Source of the DNA: Pontibacillus chungwhensis
Lineage (GTDB): Bacteria > Bacillota > Bacilli > Bacillales > BH030062
Assembly (NCBI RefSeq): GCF_030166655.1
Contig: NZ_CP126446.1
Location: 2,108,001 to 2,172,000, forward strand
Direction of reading: 5' to 3'
Length of the DNA: 64,000 nt
Part shown: positions 1 through 64,000 of the stretch, piece by piece
How the letters are laid out: each line of letters opens with the position of its first letter
Numbering within the stretch: position 1 is the first letter of the stretch
Notes under the pieces: generated by a model
Databases searched by the model: none
The model's input: only the letters and a program-made list of their open reading frames with translations
What the model was told of the DNA's origin: nothing
Translations under genes and position numbers: made by a program

Positions 1-31
1 CAGAATCATCTGAAGGCTTGCGGTAACTGTA

Positions 32-1270
32 TTAGTTTAATTCTTTATTTGTTTCAGGGATACCAGGTTGTTGTTCTTTCGTCCATGTACTAGTTGCTGG
101 TATCTTTGAGTAATCAGCACGGTGAGCATATTTACCAGCTACTTCAGTTACTTCCTGTAGAAGACCTGTATTTAACGTAGTTGGGTTTAATCCTTTCGAT
201 AAGAAGAGATCGTTTTTCACGTGAAGGTCATTTTCAGCTGCTTCCTTACGAGGATTTGAAACGTATGCGATGTCGCCATTAGTCATCTCACTGATTAATT
301 TGGCTAAATCGTTAACGCGATGCGTTTCTGTCATTTGGTTAAAGATCATAACTCGATCACCGCGGGATGGAGCGTTTTCTATGGCTAGTTCAATACAACG
401 GACTGTGTCCTGGATGTGAATAAATGCCCTTGTCTGTCCACCTGTTCCATGAACCGTAATTGGATAGCCAACCGCAGCCTGCATGAGGAAACGATTTAAT
501 ACAGTACCATAATCTCCGTCATAATCAAAACGATTAATGAGACGTTCATCCATATTGGTTTCAACCGTATTTGTCCCCCATACAATCCCTTGATGAAGGT
601 CAGTAATACGTATAGAGTCATTCTTATTATAGTATTGGAACAAGAGTTGATCTTGTGTTTTGGTCATATGATATACAGAACCAGGGTTTGTTGGATAAAG
701 AATTTGTTGTGCAATTCTTTCTCCTTCTTCAGTTTTCACCTCTACATCAAGGTACCCTTCCGGAATCTTCATACCTGCTGTCCCGTATCCATATACACCC
801 ATTGTTCCAAGGTGAACCAGGTGTGTGTCTAAGCCTGATTCTACAATTGCACACAAAACGTTATGCGTAGCGTTAATGTTGTTATTAACTGTGTAACGTT
901 TGTGTTTTGGTGATTTCATAGAATAGGGAGCTGAACGCTGCTCAGCGAAGTGAACAATCGCATCCGGCTGTTCTGAGACTAGAACATCAAGGAAATGATC
1001 ATAATCTTCTGCAATGTCTATGTTATGGAATCCAATTGTGTTCCCAGAAATTTCTTCCCATGCCTTTATCCTGGTCCCCATCGGTTTAATAGGGGTCAAT
1101 GAATCCGCTTCTAATTCGTTATCAATATTACGTCTTGAAAGGTTATCGATGATGACCACTTCATGACCGATATTAGAAAGATGAAGGCTTGTAGGCCAGC
1201 CACAAAACCCATCCCCTCCTAAAACAAAAATCTTTTTACTTGAATGTGTTTGTTTACTTTCTGAACTCAT
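32..1270 (-). CDS. NAD-dependent epimerase, UDP-sulfoquinovose synthase (SQD1) type
   Basis: This 412-residue extended short-chain dehydrogenase most resembles SQD1, which makes UDP-sulfoquinovose from UDP-glucose and sulfite for sulfolipid head groups. The N-terminal Rossmann motif GGDGFCGWP (residues 18-26) is the characteristic SQD1 form. It is followed by HLGTMGVYGYG (153-163) carrying the catalytic Thr and by the Tyr200-x3-Lys204 pair. The length fits the family (about 400). The ATG is preceded by AAAGGGTG. No glycosyltransferase partner is visible because the window ends 31 bases downstream of the stop. Family assignment is firm at the epimerase level; the exact product (sulfoquinovose or another modified nucleotide sugar) is inferred. 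Confidence 0.75.
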   Translation of the reverse strand: MSSESKQTHSSKKIFVLGGDGFCGWPTSLHLSNIGHEVVIIDNLSRRNIDNELEADSLTPIKPMGTRIKAWEEISGNTIGFHNIDIAEDYDHFLDVLVSEQPDAIVHFAEQRSAPYSMKSPKHKRYTVNNNINATHNVLCAIVESGLDTHLVHLGTMGVYGYGTAGMKIPEGYLDVEVKTEEGERIAQQILYPTNPGSVYHMTKTQDQLLFQYYNKNDSIRITDLHQGIVWGTNTVETNMDERLINRFDYDGDYGTVLNRFLMQAAVGYPITVHGTGGQTRAFIHIQDTVRCIELAIENAPSRGDRVMIFNQMTETHRVNDLAKLISEMTNGDIAYVSNPRKEAAENDLHVKNDLFLSKGLNPTTLNTGLLQEVTEVAGKYAHRADYSKIPATSTWTKEQQPGIPETNKELN

Positions 1271-1510
1271 TTGAATACACCCTTTTATCGTTAATATGTA
1301 CTATTTCTTTAGGAGAGAAAGTAAGGAAAGAACATAATGCTAGATGGTCTACTACAGGAGTATAATGTTTTCCTTTTTATAAAAACCCCTTTTCATCATA
1401 ACGAAAGCGAGAATTTGGTGCAACTATATTCAATGGTGGTCTAGCAATTCAGCTTTTATGAGAAGAAGTGGTTGATGACAATATTCAATAGACTTCACTG
1501 AATTTGCATC
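1271..1510. other. intergenic region without a recognisable gene
   Basis: This holds the upstream region of the epimerase gene and the space beyond the hmp terminator. I saw no credible small ORF, repeat or structured element here. Confidence 0.5.
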
Positions 1511-1548
1511 AAAACAAAAAAAGAACTGAGAGCATACTCCCAGTTCTT
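1511..1548 (-). terminator. terminator of hmp
   Basis: AAGAACTG and CAGTTCTT arms (1521-1528 and 1541-1548) form a hairpin followed, on the minus strand, by a T-rich run. It lies just beyond the hmp stop codon. Confidence 0.85.
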
Positions 1549-1565
1549 AAAATAGTAAAGAATAT

Positions 1566-2789
1566 TTAGCCTTCATTAATAGTTTCTAGTGATTTGGCTG
1601 GACCAAAGAACTCATAGTGCATTCGGTCTTCAGGAACGTTCCAGCCCTGTAATGCACTATATACAGCGTTCATAAAACCAGTTGGTCCACAGAAATAGAA
1701 TTCCATTTGATTATGCGGAAGTATCTCTTGCAACCATTCTAACGTAATGTGACCTGTATAAGTGTCTACAGATTGCTCATCTTGCTCTGTAGGATCAGAA
1801 TAAATCGTATAATTTTGGATGGTCTCGATTTGCTTCACAAGATCCGTTACTTCACCTTTGAGGGCGTGAAGCTGGCTATTACGTGCAGCGTGAATAAAGG
1901 TAACTCTTCGTTCTGGTTGCAGATGTACCACTGTTTTTAACATACTAAGTAGGGGTGTTAATCCAACGCCACCGCTAATCAGTACAAGCGGTGTTTCATC
2001 TTTGGTACTCAGGACAAAATCGCCTGCCGGTGCGCTAACAGGAATTTCATCACCCACCTCTACTCGCTCATGTAGATGATTAGAAACAATTCCTTCTGGA
2101 TCATGATCACTTTCTTTTTTAACACTGATGCGGAAATAGTTTTGATTTGGTGCATCAGATAGACTATATTGACGAATGTGGGTATAGGTTTCGCCTTCGA
2201 TTTGCAATTGCACACTAATATACTGCCCTGGTGAAAATGATGGTAAGACGTTTCCGTCAACGGGTTCCAAGTAGAAAGAAGTAATCGCATTGCTTTCTGT
2301 TACCTTATGAGTAACTCTAAATGGTTTAAATCCTTCCCAACCTCCCTGTTGGATAGATGCATCCTGATACATCTCTTCTTCAACCTCGATGAACACGCTA
2401 GCAATGACTCCGTAAGCTTCTTTCCACGCCTCTAAGACATCATCTGTAGCGTCGCTACCAAGAACTTCTTTCATGGCTAGTAGTAAATGCTCTCCTACAA
2501 TAGGGTAGTGCTCAGGTCGTACTCCGATACTGCGATGTTTATGGCCGATCTGTTTTACAACTGGAAGAATATCTTCAAGTTGATCGATGTTTTCCGCCGC
2601 TGCATAAACTGCGCCTGCTAAAGCAGTTTGTTGTCTCCCTTTCTTTTGATTCGTTTGATTAAACAAATTTAATAGTTCAGGGTGAGAAGTGAACAATTGC
2701 TGGTAGAATCGGGATGTAATTTCCGTGCCTCTCTCTTTAAGAATAGGAGCGGTTGACTTGATTATGGATTTTTGTTCGGTAGTAAGCAT
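1566..2789 (-). CDS. hmp: flavohaemoglobin, nitric oxide dioxygenase
   Basis: This 407-residue cytoplasmic flavohaemoglobin oxidises NO to nitrate with O2 and NAD(P)H. The globin domain (about 1-140) keeps distal Tyr29 and Gln53, proximal His85, and the Tyr95/Glu135 partners. An FAD domain follows with RQYS at 206-209, then an NAD-binding domain with GGVGLTP (273-279) and a C-terminal FYFCGP motif. Length and order are canonical. It lies 108 bp downstream of a Crp/Fnr-type regulator on the same strand. The gap between them contains a TGTGA-N6-TCACT box centred about 41 bp upstream of the start predicted from a TACAAT -10, so activation by a Crp/Fnr protein is likely. It has its own terminator. 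Confidence 0.96.
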   Translation of the reverse strand: MLTTEQKSIIKSTAPILKERGTEITSRFYQQLFTSHPELLNLFNQTNQKKGRQQTALAGAVYAAAENIDQLEDILPVVKQIGHKHRSIGVRPEHYPIVGEHLLLAMKEVLGSDATDDVLEAWKEAYGVIASVFIEVEEEMYQDASIQQGGWEGFKPFRVTHKVTESNAITSFYLEPVDGNVLPSFSPGQYISVQLQIEGETYTHIRQYSLSDAPNQNYFRISVKKESDHDPEGIVSNHLHERVEVGDEIPVSAPAGDFVLSTKDETPLVLISGGVGLTPLLSMLKTVVHLQPERRVTFIHAARNSQLHALKGEVTDLVKQIETIQNYTIYSDPTEQDEQSVDTYTGHITLEWLQEILPHNQMEFYFCGPTGFMNAVYSALQGWNVPEDRMHYEFFGPAKSLETINEG

Positions 2790-2835
2790 GACTAAAACCT
2801 CCGAATTAAGTAATATTTTTTTCTATATGTACATT

Positions 2836-2852
2836 GTAAATAATTAAATTAC
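2836..2852 (-). promoter_or_regulatory. AT-rich imperfect palindrome over the hmp promoter
   Basis: On the minus strand this reads GTAATTTAATTATTTAC, with 6 of 8 arm positions matching. It overlaps the TACAAT -10 (2833-2838). The position and AT-rich form suit an NO-responsive repressor such as NsrR, which controls hmp in Bacillus, but I cannot confirm a consensus match. Confidence 0.25.
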
Positions 2853-2859
2853 GTTTTTT

Positions 2860-2875
2860 AGTGATATACATCACA
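2860..2875 (-). promoter_or_regulatory. Crp/Fnr-type operator upstream of hmp
   Basis: The minus strand reads TGTGATGTATATCACT, which is TGTGA-N6-TCACT and fits the Fnr/Crp palindrome (one end base differs from perfect symmetry). Its centre is about 41 bp upstream of the start inferred from TACAAT at 2833-2838, the classical class II activator position. Confidence 0.65.
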
Positions 2876-2897
2876 TTTCTTTTGACAATGTTGTGAC

Positions 2898-3593
2898 TCA
2901 TTTTCGATATAGAGAAGATTTTAAGGCAGATAGGCTTACGATCTCGATTGATGAACGGCTTACCGTTAGGAGATCATTCTTCTTCAATTCATTTAGCACT
3001 CGGTTGATGCTTTCGCGAGTAGATCCGACCATATTGGCAAGGTTCGTATTGGTAAGTGGAATAGTAATGGAGACTGGTTGGTCTATTCCGTTCGTTCCTG
3101 ATTCTTCACCTAGGCGTATTAACGTTGCAATAACTCGATGTCTTACGTCCTTTGTTGAGAGCTCTCGGATTCGCTCTGTAAGTAAGGATAGCTTCTGTCC
3201 CATAATCTTCATGACTTGAACAGCAATATTCGGGTGATCCAGCATGAGTTGATCAAAATCCTGAATACGAATGATATAAAGTTCTGTTTCCTCTAATGCT
3301 TCAGCTGTAGCAGGATAAGGTGTTTCTTCAAAAAAACCTACGTGAGGGAACATCTCTCCCGCCTGGAGGAAGTTGATAATGTGCTCTTTTCCATTAAAAT
3401 CTGATTTAGATGTTTTTATGACACCTTTAGCAATAAAATAAACAGCCTCACGTTCTTCACCTTCCATAAAGACTATCTCTTTCTTATGATAGAGCCGCTT
3501 CGTCGTAATTGTGCTCAGAATACTTAAATCTCTATCTTCGAGTTTAGAGAATAAGGGAATTTGTTTTAATAATTGATTCATGTTCTGTGTCAT
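2898..3593 (-). CDS. Crp/Fnr-family transcriptional regulator, cysteine-free
   Basis: A 231-residue regulator with an N-terminal cyclic-nucleotide-binding-like beta-roll (about 10-120), a dimerisation helix, and a C-terminal winged HTH. The recognition helix GSTRESINRVLNEL carries the R-E-x3-R pattern that reads TGTGA half sites. The ATG at 3593 was chosen because AAAGGGGTGGG lies just upstream; a TTG 21 bases earlier has no such site. There is not one cysteine in the protein, so it cannot hold the [4Fe-4S] cluster of true Fnr. It lies directly upstream of hmp, whose promoter has a matching box. The ligand or signal is unknown. Confidence 0.85.
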   Translation of the reverse strand: MTQNMNQLLKQIPLFSKLEDRDLSILSTITTKRLYHKKEIVFMEGEEREAVYFIAKGVIKTSKSDFNGKEHIINFLQAGEMFPHVGFFEETPYPATAEALEETELYIIRIQDFDQLMLDHPNIAVQVMKIMGQKLSLLTERIRELSTKDVRHRVIATLIRLGEESGTNGIDQPVSITIPLTNTNLANMVGSTRESINRVLNELKKNDLLTVSRSSIEIVSLSALKSSLYRK

Positions 3594-3640
3594 GGAAGTT
3601 CCCACCCCTTTCAATAAGAGTATAATAAGTATGACTCAAT

Positions 3641-3665
3641 AAAAAAAGACCCGTAGAGGGTCTTT
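3641..3665 (-). terminator. terminator of the dual P-loop ATPase gene
   Basis: AAAGACCC/GGGTCTTT stem with a short loop, followed on the minus strand by seven T. It overlaps the stop codon of the gene. Confidence 0.85.
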
Positions 3666-4746
3666 AAGACTGTAGGAAATCGGAAAGCCATTTATCTTTT
3701 GTTTGATTCACAAGGGAATAATCCATCGCTTTCGAGTAGATCGCCTTTAACTCGTCTCGAGCATGCTTAGCATCCTTTAGTGTTGATATAGCTTCTGTCA
3801 TTTTATCCTTATAACGCTTCGTTGCTTCTGCAATTTCATCTGTAAACGTTTCATCTGTTCCTTCTGTTATGCACCTTTTGTAAACATCGATAATTTCATC
3901 AGTTTCCCGGTCTGGAAAGTATTCATGAGGAGCTGTAGAATCAAAGATAGCTATCCCAAGCTCCCGAAGAATAATCATATCAAGACTGTTAGGATCGAAG
4001 CCACAGTGATAAATTTCTACGTCATACCCTTTTTGTTCCCCGGCTGTAGCGATCTTTTTAAGCATTGTAGATTTCCCTGAACCTGCACGCCCTTTTATAA
4101 AATATCGCTTTTGAACATTTTGAGTGAGCTGTTGTATAAAATCTTTTGCGCCTTCAGGTGTTGCGGCTCCAAGGAAACGATGCTCAATCTTGGGAGCTTT
4201 AAATACGTCTTCCTTTCCATAAAAAAGTTCAATTAGTTCGTTCGTAAGAAGATTCGCTTCATTAAAATTCATAGAAGAAATATAAATATCTTCAAGGTCA
4301 TCATGAGCGCGTAAAGAGGCATGGAACGTTTGATAAGCCTGTTCTGTTAGCTGCTGAATTTGTTTCGTAAGAGCAATAATGGTTTTTTTATTCTCAGACA
4401 ATCGTTCTGGATCTAGTCCTTCACTTAAATGGATAAAATGCTTTTCCTTCATATGTTCGATATCAGTATCCTTTATAAGCTGTTCATCCACTAAAGCTAC
4501 ATTGTGGTTACGTATAATTAACCCATCAAGACTTCCTGGTTCAGAAGGCGCGTGGAGATATTCCAAGTGATGATCGCTATTTTTCAATTCTTCTGCGACT
4601 GATTGGATGAAAGTGGACTTTCCAGTTCCAGGACCACCCGTTAAAACATAGCAATTGCTTATTTCTTTCAATACTGAGTCAGTAAGTCGATAATACCCTT
4701 CAGCTGTATGACCAGAAGCATAGTAGTGATGATGTATTGAACTCAT
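3664..4746 (-). CDS. tandem P-loop ATPase of the PRK06851 type
   Basis: A 360-residue protein with two P-loops, GGPGTGKST at 37-45 and GRAGSGKST near 220. Each is followed about 30 residues later by a similar (E/D)P-x-SLD-x2-II motif, so the protein looks like two homologous halves. I recall a Bacillus family of this form with no assigned function. The ATG at 4746 follows AGAGGGGGA; the TTG 18 bases upstream lacks a better site. The gene is monocistronic with its own terminator. No transmembrane segment is obvious, so it is probably cytosolic. Substrate and partner are unknown. Confidence 0.7.
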   Translation of the reverse strand: MSSIHHHYYASGHTAEGYYRLTDSVLKEISNCYVLTGGPGTGKSTFIQSVAEELKNSDHHLEYLHAPSEPGSLDGLIIRNHNVALVDEQLIKDTDIEHMKEKHFIHLSEGLDPERLSENKKTIIALTKQIQQLTEQAYQTFHASLRAHDDLEDIYISSMNFNEANLLTNELIELFYGKEDVFKAPKIEHRFLGAATPEGAKDFIQQLTQNVQKRYFIKGRAGSGKSTMLKKIATAGEQKGYDVEIYHCGFDPNSLDMIILRELGIAIFDSTAPHEYFPDRETDEIIDVYKRCITEGTDETFTDEIAEATKRYKDKMTEAISTLKDAKHARDELKAIYSKAMDYSLVNQTKDKWLSDFLQS

Positions 4747-4885
4747 TAAATCCCCCTCTTTCAATGGATACCCCTAGCATATGAAAAAGGCTCATGATGG
4801 GTGAAAGCCTAAAAATTCATGATTGTATGCCTGCCCCTTTTCTCGATATAATAGACCTATTGATTGGAGTAAAGGAGTCACACAT

Positions 4886-5191
4886 ATGGAAAAAAAGGAT
4901 TTAGAAGAACAAATTATAAAAAACTTTCAACAAGATGAACAAATGATGATTCTTGTATTTGCACAATGGTGCGTGAACCACGACTTAGATCCTAAAGAAT
5001 TATATTTTAGAGCCTATCCAGACCAAAAGGATAACCCCTCCCTTCAACAAGGGATTGATCTAACTGTATCTAAAGATGAAGCTGAATCGATTCCGGACCA
5101 AACCCTTCTCGGTGTTTTATCCTTATACGGAAATGATGATTTAGCGTTTGTGGTAACAGAAGAGATTCATAAACGTGATAAAAAAGAGTAG
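4886..5191 (+). CDS. conserved hypothetical protein, acidic, 101 residues
   Basis: A small acidic helical protein beginning MEKKDLEEQIIKNF and ending in a charged tail. The ATG at 4886 is preceded by AAAGGAG at ideal spacing, which decides the start over an upstream in-frame codon. I do not recognise the family. It is transcribed alone and followed by a strong terminator. A single Cys (in AQWCVNH) and no membrane segment are visible. Real by coding quality and signals; function unknown. Confidence 0.7.
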   Translation: MEKKDLEEQIIKNFQQDEQMMILVFAQWCVNHDLDPKELYFRAYPDQKDNPSLQQGIDLTVSKDEAESIPDQTLLGVLSLYGNDDLAFVVTEEIHKRDKKE

Positions 5192-5217
5192 TGGTTTCGT
5201 TCCACTACTCTTTTTTG
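5181..5217 (+). terminator. terminator of the 101-residue protein gene
   Basis: AGAGTAGTGG/CCACTACTCT stem (5185-5194 and 5202-5211) followed by six T. It overlaps the stop codon. Confidence 0.9.
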
Positions 5218-5284
5218 TTTATACAATCATTGATTCCCTTTTCTTAGATTGATATATTTTATACATATACCCGTATGGGGAGGT

Positions 5285-6505
5285 GTGGAGGTTATCCAAA
5301 ATAAAGGGATTCGTCAAAACTTAATGACTTTTATAACACTAGTGTGTATAAACGTATTTGTGGGGTCTATGGTAGGCTTAGAGAGAACGGTTTTACCTGT
5401 TCTAGCCAAAGAGGAGTTTGGTATAGCTTCTGTAACGGCATCATTAGCTTTTATCATATCTTTCGGTTTGACCAAAGCTTTAATGAATTTAATAGCAGGT
5501 CAATTGGCAGATCGGTTTGGTCGGAAGTCCTTATTGATTATCGGGTGGATCGTTGCAAGCTTTGTTCCCTGTCTTATAATCATAGCTGACGTCTGGTGGA
5601 TCATCATTTTAGCCAATGTCCTTTTAGGATTAAGTCAGGGACTGACCTGGTCTATGACTGTTAATATGAAGATTGATTTGGCTAAGGACAATCAAAAAGG
5701 AATTGCAGTCGGGATGAACGAATTTGCAGGCTATATGGGTTTATCTCTAACAGCTTTATTCTCTGGTTACATGATGGCAAGGTATTCCACAAGACCTGAA
5801 CCATTCCTAATCGGTTTTCTTATTGCAGGTATAGGACTGATCTTATCTATTCTCATAAAAGATATGCAGTCAATTCCTGCAACAAAATCAGCGGGGAAAC
5901 CTTCTTTTAAACATGTATTCCTTAAAACTTCTTTTCTAAATCGGAACCTATCCACTTCAAGCATCATTGGTTTAATGACAAACTTTAAAGACGGTGTGGC
6001 TTGGGGGTTGTTCCCATTATTCTTCGCTACAACTCCTTTAACAGGGAGTCAAATGAGTTTGGTGATAGCAATCTACCCTGCTAGTTGGGGAATCTTTCAA
6101 CTAGTTACCGGCCCTTTAAGTGATAAATGGGGTCGGAAATGGCTTATCATTTCAGGAGTTATCCTTCAAATTGCTGGACTATTAGGTATATTGTATGGAA
6201 ATCATTTTTCCCTCTGGTTAATCGCATCACTCTTGTTAGGAATTGGAACTGCACTCGTCTATCCTACTTTAATTGCTAGTATAAGCGATGTAGCATCCCC
6301 AACATGGCGTGCGACTTCTCTTGGGGTTTATCGATTTTGGCGTGATAGTGGATATGCAGTCGGAGCGTTAACAGGTGGAATAATAGCAGACTATTTCGGA
6401 ATAGGAAATGCTCTACTATTTACAGCTTTCCTTCTTATAGGAACATTGTTCATAGCGCTTGTGCGGTTATCAGAAACGAATGTATATAAAAATGACGCCC
6501 TATAG
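5285..6505 (+). CDS. MFS transporter, 12 membrane segments
   Basis: A major facilitator carrier of about 406 residues with two six-helix halves. The first half has motif A in the form GQLADRFGRK and the second in the form GPLSDKWGRK. The length fits drug/proton antiporters and small-solute exporters; the substrate cannot be read. The start is uncertain. GTG at 5285 is used here, but a GGGGAGG lies very close upstream and a TTG at 5249 is also in frame. The region just upstream contains ATACCC-GTAT-GGGG, a weak match to CsoR/CstR operators. It is convergent with cvfB and shares its terminator. Confidence 0.8.
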   Translation: MEVIQNKGIRQNLMTFITLVCINVFVGSMVGLERTVLPVLAKEEFGIASVTASLAFIISFGLTKALMNLIAGQLADRFGRKSLLIIGWIVASFVPCLIIIADVWWIIILANVLLGLSQGLTWSMTVNMKIDLAKDNQKGIAVGMNEFAGYMGLSLTALFSGYMMARYSTRPEPFLIGFLIAGIGLILSILIKDMQSIPATKSAGKPSFKHVFLKTSFLNRNLSTSSIIGLMTNFKDGVAWGLFPLFFATTPLTGSQMSLVIAIYPASWGIFQLVTGPLSDKWGRKWLIISGVILQIAGLLGILYGNHFSLWLIASLLLGIGTALVYPTLIASISDVASPTWRATSLGVYRFWRDSGYAVGALTGGIIADYFGIGNALLFTAFLLIGTLFIALVRLSETNVYKNDAL

Positions 6506-6518
6506 GGCGTCATTTTTA
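6488..6518. terminator. bidirectional terminator between the MFS gene and cvfB
   Basis: AATGACGCCC-TATA-GGGCGTCATT with A-rich and T-rich flanks. It overlaps the stop codons of both convergent genes, which are only 10 bp apart. Confidence 0.9.
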
Positions 6519-7379
6519 TTCTGAATCTTTTAAAGTGGTTAAGCCGTCGTTTTGTTCAATTTTACCTTGTTTTAATAGACGTCCAAGAGCGCGCTTAAAC
6601 GCAGCTTTACTAATATCGAACGTGTCGCGAATCTCTTCTGGATCACTCTTATCTGTGAAGAACATTTTCCCTCCGCGCTCGTTCATGAAGGCAAGAATAT
6701 CTTCAGCGTCCTGACCTAGAGCCTCTTCTTTTACAGGGCGTAGGGAAACGTTAATGGAACCAACGCTTTTGACATCAATCACTCGCCCTTTTACCCATTC
6801 GCCTAAACGAGGTTCTTCTTTTCGCTCAGAATAATGAATAAAACCACGGTATCCTTCTTCTGTCATTAGGAAAGATCCTACTTTAGTGGAACGGTAAATA
6901 TGACCGCTTATAAACTGATGGAGTACGGACTCTGGAGCTGGTTCGCTATATCCTTCCATTACGTTTTCAGTGGCGGGTTTAGCTAGTAAACGTCCTTTTT
7001 GGTCTTTCGATAAACACACGAACAATTTGTCGCCAGCTTGTGGCCAAACTTGTTCAAATAGAGGAAGGTCATCCTCTGAAACGAGGATATCTTTGCTAAT
7101 GCCAATGTCCACAAAGACACCTAAGCGCCTAACAGCTTCTTTTACTTCTACCCAATCATATCGCTCAAAGGATATAGTTGGAATAGACATAGTTGCAGCC
7201 ATGGTCCCTTTTTTCGTATGATAAAGGAATACGAGGACGTCTTCACCGACTTCCAATTCCTTTGCAGCTTCATTTGTATGCAATAGTACTTCCTGATCAT
7301 TAAGGCCCAACACGTAGCCTGTTTCAATTACTCTTGAAACGGTAAACGTTTGTGTTGTACCTACTTGTAATTCTGTCAT
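6516..7379 (-). CDS. cvfB: CvfB/YitL-family S1 RNA-binding protein
   Basis: A 287-residue protein of the CvfB family: three S1-like OB-fold modules followed by a C-terminal winged-helix segment (the last 60 or so residues, ending with GRLLKQGKIEQNDG). In Staphylococcus CvfB binds RNA and affects virulence gene expression; the Bacillus subtilis relative is YitL. Motifs such as VFVDIGISKDILVSEDDLP and GFIHYSE are typical S1 strands. The ATG at 7379 has an AAAGGAAG-type site upstream. Monocistronic, convergent with the MFS gene. Confident in family; cellular RNA targets unknown. Confidence 0.88.
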   Translation of the reverse strand: MTELQVGTTQTFTVSRVIETGYVLGLNDQEVLLHTNEAAKELEVGEDVLVFLYHTKKGTMAATMSIPTISFERYDWVEVKEAVRRLGVFVDIGISKDILVSEDDLPLFEQVWPQAGDKLFVCLSKDQKGRLLAKPATENVMEGYSEPAPESVLHQFISGHIYRSTKVGSFLMTEEGYRGFIHYSERKEEPRLGEWVKGRVIDVKSVGSINVSLRPVKEEALGQDAEDILAFMNERGGKMFFTDKSDPEEIRDTFDISKAAFKRALGRLLKQGKIEQNDGLTTLKDSE

Positions 7380-7489
7380 TCGTTAGCCTACTTCCTTTCC
7401 TAGATTCGTCCATTATAGCATATCTTGAGAAAGCTTTTTAGTCCCTTACTTTAAATACTTTACTGACCCCCTTGAAAGGAGGTGTGGGT

Positions 7490-7927
7490 ATGCATATATA
7501 CGTCGATGCAGATGCCTGCCCTGTTAAAGAAATCATAATTGAGGAAGCCAGAAAACAAAGCTTGGATGTAACACTTGTGAAGAGCTTTTCCCACTATTCA
7601 AATAAAGAGGAGCCCCCTGGTGTTGACACCATTTATGTAGATACTGGAGCTGAAGCGGCAGATTACCGAATTATGCAATTAGCTCAAAAAGGTGATCTGA
7701 TTATTACTCAAGATTACGGTCTCGCTTCATTGGCGCTTTCAAAAGGCTGCATTGTTCTTCACCACAGTGGCTTTGCTTATACTCATGATAATATTGATCG
7801 GCTTTTAATTACCCGTCATGCCAGTGCCCAGGCCAGAAAGAGTGGCAAGCGAACGAAAGGGCCAAAAGCACTTACGTCAAAAGACCGAGAAAAATTCCGG
7901 CAGCTTCTGATTCAATACATAACATAA
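7490..7927 (+). CDS. yqxD: YaiI/YqxD-family (DUF188) protein
   Basis: A 145-residue member of the UPF0178/DUF188 family, which adopts a PIN/NYN-like nuclease fold. The N-terminal [11 protein letters not shown] holds the conserved acidic residues and Cys, and further Asp residues lie in [12 protein letters not shown]. The C-terminal [14 protein letters not shown] is a family signature. ATG 7490 follows AAAGGAGGTG; a TTG six codons earlier overlaps that site and is rejected. Its biochemical role is unknown; a nuclease function is inferred from fold. Monocistronic with a good terminator. Confidence 0.9.
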
Positions 7928-7938
7928 CCTCAGCTTAC

Positions 7939-7965
7939 AGCACCCGATCCTAGGGTGCTTTTTTT
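7939..7965 (+). terminator. terminator of yqxD
   Basis: AGCACCC/GGGTGCT stem with a seven-base loop, then seven T. Confidence 0.9.
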
Positions 7966-8039
7966 ATCGATTCGGAAGCATAGATCTTATAATAACGTAG
8001 AAGATAAAAGGAATACTGATCCTTCAGGAGGATTTATTT

Positions 8040-8771
8040 ATGATCGATGAAACACTTGTCGTAGTTGTGAGGGTAATCTTTTCATTCTTTACGCTACTTA
8101 TTTTCACACGTGTACTTGGAAAGCAAGAAGTAGGACAACTGACTTTCTTTGATTATATCAATGGCATTACAATTGGTTCCATTGCAGCTAATTTAGCCAC
8201 TGATCTATCCGCTACTACATGGGGGCATTGGGTCGGATTAACGGGGTATGCCCTATTAACGGGAGTTCTACAAATTATTTCAATGAAGAATCGTTATATC
8301 GGTAAGGTTTTAGAAGGGGAACCGACTGTCGTGGTGAAGGATGGGAAGATTCTAGAAGATAACCTGAAAAAAATGCGTATAAAAGTTGGAGAGCTTATGA
8401 TGCTTTTAAGGCAAAGAGGTGTATTTAATATTACAGATGTTGAATTCGCCTTGATTGAGGTTAATGGAAAGCTGTCGGTACTGCCTAAACCTCAATACCT
8501 TCCTGTGACTCCTTCCGATTTAAACATTTCAAAGAGTAAAAGTGGGATAGCTACGGAATTAATCCAGGAAGGGAAGCTCATCCTTCAAAACCTTGAGCAG
8601 AAAAATGTTACGAAAGAATGGATTGAACAGGAGTTGGAGAAGAAAGGAATTCATCGAATAGAATCAGTCTTTTACGCACTTTATCTACCGAACGGAGAGT
8701 TATATGTAGATTTATATGAAGAAAAGGTTGGAGAAGAAGAAGATATTAGCGATTATCCAGGTCCTTATTAA
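8040..8771 (+). CDS. DUF421 (YetF/YrbG-type) membrane protein
   Basis: A 243-residue protein with about three N-terminal membrane helices (8-30, 45-65, 70-85) and a cytoplasmic C-terminal domain. That domain contains the family pattern GEPTVVVKDGKIL...MRIKVGELMMLLRQRGVFNITDVEFALIE. Several paralogues (YetF, YrbG, YkjA, YdfR) exist in Bacillus; they have been linked to spore or cell-envelope lipids, but the activity is not settled. The AGGAGG at ideal spacing fixes the ATG at 8040. The DUF4363 gene follows 17 bp downstream, a recurrent pairing that suggests a two-subunit membrane complex. Confidence 0.88.
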   Translation: MIDETLVVVVRVIFSFFTLLIFTRVLGKQEVGQLTFFDYINGITIGSIAANLATDLSATTWGHWVGLTGYALLTGVLQIISMKNRYIGKVLEGEPTVVVKDGKILEDNLKKMRIKVGELMMLLRQRGVFNITDVEFALIEVNGKLSVLPKPQYLPVTPSDLNISKSKSGIATELIQEGKLILQNLEQKNVTKEWIEQELEKKGIHRIESVFYALYLPNGELYVDLYEEKVGEEEDISDYPGPY

Positions 8772-8788
8772 GGTGAGGTGAATAAGGC

Positions 8789-9154
8789 ATGAATCGATTT
8801 TTTTTATATGCAATCCCTATTTTGACATTAGCGATCTTTATTGTCATTATGACCGGAGGATTCTGGTTGAAACAGCCATTTGGAGAGCAGGATCGAGTCT
8901 TTGAGTCCTTTCAGAAATTAGAAGATTATACAAAAGGTGAAGAGTGGGAAAAGGCGCAAGAAGAAGTGGATTATACAGCGAAAGCATGGAAAAAGGTCGT
9001 CAATCGCATTCAATTTAGTGCTGAACGGGAATACATGCTAGACATTGCCGGGGTAATTGCTAAAATTGAAGGAAGTATACGAATACAAGATAAGGAAGCG
9101 ATTATTCAAGAGATCTACTACTTCTACTCATTGTGGGAGAATTTAGGGAGATAA
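8789..9154 (+). CDS. DUF4363 family protein, partner of DUF421
   Basis: A 121-residue protein with one N-terminal membrane helix (about 6-28) and an extracytoplasmic, helical, charged domain. It has the usual size and layout of DUF4363, which repeatedly follows DUF421 genes in Bacillaceae. It is co-transcribed with the DUF421 gene (17-bp gap, no terminator between). The start ATG has GGTGAGGTG upstream. No catalytic motif is visible; a role as an accessory subunit is inferred from context only. Confidence 0.82.
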   Translation: MNRFFLYAIPILTLAIFIVIMTGGFWLKQPFGEQDRVFESFQKLEDYTKGEEWEKAQEEVDYTAKAWKKVVNRIQFSAEREYMLDIAGVIAKIEGSIRIQDKEAIIQEIYYFYSLWENLGR

Positions 9155-9156
9155 TA

Positions 9157-9196
9157 AAAAAACACATACCTTTTCTTAAGTGGTATGTGTTCTTTT
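9157..9196. terminator. bidirectional terminator after the DUF4363 gene
   Basis: AACACATACC/GGTATGTGTT stem (9161-9170 and 9182-9191) with A-rich and T-rich flanks. It serves the DUF421 operon and the convergent hydroxylase gene. Confidence 0.85.
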
Positions 9197-9202
9197 GTCT
9201 AT

Positions 9203-10516
9203 CTAGGATTGAGGCTTGAAGTTTTGGAATACATTCTGATCTGGTATAGGATATGCTTCTTTGTCTAACAGATGATTGATAATCATTTTGTTACGATGGA
9301 CGGCCAATCCAAGGTTTGTTGAACCGACACCGTGAGTATGAGAAATGCCGCTATGCACATAGATCTCATTCTTTACCTCTTTTGTTTTTTCCACTCGGTA
9401 ATCTGCCTTTACTTTGTAACGACCTTGATCATCCCATTGTATTAAATCTTGAAGGGAATTTATAAACGCCGGTACATAAGGTTTATAGCCAGTAGCTGTA
9501 ATGACCACTTCTGTTTCATGAATGAAAGATGTTCCTTCTTGATGATGAGTGCAAGCTATCTCGTATCCTTCCCCTTCAGCTTTCTGATGAATCCCATCTA
9601 CCTCAGTCAAGACTTGCAGCCCTACATCGAGCACTTCACCCCCGACGGAATATTCATACAGAAGATCATATATATCCGTAACCGTATGGGTACTAATCCC
9701 TTTATAATATAGTCCTTGTGTTGCAAACACTTCGTCTTTTTTTGATTGAGGAAGATTGTAGAAGTAGTCTACATAATCAGGTGAAAAGTGTTCAAGGCTT
9801 AATTTTGATTCTTCCATTGAGGCAAATCCAGGCGAACGCGTAATCCAATCGAGGCGAAACTTATGCTCTCTTTGTTCTTTTAATAATTCTCTGAATGCTT
9901 CAGCAGCACTTTGTCCAGATCCAATTACAGTAATAGACCTTGCAGTTCTACATCGTTCTAAATGATCCTTGAAGTGTGCTGTATGGAAGACATCTTCTTT
10001 CGGTAACCGATCGAATGAATCAGGCATTACTGGTGAACTGCCTGTACCTAAAAGAATATGCTTAGTTTTATACACGCTTTTGTCTCCAGTTTCTGTATCA
10101 ATCACATTTAATTCGAAATACGTTTCATTGTCTTCTATGTAGCGAACGTCATCAACCCTGCTTGAGAACTGGCATGCATTTATTTGTTTTGCAACCCATT
10201 GGCAATAATCGTTATACTCTCTTCTTGGAATATCTAAGCGCTGCAGGAAATAAAACGGATACATTCTTCCTTGTTCATTAATGTAATTTAAAAAGGAATA
10301 ATGGCTTTTTGGATTCGCCATCGTCACTAAGTCGGCTATAAAAGGTACTTGCATTTTGGTACCTTCAATTAACATCCCCGGATGCCAATCAAACGATGAT
10401 CGTTGTTCGAAAAATAAAGCATCGACCTCAGGGTGATCCTCTAACAAAGCAGCCATACTTAAATTAAACGGGCCAACCCCAACTCCTATTAAGTCATACA
10501 TTTTGTCTGAACTCAT
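9203..10516 (-). CDS. lysine/ornithine N-monooxygenase (siderophore type)
   Basis: A 437-residue class B flavin monooxygenase of the IucD/SidA/PvdA family, which N-hydroxylates lysine or ornithine for hydroxamate siderophores. Motifs are the FAD site GVGVGPFNLS (10-20), the family motif WHPGMLIEGTKMQVPF, the NADPH site GSGQSAAEAF near 206, and the C-terminal ATGYKP. It stands alone: no aerobactin-type synthetase, acyltransferase or exporter is adjacent. It might supply hydroxylysine to a remote cluster or make another N-hydroxy compound. The promoter region has an 8-bp inverted repeat but no Fur box that I can recognise. Confidence 0.88.
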   Translation of the reverse strand: MSSDKMYDLIGVGVGPFNLSMAALLEDHPEVDALFFEQRSSFDWHPGMLIEGTKMQVPFIADLVTMANPKSHYSFLNYINEQGRMYPFYFLQRLDIPRREYNDYCQWVAKQINACQFSSRVDDVRYIEDNETYFELNVIDTETGDKSVYKTKHILLGTGSSPVMPDSFDRLPKEDVFHTAHFKDHLERCRTARSITVIGSGQSAAEAFRELLKEQREHKFRLDWITRSPGFASMEESKLSLEHFSPDYVDYFYNLPQSKKDEVFATQGLYYKGISTHTVTDIYDLLYEYSVGGEVLDVGLQVLTEVDGIHQKAEGEGYEIACTHHQEGTSFIHETEVVITATGYKPYVPAFINSLQDLIQWDDQGRYKVKADYRVEKTKEVKNEIYVHSGISHTHGVGSTNLGLAVHRNKMIINHLLDKEAYPIPDQNVFQNFKPQS

Positions 10517-10574
10517 GATTTACATGTCCCCTTTTTCAATTAAAGAATGATGCAATTCTGATTTCTTTCATCTA

Positions 10575-10602
10575 TTAATAGTAACATATTCTTCACTATT
10601 AA
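10575..10602 (-). promoter_or_regulatory. inverted repeat upstream of the N-monooxygenase
   Basis: Perfect 8-bp arms TTAATAGT and ACTATTAA are separated by 12 bases, about 60-85 bp upstream of the start codon. This is a possible operator. It does not look like the Bacillus Fur consensus. Confidence 0.3.
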
Positions 10603-10622
10603 GAGTTTTAAGGGGGAAGGCA

Positions 10623-10655
10623 TAAAAAAACGGAAAGATTGTTCTCTTTCCGTTT
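10623..10655 (-). terminator. terminator of the luciferase-like gene
   Basis: AACGGAAAG/CTTTCCGTT stem followed on the minus strand by seven T. It overlaps the stop codon. Confidence 0.88.
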
Positions 10656-11649
10656 ACTGGTTAAAAGCTTCCGCTATAAGTTTATAGGATTGTTTTTTCT
10701 TCTCGAAATCGTAAATATTTGTTATGAGCAATAGTTCAGATGCTTGATATTCGGCCGCAAGAGTTTCTAACCTTTCTTTCACTTCATTGGGGGTACCAAT
10801 GACAGCTCTCTTCCTATTTTGCTCAACCTTTCGAAGTTCTTCTTGCGTAAAGGTGTGTTCTTTAACTTCCTGGACAGAAGGAACTCTTGTTTCGATCCCT
10901 TTTTCCACTTGAAGTAACCACATATCCTGACTTAAAGCTAATTCTTCCGCTTCCTCATGTGTAGGTGCACAGACTACAAACACACAAGCATTGATAAATG
11001 GGTCCTGTCTTTCTGGAGATGGCCTGAATCGTTCTAAATAAGTAGAAATCGCTTCTGAAGAATGCGCCGGACTAATGAAATGACCAAATGTGAAACCAGT
11101 ACCATTAATCGCAGCATGTTTAGCACCTCGTTCTGATAAACCTAAAACCCATGTTTGTGGGTTGGAAGTTGTTTCTGGGGTAGCAATGACTCCTTTATAA
11201 GGGTGATCGTCAGGTAATGTGTTATATAAGTATCCATGAAGGTCTTTTACTTGTCTTGAGAAAGCACTGAGCATTTTTTGAGTTCCGTCTGTGAGAGCTA
11301 AACGAGTCTTTTGGCCACCACCCGGGGAACGTCCAAGGCCAAGATCAATACGACCAGGAAACATAGCTTCAAGCATTTTAAAATTTTCAGCTACCTTTAA
11401 TGGGCTGTATTGAGGCAATAAAACCCCGCCTGACCCCACTCGAATGGTTTTCGTTACGGATGCAATTCGAGCTATTAATATTTCAGGTGATGTGCTGGCA
11501 AGTCCATTTGTATTGTGGTGCTCAGCAACCCAGTATCGAAAATAGCCAAGTGACTCAGTAAATTGAGCCAGCTCAAGTGTATTGGATAAGGTTTGTTCTG
11601 GTGTGCTTCCTTTTGAAATGGGAGCTTGGTCTAATACGCTAAGTTTCAC
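10654..11649 (-). CDS. luciferase-like (LLM class) flavin monooxygenase
   Basis: A 331-residue TIM-barrel oxidoreductase of the bacterial-luciferase superfamily, closest in form to Bacillus YwcH/YddN-type proteins. Typical elements are YWVAEHHN near 39-46, VGSGGVLLPQYSPLKVAE, PGRIDLGLGR and the C-terminal IGTPNEVKERLE substrate-loop region. These enzymes use FMNH2 and O2 or F420; the absence of other F420 genes here favours FMN. Start is GTG after AGGAGAGACC. No reductase partner is adjacent. Substrate unknown. Confidence 0.87.
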   Translation of the reverse strand: MKLSVLDQAPISKGSTPEQTLSNTLELAQFTESLGYFRYWVAEHHNTNGLASTSPEILIARIASVTKTIRVGSGGVLLPQYSPLKVAENFKMLEAMFPGRIDLGLGRSPGGGQKTRLALTDGTQKMLSAFSRQVKDLHGYLYNTLPDDHPYKGVIATPETTSNPQTWVLGLSERGAKHAAINGTGFTFGHFISPAHSSEAISTYLERFRPSPERQDPFINACVFVVCAPTHEEAEELALSQDMWLLQVEKGIETRVPSVQEVKEHTFTQEELRKVEQNRKRAVIGTPNEVKERLETLAAEYQASELLLITNIYDFEKKKQSYKLIAEAFNQ

Positions 11650-11729
11650 TATAGGTCTCTCCTAACTCTTTAGTACTTCTATAGCATTTTCCTATACAAT
11701 CAATTATATTTCGAGTCGTTTGCTCAATT

Positions 11730-11759
11730 ATAAAGAGGACAGTTCGTAAACTGTCCTCT
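11730..11759 (-). terminator. terminator of the FNT channel gene
   Basis: AGAGGACAGTT/AACTGTCCTCT stem with a three-base loop, just beyond the stop codon. The T-tail is weak (TTTATAATT). Confidence 0.75.
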
Positions 11760-11765
11760 GTTTGA

Positions 11766-12680
11766 CTAGTCCTTCTTATTTAAAGCGGTTTGAATATCGT
11801 CCTTATAGGCGTATGAGAATATTAGGGATACGAATATCGCTCCGCCTATAATATTCCCAATACTTGCTGGGATTAGATTTAAGAATAAGAATTCGTACCA
11901 TTCATACTGGTCAGAAGCTAATATCCCCATACTGAAATATCCCATGTTCGCTGCACTGTGCTGGAAGTTACCGGCTACGAACAAAACGACAGGTAATGTG
12001 GTACCAAGTATTTTCCCTGTTAAATCTCTGGCTGATGTTGTTAAGAAAGCGGCCATACCAATTAACCAGTTGGCAAGAATCCCTGAAACGATAATCTGAA
12101 ACCATCCAACCCATCCATGATCAAGAAACTTCATTTTCTTATCTAAGTACATGGACAACTCGGTGTAAAAGGAATCAGATAGAGATGAAGATAACTGAAT
12201 TAATACGGCCACAAATAGCGCCCCTATGATGTTTCCTATATAAGCAGAAAGCCAAAATTTTAAAATATTTTTTTGTTTTTCCATAGCATTAAAGACATAA
12301 GTTGGCAGTAGAACATTTACTTCTGTAAAAAGAACGGAACCTGATATAAACACCATTGCGTACCCTGCTGCAAAACCAAAGCCTGAAAGAAGATGATAAA
12401 AACCTTTTACTTCAACTTCAATGGCCAAAAGAATGGAAAATAGTGCACCAAATGTCATAAATGAACCTGCTGTTAAAGCAAGGATAAATTGAGATCGAAA
12501 AGGTTTTGAAAGGTGATCTTTTCCCTTTTGAGCAAATTCACTAACAATTTGAGAAGGTATGTAGAACTGCCTCCCCGGACGATCTGGATTCGTCCTGGAT
12601 TCAATTGTGGTCCCTATATTCTTATCTTCCTGTTCTTCATCTGTTTGTGCTTCATCGTTAACTTGTTTGTCTTCTGACAT
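11766..12680 (-). CDS. formate/nitrite transporter (FNT) family channel
   Basis: A 304-residue pentameric-channel-type membrane protein with six helices. FNT hallmarks are visible: a pore motif in the form LANWLIGMAAF and GNFQHSAANM with the central pore histidine. It has an unusually long, highly acidic N-terminal extension of about 50 residues before the first helix, ending in RTNPDRPGRQFYIPSQ. The cargo could be nitrite, formate, lactate or another small anion. Its position near nos and hmp makes nitrite attractive, but that is inference. Start ATG follows GGAGGGATGAGAC. Monocistronic. Confidence 0.82.
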   Translation of the reverse strand: MSEDKQVNDEAQTDEEQEDKNIGTTIESRTNPDRPGRQFYIPSQIVSEFAQKGKDHLSKPFRSQFILALTAGSFMTFGALFSILLAIEVEVKGFYHLLSGFGFAAGYAMVFISGSVLFTEVNVLLPTYVFNAMEKQKNILKFWLSAYIGNIIGALFVAVLIQLSSSLSDSFYTELSMYLDKKMKFLDHGWVGWFQIIVSGILANWLIGMAAFLTTSARDLTGKILGTTLPVVLFVAGNFQHSAANMGYFSMGILASDQYEWYEFLFLNLIPASIGNIIGGAIFVSLIFSYAYKDDIQTALNKKD

Positions 12681-12755
12681 GTCTCATCCCTCCACTTCCC
12701 TCGGCTATTCCCTTTAACTATAAATTTTAATCACATGTGAGCCGCTTGTTTCTCA

Positions 12756-13724
12756 TCATTTACTTATTGTAAAAGTAGAAGGTGTAGACATGACAATCTC
12801 AGGATCCTCTTCAAGTTGACGACTTAGTGTAAATAACGCTTCATCCTTTTGTTTGGCTTCTATCATACAATCAATTTGATTGGTTGAACCCGATACATAT
12901 TCCACAAACGTCTTGAACATGTTATAGTCCACAAGATCCGCATGACTTTTAAAATCCTTTGAACTTTTAGGGCTCGATATATGCATCTTTATTGGTAAAG
13001 AAGAGTGTTCCCATGTTTGAATAACCCTCTCCCACTGCTTTGTCCAGTCTGATTCAACGTGATTGGCCATGTGGTGATGAAGGTCAAAGATGAACGGTAT
13101 ATTGAGCTTCTCACAAACATATAAGCAATCTTCCATAGTAAATATCTTATCGTCATTCTCTAACATCACCATTTTCTGAATTCCAGATGGTACATAAGCC
13201 CAATTCTCTATAAATTGTTCCAATGCTTTTTCTTTATTCTGATAACCTCCGCCAAGATGCAGCACGCAGCGATGGGTTGGATCAATGCCCATAGCGTGAA
13301 GCAATCGATAATGGTACTTTAAAACGAGTAGTGAAAATTTAAAATTGTGTTGATCAGGACTATTTAATACCACGAAATGATCAGGGTGAAAATCAATTCT
13401 CATGTCCTTTTCAGTAGCAAACTGTCCAATAGCCGTTAGGTGCTCTTTTAAAGGCTGGATGTAATTCCAATCCGATAACTCCTCATGAGTTGCGAGAGGA
13501 ATCAGGCGAGAACTCATGCGGAAAAAGGTGATACCAGAAGCGGCTGAATGTTTTAACAACCTTAATGTGTTCTCAAGATTAGACTCAGCAATGCGTTCAA
13601 GCTTCCGAATTGCAGCTTCTCTGTCTTGTAAAGCAGAAAACTGGCGATAAGTCATCGTTTGAGACGGGGACGCATTCTGGACATGAACACTCATAGCTAC
13701 GTACCCTAATCGAAACTTAGTCAT
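12756..13724 (-). CDS. uvsE: UV damage endonuclease UvsE
   Basis: A 322-residue UVDE-family TIM-barrel endonuclease that nicks 5' of cyclobutane dimers and 6-4 photoproducts, giving an alternative to nucleotide excision repair. Family motifs are the N-terminal RLGYVAMS, the SSRLIPLATH segment, DFHPDHFVVLNSP, LHLGGGYQNKE and FDLHHHMAN, which supply the metal ligands. ATG at 13724 follows GAGGAGATGAAAAG; a longer in-frame start 21 codons upstream has no better signal. Divergent from nos, sharing a 117-bp intergenic region. A role in spore or stationary-phase UV repair is inferred. Confidence 0.92.
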   Translation of the reverse strand: MTKFRLGYVAMSVHVQNASPSQTMTYRQFSALQDREAAIRKLERIAESNLENTLRLLKHSAASGITFFRMSSRLIPLATHEELSDWNYIQPLKEHLTAIGQFATEKDMRIDFHPDHFVVLNSPDQHNFKFSLLVLKYHYRLLHAMGIDPTHRCVLHLGGGYQNKEKALEQFIENWAYVPSGIQKMVMLENDDKIFTMEDCLYVCEKLNIPFIFDLHHHMANHVESDWTKQWERVIQTWEHSSLPIKMHISSPKSSKDFKSHADLVDYNMFKTFVEYVSGSTNQIDCMIEAKQKDEALFTLSRQLEEDPEIVMSTPSTFTISK

Positions 13725-13841
13725 CTTTTCATCTCCTCGGTCGTTGTTAGAGATAGTTTTTTCACAAGCGAAAGGGTTTATGTACAAGATTGTAGGTATG
13801 GTACAATCAGCATAAAAGACATCTAGCGGAGGTATAAGTGA

Positions 13842-14960
13842 GTGAACAAGAAGCTATATCAAGAAGCAGAACAATTTATACATAGATGCTATGGTGAATT
13901 AGGCAGAACTGATAAAGAAATGCAGGATCGCTTAAGCGAAATACATTATGACATCGCCCGTACCGGCCATTATGATCATACATTTGAAGAACTAGAGTAT
14001 GGAGCAAAGATGGCCTGGCGTCAAAGCAATCGATGTATCGGAAGGTTGTTTTGGGATTCATTACAAGTATTTGATTATCGTAATATCTCTTCTGCAGATG
14101 AAGTCTATCAAGCTCTATGTCACCATTTGGACTATGCCACAAATGAAGGGAAAATCCGTTCTACTATATCCGTTTTCAAGCCGCGAAAGTTAGAAGAAGA
14201 CCCTGTCCGTATTTTAAATCACCAACTTTTACGATATGCAGGTTACCAAGGGGAAGATGGTATTATTGGGGACCCCGCTTCCCTTTCTTTCACAGACTAT
14301 TGCCAATCCATTGGTTGGCAAGGGAACCATACAGCCTTTGACCTTTTACCCTGGGTCATAGAGGTCAAAGGCAAGAAGCCGGTTTGGTATGAAGTCCCCC
14401 TTTCTCTTGTGAAAGAGGTACCTCTAAGGCATCCTGATTATGAATGGTTTCAAGATTTACAATTAAAGTGGTATGCGGTACCTATCATTTCAGATATGAT
14501 GCTTGAAATTGGAGGCATTGAATATGTAGCTGCCCCTTTTAATGGGTGGTATATGGAAACTGAGATTGGTGCGAGGAATTTGGCTGATGAATTTCGCTAT
14601 GACTTGTTGCCAGAAATAGCAACAAGAATGGGCTTGAGTACAAAAAGGAATCGGTCTCTCTGGAAGGATCGCGCATTACTCGAATTAAATACGGCTGTCC
14701 TTCACTCTTTTAAAGAAGAAGGTGTCAGCATTGTCGATCATCACACGGCAGCTAGTCAATTTAAACGATTTGAAGAAAAAGAGAGAGGGTGTGGTCGATC
14801 CATTACAGGAGACTGGACGTGGTTAATCCCACCAATTTCCCCTGCGTCTACTCATATTTTTCACCAATCCTATGATAACACTGTGAAGAGCCCTAACTTC
14901 CTATACCAATCAAATCCTTATGAAGAACCGAAACCAAAATGTCCTCACAGAGATATATAA
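13842..14960 (+). CDS. nos: bacterial nitric oxide synthase, oxygenase domain
   Basis: A 372-residue NOS oxygenase that makes NO and citrulline from arginine using haem and tetrahydrobiopterin or tetrahydrofolate. Like other Bacillus enzymes it has no reductase domain and relies on cellular flavodoxins. Haem thiolate Cys65 lies in [12 protein letters not shown], arginine-binding Glu241 in TEIGARN, and the C-terminal [13 protein letters not shown] is intact. The residue before the TEIG motif is Glu239, where I remember Gly in relatives (YMGTEIG), so the pocket may differ. Start is GTG with GCGGAGG nine bases upstream. Monocistronic with a strong terminator. NO from this enzyme would be a substrate for Hmp encoded 11 kb away. 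Confidence 0.95.
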
Positions 14961-14980
14961 TTCCCGTGCATCACACATAA

Positions 14981-15012
14981 AAAAACGCTTAGACATAGTC
15001 TAAGCGTTTTGT
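14981..15012. terminator. bidirectional terminator between nos and the DJ-1 gene
   Basis: AAAACGCTTAGAC/GTCTAAGCGTTTT near-perfect stem with a tight loop, followed by T-rich sequence on both strands. Confidence 0.9.
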
Positions 15013-15016
15013 TTAT

Positions 15017-15541
15017 TTATTGCTCTTCTAATACACGGATATATTCTCTCATATAGTCAGGTAAGTCAGGTGGCCTGCGGCTTGATACCAAATGACCATC
15101 AACTGTCACAGCTTCATTCACCCATTCAGCTCCGGCATTCATCATATCATCCTTAATACCTGGTGTACTCGTAACACGTTTGCCATTTAGGATATTCGCA
15201 GAAATTAAGACCCAGCCTGCATGGCAGATTTGGCCGATGACTTTCTTATCTTCATTCATACTTTGTACCATTTTAAGAATCGAGTCATATCGACGAAGTT
15301 TATCCGGGGACCATCCACCTGGTACAAGGATTGCATCATAATTACTAGCTTCTACCTCTTCGAAAGAACAATCTGATGTAATGGGAACACCATATTTCCC
15401 TGTATATTGTTCATTCGCTTTTTCCCCTGCAATATGAACCTCTGCTCCTTCTTCACGTAAACGTAGAACAGGATACCATAGTTCAAGGTCTTCAAATTCA
15501 TCACTTACAATCTGAATAACTTTTTTTCCTTGTAGTCTCAA
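15017..15541 (-). CDS. DJ-1/PfpI family protein (YfkM-like)
   Basis: A DJ-1/PfpI-superfamily protein of about 174 residues with the nucleophile-elbow cysteine in GQICHAGWVL and the upstream acidic residue in FEDLELWYPV. Relatives include YfkM and YraA (general stress proteins) and glyoxalase III/deglycase-type enzymes. AGGAGG lies inside a longer in-frame ORF starting at ATG 15562, so initiation at TTG 15541, ten bases after it, is more likely. It is convergent with nos. A thiol- or aldehyde-stress role is inferred from the family. Confidence 0.82.
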   Translation of the reverse strand: MRLQGKKVIQIVSDEFEDLELWYPVLRLREEGAEVHIAGEKANEQYTGKYGVPITSDCSFEEVEASNYDAILVPGGWSPDKLRRYDSILKMVQSMNEDKKVIGQICHAGWVLISANILNGKRVTSTPGIKDDMMNAGAEWVNEAVTVDGHLVSSRRPPDLPDYMREYIRVLEEQ

Positions 15542-15707
15542 AAAGGATCGTCCTCCTAACATGTAGTTCCCTTCCTATTTAACATGATTCACTACTTGAA
15601 TGCAATGATGAGGGTAAAGTGTTTTTTACTTGCATCTATTAGTCTGAAAATTTAGAATATAAATAACGAATGCTCTATTAGCTATACCGAGTGGTCGTTC
15701 AATTATT

Positions 15708-15721
15708 TGAAAGCGCTATCA
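15708..15721 (+). promoter_or_regulatory. catabolite response element (cre) before the aldehyde dehydrogenase gene
   Basis: TGAAAGCGCTATCA fits the CcpA consensus TGWAANCGNTNWCA at every position. It lies 33 bases before the start codon, where binding would block initiation or elongation. Confidence 0.7.
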
Positions 15722-15753
15722 ATAGCGTACATACACTTAAGGAGGCAATTATA

Positions 15754-17274
15754 ATGATTTATGCAAATCCAGGTGAACAGAATTCAAAGGTTACATTTAA
15801 AGAACGGTATGAGAATTATATTGGTGGAAAGTGGACAGCCCCATCTGGTGGTGAATACTTCAAAAATGTCAGCCCCGTTAATGGTCAAGTCTTCTGTGAA
15901 GTAGCACGATCGACGGAAGATGATATCAACCTGGCAATTGATGCAGCTGATGAAGCGAAGAAATCATGGGGAGAAACATCAACGACAGAACGAGCAAATC
16001 TTTTAAATAAAATAGCTGATCGAATGGAAGATAACCTAGAGATGTTAGCCGTAGCAGAAACATGGGATAATGGGAAAGCGGTTCGTGAAACTCTCGCTGC
16101 CGATCTCCCATTAGCGGTGGACCACTTCCGTTACTTTGCAGGATGTATTCGTGCTCAAGAAGGCTCAATTGGTGAAGTAGACGGGGATACCATTGCCTAT
16201 CATTTCCATGAGCCACTTGGTGTGGTTGGGCAAATCATCCCTTGGAACTTCCCTATCTTAATGGCTACATGGAAACTGGCTCCTGCATTAGCCGCTGGGA
16301 ATTGCGTCGTATTGAAGCCAGCTGAACAAACCCCGGCTTCTATTATGGTATTAATGGAGTTAATTGAAGATATTCTTCCGCCAGGAGTTGTGAATATAGT
16401 AAACGGATTCGGTGTAGAAGCAGGTAAACCTCTTGCTCAAAGTGACCGAATTTCAAAAATTGCTTTCACCGGAGAAACGACTACAGGGCGATTAATTATG
16501 CAGTACGCTTCACAAAATATCATTCCTGTTACACTTGAATTAGGTGGTAAATCTCCAAATATCTTCTTTAAAGATGTAATGGATAAAGATGATGATTTCC
16601 TGGATAAAGCCATTGAAGGATTTATCATGTTTGCTTTAAATCAAGGAGAAGTCTGTACGTGCCCTTCTCGAGCCCTGATCGATGAGTCTATCTATGATGA
16701 GTTTATGGAGCGAGCAATTGAAAGGGTTAAGTCCATCAAACAAGGAAATCCTCTGGATACGGAAACCATGATGGGGGCACAAGCCTCTAGTGAACAGCTT
16801 GAAAAGATCCTTTCTTATTTGGAAATCGGCAAGGAAGAGGGTGCTGAATGTCTCATTGGTGGATCTAGAAATACATTAGAAGGTGACTTAAGTGAAGGTT
16901 ACTTCGTAAATCCAACTATCTTTAAAGGATCAAATGATATGAGAGTCTTCCAGGAAGAAATTTTTGGTCCAGTCGTTTCCGTTACGACATTTAAATCTGA
17001 GGAAGAAGCGATGAACATTGCCAATGATACGCTATATGGATTAGGCGCAGGGGTATGGACGCGAAATATTAATACCGCTTATCAATTTGGGCGTGGGATT
17101 GAAGCGGGTCGTGTGTGGACGAATTGTTACCATGCCTACCCTGCTCATGCAGCGTTTGGAGGATATAAAATGTCAGGAATTGGGCGTGAAAATCACAAAA
17201 TGATGCTTTCCCATTACCAACAAACTAAAAATATGCTCGTGAGTTATAGTCCGAAGAAATTAGGATTTTATTAA
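15754..17274 (+). CDS. NAD-dependent aldehyde dehydrogenase (acetaldehyde type)
   Basis: A 506-residue class of ALDH close to AcoD/ExaC acetaldehyde dehydrogenases. Visible motifs are [25 protein letters not shown], the [11 protein letters not shown] segment with the general-base Glu, the catalytic Cys in [19 protein letters not shown], and the C-terminal [25 protein letters not shown] tail typical of this subfamily. ATG 15754 has AAGGAGG eight bases upstream; a longer in-frame start was rejected. A perfect cre site in the leader predicts CcpA repression. A DUF779 gene follows after one base, the usual partner of this ALDH type. Confidence 0.92.
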
Positions 17275-17275
17275 A

Positions 17276-17605
17276 ATGGAACAAGTGCTAGCAACAGAAG
17301 AGGCTCTTGAACTTATTGAAAAGTTAAAAGCCAAACATGGCCCTCTTTTATTTCATCAGTCAGGTGGATGTTGTGATGGCAGCTCCCCCATGTGTTACCC
17401 GGAAGGAGATTTTTTAATCGGAAAATCGGATGTCCATCTAGGTGACATTGGAGGTTGCCCTTTCTATATGAACAAAAAACAATATGAGTATTGGAAACAT
17501 ACTCAGCTGATCATCGATGTTGTAGAAGGACGTGGGGGTATGTTTTCATTAGAGGGACCAGAAGGCGTGCGTTTCTTAACACGCTCTAAAGTGCTTCCTA
17601 AATAG
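17276..17605 (+). CDS. DUF779 protein, partner of the aldehyde dehydrogenase
   Basis: A 109-residue DUF779 protein with a cluster of conserved cysteines (HQSGGCCDGSSPMC near 28-41 and GGCPFYM near 60). The gene begins one base after the ALDH stop, so the two are translationally coupled. The function is not established. The cysteines suggest a metal or redox role in maturation or protection of the dehydrogenase, which is inference. It ends at a strong bidirectional terminator. Confidence 0.9.
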   Translation: MEQVLATEEALELIEKLKAKHGPLLFHQSGGCCDGSSPMCYPEGDFLIGKSDVHLGDIGGCPFYMNKKQYEYWKHTQLIIDVVEGRGGMFSLEGPEGVRFLTRSKVLPK

Positions 17606-17609
17606 TAAA

Positions 17610-17641
17610 TAAAAAGGCTGTTCCGCTATGGAACAGCCTTT
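17610..17641. terminator. bidirectional terminator between the DUF779 gene and yfhD
   Basis: AAAGGCTGTTCC/GGAACAGCCTTT perfect stem (17613-17624 and 17630-17641). Confidence 0.9.
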
Positions 17642-17652
17642 ACGTTTAACCA

Positions 17653-17844
17653 TTATTCATTATGATGTTTCGCACGTTGGTCTGCTTCTTTTGAGCGCTC
17701 TTGCGCTTTACGATCCGCCTCATCTGCGAATTCTTGTGAGAATTCTACATCGCGTCCGTCTTCAACAATGTCATGCTTCGGTGTTTGAGAAAGATCACGT
17801 GTTTTATTTTTGTTTTTCCCTTTTTTACTTTGTCCTCTTGTCAT
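17653..17844 (-). CDS. yfhD: YfhD-family small protein
   Basis: A 63-residue, very hydrophilic protein. A basic N terminus (RGQSKKGKNKNKTR) is followed by an acidic patch with DGRDVEFSQEFADEADRKAQERSKEADQRA, which matches my memory of the YfhD family of spore formers. It has no hydrophobic core and is probably disordered or helical. GAGGTGA lies upstream of the ATG, and it shares the downstream bidirectional terminator. An opposite-strand ORF of similar size is an artefact. Function unknown; small spore-associated proteins often have this composition. Confidence 0.8.
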   Translation of the reverse strand: MTRGQSKKGKNKNKTRDLSQTPKHDIVEDGRDVEFSQEFADEADRKAQERSKEADQRAKHHNE

Positions 17845-17937
17845 AAAAGATTCACCTCATATATGGAATAGGGGTCTTATTTGGCCCCTGCTTAGTATGT
17901 GTTAATTGGTAAAGGTTATGAAAAAAAGTTAAATGAG

Positions 17938-17972
17938 ATAACCCCATAACTTTAAAAAGTCATGGGGTTATT
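17938..17972 (-). terminator. terminator of yhdT-panF
   Basis: ATAACCCCAT-AC arms (with one internal mismatch) around a seven-base loop, located just beyond the panF stop. Confidence 0.75.
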
Positions 17973-17980
17973 TATATTAC

Positions 17981-19423
17981 TTATAGAAGGTTTTCATTGG
18001 TCTTCTGTTGAGTAAATAAACTGACAAGAATGTAAATCACTAATGATAAAAGTACTGGCATCACAACAGTATGCATACCAAACAGTGGGGAGCTTGTCCA
18101 TTGATCGATAGCAATATATGAACTGATCCCTACTAGCATAGAAGCTAATGCTCCGTACTTGTTCCCTTTCGACCAGTACAATCCCAGAACGACTGGCCAT
18201 ATGAATACAGCTTCTAATCCACCAAACGCGAACAGATTTAACCAAATTAGAAGATCAGGAGGATTTAACGCCATTAAAAATACCAGGATCCCGAGAACAG
18301 CAGTGATGGTAATACTTAACTGTTTAACCTTATGATTACTTGCTTCTGGTTTTATATAATTTAAGTAGACATCTTTAACAATGGCTGAACTGACGAGAAG
18401 TAATAAGGAATCCACTGTAGACATAATGGCAGCCATTGGAGCTGCAAGTACGATTCCCGCTAACCAAGGAGGAAGCACTTCTTGCGCAATAAGTGGCATA
18501 ACTTTGTCTCCGACTTCAATCCCTGGAAGGATAGGTCGTGCAAACACACCTATTAAATGCATGTTTAACATGATAAAGCCTACAACAATCGTTCCGATAA
18601 TTAGCGCACGATGCATAGCTTTAGAACTTTTATACGACATAGCTCTAACGGTAACCTGTGGCAACCCTACGACACCCACGCCCACTAGTATCCAAAAAGA
18701 GGATACATAGCTCGGACTTAGATCAAGATTAGCTCCATAAGGAGTTAATAAGTTAGGATTTTCTGCCGATAAGTCAGCCACAATGGAAGGAACCCCTCCT
18801 CCTGCAATGATCGTCGCTATAAGAAGTATGAGAGTCCCAAAGAACATCACAATTCCTTGAACGGTATCCGTAAGGGCAACGGCTCGGAATCCTCCAATAA
18901 TGACATAGACCAACACAGATAAAGCGAATAAGAAAAGAGCACTCGTGTAGGACAGGCCTGTAATGGATTCAATAAGCCTAGCTCCACCTACCCATTGGGC
19001 AGCCATGGCAGAAAATAAGAAAATGATGATACTTAAGGCTGAAGTAATCACAACCCATTTACTTTGGTACCTTTCCTTTAGGAAATCGATTAGCGTAACG
19101 GCATTGTATTTTCTTGACATAATCGCAAATTTCTTTCCGAGTATCATGAGTACAAAATATCCTGTTGCCACTTGACTCATAGCAAGCAAAACCCAGCCAA
19201 GCCCTTGGGTATATGCTACACCAGGCCCTCCAACAAAACTGCTTGCACTTCCGTATGTAGCGGTCATTGTCATAGCTAGGATAAATCCGCCTAGCTGACG
19301 GCCACCAAGAAAATAATCTTCTAAGAAAGTATTAGAAGCATGTAGCTCCCGACTGCTCCATAATCCAATCATAAAAATGACAACTAAAAATAGTAATAAT
19401 GGAATAATGACAGACAGATTCAT
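17981..19423 (-). CDS. panF: sodium/pantothenate symporter
   Basis: A 480-residue sodium:solute symporter (SSS family), 12-13 helices, importing pantothenate with Na+. PanF-specific stretches include the N-terminal DYFLGGRQLGGFILAMTMTATYGSASSF, VGGPGVAYTQGLGWVLL, GKKFAIMSRKYNAVTLIDFL and GGARLIESITGL. Its start overlaps the stop of yhdT by four bases (ATGA), the same pairing seen in E. coli. GAAGGAGG precedes the ATG. This pairing supports the pantothenate assignment over proline or other SSS substrates. Confidence 0.93.
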   Translation of the reverse strand: MNLSVIIPLLLFLVVIFMIGLWSSRELHASNTFLEDYFLGGRQLGGFILAMTMTATYGSASSFVGGPGVAYTQGLGWVLLAMSQVATGYFVLMILGKKFAIMSRKYNAVTLIDFLKERYQSKWVVITSALSIIIFLFSAMAAQWVGGARLIESITGLSYTSALFLFALSVLVYVIIGGFRAVALTDTVQGIVMFFGTLILLIATIIAGGGVPSIVADLSAENPNLLTPYGANLDLSPSYVSSFWILVGVGVVGLPQVTVRAMSYKSSKAMHRALIIGTIVVGFIMLNMHLIGVFARPILPGIEVGDKVMPLIAQEVLPPWLAGIVLAAPMAAIMSTVDSLLLLVSSAIVKDVYLNYIKPEASNHKVKQLSITITAVLGILVFLMALNPPDLLIWLNLFAFGGLEAVFIWPVVLGLYWSKGNKYGALASMLVGISSYIAIDQWTSSPLFGMHTVVMPVLLSLVIYILVSLFTQQKTNENLL

Positions 19424-19698
19424 TCTTGTCCTCCTTCCTCTTGATCGAAAGGAACTTCTTTAAACCACACGGTTACCACAAATGTAACAAGTACAGCCAT
19501 CAAAATGAATCCACCTATGCAGCTATAAACAAACCACGAGGGTAAACCAAGTATATACGTATAATCTTCAGGAGAACGGTCCCCTAGTCCGTATGCAAAA
19601 GCAAACCACCATATAAAATTAATTAAGGCTAAACCGACTCCAATTAAAGCTTCGCGATGAGCGATTTTATACCTGGGATCACTACTATTGTTTTTCAC
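19420..19698 (-). CDS. yhdT: YhdT-family membrane protein, PanF partner
   Basis: A 92-residue protein with two membrane helices (about 18-40 and 52-76) and the DPRYKIAHREALIG N terminus typical of YhdT/DUF997. It is translationally coupled to panF by a four-base overlap. Start is GTG with AGGAGGG upstream. A small accessory subunit role for the symporter is inferred from the constant gene order; no activity is established. Confidence 0.88.
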   Translation of the reverse strand: MKNNSSDPRYKIAHREALIGVGLALINFIWWFAFAYGLGDRSPEDYTYILGLPSWFVYSCIGGFILMAVLVTFVVTVWFKEVPFDQEEGGQE

Positions 19699-19835
19699 AT
19701 AGGTCCCTCCTCTTTTTATGTTGGAGATTTATCACCATAAAATCTCCCCAATCGACAACGTTTATGTCGGTGGCACTAGTTATCATATCGGTTTTTAGGC
19801 TCTATGAAAAGGTAAAAGTTCATGATTTTCAATAA

Positions 19836-19868
19836 TAAAAAAAGAACGACGAAGTCGTTCCTTTTTTT
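19836..19868 (-). terminator. terminator of the sensor kinase gene
   Basis: GAACGAC/GTCGTTC stem with a GAA loop, followed on the minus strand by seven T. Confidence 0.9.
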
Positions 19869-19876
19869 ACTCACAA

Positions 19877-22042
19877 TCAATTTTCCCTTAGAACTGGAAG
19901 CGAAACAATGAAAGTTGTTCCTTGACCTTTTTTACTCTCTACACGTATGGATCCGTTATGACTTTCAATGATTTTATAAGTCATCATTAATCCCAACCCG
20001 TTCCCGTTTTCTTTTGTTGTATAGAATGGTTCCCCAAGCTGTTTCAATTGATGTTCTGGGATGCCTTCCCCTGTATCACGTACATATATCGTTAAGAATT
20101 CGTCTGATGATTCCATAAAGATCGTTACTTCACCGCCAGGTTCATTGGCTTCAATTCCATTTTTCACAAGATTTAAAAACACTTGTTTTAATCTGTCCTC
20201 GTCACAATGAAGGAGTGGTGACTCGTTCGGTTCTTGGAATTGTAAGGATACTTTATTTTTTCGGGCCTGATAATTTAATAATGATAAGACGTTTTGGATA
20301 ATTGGGGTTATTCTCTTTTCCTCTAAATGAACGGCTCTCGGCTTTGATAAGACCATAAACTCTTCAACAATGACGTTGACCCTTTCAATTTCATCAACAA
20401 TAATATCGAGCAGATCTCTCCTATTAAGATCCTCCTCGTCTAATTGAAGATATTCGGCATACCCTCTCATTGAAGTAAGGGGGTTCCGTATCTCGTGTGC
20501 AACTCCTGCAGCTAGTTGACCTACTGCTGCTAATTTATCTTGTCGATGCAACACTTCTTCTGTCTTTTTGCGCTCTGTAATATCATTGCGAATGGATAAG
20601 TATTGATACGGTTTTCCACTTTCGTTCATGAACGGAATGATTGTTGTATCAACCCAATAAAATGTCCCATCTTTCTTTTTGTTCCTAATTTCACCTCTCC
20701 AAACATGGCCTGTGCCAATTGACTTCCATAGTTGTTTGAAGAACTGAGATGGATGATAGGAAGAATTCAAAATGCGATGATCTTCCCCGATTAGCTCTCC
20801 ACGTGTATAGCCAGATATTTCACAGAACTTATCATTTACCGTTTTGATTTTACCTTTTTCATCTGTAATAGCCACAATCGTTGATTGGTTTAATGCAAAC
20901 TCAATATCTTGTACTTCTTTAAGCGCGTTTCGAAGTTGGTGCTCTGCTTCTTTCCTTGTGGTAATATTTGATCGAATGGCTATATACTGATAGGGTTTTC
21001 CTTTAGCATTCAGAAAGGGAACAATTGTGGTATCTACCCAATAGTAGGACCCGTCTTTCGCTTGGTTTTTAATTTCTCCCTTCCACACCTGTCCTGTTCC
21101 TATCGTTTTCCAAAGTTCTTTAAAGAAATCTTTTGAATGATACCCAGAACTTATTAGGCTATGATCTTGACCAATAAGTTCATCTTCTTTATAACCAGAT
21201 ATCTCACAAAATTTTTGATTCACATATGTAATGATACCTTTCGAGTCTGTTATGGCTACAATGGATGATTGATCAAGAGCAAATGTGATATCTCTAACAT
21301 ACGTATCTTTTGATGCTAATCTTGTATTTAATAAGGTACTAGAGACGAGCACTCCTGCAATGATTAATACCGACATAAATAACAAGAAATAGACAGAGAA
21401 AGAATGATTACCAGTAACGGGTAAACCATTTGTAATGACGGCTTCCTCAAAGGAAACTGATTTCGATAATAAGAAATACCCTTCTACAATTGCTCCTGTA
21501 ATAATGATGGAACTAATGGGTTTTAACCAAGGGTTTTTAGAATAAATTAAGTTCTTATAGTAAAATAAAATCCATAATGCTAATAGAAAAGATCCATATA
21601 GAAGGATTAACGACCAACTGAGAATAAATGGCTGGTAATAAACAGATGATTTTAATGTGTACATCCCTGTCACATGGGTTGCGAACACCCCCATCGTTAA
21701 GAAAAAACTTCCCAGAAATAAATACATTACTTTCTCGGAGTGATTTGTAACAAAATAAAACGCGATTCCAGCAAACGTGATCCCTAATCCAACGGACAAA
21801 ATAGTCAGCGGAACTTGATTATTCATCACATTATATGAATCAGAAGATAGCATGGTTAGAAAGTTCATAACCCAGATCCCAATTCCCATTGAAATCATTC
21901 CACCTATAAATAGAAACTGACCATTCCGTTCAGATGTTTTATATAACGTAAATAGATCTAAAGCAGTATATGAGGTCATTAAGGTAAGTAAAATAGCAAT
22001 TAAAAATAAAATCGGACTATAGGAAGCTAACATTGATTCCAT
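19877..22042 (-). CDS. orphan sensor histidine kinase with MHYT-like sensor and two PAS domains
   Basis: A 721-residue membrane kinase. Residues 1 to about 240 form seven helices of the MHYT type, but the metal-binding motifs are degraded (GIWVMNFLTM and GVFATHVTGMY in place of MHF/MHYT patterns). Two PAS-PAC modules (about 255-370 and 378-495) are near-duplicates of each other. HisKA follows with phospho-acceptor His516 in AHEIRNPLTSMRGY, then the N, G1, F and G2 boxes of HATPase. The H-box neighbourhood resembles the Spo0A phosphorelay kinases KinA-KinE. ATG 22042 follows GAAGGGGG; an upstream in-frame extension would run into the DUF1206 gene and is rejected. No response regulator is adjacent. 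Confidence 0.87.
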   Translation of the reverse strand: MESMLASYSPILFLIAILLTLMTSYTALDLFTLYKTSERNGQFLFIGGMISMGIGIWVMNFLTMLSSDSYNVMNNQVPLTILSVGLGITFAGIAFYFVTNHSEKVMYLFLGSFFLTMGVFATHVTGMYTLKSSVYYQPFILSWSLILLYGSFLLALWILFYYKNLIYSKNPWLKPISSIIITGAIVEGYFLLSKSVSFEEAVITNGLPVTGNHSFSVYFLLFMSVLIIAGVLVSSTLLNTRLASKDTYVRDITFALDQSSIVAITDSKGIITYVNQKFCEISGYKEDELIGQDHSLISSGYHSKDFFKELWKTIGTGQVWKGEIKNQAKDGSYYWVDTTIVPFLNAKGKPYQYIAIRSNITTRKEAEHQLRNALKEVQDIEFALNQSTIVAITDEKGKIKTVNDKFCEISGYTRGELIGEDHRILNSSYHPSQFFKQLWKSIGTGHVWRGEIRNKKKDGTFYWVDTTIIPFMNESGKPYQYLSIRNDITERKKTEEVLHRQDKLAAVGQLAAGVAHEIRNPLTSMRGYAEYLQLDEEDLNRRDLLDIIVDEIERVNVIVEEFMVLSKPRAVHLEEKRITPIIQNVLSLLNYQARKNKVSLQFQEPNESPLLHCDEDRLKQVFLNLVKNGIEANEPGGEVTIFMESSDEFLTIYVRDTGEGIPEHQLKQLGEPFYTTKENGNGLGLMMTYKIIESHNGSIRVESKKGQGTTFIVSLPVLREN

Positions 22043-22130
22043 TATAGGCCCCCTTCTCCCTGAGGTTTCTCCTACTATTGTACTGGAAACCCTATCCTTG
22101 TAAAACCATATTTTTTCTTTAAATGAAAAC

Positions 22131-22163
22131 AAAAAAAAGACTCCCCAGTAATAGAGGAGTCTC
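22131..22163 (-). terminator. terminator of the DUF1206 gene
   Basis: AGACTCC/GGAGTCT stem followed on the minus strand by eight T. It lies between the DUF1206 and kinase genes. Confidence 0.88.
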
Positions 22164-22173
22164 TCGTTATTAT

Positions 22174-23052
22174 TTAAGAAATCTTTAAGTGACGATTTTT
22201 CCCTTTTAAGATCTGGAATACACCAAATAATGCAAGGCCAAGAGAAACGATACCTAATAACCATCTACCATAAGGTTGAGAGGCTAATTCTCCTAACGCA
22301 GCATCGAGTCCAGTTGCTTGTTGTGAACTGGCTGTCATAGCCATTTGGATAAAGAAATATCCGATGATTAGCATCACAACACCTCTTGCTAAGAGACCAT
22401 ATTTGCCTGTACGTCGAACAAGTTTCTTTTCACCTTGATTCATTTCACCAAATTTAAATTCTTTCTTAAATTTCTCCGTGAACCCTTTGTACATTTCATA
22501 AAGTCCATATCCAATTATGACGACACCCACTGCTCCAATAATCCATTGTCCAGTTGGCTGAGATAAAACTTTCGCAATTAAACTTTGTTTTGAATTACCT
22601 GAAGATCCACCGGAAGAACCCAAAGAGCTTGATGCCAGTGATATGGCCTTATAAGCTAGTGCTCCGTAAATGATCCCACTAATTAAGTAAGCAATTCGTT
22701 TACCAATACCTGATGTATCTTTCCCTTCGTGTTCAGGGTCTTTCACTACCTGTATAATTCTCCACATTACATATCCAATTAATCCTACTGCTGTGATCCA
22801 TAGAATGATATTTCCATAAGGTTTGCTAGCAATTGTGGCTAAAGCACCTTTTGTTCCTGTTGTTTTTCCTCCGCTAACACCTAGTGCAGCCATTAAAGAT
22901 AAGATTCCTAGTAAAACATAAACGGCGCCTTTGGCTGTGTACCCGAAACGTGCAAATCCCCGAACCCAAGGTTTTACATCCTGACTAGCCTGGTTCGCTT
23001 TTTGCTCGGTTCGTCTAGCAGCACGCTTCGCGTCATTCATCGCACCTGCCAT
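22174..23052 (-). CDS. DUF1206 membrane protein
   Basis: A 292-residue integral membrane protein made of three DUF1206 repeats of two helices each. The repeats begin around RGFARFGYTAKGAVYVLLGI (30), GIGKRIAYLISGIIYG (130) and RTGKYGLLARGVVMLIIGYF (220). Loops between the repeats are Gly/Ser-rich. ATG 23052 follows AAAGGAGAGG; a longer frame upstream lacks a site. Monocistronic. The family is common in actinobacteria and bacilli, and no function is known. Confidence 0.88.
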   Translation of the reverse strand: MAGAMNDAKRAARRTEQKANQASQDVKPWVRGFARFGYTAKGAVYVLLGILSLMAALGVSGGKTTGTKGALATIASKPYGNIILWITAVGLIGYVMWRIIQVVKDPEHEGKDTSGIGKRIAYLISGIIYGALAYKAISLASSSLGSSGGSSGNSKQSLIAKVLSQPTGQWIIGAVGVVIIGYGLYEMYKGFTEKFKKEFKFGEMNQGEKKLVRRTGKYGLLARGVVMLIIGYFFIQMAMTASSQQATGLDAALGELASQPYGRWLLGIVSLGLALFGVFQILKGKNRHLKIS

Positions 23053-23193
23053 TATAACCTCTCCTTTAATTGAATTGATACTGTACAATCCCCGCTTAGG
23101 AAAGATAAGAAACCTCTCATCTCTTAAAATAGGTACAATGTGCCACATATTGTTGCAGAATCGGCTACGTGTTAGATTAGTCAATTTGTATGT

Positions 23194-23225
23194 AAAAAAG
23201 CCTGGAATATTATATTCCAGGCTTT
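23194..23225 (-). terminator. terminator of the ABC-F gene
   Basis: AAAGCCTGGAAT/ATTCCAGGCTTT perfect stem followed on the minus strand by T6. Confidence 0.9.
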
Positions 23226-23233
23226 AGATAAGT

Positions 23234-24859
23234 TTATGATGTTTGCATTAATTCTTTACGCTGCTGTTCTACTTTCTCATCGTTAATATACTCGTCATAC
23301 GTCATATATTTGTCGATTAGACCATTTGGTGTGATTTCAATAATTCGGTTTGCAATCGTATCAATGAACTGATGGTCATGAGAAGTGAAAAGCATGGACC
23401 CTTTGAAGTTTGTAAGCCCTTCGTTTAAAGCAGTGATGGATTCAAGGTCTAAGTGGTTTGTTGGTTCATCTAATAGAAGAACGTTTGATCCGCTTAGCAT
23501 CATCTTAGAAAGCATACAGCGTACTTTTTCTCCCCCAGATAACACGCTTGGTTTTTTCTTCACTTCTTCACCGGAGAATAGCATACGTCCTAAGAAACTG
23601 CGAAGGAACGTTTCTGTCTGATCTTCTGGTGAATATTGACGTAACCAGTCGACTAGAGTTTGATCATCGTTTTGGAAGAATGCAGAGTTATCTTTCGGGA
23701 AATAGCTCTGAGAAGTGGTTACTCCCCATTTGTACGTCCCTTCATCTGCTTCCATTTCTCCCATAATGATTTTAAATAGTGTTGTTTTGGCAATTTCATT
23801 ATCGCCTACAAGCGCAATTTTATCGTCTTTATTCATAGTGAAAGATACATTATCTAGTACTTTCACACCGTCAATGGTTTTTGTAAGCCCTTCTACAGTA
23901 AGAAGGTCATTACCAATTTCACGGTCAGGCTTAAAGGCAACATAAGGATAACGACGACTTGATGGTTGAATGTCATCAAGTGATATTTTATCAAGTAGTT
24001 TCTTACGTGAAGTAGCCTGTTTAGATTTAGATTTATTCGCGCTAAATCGCTGAATAAATTCTTTTAGTTCTTTTGCTTTTTGTTCTTTCTTTTTGTTCTC
24101 TTCTTTTGCTAACTTTTGAGCTAACTGACTGGATTCATACCAGAAGTCGTAGTTACCTACATAGACATTAATTTTACCAAAGTCAAGGTCAGCAATGTGA
24201 GTACATACACTGTTTAAGAAGTGACGGTCGTGAGAAACCACGATAACTGTACCTTCAAAGTTAATTAAAAACTCTTCAAGCCACTGAATCGCACGCAGGT
24301 CAAGGTGGTTGGTAGGCTCATCCAGAAGTAGAACATCCGGATTTCCAAATAGTGCTTGAGCTAAAAGTACTTTTACTTTCTCAGAACCTGTTAGGTCCGC
24401 CATTTTTTTGGTGTGAAGTTCTTCAGTAATACCAAGACCCGTTAGTAATCTTGCTGCATCTGATTCTGCTTCCCAACCATTCATTTCAGCGAATTCACCT
24501 TCTAGTTCTGCTGCACGCATACCATCTTCTTCAGTGAAATCTGCTTTCATATAAATTTCATTTTTTTCCTGCATTACTTCATAAAGACGCTTATACCCCA
24601 TCATTACAACTTGCATTACTTCATATTCTTCATATTCAAAGTGGTTCTGTTTCAATACAGCCATACGATGATTAGATGCTAATGAAACATCTCCAGACTG
24701 GGATTCAATCTCGCCGGAAAGGATTTTAAGAAACGTTGATTTACCAGCGCCATTTGCACCGATTAAACCGTAACAGTTTCCTGCTGTGAATTTTATATTG
24801 ACGTCTTCGAATAACTTCTGATCGCCAAATCGTAAACTAACATTATTTACATTAAGCAT
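23234..24859 (-). CDS. ykpA: ABC-F family ATPase (YkpA/YbiT type)
   Basis: A 541-residue soluble protein with two ABC cassettes and no membrane domain. These ABC-F factors act on ribosomes in translation rescue or antibiotic protection. Cassette 1 has Walker A GANGAGKST and a variant signature LTGSEK. Cassette 2 has a variant Walker A GDNEIAKTT and signature LSGGEKVR. Both have LLLDEPTNHLD Walker B. The inter-domain linker is Lys-rich. From memory these variants are normal for the YkpA group, so they are not decay. ATG 24859 follows GGAGGAATACAACCCAT. Monocistronic. Confidence 0.88.
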   Translation of the reverse strand: MLNVNNVSLRFGDQKLFEDVNIKFTAGNCYGLIGANGAGKSTFLKILSGEIESQSGDVSLASNHRMAVLKQNHFEYEEYEVMQVVMMGYKRLYEVMQEKNEIYMKADFTEEDGMRAAELEGEFAEMNGWEAESDAARLLTGLGITEELHTKKMADLTGSEKVKVLLAQALFGNPDVLLLDEPTNHLDLRAIQWLEEFLINFEGTVIVVSHDRHFLNSVCTHIADLDFGKINVYVGNYDFWYESSQLAQKLAKEENKKKEQKAKELKEFIQRFSANKSKSKQATSRKKLLDKISLDDIQPSSRRYPYVAFKPDREIGNDLLTVEGLTKTIDGVKVLDNVSFTMNKDDKIALVGDNEIAKTTLFKIIMGEMEADEGTYKWGVTTSQSYFPKDNSAFFQNDDQTLVDWLRQYSPEDQTETFLRSFLGRMLFSGEEVKKKPSVLSGGEKVRCMLSKMMLSGSNVLLLDEPTNHLDLESITALNEGLTNFKGSMLFTSHDHQFIDTIANRIIEITPNGLIDKYMTYDEYINDEKVEQQRKELMQTS

Positions 24860-24941
24860 ATGGGTTGTATTCCTCCAATATTTAAATGGTACCATCGTGA
24901 TTATATCACTGTAAACGCAATATAGATAGTGGTTCAACGAG

Positions 24942-24977
24942 AAAAAGGAGACAAGCTCTAAATGAACATTGTCTCCT
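24942..24977 (-). terminator. terminator of the TauE-like gene
   Basis: GGAGACAA/TTGTCTCC stem (24947-24954 and 24969-24976) followed on the minus strand by T5. Confidence 0.85.
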
Positions 24978-24984
24978 CCATTAT

Positions 24985-25767
24985 TTACACTCCAAAGAAT
25001 TCTAACCAGATTTTAACCGCACTTCCTAAAATTAAAACGGCTAAGATCGTTTGAAGTACTTTTGTGTTTATTTTTTTAGCAGCATTTGCACCAAGAGGTG
25101 AAGCGAGAAGACTTGCGACAATCATGATAGCTGCCGGTCCGTACTCAACTTGCCCTGTAGTAATCTTACCAACTGTTGCACCAATTGATGAAATAAATGT
25201 AATAGCCAGAGAGCTAGCAATGGTCATTCGTGTAGGAATCTTCAGAACTACCAGCATGATTGGTACTAAAATAAATGCACCGGCTGCACCAACAATCCCT
25301 GCGCCAATTCCTGTTACAAAGGCAAGAATAGACGCTAATGCTTTAGGAAATGTAACTTCATTCATATTCTCATCGTCGATCCCTTTTTTAGGGATAAACA
25401 TCATGATAGCGGCTATTGTAGCCAGCAGTCCATACACTAAATTAACACCAGTATCTGACATTAGCCTAGATCCATATCCACCTATAAAACTACCAATAAG
25501 AATGCTTACTCCCATGTAGGCAATAAGAGATTTATTTAAGTAACCACCTTTACGATATGCCCAAACACCGCCGATTGTAGCAAAAAAGACTTGAACGGCA
25601 CTGATACCGGAGACTTCATGAGCTGTAAAAGCTGTGAACCCTAATAAAGGTGGTATATATAATAACATTGGATATTTAATGATTGAGCCACCTATTCCAA
25701 CCATTCCAGATACAAATGACCCCGCGAAACCAATGAGAAATATTGTGATTATAAAAGAAAAATCCAT
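24985..25767 (-). CDS. TauE/SafE-family anion exporter (YrkJ-like)
   Basis: A 260-residue permease with about eight helices and the two family repeats [21 protein letters not shown] and [17 protein letters not shown]. TauE/SafE proteins export sulfite, sulfoacetate or related sulfur anions. It is the last gene of a block reading TusA-like, DsrE-like, TauE-like. The same set occurs as yrkI, yrkE and yrkJ in B. subtilis and as CstR-controlled genes in Staphylococcus. A long hairpin separates it from the DsrE gene, so it may be partly independent. GGGAGGCTG precedes the ATG. A role in exporting sulfite formed during persulfide detoxification is inferred. Confidence 0.88.
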
Positions 25768-25813
25768 ATCTTTTCAGCCTCCCATGCTTCTTCTTGCTGA
25801 ATAATTAACACCC

Positions 25814-25876
25814 AATAAAAAGATCAGTCCCCGATCTTATACATTCCTTCTAAAAAAGATTGGGAGCTGATCTTTT
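25814..25876 (-). terminator. long hairpin between the DsrE-like and TauE-like genes
   Basis: Two arms of about 21 bases (25817-25838 and 25856-25876) pair with two or three mismatches around a 17-base loop. T5 follows on the minus strand. The stem is longer than most terminators here, so read-through or processing control is possible. Confidence 0.75.
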
Positions 25877-25898
25877 AATCGGACGAGAAAAATTATAA

Positions 25899-26378
25899 TT
25901 AGATAAATAAGTTCACGTTTCCTTCTTCTGCATCTGCTAAATAAGCTGCCACACCTGCATAGGTAATATCATCTAAAAGTTCTTCTCTTTGGAATCCAAG
26001 AAGATCCATAGTCATTTGACATGCTACAAGGTTAATCTCTTGCATTTGAGCCATTTCAATTAGAGCTGGTAAAGAAGTGGTATTGTGCTTCTTCATTACT
26101 TTCTTAATCATTTTAGGTCCGATTCCAGCCATGTTCATATTAGAAAGCCCCATTTTGTCTGCTCCACGAGGCATCATTTTGCCAAACATTTTCTCTAGGA
26201 ATCCTTTTTGAACCTCAACCTGTTCATCTTTACGAAGAGCATTTAATCCCCAGAACGTATGGAAGATTGTAACTTCATGGTCGTAAGCAGCTGCTCCATT
26301 TGCAATAATATAGGCCGCCATAGCTTTATCGTAATCACCACTAAATAAAATGATGTTTGTCTTTTTGGTTGTAGACAT
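25899..26378 (-). CDS. DsrE/DsrF-like sulfur-transfer protein (YrkE-like)
   Basis: A 159-residue DsrE2-type protein. It opens with TNIILFSGDYDKAMAAYIIANGAAA and contains the conserved active-site cysteine in NLVACQMTMDLLGF (near 127). A Met/Lys-rich middle section is typical of the family. Such proteins accept and pass persulfide sulfur. It is downstream of the TusA-like gene with 73 bp between them, where a degenerate CstR-like site and a small hairpin lie. AAGGAGGAG precedes the ATG. Works with TusA and TauE-like neighbours by inference. Confidence 0.9.
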   Translation of the reverse strand: MSTTKKTNIILFSGDYDKAMAAYIIANGAAAYDHEVTIFHTFWGLNALRKDEQVEVQKGFLEKMFGKMMPRGADKMGLSNMNMAGIGPKMIKKVMKKHNTTSLPALIEMAQMQEINLVACQMTMDLLGFQREELLDDITYAGVAAYLADAEEGNVNLFI

Positions 26379-26401
26379 TGATTAACTCCTCCTTCATACT
26401 A

Positions 26402-26417
26402 ATACAAGTAGGGGTAT
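26402..26417 (-). promoter_or_regulatory. degenerate CsoR/CstR-like site before the DsrE-like gene
   Basis: The minus strand reads ATACCCCTACTTGTAT. The left half is a good half site and the right half is diverged (5 of 8 arm positions pair). It sits 24-39 bases upstream of the start codon. Confidence 0.3.
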
Positions 26418-26451
26418 AGAAGGGAGTGAAAAAACTCCCCTCTGTCTTTTA

Positions 26452-26676
26452 TTATCCCTTACGAATCCAGAATGTAATAACTCCGTCTTCTTCTTTGTGG
26501 TCTACTACTTCGTGTCCGCCAGATTTTGCCCAAGCAGATAAATCTGCAACAGCACCTTGGTCTGTTGTTTGTACTTCTAAAACATCTCCAGAGTTAAGTT
26601 CCTGGATGGATTTTTTTGTTTTAATAATTGGCATTGGGCATGCCATACCTTTTACATCTAATACTGTTGTACTCAT
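26452..26676 (-). CDS. TusA/SirA-family sulfur carrier (YrkI-like)
   Basis: A 74-residue sulfurtransferase with the family motif GMACPMPIIKTKKSI (active Cys near 14) and the compact TusA fold ending TFWIRKG. The second ATG (26676) is preferred because GGAGG is only one base from the first. It relays persulfide sulfur, probably to the DsrE-like protein encoded next. Its promoter (26719-26747) is bracketed by two CsoR/CstR-type operators, pointing to persulfide- or thiol-sensing control. The regulator gene itself is not in the window. Confidence 0.92.
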   Translation of the reverse strand: MSTTVLDVKGMACPMPIIKTKKSIQELNSGDVLEVQTTDQGAVADLSAWAKSGGHEVVDHKEEDGVITFWIRKG

Positions 26677-26704
26677 ATTCATACCTCCAAGTGGTTTTTG
26701 TTTA

Positions 26705-26720
26705 ATACCTATATGGGTAT
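26705..26720. promoter_or_regulatory. CsoR/CstR-type operator overlapping the -10 of the TusA-like operon
   Basis: ATACCTATATGGGTAT has arms pairing at 7 of 8 positions and fits the ATACC-N-GGTAT pattern. It covers the end of the -10 and the expected transcription start. Confidence 0.6.
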
Positions 26721-26747
26721 ATTAATACGAATGATACAAAACGTCAA
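26719..26747 (-). promoter_or_regulatory. sigma-A promoter of the TusA-like operon
   Basis: On the minus strand TTGACG (26742-26747), a 17-base spacer and TAATAT (26719-26724) form a near-consensus promoter. Confidence 0.75.
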
Positions 26748-26758
26748 CCCCTAGGGGT
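26747..26758. promoter_or_regulatory. CsoR/CstR-type operator at the -35 of the TusA-like operon
   Basis: ACCCCTAGGGGT is a perfect 12-base palindrome followed by AT, matching the core I recall for CstR/CsoR operators (ACCCC-TA-GGGGTAT). It abuts the -35 TTGACG and lies upstream of the divergent flavoprotein gene. Confidence 0.7.
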
Positions 26759-26845
26759 ATATTTTTTTAGGGTCCTCGTATTGGTTCCCTTAATTAATAT
26801 CTGATATAGTGTGAACATAAGAAGAGGAGGAATGAAAATAGAACT

Positions 26846-27937
26846 ATGAAGCAATTATTCTTAATAGGAGCTGGACATGCCCATTTACATATAATAAATC
26901 AACTTCGTAAAGAATCCCTGGAAGATGTCGAGGTGACTCTCCTATCCCCCGCTCCCTATCAATACTATTCAGGTATGTTCTCAGGATACGCTGAGGGGTT
27001 ATATTCAGAAGAAGATATCAGCGTGTACCTCCCAGGGTTGTGTGAACAAGCTTCTGTAGAATTTAAAGAAGAGTTTGTTGTCTCTATAGATGCGAAACAA
27101 AAAATATTACTCACAGATCAAGGGAGTGTTCTATCGTATGATGTGGCGTCCTTTGACATTGGGTCCCTTACGGCAAGCACAGATTTAGAAGGAGTTAAAG
27201 AATACGCTAGACGTATTAAACCAAACTATCACTTCCCTCAAATGGTTGATGAGGTAAGGCATGCAGAGCACCTCTCAATAGTGGGTGGTGGTATTGCAGG
27301 GGTTGAACTAGCATTATCATTGCAATCGTGGAGAGAAAAACATAATAAGGGGAAAGATGTAACAATCATAAGCGGCTCGAATCGATTGCTTTCTGGTGAA
27401 ACAAAAGATATTTCACGGAAAGTGGAGCAAATAGTCGCGAGGAAAGGAATTACGATTCTTAAAGACAGTCATGTTACGAAAATGACTAAGAATCATATAT
27501 ATATGGACCAGGGAGATGCTCTCGAATACACGGATGCCCTTTGGCTAGCCGGCCCAAAAGCCCCCGGCGTATTTGAACAATCCAAACTTCCCACTGATAA
27601 TAAAGGTTATTTACAAGTAGAATCCACTCTCCAAGTAAAAAAACACCCTTCAATATTTGGAGCCGGAGACTGCATTAGCCTATCTGAGCATCCGGAACTT
27701 CCTAAAAACGGCGTTTTTGCCATTCGTCAAGCTCCAATTCTATGGGAAAACATTAAAGGTTTTTTATCTACTGGAGATGGAAGTCATTATATCCCGCAGA
27801 AAAAATGGCTTGCAATTATGTCAGTCGGCGAAAAAGAAGGATTCCTTCTTTACGGAAAATGGTCCTATAAAGGCAAATTGGCATGGAAGTTAAAAAACCG
27901 CATCGATCGAAAGTTTATGAAACAATATCAAACGTAA
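26846..27937 (+). CDS. FAD/NAD oxidoreductase of the SelD-N-terminus type
   Basis: A 363-residue two-dinucleotide-fold flavoprotein. The opening LFLIGAGHAHLHIINQL and the YYSGMFSGYAEG segment match, from memory, the family found fused to the N terminus of selenide water dikinase (TIGR03169). Here it is free-standing. The second GxGxxG is VGGGIAGVELALSL (near 147) and the FAD-closing motif is FGAGDC. It has only two cysteines and no redox pair, so it is not a canonical sulfide:quinone oxidoreductase. It diverges from the TusA-like operon and shares the operator region. The ATG at 26846 is 15 bases from AGGAGG; a five-codon ORF fills that gap. Confidence 0.82.
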   Translation: MKQLFLIGAGHAHLHIINQLRKESLEDVEVTLLSPAPYQYYSGMFSGYAEGLYSEEDISVYLPGLCEQASVEFKEEFVVSIDAKQKILLTDQGSVLSYDVASFDIGSLTASTDLEGVKEYARRIKPNYHFPQMVDEVRHAEHLSIVGGGIAGVELALSLQSWREKHNKGKDVTIISGSNRLLSGETKDISRKVEQIVARKGITILKDSHVTKMTKNHIYMDQGDALEYTDALWLAGPKAPGVFEQSKLPTDNKGYLQVESTLQVKKHPSIFGAGDCISLSEHPELPKNGVFAIRQAPILWENIKGFLSTGDGSHYIPQKKWLAIMSVGEKEGFLLYGKWSYKGKLAWKLKNRIDRKFMKQYQT

Positions 27938-27970
27938 AGAAGCGAGTCCCTCTAGGACTCGCTTCTTTTA
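27935..27970. terminator. bidirectional terminator between the flavoprotein and amidase genes
   Basis: AAGAAGCGAGTCC/GGACTCGCTTCTT stem with a five-base loop and a T-tail. Confidence 0.9.
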
Positions 27971-27983
27971 GAAGAATTCATCA

Positions 27984-28772
27984 TTATTCATATAAGTCAG
28001 TACGTCGGTCTTGAAATATAGGGATCTGGGTACGTATCCCTTCTACAATACTCATATCAAGTTCAGCTTCAAGAATCATTTCCTGGTCCCCTGCTTCAGT
28101 TATGACTTCCCCCCACGGGTTCACTATGATTGAATGACCACCAAAAGAATTCTTAGGGTCGCTACCTACGCGGTTACATGCAACAACATAACATTGATTT
28201 TCAATTGCACGGCTAATTAGGAGACTTCTCCAATGATCAATACGTGGAGTTGGCCATTGAGCTACAACAAATAAAATTTCACTCCCATTTATCGTGTGGG
28301 TCCTCATCCATTCCGGGAAGCGAATATCATAACAAATAAATCCTGAGCTAGGATAACCTTCAATATCAAAATGACTCTTATCGCTCCCGGCACTTAAATA
28401 TTTATGTTCATCCATAAGTTGGAACAAATGAGCTTTGCTATATTCTAATTGTAATTCTCCATTTTTATTAAACACATACATGGTATTTGTGGCTTTCCCT
28501 TTTTCTATCTTCGCTACAGATCCACCCACAATATTTACGCTGTACCTTTTGGCTAATTGAGAGAGAAATTGTTGGCTATTTTCACCAAGCGGGTCCGCAA
28601 TTTCATCTAATCTTGTGAGGTCATACCCTGTATTCCAAAGCTCAGGCATAACCACAACATCTATATCTTGAAGTGCTTCTGTTTGACCCATCTTCCATTC
28701 GATGTAATTCTGATTTTTAACAGGGTCACCGTATGTAATATCAATTTGAAGTATAGCGACGTGTAAATTCAC
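27984..28772 (-). CDS. carbon-nitrogen hydrolase (MtnU/omega-amidase-like)
   Basis: A 262-residue nitrilase-superfamily amidase with the Glu-Lys-Cys triad: Glu in VVMPELWNTGY, Lys in EYSKAHLF, and Cys in FICYDIRFPEW. It resembles B. subtilis MtnU (YkrU), an omega-amidase of methionine salvage that hydrolyses 2-oxo-acid amides. No other mtn gene or S-box riboswitch is near, so the pathway is inferred. GTG 28772 follows GGGAGGTCTTTAT; the ATG 23 codons upstream gives an atypical N-terminal extension and is rejected. Confidence 0.85.
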   Translation of the reverse strand: MNLHVAILQIDITYGDPVKNQNYIEWKMGQTEALQDIDVVVMPELWNTGYDLTRLDEIADPLGENSQQFLSQLAKRYSVNIVGGSVAKIEKGKATNTMYVFNKNGELQLEYSKAHLFQLMDEHKYLSAGSDKSHFDIEGYPSSGFICYDIRFPEWMRTHTINGSEILFVVAQWPTPRIDHWRSLLISRAIENQCYVVACNRVGSDPKNSFGGHSIIVNPWGEVITEAGDQEMILEAELDMSIVEGIRTQIPIFQDRRTDLYE

Positions 28773-28854
28773 ATAAAGACCTCCCGATACCATTTGTACA
28801 CACGATAGCGTATCTACCCCTTCAATTGCAAGAAAATTCATTTTATCTCATGCA

Positions 28855-28885
28855 CAAAAAAAGACCTCACGATTTGTGAGGTCCT
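28855..28885 (-). terminator. terminator of ydjO
   Basis: GACCTCAC/GTGAGGTC stem followed on the minus strand by T7. Confidence 0.9.
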
Positions 28886-28895
28886 CTATGGATCA

Positions 28896-29099
28896 TCAAT
28901 TCCATTTAGCGCTGTTATTCTCTACGACTTGTAGTTCTTTTACAGATGTCACCATTTTGCTCTTGCAAATTGGACACGTAGGGGTTTCTTCAGACTTAAA
29001 GTTATCCCTCATCCATGCATTGCAATCTTCAGAGGAGCATTCCCAAATTTTCAGGTCCTGCTTCTTGATCTCTTCTTGTTTCTTTTTACCAAATGCCAT
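28896..29099 (-). CDS. ydjO: cold-inducible protein YdjO
   Basis: A 67-residue zinc-ribbon-like protein with Cys pairs in WECSSEDCNAWMRDNF and PTCPICKSKM, the YdjO pattern. It lies 144 bp downstream of a cold-shock protein gene on the same strand; a terminator separates them. GGAGGCG precedes the ATG. Cold induction is known for the B. subtilis relative. Its molecular role is unknown, with metal or nucleic acid binding suggested by the cysteines. Confidence 0.88.
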   Translation of the reverse strand: MAFGKKKQEEIKKQDLKIWECSSEDCNAWMRDNFKSEETPTCPICKSKMVTSVKELQVVENNSAKWN

Positions 29100-29208
29100 C
29101 TACTAAACGCCTCCTTGGAAAAGACTTATATTAGAAAAACAAATGATGGTTCACTTGCTTTTCCCATACCTTCATCTTTTAGAGAACTGAAACTTAGAGA
29201 AAGTATAT

Positions 29209-29240
29209 ATAAAAAGCTACCTTTGGAGGTAGCTTTTTAA
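29209..29240 (-). terminator. terminator of the cold-shock gene
   Basis: AAAAAGCTACCT/AGGTAGCTTTTT perfect stem directly after the stop codon. Confidence 0.9.
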
Positions 29241-29243
29241 TTC

Positions 29244-29444
29244 TTATAATTTAGTTACGTTAGCCGCTTGTGGTCCACGGTTACCTTCTGTTACTTCAAA
29301 TTCAACGCTTTGGCCTTCTTCAAGAGACTTGAAGCCTTCTTCGTTGATCGCACTGAAGTGTACGAATACATCGTCTTCACCTTGTACTTCGATGAAGCCA
29401 AAACCTTTTTCTGCGTTAAACCATTTTACTGTACCTGTTTTCAT
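29244..29444 (-). CDS. csp: cold-shock protein (CspA/CspB family)
   Basis: A 66-residue single cold-shock domain with both RNA-binding motifs, KGFGFIEV (RNP1) and VFVHFSAI (RNP2), plus the N-terminal [12 protein letters not shown]. It acts as an RNA chaperone. GGAGG sits ten bases before the ATG. The transcript predicted from the sigma-A promoter at 29654-29682 has a leader of about 200 bases containing three related 14-base elements that can pair in two exclusive ways, a layout suited to temperature-sensitive translation. No other gene shares the operon. Confidence 0.95.
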
Positions 29445-29466
29445 TAGAGAAAACCTCCATTACTAA

Positions 29467-29553
29467 TTTCTAATATGTTACTTTTATTAAGTAATAAAAA
29501 ATCACATATTAGAAAAAGTACTAATGTGAATTAATACTCTTTCTAATATGTGA
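29467..29553 (-). promoter_or_regulatory. repeat-built leader of the cold-shock mRNA with alternative helices
   Basis: In transcript order, element A is TCACATATTAGAAA (29540-29553), B is its exact complement TTTCTAATATGTGA (29502-29515), and C is TAACATATTAGAAA (29467-29480). B can pair with A (14 of 14) or with C (13 of 14) but not both. C ends nine bases before the GGAGG ribosome binding site. Confidence 0.6.
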
Positions 29554-29653
29554 ATCGGAGTATCTTTCAAATCGTAACTCATTACTTATCTTATGGTTCT
29601 AATGATGTCTTTATGCATTCGAGTTATATTCTGTTGTCTTCTTCATTAATTTC

Positions 29654-29682
29654 ATGATACTCCCTTCCTCACCATAAGTCAA
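29654..29682 (-). promoter_or_regulatory. sigma-A promoter of the cold-shock gene
   Basis: On the minus strand TTGACT, a 17-base spacer and TATCAT. It predicts a leader of about 200 nucleotides, long as is usual for cold-shock genes. Confidence 0.65.
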
Positions 29683-29720
29683 GCGAATAAGTGGAACCAT
29701 TTCATTTTATTTCTTTTATA

Positions 29721-29754
29721 GCGGGAATGAGGCTTGTACCAGCATCATTCCCGC
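29721..29754 (-). terminator. hairpin after the oligopeptidase gene
   Basis: GCGGGAATGA/TCATTCCCGC perfect 10-bp stem with a 14-base loop, just after the stop codon. The following sequence is only weakly T-rich. Confidence 0.65.
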
Positions 29755-29762
29755 AAAACTTG

Positions 29763-31556
29763 CTATTCACTTAGACGTAGGAATTCCTCTACATCAGCTA
29801 CACATAATTTAATCGCATTTTCCCAGAATTCGGGCTGTTCAAGATCAACATTAAGGTGCTTCTTCGCAAGATCTTCCACCCTCATACTCCCTGTATCTTT
29901 CAATAAATCAATATATTTCTCTTCAAAATCGCTCCCTTCTTCTAAAGCCTTCGCATAAATCCCAAGGCTAAATAGGTATCCAAATGTGTAAGGGAAGTTG
30001 TAAAACGGAACACCTGTAATGTGAAAATGAAGTTTTGAGGCCCACATGTGAGGATCATACTCTCCAAGAGCGTCGCAGAAGGCTTCTTTTTGAGCTTCTT
30101 CCATTAATGTGTTCAGTCTTTCAACTGATACAAGTCCCTCTTTCCGTTCATCATAAAATCTGGTTTCAAATAAGAAGCGGGCATGAATGTTCATAAAGAA
30201 AGCAACGCTTCGATTCACTTTATCTTCTAAAAGAGAAAGTCGCTCTTGATCCGTTTCTGCATTTTTAACAGCAGCATCCGCGACAATCATCTCAGCAAAG
30301 GTGGAAGCTGTTTCAGCTACGTTCATAGCATATCGTTGATTTAAAGGGTGTACATCATCCATAACATGCTGATGGAATGCATGACCAAGTTCGTGCGCTA
30401 ACGTAGCTACGTTTGATGCTGTCCCTGAATATGTCATAAAAATACGGGTTTGTTTACTGTCAGGGAAGCTAGTACAAAATCCACCTGGACGCTTACCGCT
30501 CCGATCTTCAGCTTCGATCCATCGCTTTTCGAAGGCCATCTCTGCAAAAGAAGCCATTTTTGGACCAAATTGGTTAAATTGATCGACGATAAATTTTGCC
30601 CCTTCATCATACGTGACCGTCTTTTCATCATTCGTTATCGGAGCACCTACATCATACCAGTTTAGTTTCTCTAGGCCGAGTAAATGAGCCTTTCGTTCAA
30701 GGTACTTCACGAATGTTCCTTTATATTTCGTGATAGAAGACCACATTGTATCTAGTGTTTTTTCACTCATGCGGTTAATGTCTAGTGGTTCTTTCAGCAC
30801 ATGGTCCCAGCCCCTGTGTTTATATGTCTGCAGTCGAAAACCAGATAAGTGATTAATAGTTTCTCCAAATAGGTCTTGTTGGTCTGTCCAAGCATTTTGT
30901 AGTTTATGAAACACCGTTTGTCGGACATTACGGTCGGCTGCACTTAATTTATTGGAAGCCTGGCCCACAGACAAGTTGTGAGTTTCACCGTTTTCTTCTA
31001 CCTCAACACTCATTTTCCCTACGATGGTGTTGTACATTTGTCCCCAAGCATGATATCCATCAATACTTAAGTCGTTAATAATAGCTTCTTGTTCAAGAGG
31101 TAAATTTTCGTTAGCTCTCTTTCTCTTTTCATTCAAAACATATTCGAGACTATTTAGCTGAGATGAGGTTAATAACTCTTCCCAAACATCTTCCTGGACT
31201 TCTGCTAGCTTTTGGTCCATTTGTGTCATGGAAGTTGAGAATCGAGCCCCCAATTGGCTAACTTGAGCTCTTAGGAGGCCGGCTTTTTTATCATCAACAT
31301 TTTGTGCAGACAAACAACTAATAAAAGCGCCACTTTCTCTCATTTGTTTCGTTACGGTTTCTAGGTGTTTAATAACATCCACTAATGGCTCAACTTCTTG
31401 AGCCGTCTTAGGGCTTCTAAAGTTGTCTACCTTTGATGATAATTCATTAAGGTTTTCATTCAGAGTATGTAAGTATTGTTTGAAGGCCTCTGAATCACTC
31501 CCGCCTTCAAAAATTATATCTAAATCCCAAGTTAAGTCATAAGACGTTTTGGTCAT
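29763..31556 (-). CDS. M3-family oligoendopeptidase (PepF-like)
   Basis: A 597-residue cytoplasmic zinc peptidase. The metal site is HELGHAFHQ, with the distal Glu ligand in AETASTFAEMIV, and the N-terminal helical half is typical of M3 enzymes. It degrades short peptides of roughly 7-17 residues. ATG 31556 follows GGAGGAAAAGAA; an upstream in-frame codon would add 18 residues without a better site. B. subtilis YusX and PepF (YjbG) are the nearest remembered relatives. Monocistronic. Confidence 0.9.
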   Translation of the reverse strand: MTKTSYDLTWDLDIIFEGGSDSEAFKQYLHTLNENLNELSSKVDNFRSPKTAQEVEPLVDVIKHLETVTKQMRESGAFISCLSAQNVDDKKAGLLRAQVSQLGARFSTSMTQMDQKLAEVQEDVWEELLTSSQLNSLEYVLNEKRKRANENLPLEQEAIINDLSIDGYHAWGQMYNTIVGKMSVEVEENGETHNLSVGQASNKLSAADRNVRQTVFHKLQNAWTDQQDLFGETINHLSGFRLQTYKHRGWDHVLKEPLDINRMSEKTLDTMWSSITKYKGTFVKYLERKAHLLGLEKLNWYDVGAPITNDEKTVTYDEGAKFIVDQFNQFGPKMASFAEMAFEKRWIEAEDRSGKRPGGFCTSFPDSKQTRIFMTYSGTASNVATLAHELGHAFHQHVMDDVHPLNQRYAMNVAETASTFAEMIVADAAVKNAETDQERLSLLEDKVNRSVAFFMNIHARFLFETRFYDERKEGLVSVERLNTLMEEAQKEAFCDALGEYDPHMWASKLHFHITGVPFYNFPYTFGYLFSLGIYAKALEEGSDFEEKYIDLLKDTGSMRVEDLAKKHLNVDLEQPEFWENAIKLCVADVEEFLRLSE

Positions 31557-31679
31557 TTCTTTTCCTCCTTTATTATTTCGCAACTCTAAGTATATTAAAT
31601 TTTCAAACAACTTTCTACAATTTAATCTCTTTAATGGAATATTTCCTATTAAAGACCCCTTTCTTTTATAAGAAAAGCC

Positions 31680-31722
31680 TAAAAAAGAGAAAAACCCTTA
31701 TAAAAAGGGTTTTTCTCTTTTA
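31680..31722 (-). terminator. terminator of the DUF4397 gene
   Basis: A long A/T-rich stem (AAAGAGAAAAACCC with GGGTTTTTCTCTTT) overlapping the stop codon, followed on the minus strand by T-rich sequence. Confidence 0.85.
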
Positions 31723-32496
31723 TATAAATATGGCTTCTAAGGAAGGCTCTCCATTTGCATATCCTACAGCTACTGCGTTATAAACATTATTCCCTTCTAA
31801 TGAGACCCCGGGGATTGTTAAAACCACTTGTTTAGTGCCAGCAGGTCTTACTTCCAGATCAACTTGAGTTGGAGGTAAAGTTACGTAGTTGGTGGCTTCT
31901 TTAAAGCCAACATTCGGAAACAGAACATCCCCTCCTTTAACCGCTATATCAACTCGCGGGGCATCTGGAGACAAATGTATAAAGCGTGCTTTTGCTTGAC
32001 CCTGAACGGATGTCGTGTCATCAACGTATGGGACTAGCGTTAGTTCTTCCACATTTCCAGCAGCGGCAACTGTATAAGCTTGCCCTGGCTCTACCCTTAT
32101 ATCTTTCGTCAGTACCGCTTCAGTTTTACCGGTTGGGGTAATTTTAATACGGTAATCTCCTGCCATGACAGGAACGTATTGACTGACCTGTTTGAAAGCT
32201 ACGTTTTGCAAAAGTTTTTGTCCATTTACATATACGTCTACATTTGGCGCATTGGGTGAAGCATGTAGTACCCTTATATAAGACATCGTTTGTTGATTTG
32301 ATTGTGATTGTTGGCTTCTTTGCTCTTCAGCAGTACGGTGCATTCCTGTTAATTGGCGCATACATTCATAATGTTTCATGTAGTACATCATATGTTTATT
32401 AGGATCTATATATTTGTAGTAATTTGAAAGCAATTCATACATGGATGCATTTTGAATAAGGCTTTGTTCATACTGACTATATTGGTATGGATTCAT
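31720..32496 (-). CDS. DUF4397 repeat protein, possibly spore-associated
   Basis: A 258-residue protein. The N-terminal 70 residues are Tyr/Gln/Asn-rich (MNPYQYSQYEQSL) and followed by two DUF4397 beta-sandwich repeats, starting at IRVLHASPNAPNVDVYVNG and RFIHLSPDAPRVDIAV. No signal peptide or anchor is visible, so it is intracellular unless exported otherwise. The composition of the N terminus is reminiscent of spore-coat proteins, which is inference. AAGGGGG precedes the ATG. Monocistronic. Confidence 0.82.
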   Translation of the reverse strand: MNPYQYSQYEQSLIQNASMYELLSNYYKYIDPNKHMMYYMKHYECMRQLTGMHRTAEEQRSQQSQSNQQTMSYIRVLHASPNAPNVDVYVNGQKLLQNVAFKQVSQYVPVMAGDYRIKITPTGKTEAVLTKDIRVEPGQAYTVAAAGNVEELTLVPYVDDTTSVQGQAKARFIHLSPDAPRVDIAVKGGDVLFPNVGFKEATNYVTLPPTQVDLEVRPAGTKQVVLTIPGVSLEGNNVYNAVAVGYANGEPSLEAIFI

Positions 32497-32678
32497 ATTT
32501 AGTTTCCCCCTTGTATATCCACCTTCACTAATGCCTATGTGAAATAGTTCCCAAACATGACTTTAAATTGACATTTAAACAGTGAACAAGCCTCATTATA
32601 AGAGGATGTATTTTACAAGAGACTTTGTGGTATGATACAGTCTAACAGAATTGAATTTTCAGCAAGGGAGATGTTCTT

Positions 32679-33440
32679 TTGACATTCAAGAAAAAACTGG
32701 CCACATTGCTATCTGGCCTTGTCCTTTCCGTAGGAATCGTAGGGTGCTCTAGTAGCGACGAAGGCTCTAATGATAATGACTCTAAAGATACTGAAACGAC
32801 AGAAGAAACTCAAGATAACGAAAAGAAAGAAGAAAAAAGTTCTGAAAACAATGACAAAAAAGCTGAAGGTGACGTTGCTGCCGTTGTTAACGGGAAAGAA
32901 ATTCCAATGTCTCGCCTAAATGATTCTATTGAGCAACAGAAGCAAATGGCGAAACAACAAGGGATGGAACTTAAAGATGAGCAGTTAAATCAAATGAAAG
33001 ATTCTATTTTAACTCAGCTTATTAATTTAGAAATCGTGAAACAAGAGGCTGAAGCTTCAGATGTAAGTGTGTCTGATGAAGAAGTTCAAAAAGACCTTGA
33101 TAACCTTATCAAGCAAAATGGTGGAGAAGAGCAGTTTAACAAGCTTTTAGAACAAGAAGAAATTTCTAAAGAAGAAGTTAAAGACCAACTTCGCACGCAA
33201 ATGATGATTGACAAATTTGTTACTGAAAACACTGAAGAAGTAAAAGTAACAGACGAAGAAATCCAAAAACAATACGATAAAATAGCTGAAAGTAGCGAAG
33301 GAAGCGAACAAGAAGTTCCGGAGCTAAAAGAAGTAAAAGATCAAATTAAAAATTCTATTAAAAAACAAAAACAACGTGAACAAGAGAAAAAGCTTGTTGA
33401 TAAACTGAAAAAAGATGCTGAAATCGAAAAGAAAGTATAA
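32679..33440 (+). CDS. SurA-N-like lipoprotein chaperone without a parvulin domain
   Basis: A 253-residue exported lipoprotein. A lipobox GIVGC gives Cys23 as the lipidation site, followed by an acidic low-complexity linker (24-65) and a SurA N-terminal-type helical chaperone fold beginning VAAVVNGKEIPMSRL. The rotamase (parvulin) domain of PrsA is absent, and the C terminus is a charged helix. It probably assists folding at the membrane-wall interface. Start is TTG with AAGGGAG upstream. Monocistronic, convergent with the dynamin gene. Confidence 0.85.
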   Translation: MTFKKKLATLLSGLVLSVGIVGCSSSDEGSNDNDSKDTETTEETQDNEKKEEKSSENNDKKAEGDVAAVVNGKEIPMSRLNDSIEQQKQMAKQQGMELKDEQLNQMKDSILTQLINLEIVKQEAEASDVSVSDEEVQKDLDNLIKQNGGEEQFNKLLEQEEISKEEVKDQLRTQMMIDKFVTENTEEVKVTDEEIQKQYDKIAESSEGSEQEVPELKEVKDQIKNSIKKQKQREQEKKLVDKLKKDAEIEKKV

Positions 33441-33441
33441 T

Positions 33442-33476
33442 AAAAAAAGGCAGCCTACAATGGCTGCCTTTTTTTG
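33442..33476. terminator. terminator after the SurA-like lipoprotein gene
   Basis: AAAGGCAGCC/GGCTGCCTTT stem followed by T7. The reverse direction is also T-rich. Confidence 0.9.
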
Positions 33477-33501
33477 GTGCAATCTTTGGTATGCTACCTT
33501 A

Positions 33502-36500
33502 CTAAAGAATAGATTGTTCAATCTGTTCCTTTGTATTCTTTAATACATCAAGATTGACGTCGTCTTTAAGTGAGTTCATTAATCCTTCGTAGTATTCTTC
33601 AATGCTTCTCTTCACTTTCTCCTGGTAAGCTTCTGTGGCTCTATCCCATTCTGAAAGATAATAACGAATCATAGACTCAGTATTTGCGGTGATAGCGGTA
33701 TCTATTTTCGGTTTTATATTTCCATACAGAACGTCTTTCATTTGTTCTTTTTCATTTTGTTCGAAGAACGTTTTCGTGTTCTTAAACATACCAAGAGCAC
33801 GTTCGACTTCTTTATCTTTAACCGTGATTGTAAGATGTTTCTGGATCGACGGGGTATCAATCTTCCCATCATCTAAATAAGGAAATGAAATAGATGCAAT
33901 ATCTCGATTACATTTCTCTTCAAGATCTTCTTTCCATTCTTTCGCTATGCTGTTTGTAAAAGTTTCTAGCCGAATCGTTACAGCCCTTAACTCCTGAAGA
34001 AGTTCATGTTCCATAGTTTCTTTTAATTGATTAAAGCTTTTCTCTAAAGCTGCTTTTGCTTCTTTGCCACTGCCTTTTATAACTGCAGGGTTAAATGATT
34101 GTTTGAATAAATCAGAGAAGGCTAAGGATAGGCGCTCTTGAACATAATAGGTTTGTTTCGTAATCTTGTTTTCAATACTTTTTCGGTAACGGACTTTCTC
34201 AGAATGATTAATTTGAGTTAAAAGATCATCCTTTTCTCTTTGGTATTGGTTTTTCTTCTCTTCTTTTTCTCTTTGGTCTAATGAAGCGGTACGAATATAT
34301 TGCTCAATCGTATTCTTTGCACGTTCCATGTCAGAAAAAGCAGCATTAATAAGCAGTGTCACGAGTTCTTGATTGATGAATTCTTGGAAGGATACCTCAA
34401 AATCATGAATCCCTGATTCCCCGGTTACGGTTTCCATTTTTGTTTCTCCTGATTGCTCTTCAAGCGCCATTTTACTAGAAACCGGGAATAAACGCGGCAT
34501 ACGAATTCCGTACTGAAGTAATTGTTCCTTCACATAATCCGTTACGAGATTAAGTTCATCTTTCGTTTTCGCAAGATCAGCAGCATTTACAATAAAGAAC
34601 ATCTTATCCATACTAAAAGCATCCTTCACTCGACCTAGCTGAAGAAGAAAGTCGCGGTCTGCACCAGAAAAGGCATGATTATAATAGGTTACAAACAGTA
34701 TGGCATCCGCTTCCTTAATATACTCGAAAGAAGTTTCCGTATGACGCGCGTTCACAGAGTCAGCTCCTGGTGTGTCCACCAATGTAATCCCTTCTCTTGT
34801 GATATTGCAATCATAATACAATTCCATCCATTCTATGAAGCAAGACCTTTCTTCATTTGCGACAAATTCTTTAAATTCATCGATCCCAACTTCCAGAGTT
34901 CCTCCAAAGTGATTCTTCATGTATGTGTACCCATTCACTACAGCATGGAGGAAAGACCATCTTTTTTGATCGGGTGTAATGAAAGAGATTCGACTATGGT
35001 CTTCTTCTATCCAATCCACCAATTGTTCAATTGTTTGGAATTGATCGCTATACTGATCCGTTGCGTAAGATAAGTCCTCTTTCAAATCTGAGTTTTCTTT
35101 TACTTTGACACGAACGCTTCCATGCGGAAAGTGTTCTGATACCGGGAGGATCTTATTTATGGTTGCTGTTGTAGGATTAGGAGAAACGGGTAATACACCT
35201 TCCCCTAATAAAGCATTGGCAAACGAAGATTTCCCAGCTGAAAATGCCCCAAATAAAGCCACAGTATAATGTCTGGACTGAAGTCGCTGTTTTCTCTCCA
35301 CTAAATCTTGCTGCAATGTTTCGAATCCGGGTAATGGCTGTAATGCTTCCGATGTTTCGTTTAGTCGTTTCATGGTTTCCTCTACTGTATAGTCCATTTC
35401 TTGCTGAGCGCTTAAGTTCTCTTCGATTGATTGAACCTTCTCCTTATTTGCAACTTCTTTTGCAGGGAGCTTTACATTTTTGCGTACCTGCTGCTCTTGT
35501 TTAAATAAAGCTGCAGTCGCATCATCGAGCGCACCCTCTAGGTCCCGGTTGCCAGTTTGGATTTCCTTGAGGTTTTTATTCTTGTTGTGAATATCTTCTT
35601 CAATGGAATTTAGCTTCTCTTTATAGTACGTAAATTGTTCTTTAGAGGCCTGTTCTGCTTTAAGCTCTTCAAGTTGATACTCTTTTTCCTTATCTAAATA
35701 TCCTGAAGCATCCTCCCACAACTTGAGTGCCTCGCTTTTTGCGAGTCGCTTTATTTCTCTAGATACATCTTCTGAGTATTGGAGAACATAATCCCCTCCG
35801 GATCCTGCTCCTTTTTGTATAGCATCTTGAAGCACCTGAGACGAAAAAGAGAAGGAGAAATTCTCAAAACGTTGCAATATGGCCTCGTCCGTTATATTAT
35901 ACGATTTTGCTGTTTCCACGAGCGCTTTTCTTACAGGCCACTCTAGCTTTGCCTTAGCCTGTTCAGACAGATCGACATGAAATTGTTCCAACCTTAGTTT
36001 CTGGGCTTCCTCAGTTTTTGCTTTTGTGAAGAAAACCCCCACTTTAAAACCTGATTGTTGAGATTCAATAAAGGAACGAGCTTTTTCCCTTACCTCATAA
36101 GGCATTAGGGTTGCATTACGTAAGGACTGATCAATCCTCTCTCGCAAAGAGTCCTCTGCCTTATCTGGAAGAGCTTCTGCTTCAGTGATTTCCTCCGTCA
36201 AAGAGGTTTGATTTTTATCACTATTGTACGTATTGATTAAGTTAGTAAGGGACTCTCGCTCTTCTCTTGTATTTTCATTTTGCAGTTGAATGTACTCTTT
36301 AATTAGTGTATCCATGGAATGAGTTATAGTTTGTTGTATGAAAGAACCTTTCTCTTCCATTAAATTTTCCAATGTGGCTCTTACCATTTCAAATTGATTA
36401 TTAGAATGTTCAGGACTGATGAGAGTTGTGAAATATACAGCCTCAGCTTCAATACCCCAATTACGTAGAGACTCATAAACACTATCTTTGAATGATGAAA

Positions 36501-37131
36501 AATTTAGTTCAGCTTCGTCGTGTTTATCAATTTGATTCACTACAATATAAAGGGGCTTCCCTCTTTCTTGCATTTCAGATAAAAAAGCTAAATTCACCTC
36601 AGATTGAACGTGATTATAGTCCATCACATAAAACAGTGCGTCAACAATATGAAGAGCTGATTCGGTCATGATCCGGTCAGCATCATTGGATGAATCGATC
36701 CCAGGAGTATCCAGTATGCTAACATTTTCAGGTAAATGAGAGTCTTTTTTCGCCAATTCTAGTTCTTTAATTGAATCGCCGTCTTTGCAAAACTGTTGAA
36801 TCCGTTCTATATCATATGGTTCAAGGTATTCAACCGGATCTTCTTCATTAAAGTAAACACGCGCATACCCCTCCCCCTTTTTCACTTTAACAAGGTTGGC
36901 GCTGGTCGGAATTGGACTTGAGGGCAAAAGTTCCTCACCAAGAAGTGTATTAATCATCGTTGATTTACCTGCCGAGAAATGACCAGCAAATCCAATAACA
37001 AGTTCTTGGTTTTGCTGCTTTTCTAATAAATCAAGCGCTTTCTTTGCAGTTACGTGCGCTTCATACATCATAAATTGTTTATATAGACTAGCTAATGGGT
37101 GTAACGAATCTTGGTACTGTTCTGTTGTCAT
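33502..37131 (-). CDS. dynA: two-headed dynamin-like GTPase DynA
   Basis: A giant protein of about 1209 residues made of two fused bacterial dynamins. Head 1 has G1 GHFSAGKST (50-58), G3 DTPGIDSS and G4 NQID. Head 2, near residue 610 onward, has G1 GAFSAGKSS, G3 DTPGADSV and an unusual G4 NAAD. Long coiled-coil trunks follow each head. In B. subtilis DynA tethers and fuses membranes and protects against pore-forming agents and phage. ATG 37131 follows AAAGGAG and gives an N terminus like known DynA; an ATG 13 codons upstream is possible. Monocistronic. Confidence 0.92.
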   Translation of the reverse strand: MTTEQYQDSLHPLASLYKQFMMYEAHVTAKKALDLLEKQQNQELVIGFAGHFSAGKSTMINTLLGEELLPSSPIPTSANLVKVKKGEGYARVYFNEEDPVEYLEPYDIERIQQFCKDGDSIKELELAKKDSHLPENVSILDTPGIDSSNDADRIMTESALHIVDALFYVMDYNHVQSEVNLAFLSEMQERGKPLYIVVNQIDKHDEAELNFSSFKDSVYESLRNWGIEAEAVYFTTLISPEHSNNQFEMVRATLENLMEEKGSFIQQTITHSMDTLIKEYIQLQNENTREERESLTNLINTYNSDKNQTSLTEEITEAEALPDKAEDSLRERIDQSLRNATLMPYEVREKARSFIESQQSGFKVGVFFTKAKTEEAQKLRLEQFHVDLSEQAKAKLEWPVRKALVETAKSYNITDEAILQRFENFSFSFSSQVLQDAIQKGAGSGGDYVLQYSEDVSREIKRLAKSEALKLWEDASGYLDKEKEYQLEELKAEQASKEQFTYYKEKLNSIEEDIHNKNKNLKEIQTGNRDLEGALDDATAALFKQEQQVRKNVKLPAKEVANKEKVQSIEENLSAQQEMDYTVEETMKRLNETSEALQPLPGFETLQQDLVERKQRLQSRHYTVALFGAFSAGKSSFANALLGEGVLPVSPNPTTATINKILPVSEHFPHGSVRVKVKENSDLKEDLSYATDQYSDQFQTIEQLVDWIEEDHSRISFITPDQKRWSFLHAVVNGYTYMKNHFGGTLEVGIDEFKEFVANEERSCFIEWMELYYDCNITREGITLVDTPGADSVNARHTETSFEYIKEADAILFVTYYNHAFSGADRDFLLQLGRVKDAFSMDKMFFIVNAADLAKTKDELNLVTDYVKEQLLQYGIRMPRLFPVSSKMALEEQSGETKMETVTGESGIHDFEVSFQEFINQELVTLLINAAFSDMERAKNTIEQYIRTASLDQREKEEKKNQYQREKDDLLTQINHSEKVRYRKSIENKITKQTYYVQERLSLAFSDLFKQSFNPAVIKGSGKEAKAALEKSFNQLKETMEHELLQELRAVTIRLETFTNSIAKEWKEDLEEKCNRDIASISFPYLDDGKIDTPSIQKHLTITVKDKEVERALGMFKNTKTFFEQNEKEQMKDVLYGNIKPKIDTAITANTESMIRYYLSEWDRATEAYQEKVKRSIEEYYEGLMNSLKDDVNLDVLKNTKEQIEQSIL

Positions 37132-37238
37132 GATTCCGGTAACTCCTTTACTAAGCTGATCTTTCTTCATTGTACTTAAAGCGGTCCTCTTTTGACAGTC
37201 TTAACATGATTTTAACATCTCTTCCATTTCTGTTCACG

Positions 37239-37283
37239 CAAAAAAGCCAGGTATACACCACATCATCAAGGATGCACCCGGCT
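37239..37283 (-). terminator. terminator of the deaminase gene
   Basis: GCCGGGT/ACCTGGC stem (one G-T pair) extended by inner pairs, followed on the minus strand by T6. Confidence 0.75.
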
Positions 37284-37311
37284 CCAATACTAAAACAATT
37301 GAAAAAACGAG

Positions 37312-37947
37312 CTAATCAATCACTAAAAAAGTTCGCAAAATTAAATCAAATGCTAGTTCAAAAGGTAAATGTTTGTTCAGTCGTAAAGCCCCCGTTTTAG
37401 CAAGCTCTTCCGCAATGGTTATGGCTTCAGGATATTGGTATTTCATATCTTCCACAAAAAATAATTTGTCAGGGTTATGTTCGATGTCAAAAACCGCATT
37501 TAAGATGATAGATACTTCTTCAATACTTGCTACAGGGCCTTCTACTCTTATTTGCTTACGACTAAGATAAGGGGTGGCGCCTAAAAGATTCTCACTTCCC
37601 CCATAGGTATCTTTAGCCGCATATTTTAAGTTCTTTATACCTGACATATACAACGCACTCATGCAGAGCGGGCAAGGTTCAAGTGTGGAATAAAGAGTGT
37701 AAGGAGCCCGATATGTATGTACTCGGTTATCGATTTGTAAGAGTGCATTTATTTCTGCATGAGCAATTTCATTACAACTAATACATTCACCTGCTAGCTG
37801 TGAATGGACAGCACACTTTCCTGTTGAAATGATTTCTCCTTTCTCGTTTGTAATTAAAGCAGCAATTGGCTTGGATCCTTCTTTATAGGAGTCCCAGGCT
37901 AGTTCAAAGCAAAGCTTCCATTCCTTGGATAGTTCATTCCAAAACAT
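37312..37947 (-). CDS. nucleoside/base deaminase of the CMP deaminase fold
   Basis: A 211-residue zinc deaminase. His63-Ala-Glu65 in IAHAEINALL provides the first zinc ligand and the proton shuttle, and PCPLC (91-95) the two Cys ligands. A C-terminal extension of about 70 residues is not part of the minimal fold. Size and motifs resemble guanine-deaminase-like or tRNA-adenosine-deaminase-like proteins; the substrate is not readable. AAGGGGGGAG precedes the ATG. Monocistronic. Confidence 0.82.
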   Translation of the reverse strand: MFWNELSKEWKLCFELAWDSYKEGSKPIAALITNEKGEIISTGKCAVHSQLAGECISCNEIAHAEINALLQIDNRVHTYRAPYTLYSTLEPCPLCMSALYMSGIKNLKYAAKDTYGGSENLLGATPYLSRKQIRVEGPVASIEEVSIILNAVFDIEHNPDKLFFVEDMKYQYPEAITIAEELAKTGALRLNKHLPFELAFDLILRTFLVID

Positions 37948-38012
37948 AAACTCCCCCCTTTTTATTATCTAGTAAGTATTTTGACTAAATAGGTCTAATA
38001 TCCTGCCCCCAT

Positions 38013-38951
38013 TCACAAATATCGGCGCAGGGCTTTTATCATGACCTCTTCCATTTTCAGGCCAATGTCTTCAGACTCCTGTTGATATCGTTTTACAATA
38101 TTAGTTGGAAGATCAATTGTAACCGTAGAAATACCTGACAGCAGCAGAGCCTGACCTGTTAGGCGGTTATAATCAATTTCTCCTTTCTCTTTATAACGAA
38201 GCAAGAGGTGATACTCTTCTTCTGTAATGTTCAATTCTCCTAATCGACAGCGAACATAATAATCTCCAAGATTTGTTTCATAGATCTGTATGTTCCTTTT
38301 CCCAAGTTGGTGAATCATTTTGTATAACAAGTCATAAACCGGGTGATCCATGTTACGCGGAATGGGTATGGATAATTCTGCAAACCCTTTGTATTTTATA
38401 TAATTTCTATCTGGCCAATCCCCCTCACCTTGTATGGATTCCCTTATATGGATCTCTTTCCCATTATTCATCAAAACTTTAAGAGGCGATGTGCTTATAA
38501 CCCGCGCCATGACGCCGTTCACACGGATTTTATCAAAAATACGGACTTCTCGCGAAATTAGTTGCACCTTAGCCCCATAATCCCCTTCTCGATTCGACAC
38601 AGTTCGTTCCTGTAAGCGGTCTTTAAATCGTTCAATTTCTTCCAATTTAAAGAACCGTCTCTTTTGTTTCCCGATCACTTTAATAAAACTTTGTACGTCC
38701 CCTTTTTTCACAAACTGCATTAAGTACTGAGGTGTAATGCCCGCGCGTTTCGCTGCATCCTTAACACTCAAGCCATTCGCTTCATCCATTCGTTGAATAG
38801 CGTAGATCTCTTCTTCCTTAAATCGATAACCACCATCTCTTTTGTAAGTATCTGGATTCACAGGCATGATTCGCTCTTGCTGAATCATGTATCGAACTTG
38901 CCTCTCTGATTTATGTAATTTTTTGGCTACTTGCTCAATTGATAGATACAT
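38013..38951 (-). CDS. excisionase/MerR-like HTH regulator beside the recombinase
   Basis: A 312-residue DNA-binding protein. The N-terminal 60 residues (IEQVAKKLHKSERQVRYMIQQ...GYRFKEEEI) form an excisionase-type winged HTH. A second similar unit follows (SVKDAAKRAGITPQYLMQFVKKG). A central beta-rich domain and a C-terminal helical segment ending EVMIKALRRYL have no family I recognise. It diverges from a tyrosine recombinase across 175 bp of AT-rich DNA, so it may control or assist that enzyme. GAGGGAG precedes the ATG. Confidence 0.72.
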   Translation of the reverse strand: MYLSIEQVAKKLHKSERQVRYMIQQERIMPVNPDTYKRDGGYRFKEEEIYAIQRMDEANGLSVKDAAKRAGITPQYLMQFVKKGDVQSFIKVIGKQKRRFFKLEEIERFKDRLQERTVSNREGDYGAKVQLISREVRIFDKIRVNGVMARVISTSPLKVLMNNGKEIHIRESIQGEGDWPDRNYIKYKGFAELSIPIPRNMDHPVYDLLYKMIHQLGKRNIQIYETNLGDYYVRCRLGELNITEEEYHLLLRYKEKGEIDYNRLTGQALLLSGISTVTIDLPTNIVKRYQQESEDIGLKMEEVMIKALRRYL

Positions 38952-39126
38952 CTAATCGCTCCCTCTCTAACAAAAATATAAAATACTAATCTAATCCATT
39001 ATAATTTATGTTTTTGTTATTGAATATAGAATAATAAGCAATTTTTCTAGGTTTATTACAATATCATATGTTATGGTTTAGATAGAAACTTTTGGTTTTG
39101 TAATTCTATTATAGAGGGAGAATATT

Positions 39127-40224
39127 ATGAATAATCAAATAACCATACATTCCATGCAACAGATTACATCTCAACACATCGATTGGAGTTCTCCTGATTT
39201 GTACCATAAAATTATTCAAATCGGATTTAGGGATATTCCCTGGCAAGACGTTCCGGATGAATTACTTCTTTATTTATTTCTACATGATGATCCTACACTC
39301 GGTTCTCGTCGTAAAACCTCTACGCTTAAGGAGTACTTCCGTGATATTCGTCAGTTTATTGAGTACATACGAGAGCAAGGCCATACGATTCAAACTATTC
39401 ACCATGAAGATTTAGGACGTTTTCAACTGCACTTAGAAAGCCTCTCTTATCGCCCAACCACGCTACGTCGCAAAAGTACAGTTGTAAGTCAATTCTTATC
39501 TTATTTACATAATCGGGATATCGTAAACAATGATCTTACAAAAAGTATGAAACGAATATCCGTAAAGAAAGAACAACTTGTAAATAGAGACTTTTATGAG
39601 GAAGAAGTTGAAGAGCTTCTGAAATACTTCCAAAAGAACGATTTTTACATGTATACAATGTTGTATACATTGGTTTCGACTGGACTCCGTATTCAAGAAT
39701 TTACAGAAGCTAAGTGGTCGGAAATTTTCTATCAGCCTGATGTTGGACTTCATTTTGTTTCTGTTATTGGGAAACGAAGCAAGTTGCGGGAGGTTCCTCT
39801 ATTTGATGAGGTCCTAGAGGTAATTAGTGAGTTCAGAATGAGGCGAGGTTTTTCCGGGACGTTGGATGGTGATGAAACCCCTTTATTCCCTAAACCAAAC
39901 GGTGAACACTATAACTTCAAATACTTAAGTAATGAATTTACAAAACAGATCGAAAGGCTACGACATGTATTTCCATTTATACAACAACGCTTAGATCGCC
40001 AAGAACGTTATGCCAAAACATCAAATCCAATTAAATTCAAAATCACTCCACATACGTGCAGGCATTATACAGCTGCTTATTATTTATCCAAAGGTGCTGA
40101 TTTAAAAGCCATTCAAGATTTACTTGATCATGAATCTTCTTCTACAACAGACAATTACCTACGTCGCAAGCGGAAATTCAAGGATCATGCCGCTGTTAAG
40201 ATAGGCGGTCATTTTATGAAATAA
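39127..40224 (+). CDS. tyrosine recombinase/integrase
   Basis: A 365-residue site-specific recombinase with an N-terminal SAM-like core-binding domain (about 45-135) and a catalytic domain. All key residues are present: Arg188 (STGLRIQE), Lys216/219, His309-x2-Arg312 (HTCRH), His335 (LDHES) and nucleophile Tyr344. It is larger than XerC/XerD and has about 40 extra N-terminal residues. No phage or conjugative genes adjoin it, and a plausible attachment site was not found beside it. GAGGGAG precedes the ATG. It diverges from the HTH regulator and may be a relic of, or the driver for, a small mobile element. Confidence 0.9.
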   Translation: MNNQITIHSMQQITSQHIDWSSPDLYHKIIQIGFRDIPWQDVPDELLLYLFLHDDPTLGSRRKTSTLKEYFRDIRQFIEYIREQGHTIQTIHHEDLGRFQLHLESLSYRPTTLRRKSTVVSQFLSYLHNRDIVNNDLTKSMKRISVKKEQLVNRDFYEEEVEELLKYFQKNDFYMYTMLYTLVSTGLRIQEFTEAKWSEIFYQPDVGLHFVSVIGKRSKLREVPLFDEVLEVISEFRMRRGFSGTLDGDETPLFPKPNGEHYNFKYLSNEFTKQIERLRHVFPFIQQRLDRQERYAKTSNPIKFKITPHTCRHYTAAYYLSKGADLKAIQDLLDHESSSTTDNYLRRKRKFKDHAAVKIGGHFMK

Positions 40225-40237
40225 TTTTTTCTATAAA

Positions 40238-40272
40238 CAAAAAGCGCCCAGCATAAGCTAGGCGCTTTTTTA
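40238..40272. terminator. bidirectional terminator between the recombinase and ABC permease genes
   Basis: AAAAGCGCC(C)AGC/GCT(A)GGCGCTTTT stem with a tetraloop, T-rich on both sides. Confidence 0.88.
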
Positions 40273-40297
40273 ACGAAAGGTGATAAAGGTTGTAATC

Positions 40298-41104
40298 CTA
40301 TAAAGGAAGGTCCCTTTTCTTAAAGATCCAAATTGAAGCACTAAGAGTGATCAATCCAATAATGATTAAACCTATATAAGAATAGACAGAAGCTGACCCA
40401 CTTCTTAATATGTCACTTGCCTGGAAGAACGAGAAAATGGAAGCGTACTCTAACCAACTTAATTTCTCCGTTAATTTTGCAACGATATCAAACCCATACA
40501 TAAGAAAGATTACAAAGGATGCTAACCCCAAAGCCCTTTTTTCGTCATTGAAAGAACAGGACAAAAGAAAATTAATGCTTCCAATAGCAAAAAACAACAA
40601 GGTACCCAGTAGATTGACTTCTATGAATGCTTGAACATCCATTTGATTGGTGCTCAAAATTAAACTATTTTGCCCCCATAAACCGGTAACTGTTGTAACG
40701 ATCATTATAACAAGTAAACCAGTAAGGAATACCGAAAACTGAATAAGAGCTACTTTCGTTCTTGAAAAAGGTGTAGCCAGTAAATAAGCCATAGAGCCAC
40801 GGTCTATAAACTGAGCGATTAATTGATTTGTAATTGTAATACTATAAATCGATAAGATGATAATATAAATCATCTCATAGTATTTGCTCGATAAAAACTC
40901 TCCAAGACTTCCCATTCCAGCTTCTAAACCAAAGGCCTGTATGAAACCAGCAGGCATACTTGATATTAATTCATTCATAACATCCATTTTATCTGCAAAT
41001 GTGGGGAAGATCCAAATAATTAAGAGCATATAAAGGGCTGATATAAAAGAAAAGGCTGTAATACTCATTAAATGGAGTCGCAACATTCTTAAATATAGAC
41101 TCAT
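40298..41104 (-). CDS. ABC-2 type exporter permease
   Basis: A 268-residue membrane protein with six helices, a large first extracellular loop and the ABC-2 pattern FIDRGSMAYLLATPFSRTKVAL near 100. Its start overlaps the end of the ATPase gene by four bases (ATGA), so the two form one exporter. The substrate is unknown; similar exporters handle antibiotics, peptides or lipids. No TetR-type regulator lies beside it. Confidence 0.87.
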   Translation of the reverse strand: MSLYLRMLRLHLMSITAFSFISALYMLLIIWIFPTFADKMDVMNELISSMPAGFIQAFGLEAGMGSLGEFLSSKYYEMIYIIILSIYSITITNQLIAQFIDRGSMAYLLATPFSRTKVALIQFSVFLTGLLVIMIVTTVTGLWGQNSLILSTNQMDVQAFIEVNLLGTLLFFAIGSINFLLSCSFNDEKRALGLASFVIFLMYGFDIVAKLTEKLSWLEYASIFSFFQASDILRSGSASVYSYIGLIIIGLITLSASIWIFKKRDLPL

Positions 41105-42012
41105 TGTTCATCCCCCTTCAAGTCGGAAGGTGTATGGTTTTGATCATAAATATCCATAAAAACTTCTTCGAGGGTTTGAGTTTCTACCTCCATATTGGTG
41201 ACGGAACGCCCTTGAAGGGAAGCTATGAAAGCTTCATACGTTCCCTTTATCGGAATTACGATTCGATTGCCGGACCTGCTTTCTACTTGATCAGGGTAGT
41301 GATCTGCATAAGCGCATGCTTCTTGTTCATCTTTAAACGCAACTTCAATTTTCTTTGTCTGCAAAGAACGCAGGTCTCTCATAGAATCTGTCCGAACGAT
41401 TTTCCCTTCTTTAATGATGGATGCTCGATTGCATGTACGCTCTACTTCAGGGAAATAGTGCGAGCTCATTAAAATGGTTTTTCCTCTACCTTGTTCTTCA
41501 CCCAACAAATCCAGGAACTCCTTTTGCATAAATGGGTCAAGCCCCGATGTTGGTTCATCTAATATATAAAGAGAAGGATCGTGCATAAATGCGGCCACGA
41601 TCCCCACCTTCTGCTTCATCCCTTTCGACATTTTGCGAATCTGAACGGATGGATCAAATTGAAAACGATCGATCAGTGCATCCTTTCTTGAGGTACCTCT
41701 GAATCCCTTCATCTCTTCTAGCATATTAAGAAAATCATTCCCTTTCATCTTCTCAATAAGGGCAATTTCACCAGGAAGGTAACCAACAAATTTCTGTATG
41801 GTAGAAGTATCTTTCCAACAGTCGTATTTAGAAATGAAGAGTTTTCCATTATCAGGCTTCATAAATCCCATCAGTTGTCGTATTGTTGTAGATTTACCAG
41901 CACCATTAGGACCGAGAAAACCAAATATATCTCCTTCCTCTACTGTAAATGAAACATCAAAGATTCCTTTACCATTAGAGAACGTTTTTGTAACGTTTTC
42001 AACAAAAATCAT
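41101..42012 (-). CDS. ABC transporter ATP-binding protein
   Basis: A 303-residue ABC ATPase with Walker A GPNGAGKST, signature MSKGMKQKVG, Walker B LYILDEPTSGLD and the switch His in MSSHYFPEVE. A C-terminal extension of about 80 residues ending in VETQTLEEVFMDIY is typical of drug/antibiotic exporter ATPases. It is translationally coupled to the permease. GGGGGATTAGT precedes the ATG. Substrate not inferable. Confidence 0.92.
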   Translation of the reverse strand: MIFVENVTKTFSNGKGIFDVSFTVEEGDIFGFLGPNGAGKSTTIRQLMGFMKPDNGKLFISKYDCWKDTSTIQKFVGYLPGEIALIEKMKGNDFLNMLEEMKGFRGTSRKDALIDRFQFDPSVQIRKMSKGMKQKVGIVAAFMHDPSLYILDEPTSGLDPFMQKEFLDLLGEEQGRGKTILMSSHYFPEVERTCNRASIIKEGKIVRTDSMRDLRSLQTKKIEVAFKDEQEACAYADHYPDQVESRSGNRIVIPIKGTYEAFIASLQGRSVTNMEVETQTLEEVFMDIYDQNHTPSDLKGDEQ

Positions 42013-42157
42013 ACTAATCCCCCAATCTTATGCACCCTGTTACTTATCACAATCGTAAGCTTCCCCTCTTAGTCTGTCAATTTAATCTTGTGTAGAATGT
42101 ATAGGTTTTGAGTAAAGGAACATACTAACACTAACAACAAGTTAAAGGATGGAAGAA

Positions 42158-42562
42158 ATGACCTCGAATCATACATCGATTGTTTATCGTCCCCTTGTAT
42201 ATGATGGACAACTTAAAACATACATTGGCAGCCCGAATGCTTACCATACTTCCGTAGAAGCAATTATTGAAGCGATGAATTTTGCAGACCTTTACAATGA
42301 TGATATGTATGACGGTGCTATAGTATGGCAGGATTCAGAAGTTACAAGAGCCTCTAACAATAACTTACGCGTATTAAGTGGATCACTAAAAGATGATGGT
42401 GCTCCAACATTTTTTATAGAAATTAAACAGCTTCTAAATAAAGGATCCATTCAAGTTTCCGAGAAATCACGAGCCAAACCCGTCGCTCGAGAACGTAATC
42501 AAGCAATGGCTATGCGTGTAGGAGAAGAAATTGACTTAATGGATTATCCTATAAATGAATAA
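42158..42562 (+). CDS. hypothetical protein, 134 residues
   Basis: A soluble protein of mixed composition (starts MTSNHTSIVYRPLVYDG, ends EEIDLMDYPINE) that I do not recognise. The ATG at 42158 is preferred because AAAGGA is eight bases upstream; an ATG three codons earlier is too close. The C terminus is acidic and the region around ARERNQAMAMRVGEE is helical. It is transcribed alone, with no clear terminator before the repeat at 42661. Confidence 0.6.
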   Translation: MTSNHTSIVYRPLVYDGQLKTYIGSPNAYHTSVEAIIEAMNFADLYNDDMYDGAIVWQDSEVTRASNNNLRVLSGSLKDDGAPTFFIEIKQLLNKGSIQVSEKSRAKPVARERNQAMAMRVGEEIDLMDYPINE

Positions 42563-42660
42563 ATAACTATCCAGATAAAAATGTTTGAAAATTTAGTAGA
42601 TATTAATATATTCACCTTTATCTTTGAATTTTTGTTATCATGTTTGTTTGGTTTTTATAT

Positions 42661-42690
42661 TTTTTATTGTTCGGAGTTGCTACTAAGTAT
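42661..42690 (+). repeat. 30-bp direct repeat, copy 1 (downstream of the methyltransferase gene)
   Basis: T-rich start followed by the core TCGGAGTTGCTACTAAGT (42671-42688). It matches copy 2 at 28 of 30 positions in the same orientation. Confidence 0.7.
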
Positions 42691-42744
42691 TAGTTGGTTC
42701 ATTGCGCTCAAGTTTGCTCGTACCTCATACGCTTTATAGAAACT

Positions 42745-42776
42745 TAAAAATCCACCCTAAAGGGTGGATTTTTTTT
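42745..42776. terminator. terminator of the methyltransferase gene
   Basis: AAAATCCACCC/GGGTGGATTTT stem with a TAAA loop, T-rich on both strands. It overlaps the stop codon and lies inside the repeat-bounded segment. Confidence 0.88.
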
Positions 42777-43830
42777 ATCTCGGTTTGGCAACAATTCCAT
42801 TGTGAACTTTTATATATCCGTGTTGTTTTATATCAAAGCCATTTTCATATACGTACAATCCCATTTGTTCTATTGTCATTAGTTCACGGTACGTATGATT
42901 CATCACATCTGCCATAACGTTATAGTAAAGCTTAGAACGTAACTGCTTCCTTGGTGTCGTCATAATTGCATACCCATTAGGTTTTAAAAATTTCCGATGC
43001 CATTCCATGACTTCAGGCTTGTAGGCATCAGGAAAATGTTCTAATAAGCCTACAGATAAAACGATATCAAATTCCTTTCCATATGGCAGATTCCTGATAT
43101 CATCGACTACATAATCGATTGTGAAATCATCTTTATAATAAACTTTCTGATGGCCTGTTGATTGATTTTCCCCTAAAAAAGGATACGTTTTCGGGAATTC
43201 TTCAAAACGAGTACTCTTGCAATATTCATCGTAATCAACCATAGTAATCTCAGCACCAGGATACATTGCTGCAAGCTGCATGGCCTCATAGCCTTCAGCT
43301 GCCCCGAGAAATAAAATCCGCGGCTTAGAAATGTCTAAACCTTCAAATAGAGCTCTTTTTCCTCTCGGATCCCACACTCCATCTTGTATTCGGTGAGCAT
43401 AATTCCATAATTGTATTTTAGCTAGTTCTCCTATGGTCTTTCTAATTTGATTAGGGTTAAAGGTTTTTAGACTTGCTATGAATGCTTGCTTCTGCTCTTT
43501 CATCTCTGTGGGAACATCCTTAATAAACCATTCATGAAACGCTTTGTTAAAGTACTTCCATGATGTGAATGGTCTTATTTCCTTCCCTTTTTCTTTTTCA
43601 TACAATAGCCGATCACTGGAATACTTTTTTACTTCAAATGGTCTTCCTACTTCCTTCCAGCTCACCATTGCCCAATTGTTAATTCGATTCATTTTAACAA
43701 ACTTGTTATACTCTTTTTCATTATAGTTTCTAAGATCTACTCTATAACTAGGAAGTATATCTGTTCTTCCCAAATCATTTTCAGAATAAGGCTTCTTGTC
43801 TTTTGGTAGGTCTAATGTATTCTCCATCAT
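42775..43830 (-). CDS. class I SAM-dependent methyltransferase
   Basis: A 351-residue protein with an N-terminal 160-residue helical extension and a Rossmann methyltransferase core. Motif I is ILFLGAAEGYEAMQLA (near 173), followed by the acidic VDYDEY and the post-motif VLSVGLLEHF. The EMAQ/REM-like target cannot be read. It stands alone between two copies of a 30-bp direct repeat (42661-42690 and 43913-43942) together with its terminator. AGAGGGGAC precedes the ATG. A cre-like box lies 47 bases upstream. The surroundings are AT-rich and gene-poor, consistent with an acquired segment. Confidence 0.78.
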   Translation of the reverse strand: MMENTLDLPKDKKPYSENDLGRTDILPSYRVDLRNYNEKEYNKFVKMNRINNWAMVSWKEVGRPFEVKKYSSDRLLYEKEKGKEIRPFTSWKYFNKAFHEWFIKDVPTEMKEQKQAFIASLKTFNPNQIRKTIGELAKIQLWNYAHRIQDGVWDPRGKRALFEGLDISKPRILFLGAAEGYEAMQLAAMYPGAEITMVDYDEYCKSTRFEEFPKTYPFLGENQSTGHQKVYYKDDFTIDYVVDDIRNLPYGKEFDIVLSVGLLEHFPDAYKPEVMEWHRKFLKPNGYAIMTTPRKQLRSKLYYNVMADVMNHTYRELMTIEQMGLYVYENGFDIKQHGYIKVHNGIVAKPR

Positions 43831-43876
43831 TTTGTCCCCTCTCCATAAACTGAATTTGTCTCATTATAACCGATTT

Positions 43877-43890
43877 TGAAAGCGCTTCCA
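43877..43890 (-). promoter_or_regulatory. possible cre site upstream of the methyltransferase gene
   Basis: TGAAAGCGCTTCCA differs from TGWAANCGNTNWCA at one position and lies 47 bases before the start codon. Confidence 0.35.
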
Positions 43891-43912
43891 ATTGTTTGTT
43901 GAACGATTTGTT

Positions 43913-43942
43913 TTTTTATTATTCGGAGTTACTACTAAGTAT
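43913..43942 (+). repeat. 30-bp direct repeat, copy 2 (upstream of the methyltransferase gene)
   Basis: Core TCGGAGTTACTACTAAGT at 43923-43940 behind a T-rich start. Its right end forms part of an 11-bp inverted repeat (43935-43945 with 43962-43972). Confidence 0.7.
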
Positions 43943-44191
43943 GATAAAGTTACCATGATTAATCATACTTAGATCATTGGCACCTATTATTGTCAGAAAT
44001 TTCTTCATATACACAATTAGCTTTTTGATAATTCTCCAAGTATTTGATAACGTCAAAAACGTGGCAAAGTTATCAAAATAGCTTCCCCACGTTTTAAATT
44101 TAATTCTTTTAGCTTTCCTTCCTGTGTTAGAGCTCTTATTTATATTGAGTTTAGCTGCATAGCGAATGGTGTGATCATATTGTTTTTAATA
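43943..44191. other. structured non-coding region between repeat copies 2 and 3
   Basis: There is no credible ORF. Several inverted repeats are present. CTAAGTATGAT pairs with ATCATACTTAG (43935-43945 and 43962-43972), AAAACGTGG with CCACGTTTT (44056-44064 and 44087-44095), and TTTGATAAC with GTTATCAAA (44043-44051 and 44069-44077). The last left arm competes with AGCTTTTTGATAA at 44019-44031 for the same right arm. It may be a non-coding RNA, a recombination site or the remains of an element. Confidence 0.4.
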
Positions 44192-44211
44192 TCGGAGTTA
44201 CTACTAAGTTT
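44192..44211 (+). repeat. direct repeat, copy 3 (core only)
   Basis: TCGGAGTTACTACTAAGT is identical to the copy 2 core over 18 bases. The T-rich left flank is similar but not alignable base by base. Confidence 0.65.
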
Positions 44212-44258
44212 CAATAGGTAGCAATTAAGTTAACATAATATTTTTATGATAACGTAAT

Positions 44259-45098
44259 TCAACTTTCTTGAATATCTTTTATCCAATTTTTAACTTTTAT
44301 AATGGTATTGTCACTTGAAATTATAGAATTATGATCTTCTCCTTGCTCGACAGTAAAGGGGTGATTTGTTATATCTCTCCATAAATCACACATTTTTGAA
44401 GAATCTGTTATCTCATCTTCTTCTCCAATCATCATAAACAGTGGTAGCTTGGAATTGTGTAATGATTTAAGATTATTTTCCACTGGAAAACGAGAAAATA
44501 ATAGTCGAAAACTTAGAGTAAGCTTTCGATCTTGGTGAAAATCGTCAGGGATGGTAGCAATCTTTGCTCTATTTAACAAGCCTATTTTAAAGCGATGAAG
44601 TGTGTAAAGGATAATCGATTTGTAAAACTTTACTTCAAACAACTGATCTTCTTCTTGATCTGACTGTTGATTGAATCTATAAACCGGTAATGAAGGATGA
44701 AAAAATGGTGATAAGAAAATAATCCCCGTACCTTTGCTACATCCTTTTTCTAAATACCTATATAAATTGCCACACCCCATTGAGTGACCGACCCAATATA
44801 GATTGTGGATCCCTCCCTCTCTAAGATATATTTCCAAATCCTCTAAGTCATCGTCGTATTGACCAATGTAATATAGATCTCCCCTTTTTAGTGTCGGATC
44901 ATAGCCTCGTAATAGTGGAATAATTACATTTACTTCAGTTTTAATTTTTAAGGCAAATTGTTGAATGTGATGCAATTCTGCAGTGATTCCATGTATAAAA
45001 ACAATTGTAGGTTTCTCTTTACTATTCTCCCCATAAAAATAGTACTGAAGATAGGTTTGGTCCCGAGCTTTAAAGGTATATAGATTTTCCTCATTCAT
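44259..45098 (-). CDS. alpha/beta hydrolase
   Basis: A 279-residue serine hydrolase. The oxyanion region is IVFIHGITAE, the nucleophile elbow GHSMG (near 105), the acid in GEEDEITDSS (near 230) and the His in GEDHNSI (near 258). It lacks a signal peptide. Lysophospholipase or esterase activity is the most likely, without evidence for a substrate. ATG 45098 follows GAGAGGGGTTACC. The neighbourhood is AT-rich and contains the direct repeats, so it may belong to an acquired block. No terminator is seen after it. Confidence 0.8.
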   Translation of the reverse strand: MNEENLYTFKARDQTYLQYYFYGENSKEKPTIVFIHGITAELHHIQQFALKIKTEVNVIIPLLRGYDPTLKRGDLYYIGQYDDDLEDLEIYLREGGIHNLYWVGHSMGCGNLYRYLEKGCSKGTGIIFLSPFFHPSLPVYRFNQQSDQEEDQLFEVKFYKSIILYTLHRFKIGLLNRAKIATIPDDFHQDRKLTLSFRLLFSRFPVENNLKSLHNSKLPLFMMIGEEDEITDSSKMCDLWRDITNHPFTVEQGEDHNSIISSDNTIIKVKNWIKDIQES

Positions 45099-45311
45099 AA
45101 GGTAACCCCTCTCACTATGTAACATAGTAAAACTGGATGTAACGTTAAAAAATTACCCTAAATACAACTCTGTAAACTCTTCCGGAAATTAGTAAACCAT
45201 AATCACATTATGTTAACTAATAACATTAGAAAAATTTAGCTTCTAAATTGTATGAGTAGATTTCCCTCTTCTATATAAACTATATATAACTACATGAAAG
45301 GTGGGATAGTT

Positions 45312-45557
45312 ATGGATATGATTGACCCTAAAGAGATAAAATCTGGAGATGAAGTGTTTGTACTCTACAGGAATCCACACACACCTACAGTGATGAATAT
45401 TAAGCAAGCTGAGATCGTACCTCATCCTCATAACCCTGAACAAAACGCCCTATTTTTACATGAAACTTATCATCTAATTGAAGAAAATGATGCCCTTTTC
45501 ACTAGCGAAGAGGCTGCCCAAGCCGCTTATGATGAAATTTACGGAGAACAAAGCTGA
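45312..45557 (+). CDS. splA: SplA-like regulator
   Basis: An 81-residue protein with the SplA pattern GDEVFVLYRNPHTPTVMNIKQAEIVPHP, LFLHETYHLI and a C-terminal EEAAQAAYDEIY. In B. subtilis SplA represses splAB, which encodes spore photoproduct lyase. No splB lies here; the next radical-SAM gene (46923) is YfkAB, not SplB. ATG 45312 follows AAAGGTGGG; an ATG six codons upstream is less well placed. Followed after 68 bp by acyP, possibly in one transcript. Confidence 0.8.
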   Translation: MDMIDPKEIKSGDEVFVLYRNPHTPTVMNIKQAEIVPHPHNPEQNALFLHETYHLIEENDALFTSEEAAQAAYDEIYGEQS

Positions 45558-45625
45558 TGATCTTAGTTTAAACCACCTCATAAAAGGAAATGGTTCTATT
45601 AGCTTACAGATATGAGGTGATTTAG

Positions 45626-45898
45626 ATGAAGAGGGTTCATATGATTATAGAAGGTCGGGTACAAGGAGTTGGATTTAGGTATTCAGCTCAACAGAAAGCT
45701 CATGAATGTGACGTGTATGGTTGGGTGAAGAATAAATCGAATGGTACGGTTGAAATAGATGCCCAGGGTGATGAAGAAAAGATACAATCATTTACTGAAG
45801 CCATTAAGCATGGACCTAGCCCATACGCAAAGATATCCGATTTTACAATAGAAGAACTCGCTCCAACTGAAACGTATTCGACGTTTGAAATTCGGTAA
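45626..45898 (+). CDS. acyP: acylphosphatase
   Basis: A 90-residue acylphosphatase, hydrolysing carboxyl-phosphate bonds of small acyl phosphates. Catalytic Arg18 in GRVQGVGFRY and Asn36 in GWVKNKSNG are present, and length and order are canonical. TGAGGTG precedes the ATG. It follows splA and ends in a strong bidirectional terminator. Confidence 0.95.
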   Translation: MKRVHMIIEGRVQGVGFRYSAQQKAHECDVYGWVKNKSNGTVEIDAQGDEEKIQSFTEAIKHGPSPYAKISDFTIEELAPTETYSTFEIR

Positions 45899-45934
45899 TA
45901 AAAATGCTGCCCACAAGAGGGCAGCATTTTCTTT
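45898..45934. terminator. bidirectional terminator between acyP and the SDR gene
   Basis: AAAATGCTGCCC/GGGCAGCATTTT perfect stem with a six-base loop. Confidence 0.92.
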
Positions 45935-46684
45935 TTATTTACTTTTCTTCTGCATTGGTCGAACGATTACTTCGTTTACATTCACATAGTTAGGCTGTGA
46001 TGCCGCATAAACAACAGAACGGGCAATATCATCAGCTTCTAACGTAATACGGTCCCCTCTATCCTTGAACATCTCTAATACTTCTTCATCGGTAATGTGC
46101 TCAGGAAGTTCAGTAGAAACGGCACCTGGAGAAATATTGGTTACTCGAACACCCGTTTTTGAAAGCTCTTTCTCCATGCCTTGAGATAAAGCTTTTACAG
46201 CGTATTTAGTAGCGCTGTATACCGTACTAGATGGGAACACTTCATGGCCTGCAACTGATGATACGTTAATAATATGGCCACTTTCTTGTTCAAGCATTGT
46301 AGGTAAAGAGGCATGGATGCCAAATAAAACCCCTTTAACATTCACATCAATCATTTTTTCCCACTCATCTACTTTATCATTCTTTAAGAAAGAAAGGAGC
46401 ATTACACCTGCATTATTTACAAAGTAGTCCACTGTCTTAAATTCATCTTTTGTTTCTTTTACTAATCGTTCCATATCTTCTTGCTTGGTTACGTCAGTTT
46501 GTACAACTTTAACCTGAATATCATGATTACTCTTTAAGGAATCCGCCAGATTGTGTAAACGGTCTTCACGGCGAGCTGCTAACACAACATTGACACCTTC
46601 ACTCGCGAAATGTTGAGCTATGGATTCACCTATACCACTACTTGCACCTGTAATTACCGCTGTTTTTCCTTTTAATTCTGTCAT
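45935..46684 (-). CDS. short-chain dehydrogenase/reductase
   Basis: A 249-residue classical SDR with the cofactor motif TGASSGIG (12-19), NNAG (near 89), catalytic Ser in INVSSVAG and Tyr-x3-Lys in YSATKYAVKAL. The AARRED after beta-2 favours NADPH. It resembles YdfG-type serine/3-hydroxy acid dehydrogenases. GGAGGG precedes the ATG. Monocistronic; physiological substrate unknown. Confidence 0.9.
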   Translation of the reverse strand: MTELKGKTAVITGASSGIGESIAQHFASEGVNVVLAARREDRLHNLADSLKSNHDIQVKVVQTDVTKQEDMERLVKETKDEFKTVDYFVNNAGVMLLSFLKNDKVDEWEKMIDVNVKGVLFGIHASLPTMLEQESGHIINVSSVAGHEVFPSSTVYSATKYAVKALSQGMEKELSKTGVRVTNISPGAVSTELPEHITDEEVLEMFKDRGDRITLEADDIARSVVYAASQPNYVNVNEVIVRPMQKKSK

Positions 46685-46922
46685 GTAAAAGCCCTCCTCT
46701 ATTGTTGGTTACTTAGTCACCATTCCCTCTCGCACAAAAAATATTCAATCTGATGGATCTATGAGCACATTGGATAAATCTATTGATTGTATATATAGCA
46801 GTGTTTAAATATAGAACACGATTGTTGATGACTCTTAATTTGGCAATGGTTCTTTTTCTCGATCATAAGTGGTAGAATGGTAGCTAGTGTGTTTAATTTT
46901 ATATAGAAAGGGAGTTTCATAT

Positions 46923-48047
46923 ATGGAAGACATGAAGCTTCACCCCATTACGCCCCAAAATGATCCTTGGGAAGCTTATATGGATGTAACAGAGCATGGA
47001 GAGATGATTCTCTCAAATGTTGAATTTACAACAACTCATCTTTGTAATATGCGGTGTGATCATTGCGCAGTAGGATACACGCTACAAAATAAAGATCCAG
47101 ATGCCCTACCGTTTGAACTATTAAAAAAGCGTTTGGATGAGATTCCTCATTTGCGCGCACTTAGTATCACCGGAGGGGAACCTGTTTTGTCAAAGAAATC
47201 TGTGGAACAGTATGTAGTGCCTCTATTGAAGTATGCACATGAGCGAGGGGCTCGTACTCAAATAAATTCAAATCTAACGCTTCCTTACGAACGATATCAA
47301 CCGATTATACCTTATCTAGATGTATTACATATCTCACATAACTGGGGAACGGTTGAGGAGTTTATAACAACAGGCTTTGCAAGAATGGAAAGAAAACCTT
47401 CTGAGAAATTACGAAAAGAATATTTTGAACGAATGGTTGAAAATTCACAGAGATTGTCCGCTCAAGGGGTAATGGTTTCAGCAGAAACAATGCTAAATAA
47501 ACGAACTTATCCTTACCTAGAACAAATACATGACCATGTCATCGAGATGGGGTGCCAGCGACACGAAGTACACCCAATGTATCCTGTTGACTTCGCAAGC
47601 GGACTAGAAACTCTCAATTTAGAAGAGATGCGGGATGGAATTACGAGATTACTCGATCATCGTAACGAAGACATGTGGATGCTGTTTGGGACGTTGCCAT
47701 TTTACCCATGTAGTACTTCCTCAGAAGATCTTGCCCTACAGCAACGTTTGTTCAATGAGAAAAATGTTACCGTACGGAATGACCCAGATGGTCGATCTCG
47801 ATTAAATGTTAATATTTTCAGCGGAGAGATAATCGTTACAGACTTTGCTGACGAACCGCCACTTGGAAATATTCAAACAACCTCTCTCCCGGATGCCTAT
47901 AATAAATGGAATGAAAGTTCATTAGCCCAAGCTTTAAATTGCCACTGCCCAGCTGCAGCTTGTTTAGGTCCTAATGTACTTGTAAAGAATACTTATTACA
48001 AAGATGTTGATTTTAATCAAAGAGAATCTAAAATCAGTCGATCATGA
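46923..48047 (+). CDS. yfkAB: radical SAM protein YfkAB
   Basis: A 374-residue radical-SAM protein. The [4Fe-4S] site is Cys41-x3-Cys45-x2-Cys48 (CNMRCDHC), the GGE motif is SITGGEPVL, and the C-terminal CxCxxxxC motif is at Cys340, 342 and 347. This matches the YfkAB family, encoded as adjacent yfkA and yfkB frames in some Bacillus annotations and here one continuous frame. The reaction is unknown. ATG 46923 follows AAAGGGAG; a GTG 12 codons earlier is rejected. Confidence 0.9.
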   Translation: MEDMKLHPITPQNDPWEAYMDVTEHGEMILSNVEFTTTHLCNMRCDHCAVGYTLQNKDPDALPFELLKKRLDEIPHLRALSITGGEPVLSKKSVEQYVVPLLKYAHERGARTQINSNLTLPYERYQPIIPYLDVLHISHNWGTVEEFITTGFARMERKPSEKLRKEYFERMVENSQRLSAQGVMVSAETMLNKRTYPYLEQIHDHVIEMGCQRHEVHPMYPVDFASGLETLNLEEMRDGITRLLDHRNEDMWMLFGTLPFYPCSTSSEDLALQQRLFNEKNVTVRNDPDGRSRLNVNIFSGEIIVTDFADEPPLGNIQTTSLPDAYNKWNESSLAQALNCHCPAAACLGPNVLVKNTYYKDVDFNQRESKISRS

Positions 48048-48050
48048 ACC

Positions 48051-48085
48051 AAGACCGCTAAGGAGAAAAACTCTTTAGCGGTCTT
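48051..48085. terminator. terminator between yfkAB and the luciferase-like gene
   Basis: AAGACCGCTAA(G)GAG pairs with CTCTTTAGCGGTCTT, with one G-T pair. Confidence 0.8.
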
Positions 48086-48115
48086 ATGTTTAAAGGTTAA
48101 GTATCTAACCTTCCC

Positions 48116-49075
48116 TTAATAGTGATGATGGGGTGGGAAGTGCGGGATTACCTCTTCTCCTATCTCTTGAATGACTTCTTCTGCCGGTCTTGTACTATTG
48201 GCTAATGATAGCAAAACGTGATTAACTCCGATTTGTTCGTGTTGCTTTAACCACCTAATTAGCGCCTTAGAACCCATACGATAACCTAAGGTAATTTTCT
48301 CTGGCTCTTGATCTTTATCTTCAGCAAGGTCAAAAACAATTGGTTGGAAAAAGGGCTTGAATGTTTTTTGATGAAAGTTTTCAACTTGTTCCCTGTATTG
48401 GTTTATAAGAGCCTCTTGCTTCTCAATAGATTGAGGGTAGAACATCCATCCATCACCATGCTCAGCCACCCACTCCATACTCTGCTGAGCGTATCCAGTT
48501 ATAAACATCGGAATGGACCTAGTAGGTTTTGGAACAAGCGTTGCGTTCTCTATTTTCCCAAAATTAGAGTCGAAGTTTACGTAGTCCTTATATAATAAAT
48601 GTTGAACATAATCATAAGCCTCTCTGAACAGCTTCCCTCTTTCCATAATAGGAATATTCATTGCTTCGAAATCTCGTCTTCGATCTCCAGATGAAAGGCC
48701 GAGCATAAAGCGTTCAGGTAATAGATTCTCAATACTGGCCACATCTTTTGCAAATCTTGCAGGGTGACGTAAAGCTAAAACTGATGCCGCTGTCCCGAAG
48801 TTGATCAACTGGGTATGAGCACTTAAATAAGTTAAATAAATAAAACTATCCAAAATTTGTCCAGTTGCGGGGTCATGGAAGGTAGGATCCTCTAGCAACA
48901 CATCTTGAAACCATATGGAAGTAAATCCGAGTTGTTCAGCTAGTTGTACCCGTTCGACTTGATTTTCAAGCGTCGGCATTGCTTTGCCGTGATTTTCAAG
49001 TGGCATATTTAATCCGATTGTTAAGTGATTTTCTTTAATCATACGACTATAGCCATAATGGTCTTTCCAATTCAT
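48116..49075 (-). CDS. luciferase-like flavin oxidoreductase (BA3436 type)
   Basis: A 319-residue LLM-class enzyme. Typical segments are LTIGLNMPLENHG, SIWFQDVLLEDPTFHDPATGQILD, FGTAASVLALRHPARFAKD, and LGLSSGDRRRDFEAMNIP. The C terminus is His-rich (HFPPHHHY). It diverges from an HxlR-family regulator, with a possible operator in between, so it may be under that regulator's control in response to an electrophile or oxidant. AAAGGACG precedes the ATG. Substrate unknown. Confidence 0.85.
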   Translation of the reverse strand: MNWKDHYGYSRMIKENHLTIGLNMPLENHGKAMPTLENQVERVQLAEQLGFTSIWFQDVLLEDPTFHDPATGQILDSFIYLTYLSAHTQLINFGTAASVLALRHPARFAKDVASIENLLPERFMLGLSSGDRRRDFEAMNIPIMERGKLFREAYDYVQHLLYKDYVNFDSNFGKIENATLVPKPTRSIPMFITGYAQQSMEWVAEHGDGWMFYPQSIEKQEALINQYREQVENFHQKTFKPFFQPIVFDLAEDKDQEPEKITLGYRMGSKALIRWLKQHEQIGVNHVLLSLANSTRPAEEVIQEIGEEVIPHFPPHHHY

Positions 49076-49118
49076 TCTTTAACGTCCTTTCTGGTAGCTC
49101 TGTTCACGTTTAATAGCA

Positions 49119-49136
49119 TACTTAAGCGTAAGCATA
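49119..49136. promoter_or_regulatory. possible HxlR operator in the divergent region
   Basis: TACTTAAGCGTAAGCATA contains CTTA-N4-TAAG, resembling the TTAC/GTAA symmetry of HxlR-family sites. It lies 44-61 bases upstream of the luciferase-like gene. No binding site is proven. Confidence 0.3.
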
Positions 49137-49251
49137 GGCAGATAAAACCCTCGCTTGAACCGAATAGTAAGGTGTAGGCTAACTAGAAGTATGAAAGAAG
49201 AATAAATTTATGACAAAAAATTAGCTTAAGATCATACATAATGCACCATTC

Positions 49252-49281
49252 TTGGCAGAACACTATTAGGAACGTTATACT
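49252..49281 (+). promoter_or_regulatory. sigma-A promoter of the HxlR-family gene
   Basis: TTGGCA, an 18-base spacer and TATACT, about 40 bases before the start codon. Confidence 0.6.
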
Positions 49282-49323
49282 ATTATGGTGAAAACTTGTG
49301 TACCAGCTGTTAGGAGGGTTCCC

Positions 49324-49671
49324 GTGAAGCAATATAATATTCCTGTAGAAGCAACATTGGATGTAATTGGTGGAAAGTGGAAGGTTGTTATACTTTGTCA
49401 CCTAATTGATAATGGAACAAAACGAACAAGCGAGTTAAAACGACTGATCCCTGAAATTACTCAAAAAATGTTAACTCAACAATTAAGAGAACTTGAAGAT
49501 GACGGCATCATAGAAAGAAGAGTCTATAATCAAGTGCCCCCTAAAGTGGAATACTCCTTAACTGACTACGGATGGAGTCTTGAGACAATCTTAACTTCCT
49601 TATGCACATGGGGGGAAGACCACATTGCTCAAACAGGTGATGAATTAAAGAAAGAAACAATCGAATCATAA
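49324..49671 (+). CDS. HxlR-family transcriptional regulator
   Basis: A 115-residue winged-helix regulator. The HxlR core TLDVIGGKWKVVILCHL, the wing GIIERRVYNQVPPKVEYSLTDYG and the C-terminal helix SLETILTSLCTWGEDH are clear. GTG 49324 with TTAGGAGGG upstream is the likely start; this form has Cys only in the core (ILCHL) and near the C terminus (SLCTW), unlike redox-sensing members with an N-terminal Cys. It diverges from a luciferase-like flavoenzyme, the probable target. Followed by a strong terminator. Confidence 0.88.
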   Translation: MKQYNIPVEATLDVIGGKWKVVILCHLIDNGTKRTSELKRLIPEITQKMLTQQLRELEDDGIIERRVYNQVPPKVEYSLTDYGWSLETILTSLCTWGEDHIAQTGDELKKETIES

Positions 49672-49679
49672 ACCTAACT

Positions 49680-49718
49680 TTAAAAGGGTCCAGTCTATTT
49701 TGACTGGACCCTTTTTAG
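49680..49718. terminator. bidirectional terminator between the HxlR and amidohydrolase genes
   Basis: AAAAGGGTCCAGTC/GACTGGACCCTTTT perfect 14-bp stem with a six-base loop. Confidence 0.92.
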
Positions 49719-49745
49719 ATCACATTGTTTCTTTATAATAGTTAA

Positions 49746-51344
49746 TTATTTACTCCGAAGATATACACGCTCTCCTTTTGCCCAAGTTTCTTCAACAGAT
49801 AACGAACGTATTTGAAGAGGATCTACTTCTGTAGGAAATGCATCTAATAAGACGAAATCAGCTTGATAACCTTCTTTAATCCTGCCTTTTCTAGATTCTT
49901 GGAATTCCAAATAAGACGGTGTTTCTGAAAATGCCTTAAAGCTCTGATGAATTGAGAGCTTCTCTTCAGGCATCCATCCACCCTCAGGTTGATGATTGTC
50001 ATCAACGCGATTGACTGCAGCAAATACAGAGTCAAGTGGATTAATAGAACCAATTGGAGCATCAGAACTTAGTGTAATCGGAACATTATGCTGAAGCATT
50101 TTCTGAAATGCATCACAATATGGGAGCAGTTCTTCTGGACTCCAATTATCCTTCTTATCCCATTCACCCATTAAAAAGGTAGGTTGCGTTTCAATGTATG
50201 CTCCCACTTTGCCTAATCGCTTCAACAAGTCTTCTCCTAATGTCTGAGCGTGGATGATCCGATGCCTCAATTGTGATGTATTGGCCTCCTCTTGTTCTAA
50301 AGCAATGAGTGCTGATTCCACCCCTCGATCTCCAAGAGCATGCATCGCTACTTGCATTCCTGCTTCTGAGGCTTTACGAATCATACGATTCAATTCTTCT
50401 TGTTCGTAAATCAATTGACCCGTTGTTTCTGGAGCATCTGGATAAGGTTGTCTCATTGCCGCGGTGTGAAGACGTTGCGTTCCATCTAGAAAGATTTTAA
50501 TCGATCCTACTTTGATATGATCTGTTCCTTGACCAGTACGTCGAACGGTGTCTTTGATAAAATCATCAAGATCTTTCTCATCGTATACGTAATGGTGCAA
50601 GAATGCTTCAATAGGCAGCTCCCCTTGCTCCTCTACCTCTTCATATGCTTTCCAAAGTGTATCATATGAACCGACAAAGCTTCGGTCATCGGTATGAACA
50701 GACGTGATCCCGTTAGAAACCAGATAAGGGATCGCTTCACATAAAGCATTCTTTGTGTCCTCAATAGAACGTTCCCAGAGGTGATAGTTAATAAAGTGTA
50801 CCATGGTATCCTTAAATCGACCGGTAAGATTACCTTCTTCATCTCTTTCTTTAAATACTTCAGGTTGTTTATAAAAATCCTCTTCCTCTTGAAGTCTTTC
50901 TAAAAGCTTATGGCTAATAACACATTCATGCTGGTCATGATGCATAAAGTACATATATTTATCAATTTCAATTTCATTAAGGTCATCTGATGTAAGAAGA
51001 TCATCAATATCAGAGAACTGAGCATCATCAAATCCTTTTCCGAAGATCCAATTTTTGTCTTCAAGAGATTTATAATGCTGTTCTACTTCTTTTTTCATCT
51101 CTTTCCAAGATGTCACTTCTGTAAGATCTAACTCTTTCTTTAATAATCCAAAGCGTAATAAATGCATATGGGAATCAATAAATCCAGCTACTATCGTTTT
51201 TCCTTCACCATCTATTGCATCCGGATCTCCATTTAGTCCTTCTTCAATCTTTGTAAATACTCCATTTTCAATATGTAAAGAATACGTTTTTGAATGATCA
51301 AAGGACTGATCTGGTGTATAAATACGAACATTTTCTATAATCAT
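49746..51344 (-). CDS. amidohydrolase (YtcJ-like)
   Basis: A 532-residue metal-dependent amidohydrolase of the YtcJ/NfdA group. It has the N-terminal HxH in GFIDSHMHLLRFG, the KIFLDGTQRLHTAAM segment with the bridging Lys region, His ligands in VAMHALGDRGVE and HRIIHAQTL, and the Asp in ITLSSDAPIG. Physiological substrates of the group are mostly unknown (exoenzyme-like N-acyl amide hydrolysis is seen in some). ATG 51344 follows TAGGAGGG; an ATG nine codons upstream lacks a site. Monocistronic. Confidence 0.88.
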   Translation of the reverse strand: MIIENVRIYTPDQSFDHSKTYSLHIENGVFTKIEEGLNGDPDAIDGEGKTIVAGFIDSHMHLLRFGLLKKELDLTEVTSWKEMKKEVEQHYKSLEDKNWIFGKGFDDAQFSDIDDLLTSDDLNEIEIDKYMYFMHHDQHECVISHKLLERLQEEEDFYKQPEVFKERDEEGNLTGRFKDTMVHFINYHLWERSIEDTKNALCEAIPYLVSNGITSVHTDDRSFVGSYDTLWKAYEEVEEQGELPIEAFLHHYVYDEKDLDDFIKDTVRRTGQGTDHIKVGSIKIFLDGTQRLHTAAMRQPYPDAPETTGQLIYEQEELNRMIRKASEAGMQVAMHALGDRGVESALIALEQEEANTSQLRHRIIHAQTLGEDLLKRLGKVGAYIETQPTFLMGEWDKKDNWSPEELLPYCDAFQKMLQHNVPITLSSDAPIGSINPLDSVFAAVNRVDDNHQPEGGWMPEEKLSIHQSFKAFSETPSYLEFQESRKGRIKEGYQADFVLLDAFPTEVDPLQIRSLSVEETWAKGERVYLRSK

Positions 51345-51470
51345 GCTATCCCTCCTATTAAGTGATTCCAAAAGTACTCTACCCTTCTTTAAAATCCTAA
51401 AACGTAAATGGATATTATGACCTACTTCAACATAGGCATAGAGTAGTATGAGAAGAAAGGAGGAAGCTAC

Positions 51471-51842
51471 ATGGCTATTAAATTGATAAAGATTTCTGCC
51501 TTATACTTTTTAATCTCAGTAGTATTAGGATTAATCATGTCCATTACTCATGATTACCGTTTCACTCCCGTACATGTACACATGAACTTATTAGGTTGGA
51601 CCTCATTAACACTAGCAGGTATCTTATATTATCATTTTCCGGCACTAGGGCAATCGCTATCTGGAAAAATTCATTTTTGGCTCCATAACATTGGATTGCC
51701 AATTATGATGATTTCCTTATTCTTATTACTTTACCTTGAAAACGATGCTTTTGGAATGGGAGCAGCTATCGGTTCAACGGTAACGGTCTTAGGCATTATA
51801 GCTTTTGTTTGGAATATTTGTGTGAACCTGAAAGCTTCTTAA
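51471..51842 (+). CDS. small haem-copper-oxidase-like membrane protein
   Basis: A 123-residue, four-helix membrane protein. It resembles a fragment of the NorB/CcoN subunit I fold: HVHMNLLGWTSLTLAGILYYHFP (from about residue 35) and HFWLHNIGLPIMM keep the histidine pattern of two helices. It is complete with its own AAAGGAGG site and terminator, so it is not a decayed gene end. The histidines could bind haem; a function in oxygen or NO chemistry is inference. I know of similar single-domain annotations in Bacillaceae but no function. Confidence 0.75.
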   Translation: MAIKLIKISALYFLISVVLGLIMSITHDYRFTPVHVHMNLLGWTSLTLAGILYYHFPALGQSLSGKIHFWLHNIGLPIMMISLFLLLYLENDAFGMGAAIGSTVTVLGIIAFVWNICVNLKAS

Positions 51843-51851
51843 AAAAGGCAC

Positions 51852-51886
51852 AAAAAAAGGACCTCGAAACGAGGTCCTTTTTTTAT
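51852..51886. terminator. bidirectional terminator after the haem-copper-like gene
   Basis: AAAGGACCTCG/CGAGGTCCTTT stem with an AAA loop and T-runs on both sides. It overlaps the stop codon of the DUF6501 gene. Confidence 0.9.
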
Positions 51887-52086
51887 ACTTCTTTAAAATA
51901 GTCTTTCTTAAAACCGCCCATACGACCTGTATTATCAATAATGAAGATAAACTCTTCTGTTTCATTCTTAACATCATATATTTTCCCAGGTGTGAGCACG
52001 CGGTCTACAATGTACTTTTCTGCATCCGCATGCACGCATTCCACTTTTTTTATGGTTTCTGTTTCGTACCAAGTTTTATGAATCAT
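51883..52086 (-). CDS. DUF6501-type small protein
   Basis: A 67-residue protein with a compact beta-rich pattern (CVHADAEKYIVDRVLTPGKIYDV, EEFIFIIDNTGRMGGF). It matches my memory of a Bacillaceae family numbered DUF6501, of unknown function. The fold looks like an SH3/KOW-type barrel. AAAGGAGTTG precedes ATG 52086; a longer frame upstream is rejected. Confidence 0.75.
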   Translation of the reverse strand: MIHKTWYETETIKKVECVHADAEKYIVDRVLTPGKIYDVKNETEEFIFIIDNTGRMGGFKKDYFKEV

Positions 52087-52154
52087 TTCGACAACTCCTT
52101 TATGTACAACTATTCTTATCTTACTATAGATCAATCAATTGATTCAATCTTTTC

Positions 52155-52865
52155 CTATATGAATACAGGTACCTCTTCTGACAGATAAATCCCTTCAAGG
52201 GTAATCGTTGTAGAATAAGCTAAGAGATGAACCCCTTTATCACGAGCATTTTTAAGCGCTTTCGTAAACGAAGGATCAATATGTTCAGCAGGACGCACAG
52301 AATGAAGTCCATTCCGTTGGCAAACAAAGAGAATCGTCCCATGCCAATCGTTTTCTTCAATGATAGAAGTTAATTCGGTAACGTGCTTCGTCCCACGTTT
52401 AGTAACGGCATCAGGGAAAAACCCTTCCCCCTTGTAACCTAAGGACACACTCTTGACCTCAATTAAATGATGTTGATTTCCTTTAGAAACATAGAAATCC
52501 CACCTTGAATGACCTTTAGTAAATTCTCTAGCCTTAAATAGGAACGACTTGAATGGCTCAATCATTTCTTCTTTCAGAGCCTTTTCTATCAGATGATTGG
52601 CTAGTGTTGTTTGCAAGGAAATGAGAGCACCATCAACGGGGTCTTGAGCCAATACAGCTGACCAACTTGTTTTGCGGTCTTTCTTATCACTATATTGGAC
52701 ATAGATCGTGGCTTCATCTCGAAGCACTTCTTTCAATCGGCCAGGATCAGGGAGATGCACTTTAACGACTTCTTTTGAATGTCTTAGGCGGCAATGAAGA
52801 ATAAATCGGTTTGGTCGTTCTACGAATGTAGCTTCGTAAAGTGGCTGATGAAAAGGAATGAACAT
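52155..52865 (-). CDS. sfsA: SfsA DNA/RNA nuclease-like protein
   Basis: A 236-residue SfsA protein. The N-terminal OB-like part has RPNRFILHCRL and HLPDPGRLKEVL, and the C-terminal nuclease core has SRWDFYV, IEVKSVSL and FPDAVTKRGTKHVTEL with the acidic and Lys residues of the PD-(D/E)xK superfamily. In E. coli it was named for sugar-fermentation stimulation, and nuclease activity was reported. ATG 52865 follows GGGGGGTAG; an upstream in-frame start is rejected. Confidence 0.92.
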   Translation of the reverse strand: MFIPFHQPLYEATFVERPNRFILHCRLRHSKEVVKVHLPDPGRLKEVLRDEATIYVQYSDKKDRKTSWSAVLAQDPVDGALISLQTTLANHLIEKALKEEMIEPFKSFLFKAREFTKGHSRWDFYVSKGNQHHLIEVKSVSLGYKGEGFFPDAVTKRGTKHVTELTSIIEENDWHGTILFVCQRNGLHSVRPAEHIDPSFTKALKNARDKGVHLLAYSTTITLEGIYLSEEVPVFI

Positions 52866-52925
52866 GAATTTACTACCCCCCAAAAAAAGAATGCCTTGGA
52901 GCTTCAACCATCACCCTCAAGTCTC

Positions 52926-53531
52926 TCATATGCTAGTATACCACTTCTTAGCTTCATAAACTTCCGCTTCTGTCAGCTGGTGACCATTATTCTCCCAATA
53001 AAGGTGAACCCTCGCATAAGCCCCTTCTAATAGGTCTTTAAGGTCTTTTGTTTCTTCAGGTTTACATAAAGGGTCATTTGTTCCTGCTCCAATAAAAATG
53101 GGTAAATTACTCATGTCCGGAAGTGATACACCTCTACGCGGAACCATAGGATGAAAGAGGATAGCTCCTAATAAAACTTGCTTATAATGAAAGAGTAAAC
53201 TCCCCGCTATATTAGCACCGTTTGAATAGCCGATCGCTACAACATGTTTACGGTCAAATTCATACTTCTCTGCAGCCCAATCCAGGAAACGATACAACTC
53301 ATTTGTCCGGTAGACAAGGTCTTCCTCATCAAAAACGCCCTCACGTAGACGTTTGAAAAAACGTGACATCCCATTTTCATTAACCTGCCCTCTAACGGAT
53401 AACACAGATGCTTTAGGATCGATCATATCAGCTATAGGAAGTAAATCCTCTTCAGTTCCACCTGTCCCATGTAAAAGAAGAAAAACCGGCTTCCCTTGTT
53501 CCCCTTGTTTAAATAAATGTTTCATTTTCAT
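52926..53531 (-). CDS. mhqD: MhqD-like carboxylesterase
   Basis: A 201-residue alpha/beta hydrolase of the dienelactone/phospholipase-carboxylesterase group. Ser103 sits in AIGYSNGAN, the acid in GAGTNDPLC and the His in NNGHQLTE. Nearest remembered relative is B. subtilis MhqD (YodD), part of quinone/hydroquinone resistance. Support comes from its promoter: an 18-base near-perfect MhqR box fills the spacer between -35 and -10. The dioxygenase MhqA, MhqO or MhqE partners are not present. AAAGGGTGGG precedes the ATG. Confidence 0.83.
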   Translation of the reverse strand: MKMKHLFKQGEQGKPVFLLLHGTGGTEEDLLPIADMIDPKASVLSVRGQVNENGMSRFFKRLREGVFDEEDLVYRTNELYRFLDWAAEKYEFDRKHVVAIGYSNGANIAGSLLFHYKQVLLGAILFHPMVPRRGVSLPDMSNLPIFIGAGTNDPLCKPEETKDLKDLLEGAYARVHLYWENNGHQLTEAEVYEAKKWYTSI

Positions 53532-53588
53532 ATCCCACCCTTTAAGTTTACATAATATAATTATGGTTTTCCATCATGATCTACTAAA

Positions 53589-53617
53589 ATTTTATCTCGA
53601 TTTCGAGATAATGTCAA
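53589..53617 (-). promoter_or_regulatory. sigma-A promoter of the mhqD-like gene
   Basis: On the minus strand TTGACA (53612-53617), a 17-base spacer and TAAAAT (53589-53594). Confidence 0.75.
53593..53610. promoter_or_regulatory. MhqR-type operator
   Basis: TATCTCGATTTCGAGATA is a near-perfect palindrome that differs from the MhqR box I remember (TATCTCGAATTCGAGATA) at one central base. It fills the spacer of the mhqD-like promoter. Confidence 0.75.
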
Positions 53618-53663
53618 TAACTACTCATTTTTCTGAAATGAGCAATGCACAATAAATCCCTAT

Positions 53664-53699
53664 TCAAAAACCCTCCCTGATATTAATCAAAGAGGGTTT
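53664..53699 (-). terminator. terminator of msrAB
   Basis: AAACCCTC/GAGGGTTT stem around a loop of about 16 bases, followed on the minus strand by T-rich sequence. Confidence 0.75.
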
Positions 53700-53709
53700 A
53701 TAGTTCCTA

Positions 53710-54672
53710 TTAATTAAACAGAAATTGTAAATATCCATAGCCATTTTGTTCTAATTCGTGTTTTGGAATAAACTTCAAGGCTGCAGAGTTAATACAATAG
53801 CGCAAGCCACCTTCTTCTTTTGGACCGTCATCAAAAACATGCCCTAGGTGTGAATCACCTGCTCGGCTTCTCACCTCAGTTCGGATCATACCATGAGTAG
53901 TATCCATGTTCTCTTCTACAAAGTAGGAATCAATCGGGCGTGTAAAACTTGGCCAACCACAACCAGCATCGTATTTGTCACGGGAGCTGAATAAAGGTTC
54001 ACCAGAGACAACTTCGACATAAATTCCTTCCTCTTCATGATCATAGTACTCATTTCTAAAAGGAGGTTCAGTTCCATTTTCTTGTGTCACTTTATACTGC
54101 ATAGGTGAGAGTGTTTCTTTTAGTTGGTTAGGGTCTTTCTCCATCTTCCAATGAGTCTCGATAAAATCTTTACGGCCAGATCCTTGTTTATAACGTTTAT
54201 AGTGATAAGGCTGTTTTTTATAATAATCTTGGTGCTTTTCCTCAGCTGTATAGAAAGTAGAAGCAGGCAAAATCTCTGTTACAATAGGAGCTTTAAACTT
54301 TCCGCTCTCTTGTAATTCATGTTTAGACTTCAACGCTAATTCTTTCTGTCTTTCATTATGATAGAAAATAGCAGTTGAATACGATTCTCCACGGTCTGCA
54401 AACTGTCCACCTGCATCAGTTGGATCAATTTGCTGCCAGAACACTTGCAAAAGATGTTCATAAGGGAATATCTCAGGATCAAACGTAATCTGCACAGCTT
54501 CTACATGGCCTGTTGTATCCGTAACAACATCCATGTACGTAGGATTTTCCATGTGACCTCCTGTATAACCGGAGACCACTTTATGAATACCTGGACGCTG
54601 ATCAAATGGTTCTACCATACACCAAAAACAGCCACCCGCAAATGTCGCAATCTCAAGATTGTTGCTCGTCAC
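53710..54672 (-). CDS. msrAB: fused methionine sulfoxide reductase MsrA-MsrB
   Basis: A 320-residue fusion. MsrA is N-terminal with the GCFWC motif (Cys15, Cys18) and reduces the S-sulfoxide. MsrB is C-terminal with [16 protein letters not shown] and catalytic Cys293 in [14 protein letters not shown], and reduces the R-sulfoxide. No signal peptide, so it acts in the cytoplasm. Start is GTG with GAGGAGG upstream. Monocistronic and next to the MhqR-controlled gene, in a zone of thiol/electrophile stress genes. Confidence 0.95.
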
Positions 54673-54757
54673 GATGCATTCCTCCTCTAATCAAAACAAA
54701 TAGATCGTATCCTATATTGTTTCCTTTAAGAGGTGAAAAATCAAGAAAATTGCTTAT

Positions 54758-55414
54758 TTAGATATACATTCTTGGCTTAGAAGGCCCGTTTCCTTCTGAC
54801 AACGGTTTTGAAATAGGCTCTTTCTTATTAGAGTTTTTTTGGGAAGTGTGACTAGCTACCGTGCTAGATGGTTCTTTTTTCGTTTTATTCTCTTTATTAA
54901 GAGTAACATCAGATTCTTGTTGGTCATCTGATTCTACTGTTTCATCACCATCATCTGGTTCGTTCATAATCTTCATTAACTTAAACATCGTCGGAATGTT
55001 ACGTACCATCGGCCCATATTCTTGGACCATTGGCATGGCTGATTGAGCCATTTTCAGCACTTGTTGTACATTATTCAACATCCCAGTAGCTCCACCGCCA
55101 GTTCCCGCTAATCCTTGAGCTGCTCCGCCTAATGACGGAAGTCCCCCTCCCCCTCCAGAGGAAAAGAGTTTTGAGAGAAGGCCGCCTCCTCCACGCGCTT
55201 GGCTAGCGACTTCTTGAACTCCCATATTCGACATACCAGGAAACCCTTGCATGCCTCCAAATCCATTGAACCCCGTAAAATTACGAGGAAGTGGATTTTG
55301 AAATCCTTGGGGTCCAAACCTTTGGGGCATTTGTGGTAATCTAGGGCCTTGATTAAACATTCTTCCTGCTTGGGGTATATTACCGGGACCAAATGATCTC
55401 ATACCTTGATTCAT
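54758..55414 (-). CDS. yqfQ: YqfQ/VrrA-like protein
   Basis: A 218-residue protein with a Pro/Gly/Gln/Met-rich N-terminal half (MNQGMRSFGPGNIPQ..., GGGGLLSKLFSSGGGGG). A helical middle follows (NNVQQVLKMAQSAMPMVQEYGPMVRNIPTMFKLMKIM), then an acidic Ser/Lys-rich tail ending PSKPRMYI. This composition and the C-terminal signature fit the VrrA/YqfQ family, whose B. anthracis member is a length-variable repeat locus. No function is known; spore association is likely. AAAGGAGGGGAGCC precedes the ATG. Confidence 0.82.
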   Translation of the reverse strand: MNQGMRSFGPGNIPQAGRMFNQGPRLPQMPQRFGPQGFQNPLPRNFTGFNGFGGMQGFPGMSNMGVQEVASQARGGGGLLSKLFSSGGGGGLPSLGGAAQGLAGTGGGATGMLNNVQQVLKMAQSAMPMVQEYGPMVRNIPTMFKLMKIMNEPDDGDETVESDDQQESDVTLNKENKTKKEPSSTVASHTSQKNSNKKEPISKPLSEGNGPSKPRMYI

Positions 55415-55541
55415 TGGCTCCCCTCCTTTTTATATTCACTACTTCTAATGTACGTAAAGAAGGGATGGAAGGTGTAGGCGAATCTAATAATTTTAGTCGG
55501 ATCGCCAATCGTTTCTACAATCCTTCAATAAATTCAGAACT

Positions 55542-55583
55542 AAAAACTCCTCTAATCAATCGTTTAGAATGGTTAGAGGAGTG
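55542..55583 (-). terminator. terminator of ung
   Basis: ACTCCTCTAA/TTAGAGGAGT stem (55546-55555 and 55573-55582) with a 17-base loop, followed on the minus strand by T5. Confidence 0.8.
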
Positions 55584-55592
55584 CATACAGTA

Positions 55593-56279
55593 TTATGATG
55601 AATAGGGATCATGTGGAAGTTGCCAATCAATAGGATCGAGGCCTTGTCGTACTAAAAATTCATTTGTTCGAGAGAAATGGTGACTTCCAAAAAAGCCTCT
55701 ATAGGCAGACAGAGGACTCGGGTGAGGTGCCGTTAAACACAAATGCTTAGTTGTATCGATCATATTCATTTTCTGTTGAGCAGGTTTCCCCCATAATAAA
55801 AACACAACCGGGGATTCACGCTGATTAATCGCTTCAATTACAGCGTTCGTAAACTTTTCCCATCCTTTCCCTTTATGAGAGTGAGCTTGACCTTCCCTTA
55901 CAGTTAATACCGTATTCAATAGAAGGACGCCTTGTTCAGCCCAATGTAGTAAGTGCCCATGATTTGGAGGGGTGATCTCAACATCCTCCTTTAACTCTTT
56001 ATAAATATTACGGAGAGAGGGAGGGATTGCTACTCCAGGATTAACCGAAAAACTAAATCCGTGAGCTTGATCAACTCCGTGATAAGGATCCTGCCCTAAT
56101 AGGACGACCTTTGTATCCTTATAGGACGTATAGTGCAAAGCATTAAAGATATCATGCATAGGAGGATGAATCATTTTATTGGCATACTCACTCTTCAAAA
56201 ATTCCCTTAAATGCTGATAATACTCTTGTCTAAATTGGCTATCTAAAACATCTTTCCAATCGTTTTTTAAAATTTCCAT
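55593..56279 (-). CDS. ung: uracil-DNA glycosylase
   Basis: A 228-residue family 1 uracil-DNA glycosylase that removes uracil from DNA for base excision repair. Catalytic Asp64 lies in LLGQDPYHG and the DNA-intercalation loop in APHPSPLSAYRGFFGS with the catalytic His. The second ATG (56279) is chosen because GAGGAG is too close to the first. It has its own terminator. Confidence 0.96.
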   Translation of the reverse strand: MEILKNDWKDVLDSQFRQEYYQHLREFLKSEYANKMIHPPMHDIFNALHYTSYKDTKVVLLGQDPYHGVDQAHGFSFSVNPGVAIPPSLRNIYKELKEDVEITPPNHGHLLHWAEQGVLLLNTVLTVREGQAHSHKGKGWEKFTNAVIEAINQRESPVVFLLWGKPAQQKMNMIDTTKHLCLTAPHPSPLSAYRGFFGSHHFSRTNEFLVRQGLDPIDWQLPHDPYSS

Positions 56280-56311
56280 ATCCATTCTCCTCGGGCATTA
56301 TGTAGATAAAT

Positions 56312-56342
56312 AAAAACAGGTACCATAAGGGTACCTGTTTTT
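56312..56342 (-). terminator. terminator after the 26-residue microprotein gene
   Basis: AAAACAGGTACC/GGTACCTGTTTT stem with a T5 tail on the minus strand (A/T-rich on both sides). It sits downstream of the small ORF and upstream of ung, which supports an independent short transcript. Confidence 0.75.
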
Positions 56343-56370
56343 GAAGTATAGCATTCAATGTCGGAATCGT

Positions 56371-56451
56371 TCAATCTGTTGTTAGCTCTCCCGCGATTAT
56401 GAGAGCAAAACTACCACTTAGAATCAGTCCAAAAACCATAGCCGTCATCAT
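56371..56451 (-). CDS. 26-residue putative membrane microprotein
   Basis: The minus strand encodes MMTAMVFGLILSGSFALIIA followed by GELTTD and a stop. It would be a single hydrophobic helix with a short polar tail. A GAAGGG site lies five bases before the ATG, and a factor-independent terminator begins 29 bases after the stop. I know of no matching family. The signals on both sides are the main support. Confidence 0.5.
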   Translation of the reverse strand: MMTAMVFGLILSGSFALIIAGELTTD

Positions 56452-56618
56452 AGGAATCCCTTCTTTCTCCTCATTTATGATTGGTCTACTTTCAGTATAA
56501 GCGAAAGAAGTCCCTCTGGAATGAATGACTTATGGCAAATTCATGAAAATTCATAAGGGAAATGCTTTCTATTTCCCGGGCAAGCGCAACATTCTACATG
56601 AGTTTTTGTTTCCTGTCA
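56452..56618. other. intergenic region upstream of the microprotein gene
   Basis: Contains a TATACT that could be a -10 for the microprotein transcript. The rest shows no other feature that I recognise. Confidence 0.4.
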
Positions 56619-56867
56619 TTAATTGACGCTATATAACGAAATTAATCGGTAGACTAATCGTGTTTGACCATTGGCCCAAGTCATTTCGACAATTTTAGCC
56701 GTGCCGGTCTGCTCTGAGTCCTCAGTTCGTAAAACCTCTACTAATTCATCTACAGGAAATAAACAATACCGATCGAGATAGAGTTCAAATACGTTTTCTT
56801 TTTCCTCTACTCTTTTTTCATCACCAAAAGTAATAATCCTTGTTTCTAATGAAAGAGGCATAGACAT
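56619..56867 (-). CDS. DUF2584-type small protein
   Basis: An 82-residue protein, starting MSMPLSLETRIITFG and ending LVYRLISLYSVN. The pattern, including RTEDSEQTGTAKIVEMTW, matches my memory of the DUF2584 family of Bacillaceae (beta-barrel-like, function unknown). ATG 56867 is six bases after GGAGGGG, which decides among four in-frame ATGs. No partner is obvious. Confidence 0.72.
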   Translation of the reverse strand: MSMPLSLETRIITFGDEKRVEEKENVFELYLDRYCLFPVDELVEVLRTEDSEQTGTAKIVEMTWANGQTRLVYRLISLYSVN

Positions 56868-56936
56868 CCTCATCCCCTCCATCCCTATCCTTTTTCCTTT
56901 ATCCTACTTTAGAGTCGGGTGCTTGACAAGTCATTT

Positions 56937-57326
56937 CTATATGATCCATTGATTATAAGCCTTACCTGCCATATAGAGAGACTCGCCGTCGGCTGACGAG
57001 AAGTCATCATAGTTGAATGGGAAATAAATCGAATGCTTAGTCAGAATTTTAGTATTTCGTTCAAACTGCTTGGAATGTTTCATCTCCGAACCTTCTTCAG
57101 ACATACATTCCATAAGACTCTGTAATGTCTGAAGAGCAGCGGTGATCTCTAGTATTTCTTTAAGGGAAAACTCTTCTAGATCTTTTAACTCAAGGACTCC
57201 GAAGTTCTTTAAATCCTCTCTATAAGAACTAGAGAAGAAAAAAGGAAAGAGGGATTCAAAAAAATATGTAACCATTTCTTTTACATACTTATGCTGTTCA
57301 GGGGTTGATGCTGTGACAATTCTCAT
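56937..57326 (-). CDS. DUF5365 (YhcU-like) protein
   Basis: A 129-residue protein opening with RIVTASTPEQHKYVKEMV, which resembles YhcU/DUF5365. The centre is helical (LEEFSLKEILEITAALQTLQSLMECM) and the C terminus FNYDDFSSADGESLYMAGKAYNQW. It has no membrane segment. AGGAGGCC precedes the ATG. It lies 134 bp downstream of sbcC with no clear terminator between, so it may belong to the same operon. Confidence 0.65.
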   Translation of the reverse strand: MRIVTASTPEQHKYVKEMVTYFFESLFPFFFSSSYREDLKNFGVLELKDLEEFSLKEILEITAALQTLQSLMECMSEEGSEMKHSKQFERNTKILTKHSIYFPFNYDDFSSADGESLYMAGKAYNQWII

Positions 57327-57460
57327 GATTATAAAGGCCTCCTCAACGTACTCACGCTGTCATTTCGTATAATGATAATGGAAATAGATTAATATTAATT
57401 CTATCCATTACTATATCACGCGAAATTGTCAGAATTTAAGATGTAAATACTTCCAGTTAT

Positions 57461-60400
57461 TTAATGGAAGATAAATTGGCACGTAGACCCTTTAGGAGAA
57501 GGAAGTATTTGTAATTTAGCAGGGATTTCTTGTTTTAACTGAGGTACGTGCGAGATAATACCTAGCATTCGATTTCCTTTTTGGAGATCTTTCAGACAGT
57601 CAATCGCCTGTTCTAAGGAAACTTCATCAAGAGTGCCAAAGCCTTCATCAATAAATAAGGTATCCAATTGAACACCCCCTGCATGGGCTTGTACAACATC
57701 CGCCATTCCAAGCGCAAGACTTAAGGCAGCTTTAAATCCTTCCCCTCCAGATAATGTTTTGACAGACCGTTTTTGGCCGGTATAGTGGTCAAGCACTTCA
57801 AGGTCAAGACCACTCTGCGCCCCGCCTTTTGCTCTTTCCTTGCTACGTTCCAATTGATAACGGTGTTCTGTCATTGCATCAAGCCGAAGATTAGCTTGAA
57901 GAATAATTTCATCTAAAAACGCCGAAAGTACATAGCGCTCAAATGACAATTTATAAGAATTATCACCTCTAGCTAATTGTGATAGCTCTCCAATATAATA
58001 ATATCTTTGTTCACTCTTTAGTTTCTCATCTAGTAAGTCCTGTAATTTACTATGGATCCTCTTCTGTTCCTTAATCTTCAGATGCAATACTTGTTGACTC
58101 TCGTTAAGTTGCTGAAGTCTTTTCTCTGAATAGGTTACCTGTTCCTCGTAATAAGAAAGGTCTGGCTCAACTTCGTGATCAAGTTGCTTTTTAAGCGTCT
58201 CATAACCTTCTAATAGAGATTTATAGGATGAATGGAAATTCTCTACTTCTTTTTGTTTTTGTTCAACGATGTGAGTGTCCATTTTGGCATGAGTATAATC
58301 TTCAACGGAATGAAAGCCCATCTCTATTAAGAACTTCTCAAAGGACTCTGTAGCTGCTTGGACATGATGATCTGTTTCTTGTAAAAAACTTTTTTGCCCT
58401 TCTATTTCTGTTTCTAACTTTTGCTTTTGTTCTCTTTCTTTTTGATAAGCTTCCGTAGTTTCCTTTAAAGCTTTTTGCTTCTTCAGATACTCTTCCTCCA
58501 TATTGGATAGCTCACGTTTGAAACTTTCAATATCAGCAGTCATACCAGACACTTCTTCTTCAATTTGAGCTCGCTTTGTAGATGCCGTTAGCCACTGATC
58601 ATGTTGTGATGAGAGTTGTTTACGGCTGCTTTCTAGTGTTTCACTCACCTTACTAATCATTTGGCTTACTTCGTCCATTTCTTTACGAGCACCCTCAATT
58701 TGTTGAATCTGACGGGAAAGTGACTCCTTCTCCAAACGTAAAGTTTTTTGCTTCTCTTGCCAAAATTGAAACTGTTCTTGCCGAGTATTATTGTCTATAA
58801 GGTCCTCTTTTAAATGTTCCACGAGATCATTCGAGAGCTGATCCGTTATTTGGCGCTGAGTTTGTCCATCAGATTTAATTTGAATATATGATTCTTGCTC
58901 TTTACTATGCTTTTCTTCGGCTTCTTCTAGCTGTTTACTCGCTCGCTCAAGTTCTTCATCAGAAATGGGTGTCTTATGTGTAGTTGCTTTATCCGGATGC
59001 TCTAAGGATCCACAAACTGGACATGCTTCTCCGTTCTTTAAGTGGCTCGCCAATCGAACAGCTTGATTCTGTTGGTTAGTCTGTTCTAATTGTTTCAAAT
59101 TAGCTTTTGAACGCTCAATATCCTTTTTTGCATCCTCGAGTCGTTTTTTTGATTGGTGATAAGACTGAATCATCGTTTGGATCTTTTTTTCTTCATTTAT
59201 CAGGTTTTGTAACTGTTCTAGTCGATTTTTGTATTCTTTTTCCTGATTTTCTACTTCATAATACCGCTTCGTTAAACCTTGTGAATCGGCTGTTTCTTTT
59301 GAAAGGTTCTGCCACTTCTCATTTAATTCTTTCATTTGTTCTTCTAATTTCTTAACCGAAGCTTCCACTTGCTCTTTCGATTTCTTGAGAGATTTCTCAT
59401 CTTCTTGCAATGTTTTAAAATGTTCTAGCTTCTCATAATCTTTTTTCTTTTGTTGGATGGTTAAGTTTAATGACTCTAATTCATCCTCTTTAGAAATGGC
59501 GGATTCATAGTCTTTTTTGGTTTGTTGGTAGCGTTCATTGAGGCTTTGGAGTGCTTTTTCTTTTTGAAAGAGTTGATCTTGCTGCTTTTTCTTTTCTTCT
59601 TTTCTTTGAACAACTTGTTCTTCATAGGGCTTAACCCGACTGGCCTTAATCGCAGCCCCAATTTCTTGCTCGACCTTTTCCATCTCAGGCTTTTGTTTTT
59701 CCAGCTGTTTGACTTCTTGCTCTTGTTGAACCAATTTCTGGAAGGATTGTTTTAACTGTTTCTTTTCATAAAAAGTTTCTCGAGCGGATGTTAACGTGTT
59801 TCGTTCTTTCTCAATCATCTCTCTATTATGATGATGGTGCCGTTCGTCAGATTCTATATCTTGTTGAAGCTTTGTTAGCACATCAGATGAAGATGATAGA
59901 GAATCACGTGTTTCCTCATCCCAATCTAAACGATTGAGTTCTTCTTGTTCCCTTGCCTCTATGGATTCTATTACATTTTTTAACTCTCTTGACTCCTCTT
60001 TTAAACGATCAGTCATTTGTTCATAAACGTACGTTTGAAAGATTTTCTGTAAGATCTCTTCTCGTTCTTTACTGTTCTCTGATATCAGGCGTCTAAACTC
60101 ACCCTGTGGGATCATAATCATCTTTCGAAATTGTTCATAGTCTAAATGAAGCATATTTTCAATAGACTCATTTACTTCTCTGATCTTCGAAGCAAGAAGC
60201 TCATGTTCTCCCTCTTTTATTCGATATAATTCAGCTTTCGGGGGTTGCTCGGTAAACCCTTCACCTTTTTCTTTTTTCTTTAATTGCCGAGGGGTTCTCT
60301 TCACCTCATACATGTTCTGTTTTAGTTCGAAGCGAAACTGAACTTCCGTCTGCTGGTCCTCTTCTGCAAAATGACTTCTTAATGTATCTTGATCTCGGTC

Positions 60401-60577
60401 ACTACCGCTTGCACGACCGTATAATGCATAAACCATCGCATCAAATATACTCGTCTTTCCGGCACCGGTAGGCCCTGTAATAAGAAACACCGTTTCTTGA
60501 CCTAATTGGGTGAAATCGACCACCTGCCGATCAGAATATGGCCCAAATGCTTCAATTGTTAGTTGAATCGCTCGCAT
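57461..60577 (-). CDS. sbcC: exonuclease SbcC (Rad50-like ATPase)
   Basis: A 1038-residue SMC-like protein: Walker A GPTGAGKTS near 35, two long coiled coils, a zinc hook GEACPVCG in the middle (near 520), and a C-terminal half with signature LSGGEGFKAALSLALGMAD and Walker B LFIDEGFGTLD. With SbcD it forms the hairpin-cleaving double-strand exonuclease. The ATG at 60577 is one base beyond the sbcD stop and follows AAAGGAACC. A longer in-frame start inside sbcD is rejected. Confidence 0.96.
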   Translation of the reverse strand: MRAIQLTIEAFGPYSDRQVVDFTQLGQETVFLITGPTGAGKTSIFDAMVYALYGRASGSDRDQDTLRSHFAEEDQQTEVQFRFELKQNMYEVKRTPRQLKKKEKGEGFTEQPPKAELYRIKEGEHELLASKIREVNESIENMLHLDYEQFRKMIMIPQGEFRRLISENSKEREEILQKIFQTYVYEQMTDRLKEESRELKNVIESIEAREQEELNRLDWDEETRDSLSSSSDVLTKLQQDIESDERHHHHNREMIEKERNTLTSARETFYEKKQLKQSFQKLVQQEQEVKQLEKQKPEMEKVEQEIGAAIKASRVKPYEEQVVQRKEEKKKQQDQLFQKEKALQSLNERYQQTKKDYESAISKEDELESLNLTIQQKKKDYEKLEHFKTLQEDEKSLKKSKEQVEASVKKLEEQMKELNEKWQNLSKETADSQGLTKRYYEVENQEKEYKNRLEQLQNLINEEKKIQTMIQSYHQSKKRLEDAKKDIERSKANLKQLEQTNQQNQAVRLASHLKNGEACPVCGSLEHPDKATTHKTPISDEELERASKQLEEAEEKHSKEQESYIQIKSDGQTQRQITDQLSNDLVEHLKEDLIDNNTRQEQFQFWQEKQKTLRLEKESLSRQIQQIEGARKEMDEVSQMISKVSETLESSRKQLSSQHDQWLTASTKRAQIEEEVSGMTADIESFKRELSNMEEEYLKKQKALKETTEAYQKEREQKQKLETEIEGQKSFLQETDHHVQAATESFEKFLIEMGFHSVEDYTHAKMDTHIVEQKQKEVENFHSSYKSLLEGYETLKKQLDHEVEPDLSYYEEQVTYSEKRLQQLNESQQVLHLKIKEQKRIHSKLQDLLDEKLKSEQRYYYIGELSQLARGDNSYKLSFERYVLSAFLDEIILQANLRLDAMTEHRYQLERSKERAKGGAQSGLDLEVLDHYTGQKRSVKTLSGGEGFKAALSLALGMADVVQAHAGGVQLDTLFIDEGFGTLDEVSLEQAIDCLKDLQKGNRMLGIISHVPQLKQEIPAKLQILPSPKGSTCQFIFH

Positions 60578-60578
60578 A

Positions 60579-61730
60579 CTATTGGTTCCTTTCTTGTTCC
60601 TGAATTTCGTTAATAATAGTAGAAATGGCTTCTTTTCTCTGATGATCCATCTCACTACCTTTTACTTCTTTATAGAAGGATTCAAACAACTCCATATGAG
60701 ACATTTGCTTTCTCTCTTGAACATTGGATAATTGATCAGTATGTGCCTTACCAATTAACCCTACGCGTTCTAGACTTAATACATTAGGATATTTCTTCCT
60801 GAGCTTCCCCATAGGATCGAGAATTTGACCTTCATCAAGCAGTTTAATATGCAGGTAATCCTCCATACCTTCTTCATGTTCGTCAAGAAGATCATGTAAA
60901 TACCCTTCTTTCACCCTCATATCTCGTTTAGGAACCAAGGGTTCTTGTCTGATAGAAGAGACACCATCATGGTCTAATTCCACAACTGTTACCCCTTTTT
61001 TATGGCGGGCCTCTGAGAAGGAATACTTTAATATAGAACCTGAATAACGAATCGATTCATCTTGAACTCTTTGAGGTTGATGCAGGTGTCCAAGTGCTAC
61101 ATAGGAGAAGTCTCGGAAGAGCTCAGCCTGAATATAAGGGGCACCTCCAAGCATGGACAGTCTTTCCTCAGATTCTGATTCCATCCCACCCGCTAAAAAC
61201 GCGTGACCCACAAATATATGGCGTTCTTCTTGCTGCTGATCTTCTGTTATATGATCAATAATCGCTTTCATAGCTTGCTGGTGGGTCTCAATTGTATCGT
61301 CTTCTAGAACTTTCCTAACATCTGCAGGTTCGACGTAAGGGATTAAATGAAAATTTACTTCGCCATATTCATCTGAAAGGCGAACTGGTGTAAAAGCATC
61401 CTCTAATCTTGCTTGCAAATAAAATTGCTGTCGTTTAAAAAGTTGGCTTCCGAAATTTAAACGGTCAGGACTGTCATGGTTTCCCGATATCGCTAATACG
61501 GGTATATTTAAATCAAAGATTAACGTAATGAGTGTGCGGTTTAATAAATCAACCGCTTCTTTTGGCGGTACAGCCCGGTCATATAAATCTCCTGCAATAA
61601 TAACCGCATCTGGTTTCTCATTTTTTACGATCTCTATAAATTGATCAAGAATGTATTCTTGGTCTTCTGTCATATGTAATTGATGGACAAGCTTCCCTAG
61701 ATGCCAGTCCGCAGTATGAATAATTTTCAT
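60579..61730 (-). CDS. sbcD: exonuclease SbcD (Mre11-like)
   Basis: A 383-residue calcineurin-like phosphoesterase with the Mn-binding motifs HTADWHLG, IIAGDLYD, ISGNHDSPDR, FVGHAF and ALGHLHQPQ. It is the nuclease subunit of SbcCD, acting on hairpins and blocked DNA ends. AAAGGGAGG precedes the ATG. It is coupled to sbcC downstream. Confidence 0.96.
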   Translation of the reverse strand: MKIIHTADWHLGKLVHQLHMTEDQEYILDQFIEIVKNEKPDAVIIAGDLYDRAVPPKEAVDLLNRTLITLIFDLNIPVLAISGNHDSPDRLNFGSQLFKRQQFYLQARLEDAFTPVRLSDEYGEVNFHLIPYVEPADVRKVLEDDTIETHQQAMKAIIDHITEDQQQEERHIFVGHAFLAGGMESESEERLSMLGGAPYIQAELFRDFSYVALGHLHQPQRVQDESIRYSGSILKYSFSEARHKKGVTVVELDHDGVSSIRQEPLVPKRDMRVKEGYLHDLLDEHEEGMEDYLHIKLLDEGQILDPMGKLRKKYPNVLSLERVGLIGKAHTDQLSNVQERKQMSHMELFESFYKEVKGSEMDHQRKEAISTIINEIQEQERNQ

Positions 61731-61884
61731 AGATGAACCTCCCTTTGCACTATCGTACCAAATTCTATATCACTGAGCTAAATAATCAAGTGTCATCTCA
61801 AAGATTATAATGGAAGAGGTAACGTCAACCACTTCCTATTCCATTGTAATACAAATTAATTTCCTTTTCTCCGCATTCGCCCAT

Positions 61885-61912
61885 ACATTCTCCGCTATTT
61901 CACCATATTGTA
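61885..61912 (+). promoter_or_regulatory. possible sigma-K promoter of the YjcZ-type gene
   Basis: AC, a 17-base spacer and CATATTGTA fits the mother-cell sigma-K pattern AC-N16/17-CATANNNTA. It lies about 30 bases before the start codon. Confidence 0.45.
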
Positions 61913-61941
61913 ATACTATCCATGAAAAAGGGGGGCCTCAC

Positions 61942-62028
61942 ATGAGCTGTGGCTATGGAAATAATTTCGTACTAATCGTTGTCTTATTTATTTTGTTAAT
62001 TATTGTTGGTGCTACATTCCTTTATTAA
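61942..62028 (+). CDS. yjcZ: YjcZ-family sporulation peptide
   Basis: A 28-residue peptide: MSCGYGNNFVLIVVLFILLI followed by IVGATFLY. It has a short Cys/Gly/Tyr head and one membrane helix, the YjcZ pattern of small sporulation proteins. GGGGGG precedes the ATG by eight bases, and a strong terminator follows. A sigma-K-like promoter lies upstream. A spore coat or forespore-envelope location is inferred. Confidence 0.85.
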   Translation: MSCGYGNNFVLIVVLFILLIIVGATFLY

Positions 62029-62030
62029 TG

Positions 62031-62059
62031 CAAAAAACCGCCAAAAGGCGGTTTTTTTA
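62031..62059. terminator. terminator after the YjcZ-type gene
   Basis: AAAACCGCC/GGCGGTTTT stem with an AAAA loop, then T7. Confidence 0.9.
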
Positions 62060-62070
62060 TACGTTAAACG

Positions 62071-62292
62071 TTAAATTGCTTCATTCATTTGATACTCTTC
62101 CCACAGTTCATCAAAAACACTTAATGCAGTTGGAAATGGTATATTCCACTCTAAGTAACGGCTTATCTCATCATAAGAATGGGAATGTTTCGGGAAGTTA
62201 GCATCTTCAAACATCCAGTCCGCTAACCCACTCTTATCATCAGGTACTAACTTACCGCGAAAAGTCATCATAAAATGGTAAAACGATCGCAT
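62071..62292 (-). CDS. yozE: YozE family protein (UPF0346)
   Basis: A 73-residue protein with SFYHFMMTFRGK, SGLADWMFEDANFPKHSHSYDEIS and a helical C terminus, the YozE pattern (four-helix fold, function unknown). AAGGGGGAAGAG precedes the ATG. It lies downstream of tatC on the same strand, beyond the tatC terminator. Confidence 0.92.
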   Translation of the reverse strand: MRSFYHFMMTFRGKLVPDDKSGLADWMFEDANFPKHSHSYDEISRYLEWNIPFPTALSVFDELWEEYQMNEAI

Positions 62293-62361
62293 TCTCTTCC
62301 CCCTTGCTATATCATGCTTTTTACTTTTGTAACATGAAGTCTTGTAAAAAGCAATCTAGAA

Positions 62362-62392
62362 AGAAAAAAGATACCCTCAAGGTATCCTTTTC
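62362..62392 (-). terminator. terminator of the tat operon
   Basis: GGATACC/GGTATC-type stem with a five-base loop, followed on the minus strand by T6, just after the tatC stop. Confidence 0.85.
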
Positions 62393-62397
62393 TTCTG

Positions 62398-63180
62398 TTA
62401 TGATTCTGTTGTGAATTCTTCTGTTTTCCTTGCTTGTTTTCTAGCTACGATACCCGATAGAATGATGGATACCTCATAGAGAACAATGAGTGGAATTGCC
62501 ACTACAATTTGAAGAATAAAGTCCGGAGGAGAAATCATAGTTCCTATAATAATGAGTACAAAGTACGCGTATTTACGCACCTTTCGCAGTAAACCAGGTT
62601 GAACAATTCCAAGACTTGTTAAGAACATCATAATGATTGGAATTTCAAAGAAAATGGCGAAAGGTAATGTGATTCTTAATAAGAATTTAAAATACTTATC
62701 TGCTGTAAACATCATAGTGAACATGTTATCCCCTAAAGAAACCAGGAAATTAAATATTAAAGGTTGAATCATGAAATATCCGAAGCATAATCCTCCAATA
62801 AAGAGGAGGAAAATAGCCGGGATATAGGCTAGAGACACCTTCTGTTCTTTAGGTGTTAAGGCAGGTTTAATAAACAACCACACTTGTAAGCAGAGAACAG
62901 GCAGTGTACCGGCGATAGCAATCACACTTGCTAACGTTAAATAAACCCATAATATATCAAATGGCCCTAAAACGGTCAGGGTGGTGTTCTGATTATCTAA
63001 CTCCTGCAGTCGCTGCTCGAATCCTAGTTTAAAGAATTGGAAGATCTCTTCTATAAAAATAAAACCGCCAATAAAAAAGAGAATAAAAACACTGATGGTA
63101 ATAATTAATCGCTTCCGAAGTTCCCCTAAGTGCTCCGTTACATTCATTTCTTTATCTAAATTATTATGTCCGTGTTCCAT
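62398..63180 (-). CDS. tatC: twin-arginine translocase subunit TatC
   Basis: A 260-residue, six-helix TatC, the receptor for twin-arginine signal peptides. It opens with MNVTEHLGELRKRLI after a hydrophilic lead of 15 residues, and has the first-periplasmic-loop LWVYLTLASVIAIAGTLPVL and ISPPDFILQIVVAIPLIVLYE motifs. ATG 63180 follows GGAGGTGC. It is last in a three-gene operon with two tatA genes. Confidence 0.95.
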   Translation of the reverse strand: MEHGHNNLDKEMNVTEHLGELRKRLIITISVFILFFIGGFIFIEEIFQFFKLGFEQRLQELDNQNTTLTVLGPFDILWVYLTLASVIAIAGTLPVLCLQVWLFIKPALTPKEQKVSLAYIPAIFLLFIGGLCFGYFMIQPLIFNFLVSLGDNMFTMMFTADKYFKFLLRITLPFAIFFEIPIIMMFLTSLGIVQPGLLRKVRKYAYFVLIIIGTMISPPDFILQIVVAIPLIVLYEVSIILSGIVARKQARKTEEFTTES

Positions 63181-63225
63181 TGCTGCACCTCCAAATGGGA
63201 GCGTCGATTCCATTTTCATGAAAGA

Positions 63226-63254
63226 AGATGTAAGAGACTTTGCCCCTTACATCT
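63226..63254 (-). terminator. weak hairpin between tatA and tatC
   Basis: AGATGTAAG/CTTACATCT perfect 9-bp stem with an 11-base loop and only a short T-rich tail. It may attenuate tatC relative to tatA. Confidence 0.5.
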
Positions 63255-63269
63255 CCTTATACAAACACT

Positions 63270-63470
63270 TTAAGCATTTTTGTCTTGCTTTTGATCAATC
63301 TTCTTGGAATCTTCAGAATCACCACTAGTGAGGTCTGATGTTGCTTTTTTAAATTCACGTAGTGAACTACCAACAGCTTTACCAACCTCAGGAAGTTTAG
63401 AAGGTCCAAAAATGACAAGAGCAATCACTAAAATAAGTATAAGACCAGGTACGCCAATTGAGCCTAACAT
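63270..63470 (-). CDS. tatA: TatA-type translocase subunit, second copy
   Basis: A 66-residue TatA: N-terminal helix [19 protein letters not shown], then [22 protein letters not shown] amphipathic helix and acidic/basic tail. ATG 63470 follows GGAGTGG; the GTG three codons earlier is too close. It lies between the first tatA and tatC. Confidence 0.93.
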
Positions 63471-63491
63471 AATCACCACTCCATGTCTTTA

Positions 63492-63719
63492 TTATTGTTG
63501 AGTGTTAGGGGATGTTTGATCTTGATTAGAAGAATTTCCTTTAGATTCAATGATCGTCTGATCATCTTCATCATTCGTCAATTCCCGGGCTGATTTCTTA
63601 AATTCCTTTAATGTCTGCCCTGTTGCCTTACCAATTTCAGGTAACTTTTTGGGCCCAAAAATGATAAGTGTAATTGCAAGGATCAGGATTAACCCTGGAA
63701 TACCAATTGTTGATAACAT
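63492..63719 (-). CDS. tatA: TatA-type translocase subunit, first copy
   Basis: A 75-residue TatA with [17 protein letters not shown] followed by [23 protein letters not shown] and an Asn/Gln/Ser-rich tail. The two copies share the helix and hinge but differ in tail, so they are paralogues from a tandem duplication or have specialised. GGTGAGG precedes the ATG at 63719. First gene of the tat operon. Confidence 0.93.
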
Positions 63720-63752
63720 GTCCTCACCGTCCCTTGTCCAAATGGCAGTCAT

Positions 63753-63968
63753 TCTAACTGCGCATTTTTTCTAATTGGATCTATTATTTTAAGTTTCTCA
63801 CAAACATCCGTACTCTAAACAGATCCATGATAAATTATTTCTAATATCCACGGGAAAAATATGTCTTTCGTCTTCGATTGTAAGCCTTTTTATATGTTTT
63901 GTCTATGTTTCATCTATAATTCTAGATAGACGTTCTTCCTTTATGTCCACTAAAGATCTCTTCCTTAT
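63753..63968. other. upstream region of the tat operon
   Basis: AT-rich, no recognisable gene. It should contain the tat promoter, but I could not pick one with confidence. Confidence 0.4.
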
Positions 63969-64000
63969 AAAAAAACTCATGCAACAACCTGCATGAGTTT
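63969..64000 (-). terminator. terminator of a minus-strand gene beyond the window
   Basis: AAACTCATGC/GCATGAGTTT stem, followed on the minus strand by T7. The hairpin ends at the window edge. Confidence 0.75.

Follow-up and report, generated by a model that had tools for sequence, protein, structure and literature searches.

The 5' leader of a cold-shock gene (csp) of Pontibacillus chungwhensis carries three short elements, A, B and C, and B is complementary to both of the others. This raises the question of which partner B takes and what makes it change from one to the other. We addressed this question for the csp leader in a stretch of 64,000 nucleotides (the window; NZ_CP126446.1, positions 2,108,001 to 2,172,000) and for related leaders in Bacilli. 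A preliminary description of the locus had read the two possible helices as a possible temperature switch of ribosome access.

The csp leader and its three elements

On the minus strand, csp (29244..29444) encodes a cold-shock domain protein of 66 aa (Pfam CSD, E 2.6e-31); its leader lies upstream of 29444, and all features below are on the minus strand. In the order of transcription, element A (TCACATATTAGAAA, 29540..29553) is followed after 24 nt by its exact complement, element B (TTTCTAATATGTGA, 29502..29515, with the core TAATATGTGA at 29511..29502), and after another 21 nt by element C (TAACATATTAGAAA, 29467..29480), a near-copy of A that is complementary to B at 13 of 14 positions and contains a core conserved in relatives (ACATATTA, 29478..29471). 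A gap of 8 bases separates C from the Shine-Dalgarno sequence GGAGG (29458..29454). The order A, exact complement B, near-copy C that had been described is thus real in all three parts, and B does have two mutually exclusive partners, an arrangement that is conserved in relatives. Folding and compensatory changes in relatives support a hairpin of A and B with 24 bp and a 4-nt loop (29502..29553), which is a predicted RNase III substrate, and a U-tract (29501..29496) follows directly after it. Upstream of A, a CUCC (29557..29560) pairs with GGAG of the Shine-Dalgarno sequence in the predicted uncut leader; it is common to the close genus relatives G001 and G004 and was not seen in more distant leaders of the genus. 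The consensus in relatives reads AUUCAC-N-UAUUAUAAAGAGUGAUC, loop, GGUACUUUUUAUAAUAUGUGAAUUUUU, spacer, RCAUAUUA, about 8-16 nt in most leaders, UUGGAGG and AUG.

The predicted fold of 29442..29640 (199 nt) has a free energy of -43.3 kcal/mol, compared to a mean of -26.6 kcal/mol for 200 dinucleotide shuffles, none of which folds as low (z -4.3). The longest exact inverted repeat, 14 nt, is less impressive, as shuffles have a mean of 9.0 but reach 18 in 500 trials. As for the flanks, a promoter-like TTGACT-17-TATCAT at 29654..29682 matches the consensus at 10 of 12 positions, and the promoter scan, with one match vs a shuffle mean of 1.9, performs no better than chance. A terminator scan finds a terminator-like hairpin downstream of csp (29210..29239), and a YdjO-family gene (Pfam 'Cold-inducible protein YdjO', 28896..29099) lies directly downstream of csp on the same strand.

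Distribution of the leader in Bacilli

Six of the eight genus genomes carry the leader, with no match in the other two, and a family sample of 9 genomes returned the same six positives. A covariance model built from five genus leaders (R1) matches 63 of 397 genomes and 18 of 135 genera of the order. All 30 R1 loci returned, and 26 of 27 further places, lie upstream of csp. A DNA pattern made from the B arm hits at least 120 stretches; among the 80 listed, a script found csp downstream in 72, inspection added 5 in which csp lies at a truncated locus edge or on the other strand, and no csp was seen in 3. Genera with the leader include Halobacillus, Lysinibacillus, Sporosarcina, Jeotgalibacillus, Kurthia, Listeria and Sporolactobacillus. 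The leaders of P. salipaludis (L117) and P. chungwhensis (L125) are the same as those in G001 and G004.

The wider model R2, built from 34 leaders (alignment A3), matches 175 of 398 sampled genomes of the class and 67 of 146 genera, and gives no match in 223 of the 398 genomes; because the model holds C as a sequence, it favours C-like stretches. Like the total of 63, that of 175 counts model matches, csp presence having been checked for the loci that were read, 72 of 75 of which have csp nearby in the case of R2. No csp was seen at L108, L124, L130 (one strand searched), L215, L269, L279 and L280, and these matches are taken as chance. A3 holds 34 of 39 leaders, leaving out L010, L107, L115, L132 and L217, and in A3 and in the pattern-scan rows B is largely fixed by the search pattern or filter. 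A larger alignment (A4) was made from 92 loci picked out of about 300; 150 of 171 matches were aligned, and 95 rows with the right strand, a Shine-Dalgarno sequence and a start codon were kept, 94 of them distinct and each of the 92 loci represented. An accidental AT-rich duplication, which had been considered for the repeats, is ruled out by the occurrence of the arrangement across the genus and far beyond it; because conservation settles the question left by the length of the inverted repeat, we take the arrangement as real.

Long inserts follow the A-B hairpin in two Sporolactobacillus leaders (L116 and L158) and three Listeria leaders (L129, L150 and L157), and the three Listeria leaders keep the C core 8-13 nt before GGAGG.

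Relation to other csp leaders

Neither the window nor the leader alone gives an Rfam match above the cut-off of the family. The cspA thermoregulator RF01766 scores 64 bits on the leader together with the gene, against a gathering score of 78 bits, and does not match the leader alone. Matches to animal and plant microRNAs on the leader lie far below the cut-offs, and we dismissed them as chance matches of a long AU hairpin. The csp leaders of B. subtilis cspB and cspC, which carry cold-shock boxes, resemble the window leader in being long 5' UTRs, in which mutations alter expression, but the available part of that paper describes no A/B/C arrangement (PMC8307031).

The other csp paralogues of the window's genome have leaders of other types. 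A second paralogue (L007, G000:C1:2177189+) carries a different long hairpin, GGTAACTTC...GGAGTTACC, followed by CTTTTTT, which may be terminator-like or another RNase III substrate; RF01766 scores above its cut-off there (95.9 vs 78 bits) over a stretch that takes in the gene, and by eye similar hairpins are seen in the genus relatives L017, L018, L027-L030 and L032. Three further paralogues (L005, L006 and L008) have a third leader type in common, GTTCG...GAGCAA.AATAGTAATA...GTG-C hairpin...GGAGG, which is perhaps, as a guess, the cold-shock-box type of B. subtilis.

The mapped RNase III cut of S. aureus cspA

The accessible text of Lioliou et al. (2012; PMC3386247) describes for the Staphylococcus aureus cspA leader an almost perfect 5' helix of 32 bp that RNase III cuts between G-53 and U-52. 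The processed mRNA carries a small 5' hairpin, its half-life rises from below 2.5 min to above 16 min, and it binds the 30S subunit better; processing takes place at both 37 and 15 °C, and the full-length transcript accumulates in cells without RNase III (PMC3386247). The same text states that the hairpin is conserved in Staphylococcus and Macrococcus and that a similar one exists at Listeria cspB (data not shown there), and the cspA cuts are also seen by EMOTE, both moved by one base, in the part of that report available (PMC3937233).

Model R2 also matches five genomes chosen from a single genus, with E values of 4e-5 to 6e-4 and every match lying immediately upstream of csp. Judging by the CspA protein, we take these genomes to be Staphylococcus-type. 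One of the five leaders, L277, has G at -53, U at -52 and U at -113, in agreement with the accessible text of PMC3386247, and has C at -88 where that text gives A-88; therefore, L277 may not be from S. aureus itself. In the other four, this G-U step is displaced by one or two positions. The B core of L277, UAAUAUGC, starts at U-52, and the complementarity of B with C begins exactly at this base. RNA that starts at U-52 folds with UAAUAUGC paired to C GCAUAUUG at its 5' end (-8.7 kcal/mol), and we infer that the small 5' hairpin published for S. aureus cspA is the B-C hairpin.

By its sequence, the window leader looks like a homologue of the S. aureus cspA leader. Both belong to the same type of gene and have a long near-perfect hairpin upstream of the Shine-Dalgarno sequence (24 bp in the window, 32 bp in S. 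aureus), and they have in common a B core at the mapped cut, a C core before the Shine-Dalgarno sequence and a predicted small 5' hairpin after the cut. The homology to G-53/U-52 places the predicted cut of the window leader at 29512/29511 (-68/-67 from AUG). The window leader differs from its counterpart in the U-tract after the hairpin, in a longer B-C spacer with an inner stem and in the CUCC able to mask the Shine-Dalgarno sequence, and its cut is placed by inference. If the promoter-like match is genuine, transcription would start about 200 nt upstream of AUG, compared to 113 nt in S. aureus cspA. The gene for RNase III (rnc) is present in the window's genome, and by analogy the enzyme would be expected to cut the leader in this organism as well.

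Loci L239 and L249 and the genomes G472, G685 and G514 (about 2.2-2.5 Mb; same family as the Staphylococcus-type genomes) show neighbouring copies of csp or matches to the leader, and every one of them has an A-B hairpin of its own.

Conservation of the A-B and B-C pairings

Over the 34 leaders of A3, 95.4% of the cells of A-B are paired, compared to 40-56% in slid registers. Two-sided changes occur in 7 of 22 pairs against a shuffled mean of 3.2, and the covariation score of 0.223 (0.154 shuffled) is reached by none of 500 shuffles. A-B is a selected helix with clear compensatory changes. For the 8-pair B-C helix, 98.5% of the cells of the same leaders are paired vs 19-57% in slid registers; no double change occurs, and the pairing does not exceed that obtained when C is permuted among the sequences. 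The 85 distinct B/C pairs from A4 gave the same picture, with 526 of 571 core cells pairing and again no excess over permutation. Compensatory changes in relatives, which the preliminary description had named as a test of its two helices, thus exist for A-B and not for B-C. Because double compensatory changes are absent and permutation gives as many pairs, the link between B and C rests on complementarity and position; the complementarity is kept by near-invariance and wobble changes.

This complementarity begins at the site matching the mapped S. aureus cut. B-C pairing in the 34 leaders amounts to 99.2% over the 7 core pairs and to 50.0% over the 4 positions across the predicted cut. Within the core of C, a transition that still allows a G-U pair to B is seen in 39 of 363 cells, and one that disrupts the pair in 3 of 272; position 7 of C (28 of 93, pair kept) is excluded from this count. 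The Fisher test (p = 1.9e-7) counts related sequences as independent, and its p value serves as a guide only. Position 5 of B is U in all 94 leaders; the opposite base of A is unable to pair in 11 of the 94, and the opposite base of C does pair in 87 of 90. These pair-keeping transitions and the invariant position of B favour a real B-C pairing.

The same alignments bear on another reading, in which C is a binding site for a protein or an RNA, for example for Csp, its likeness to A is secondary, and the hairpin is processed with the B-C pairing having no role. C is conserved as a sequence while B-C lacks covariation, and several families (L289, L296 and L297) have a variant C, CATGTT, with which B-C is wobble-rich in some lineages. 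CspA is also said to regulate its own synthesis in S. aureus, which counts for such a site. Against it stand the complementarity that stops exactly at the cut side, the mostly pair-keeping transitions in C, and a B-C spacer that can shrink to a hairpin loop, as in L256 and L277; the B-C spacing is 6 nt in L277 and more than 60 nt in the three Listeria leaders that keep C. We consider a binding site without B-C pairing unlikely, and prefer C as the second partner of B.

Predicted folds of the intact and the cut leader

We then compared the predicted folds of uncut and cut leaders. In the uncut window leader, the basal A-B pairs have mean probabilities of 0.99 to 0.92 over 5 to 75 °C, while B-C stays below 0.001 over the same range. 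At 37 °C, the B-C probability is below 1e-5, and forcing B-C costs 6.5 kcal/mol. When the window leader is started at the B core, the B-C probability becomes 0.97 at 37 °C, and the predicted 5'-terminal hairpin (29471..29511, -8.2 kcal/mol) encloses an inner stem, UUUUUAUU/AAUAAAAG.

These folds bear directly on the preliminary suggestion that the intact leader changes between A-B and B-C with temperature and so opens or closes the ribosome site. That csp leaders elsewhere act as RNA thermosensors agrees with the available part of a review, which names those of E. coli, Listeria (cspA) and S. aureus (cspB and cspC) as thermoswitches, and B does have two partners. Like these thermoswitches and RF01766 cspA, as far as the sources at hand describe them, the window leader is a structured csp leader with alternative folds; it misses the RF01766 gathering score and shows no predicted thermal refolding. 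As A-B prevails over the whole range of 5 to 75 °C, with B-C below 0.1%, no thermal switch is predicted, and temperature as the switch finds no support in folding programs, which ignore proteins and kinetics. In addition, transcription reaches C only after A and B, which would allow A-B to form first, and the S. aureus leader is processed both in the warm and in the cold, according to the accessible text of PMC3386247. A thermal switch between the two helices is highly unlikely in our view. Because related csp thermoswitches exist, temperature may act on this csp leader by another route.

Folding of the relatives points to the cut. Each leader was started in silico at the B core, and a B-C hairpin was counted when at least 4 core pairs were present in the minimum-energy fold. 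By this measure, 69 of 94 cut leaders form a 5'-terminal B-C hairpin, compared to 2 of 94 uncut ones. Pairing of 5 or more of the 8 leading nucleotides with the C region is found in 72 of 91 real rows, compared to 103 of 910 rows in which that region was shuffled. Of the 25 leaders without the B-C fold after the cut, L268, L274, L294, L295 and L300 keep the hairpin with no C recognisable by eye, and L112, L128 and L296 have B-C complementarity with another fold preferred. The csp proteins of the first five begin MIEGTVKWF or MVEGNVKWF, and several of these leaders have a CAACA-like stretch before the Shine-Dalgarno sequence.

After the cut, the residual A-B duplex of the window leader has -10.4 kcal/mol as two molecules, stronger before dilution than the -8.2 kcal/mol of B-C. 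This duplex would have to come apart before B-C forms, and dilution and decay of the A fragment would probably help; opposite position 5 of B, the residual stretch carries a mismatch in 11 of 94 leaders.

The predicted cut would also remove the CUCC. In the window leader, the probability that the Shine-Dalgarno sequence is unpaired rises from 0.05 to 0.74 upon cutting (37 °C), or from 0.16 to 0.66 with other ends. Over 94 leaders, the mean moves from 0.47 to 0.53, with 30 leaders gaining and 14 losing more than 0.1. Because the mean barely moves, we do not offer unmasking of the Shine-Dalgarno sequence as a conserved mechanism and rejected it as such; it is strong in the window leader and not general across the 94.

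The U-tract suggests a different role for the A-B hairpin, namely an intrinsic terminator modulated by Csp proteins in a csp feedback. The terminator scan flags this hairpin, and 84 of 95 leader rows have at least 6 T in 10 bases at its 3' end. In B. subtilis, CspB and CspD promote termination at two intergenic regions that were tested, and the opposite was seen in the pyr operon, as described in the portion of the source available. Several points tell against an attenuator: the U-tract is missing in all five Staphylococcus-type rows, the stem base has few G-C pairs, and no helix competing for A (an antiterminator) appeared in the folds made. It also leaves the conservation of C unexplained, and the accumulation of full-length transcript in S. 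aureus without RNase III (accessible text of PMC3386247) does not fit it. An attenuator is very unlikely on this evidence, and the A-B hairpin is better read as a substrate of RNase III.

Discussion

We consider it likely that the window carries an RNase III-processed leader in which B swaps from A to C after cleavage, giving a protective 5' hairpin. In the nascent mRNA, A and B would first fold into the long perfect hairpin, which would serve as the RNase III substrate. The enzyme would cut the 3' arm directly before the first base of the B core, the 5' fragment carrying A would leave, and the B core would become the new 5' end. Pairing of the freed B core with C could then form a short terminal hairpin, with 12 nt between its end and the Shine-Dalgarno sequence. 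Such a hairpin would protect the processed message against 5' decay by RNase J1 and leave the ribosome site open, and the swap would be driven by an irreversible cut and not by temperature. By analogy with S. aureus cspA, processing would probably make the window mRNA more stable and better translated.

The principle is already published for S. aureus cspA, and for this reason we place the window leader in the same kind. No paper on a leader family across Bacilli or on the partner swap as a conserved design was found in a literature search that covered few subscription journals. On balance, we favour the broader reading of a class-wide RNA family that has no matching entry in Rfam 15 and in which the RNase III cut is the switch itself; lying exactly where the two-partner strand begins, the cut would remove the blocking helix and at the same time license the protective 5' hairpin. 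The consensus and the covariance model supply a description of this leader, which has no Rfam match, and the reading makes a base-precise prediction: a 5' end at the B core and rescue by matched changes in B and C.

RNase III is usually viewed as a destroyer of structured RNA. The conserved leader seems built for activation of its message by an RNase III cut, and, if this is true, Csp output in much of Bacilli would depend on RNase III.
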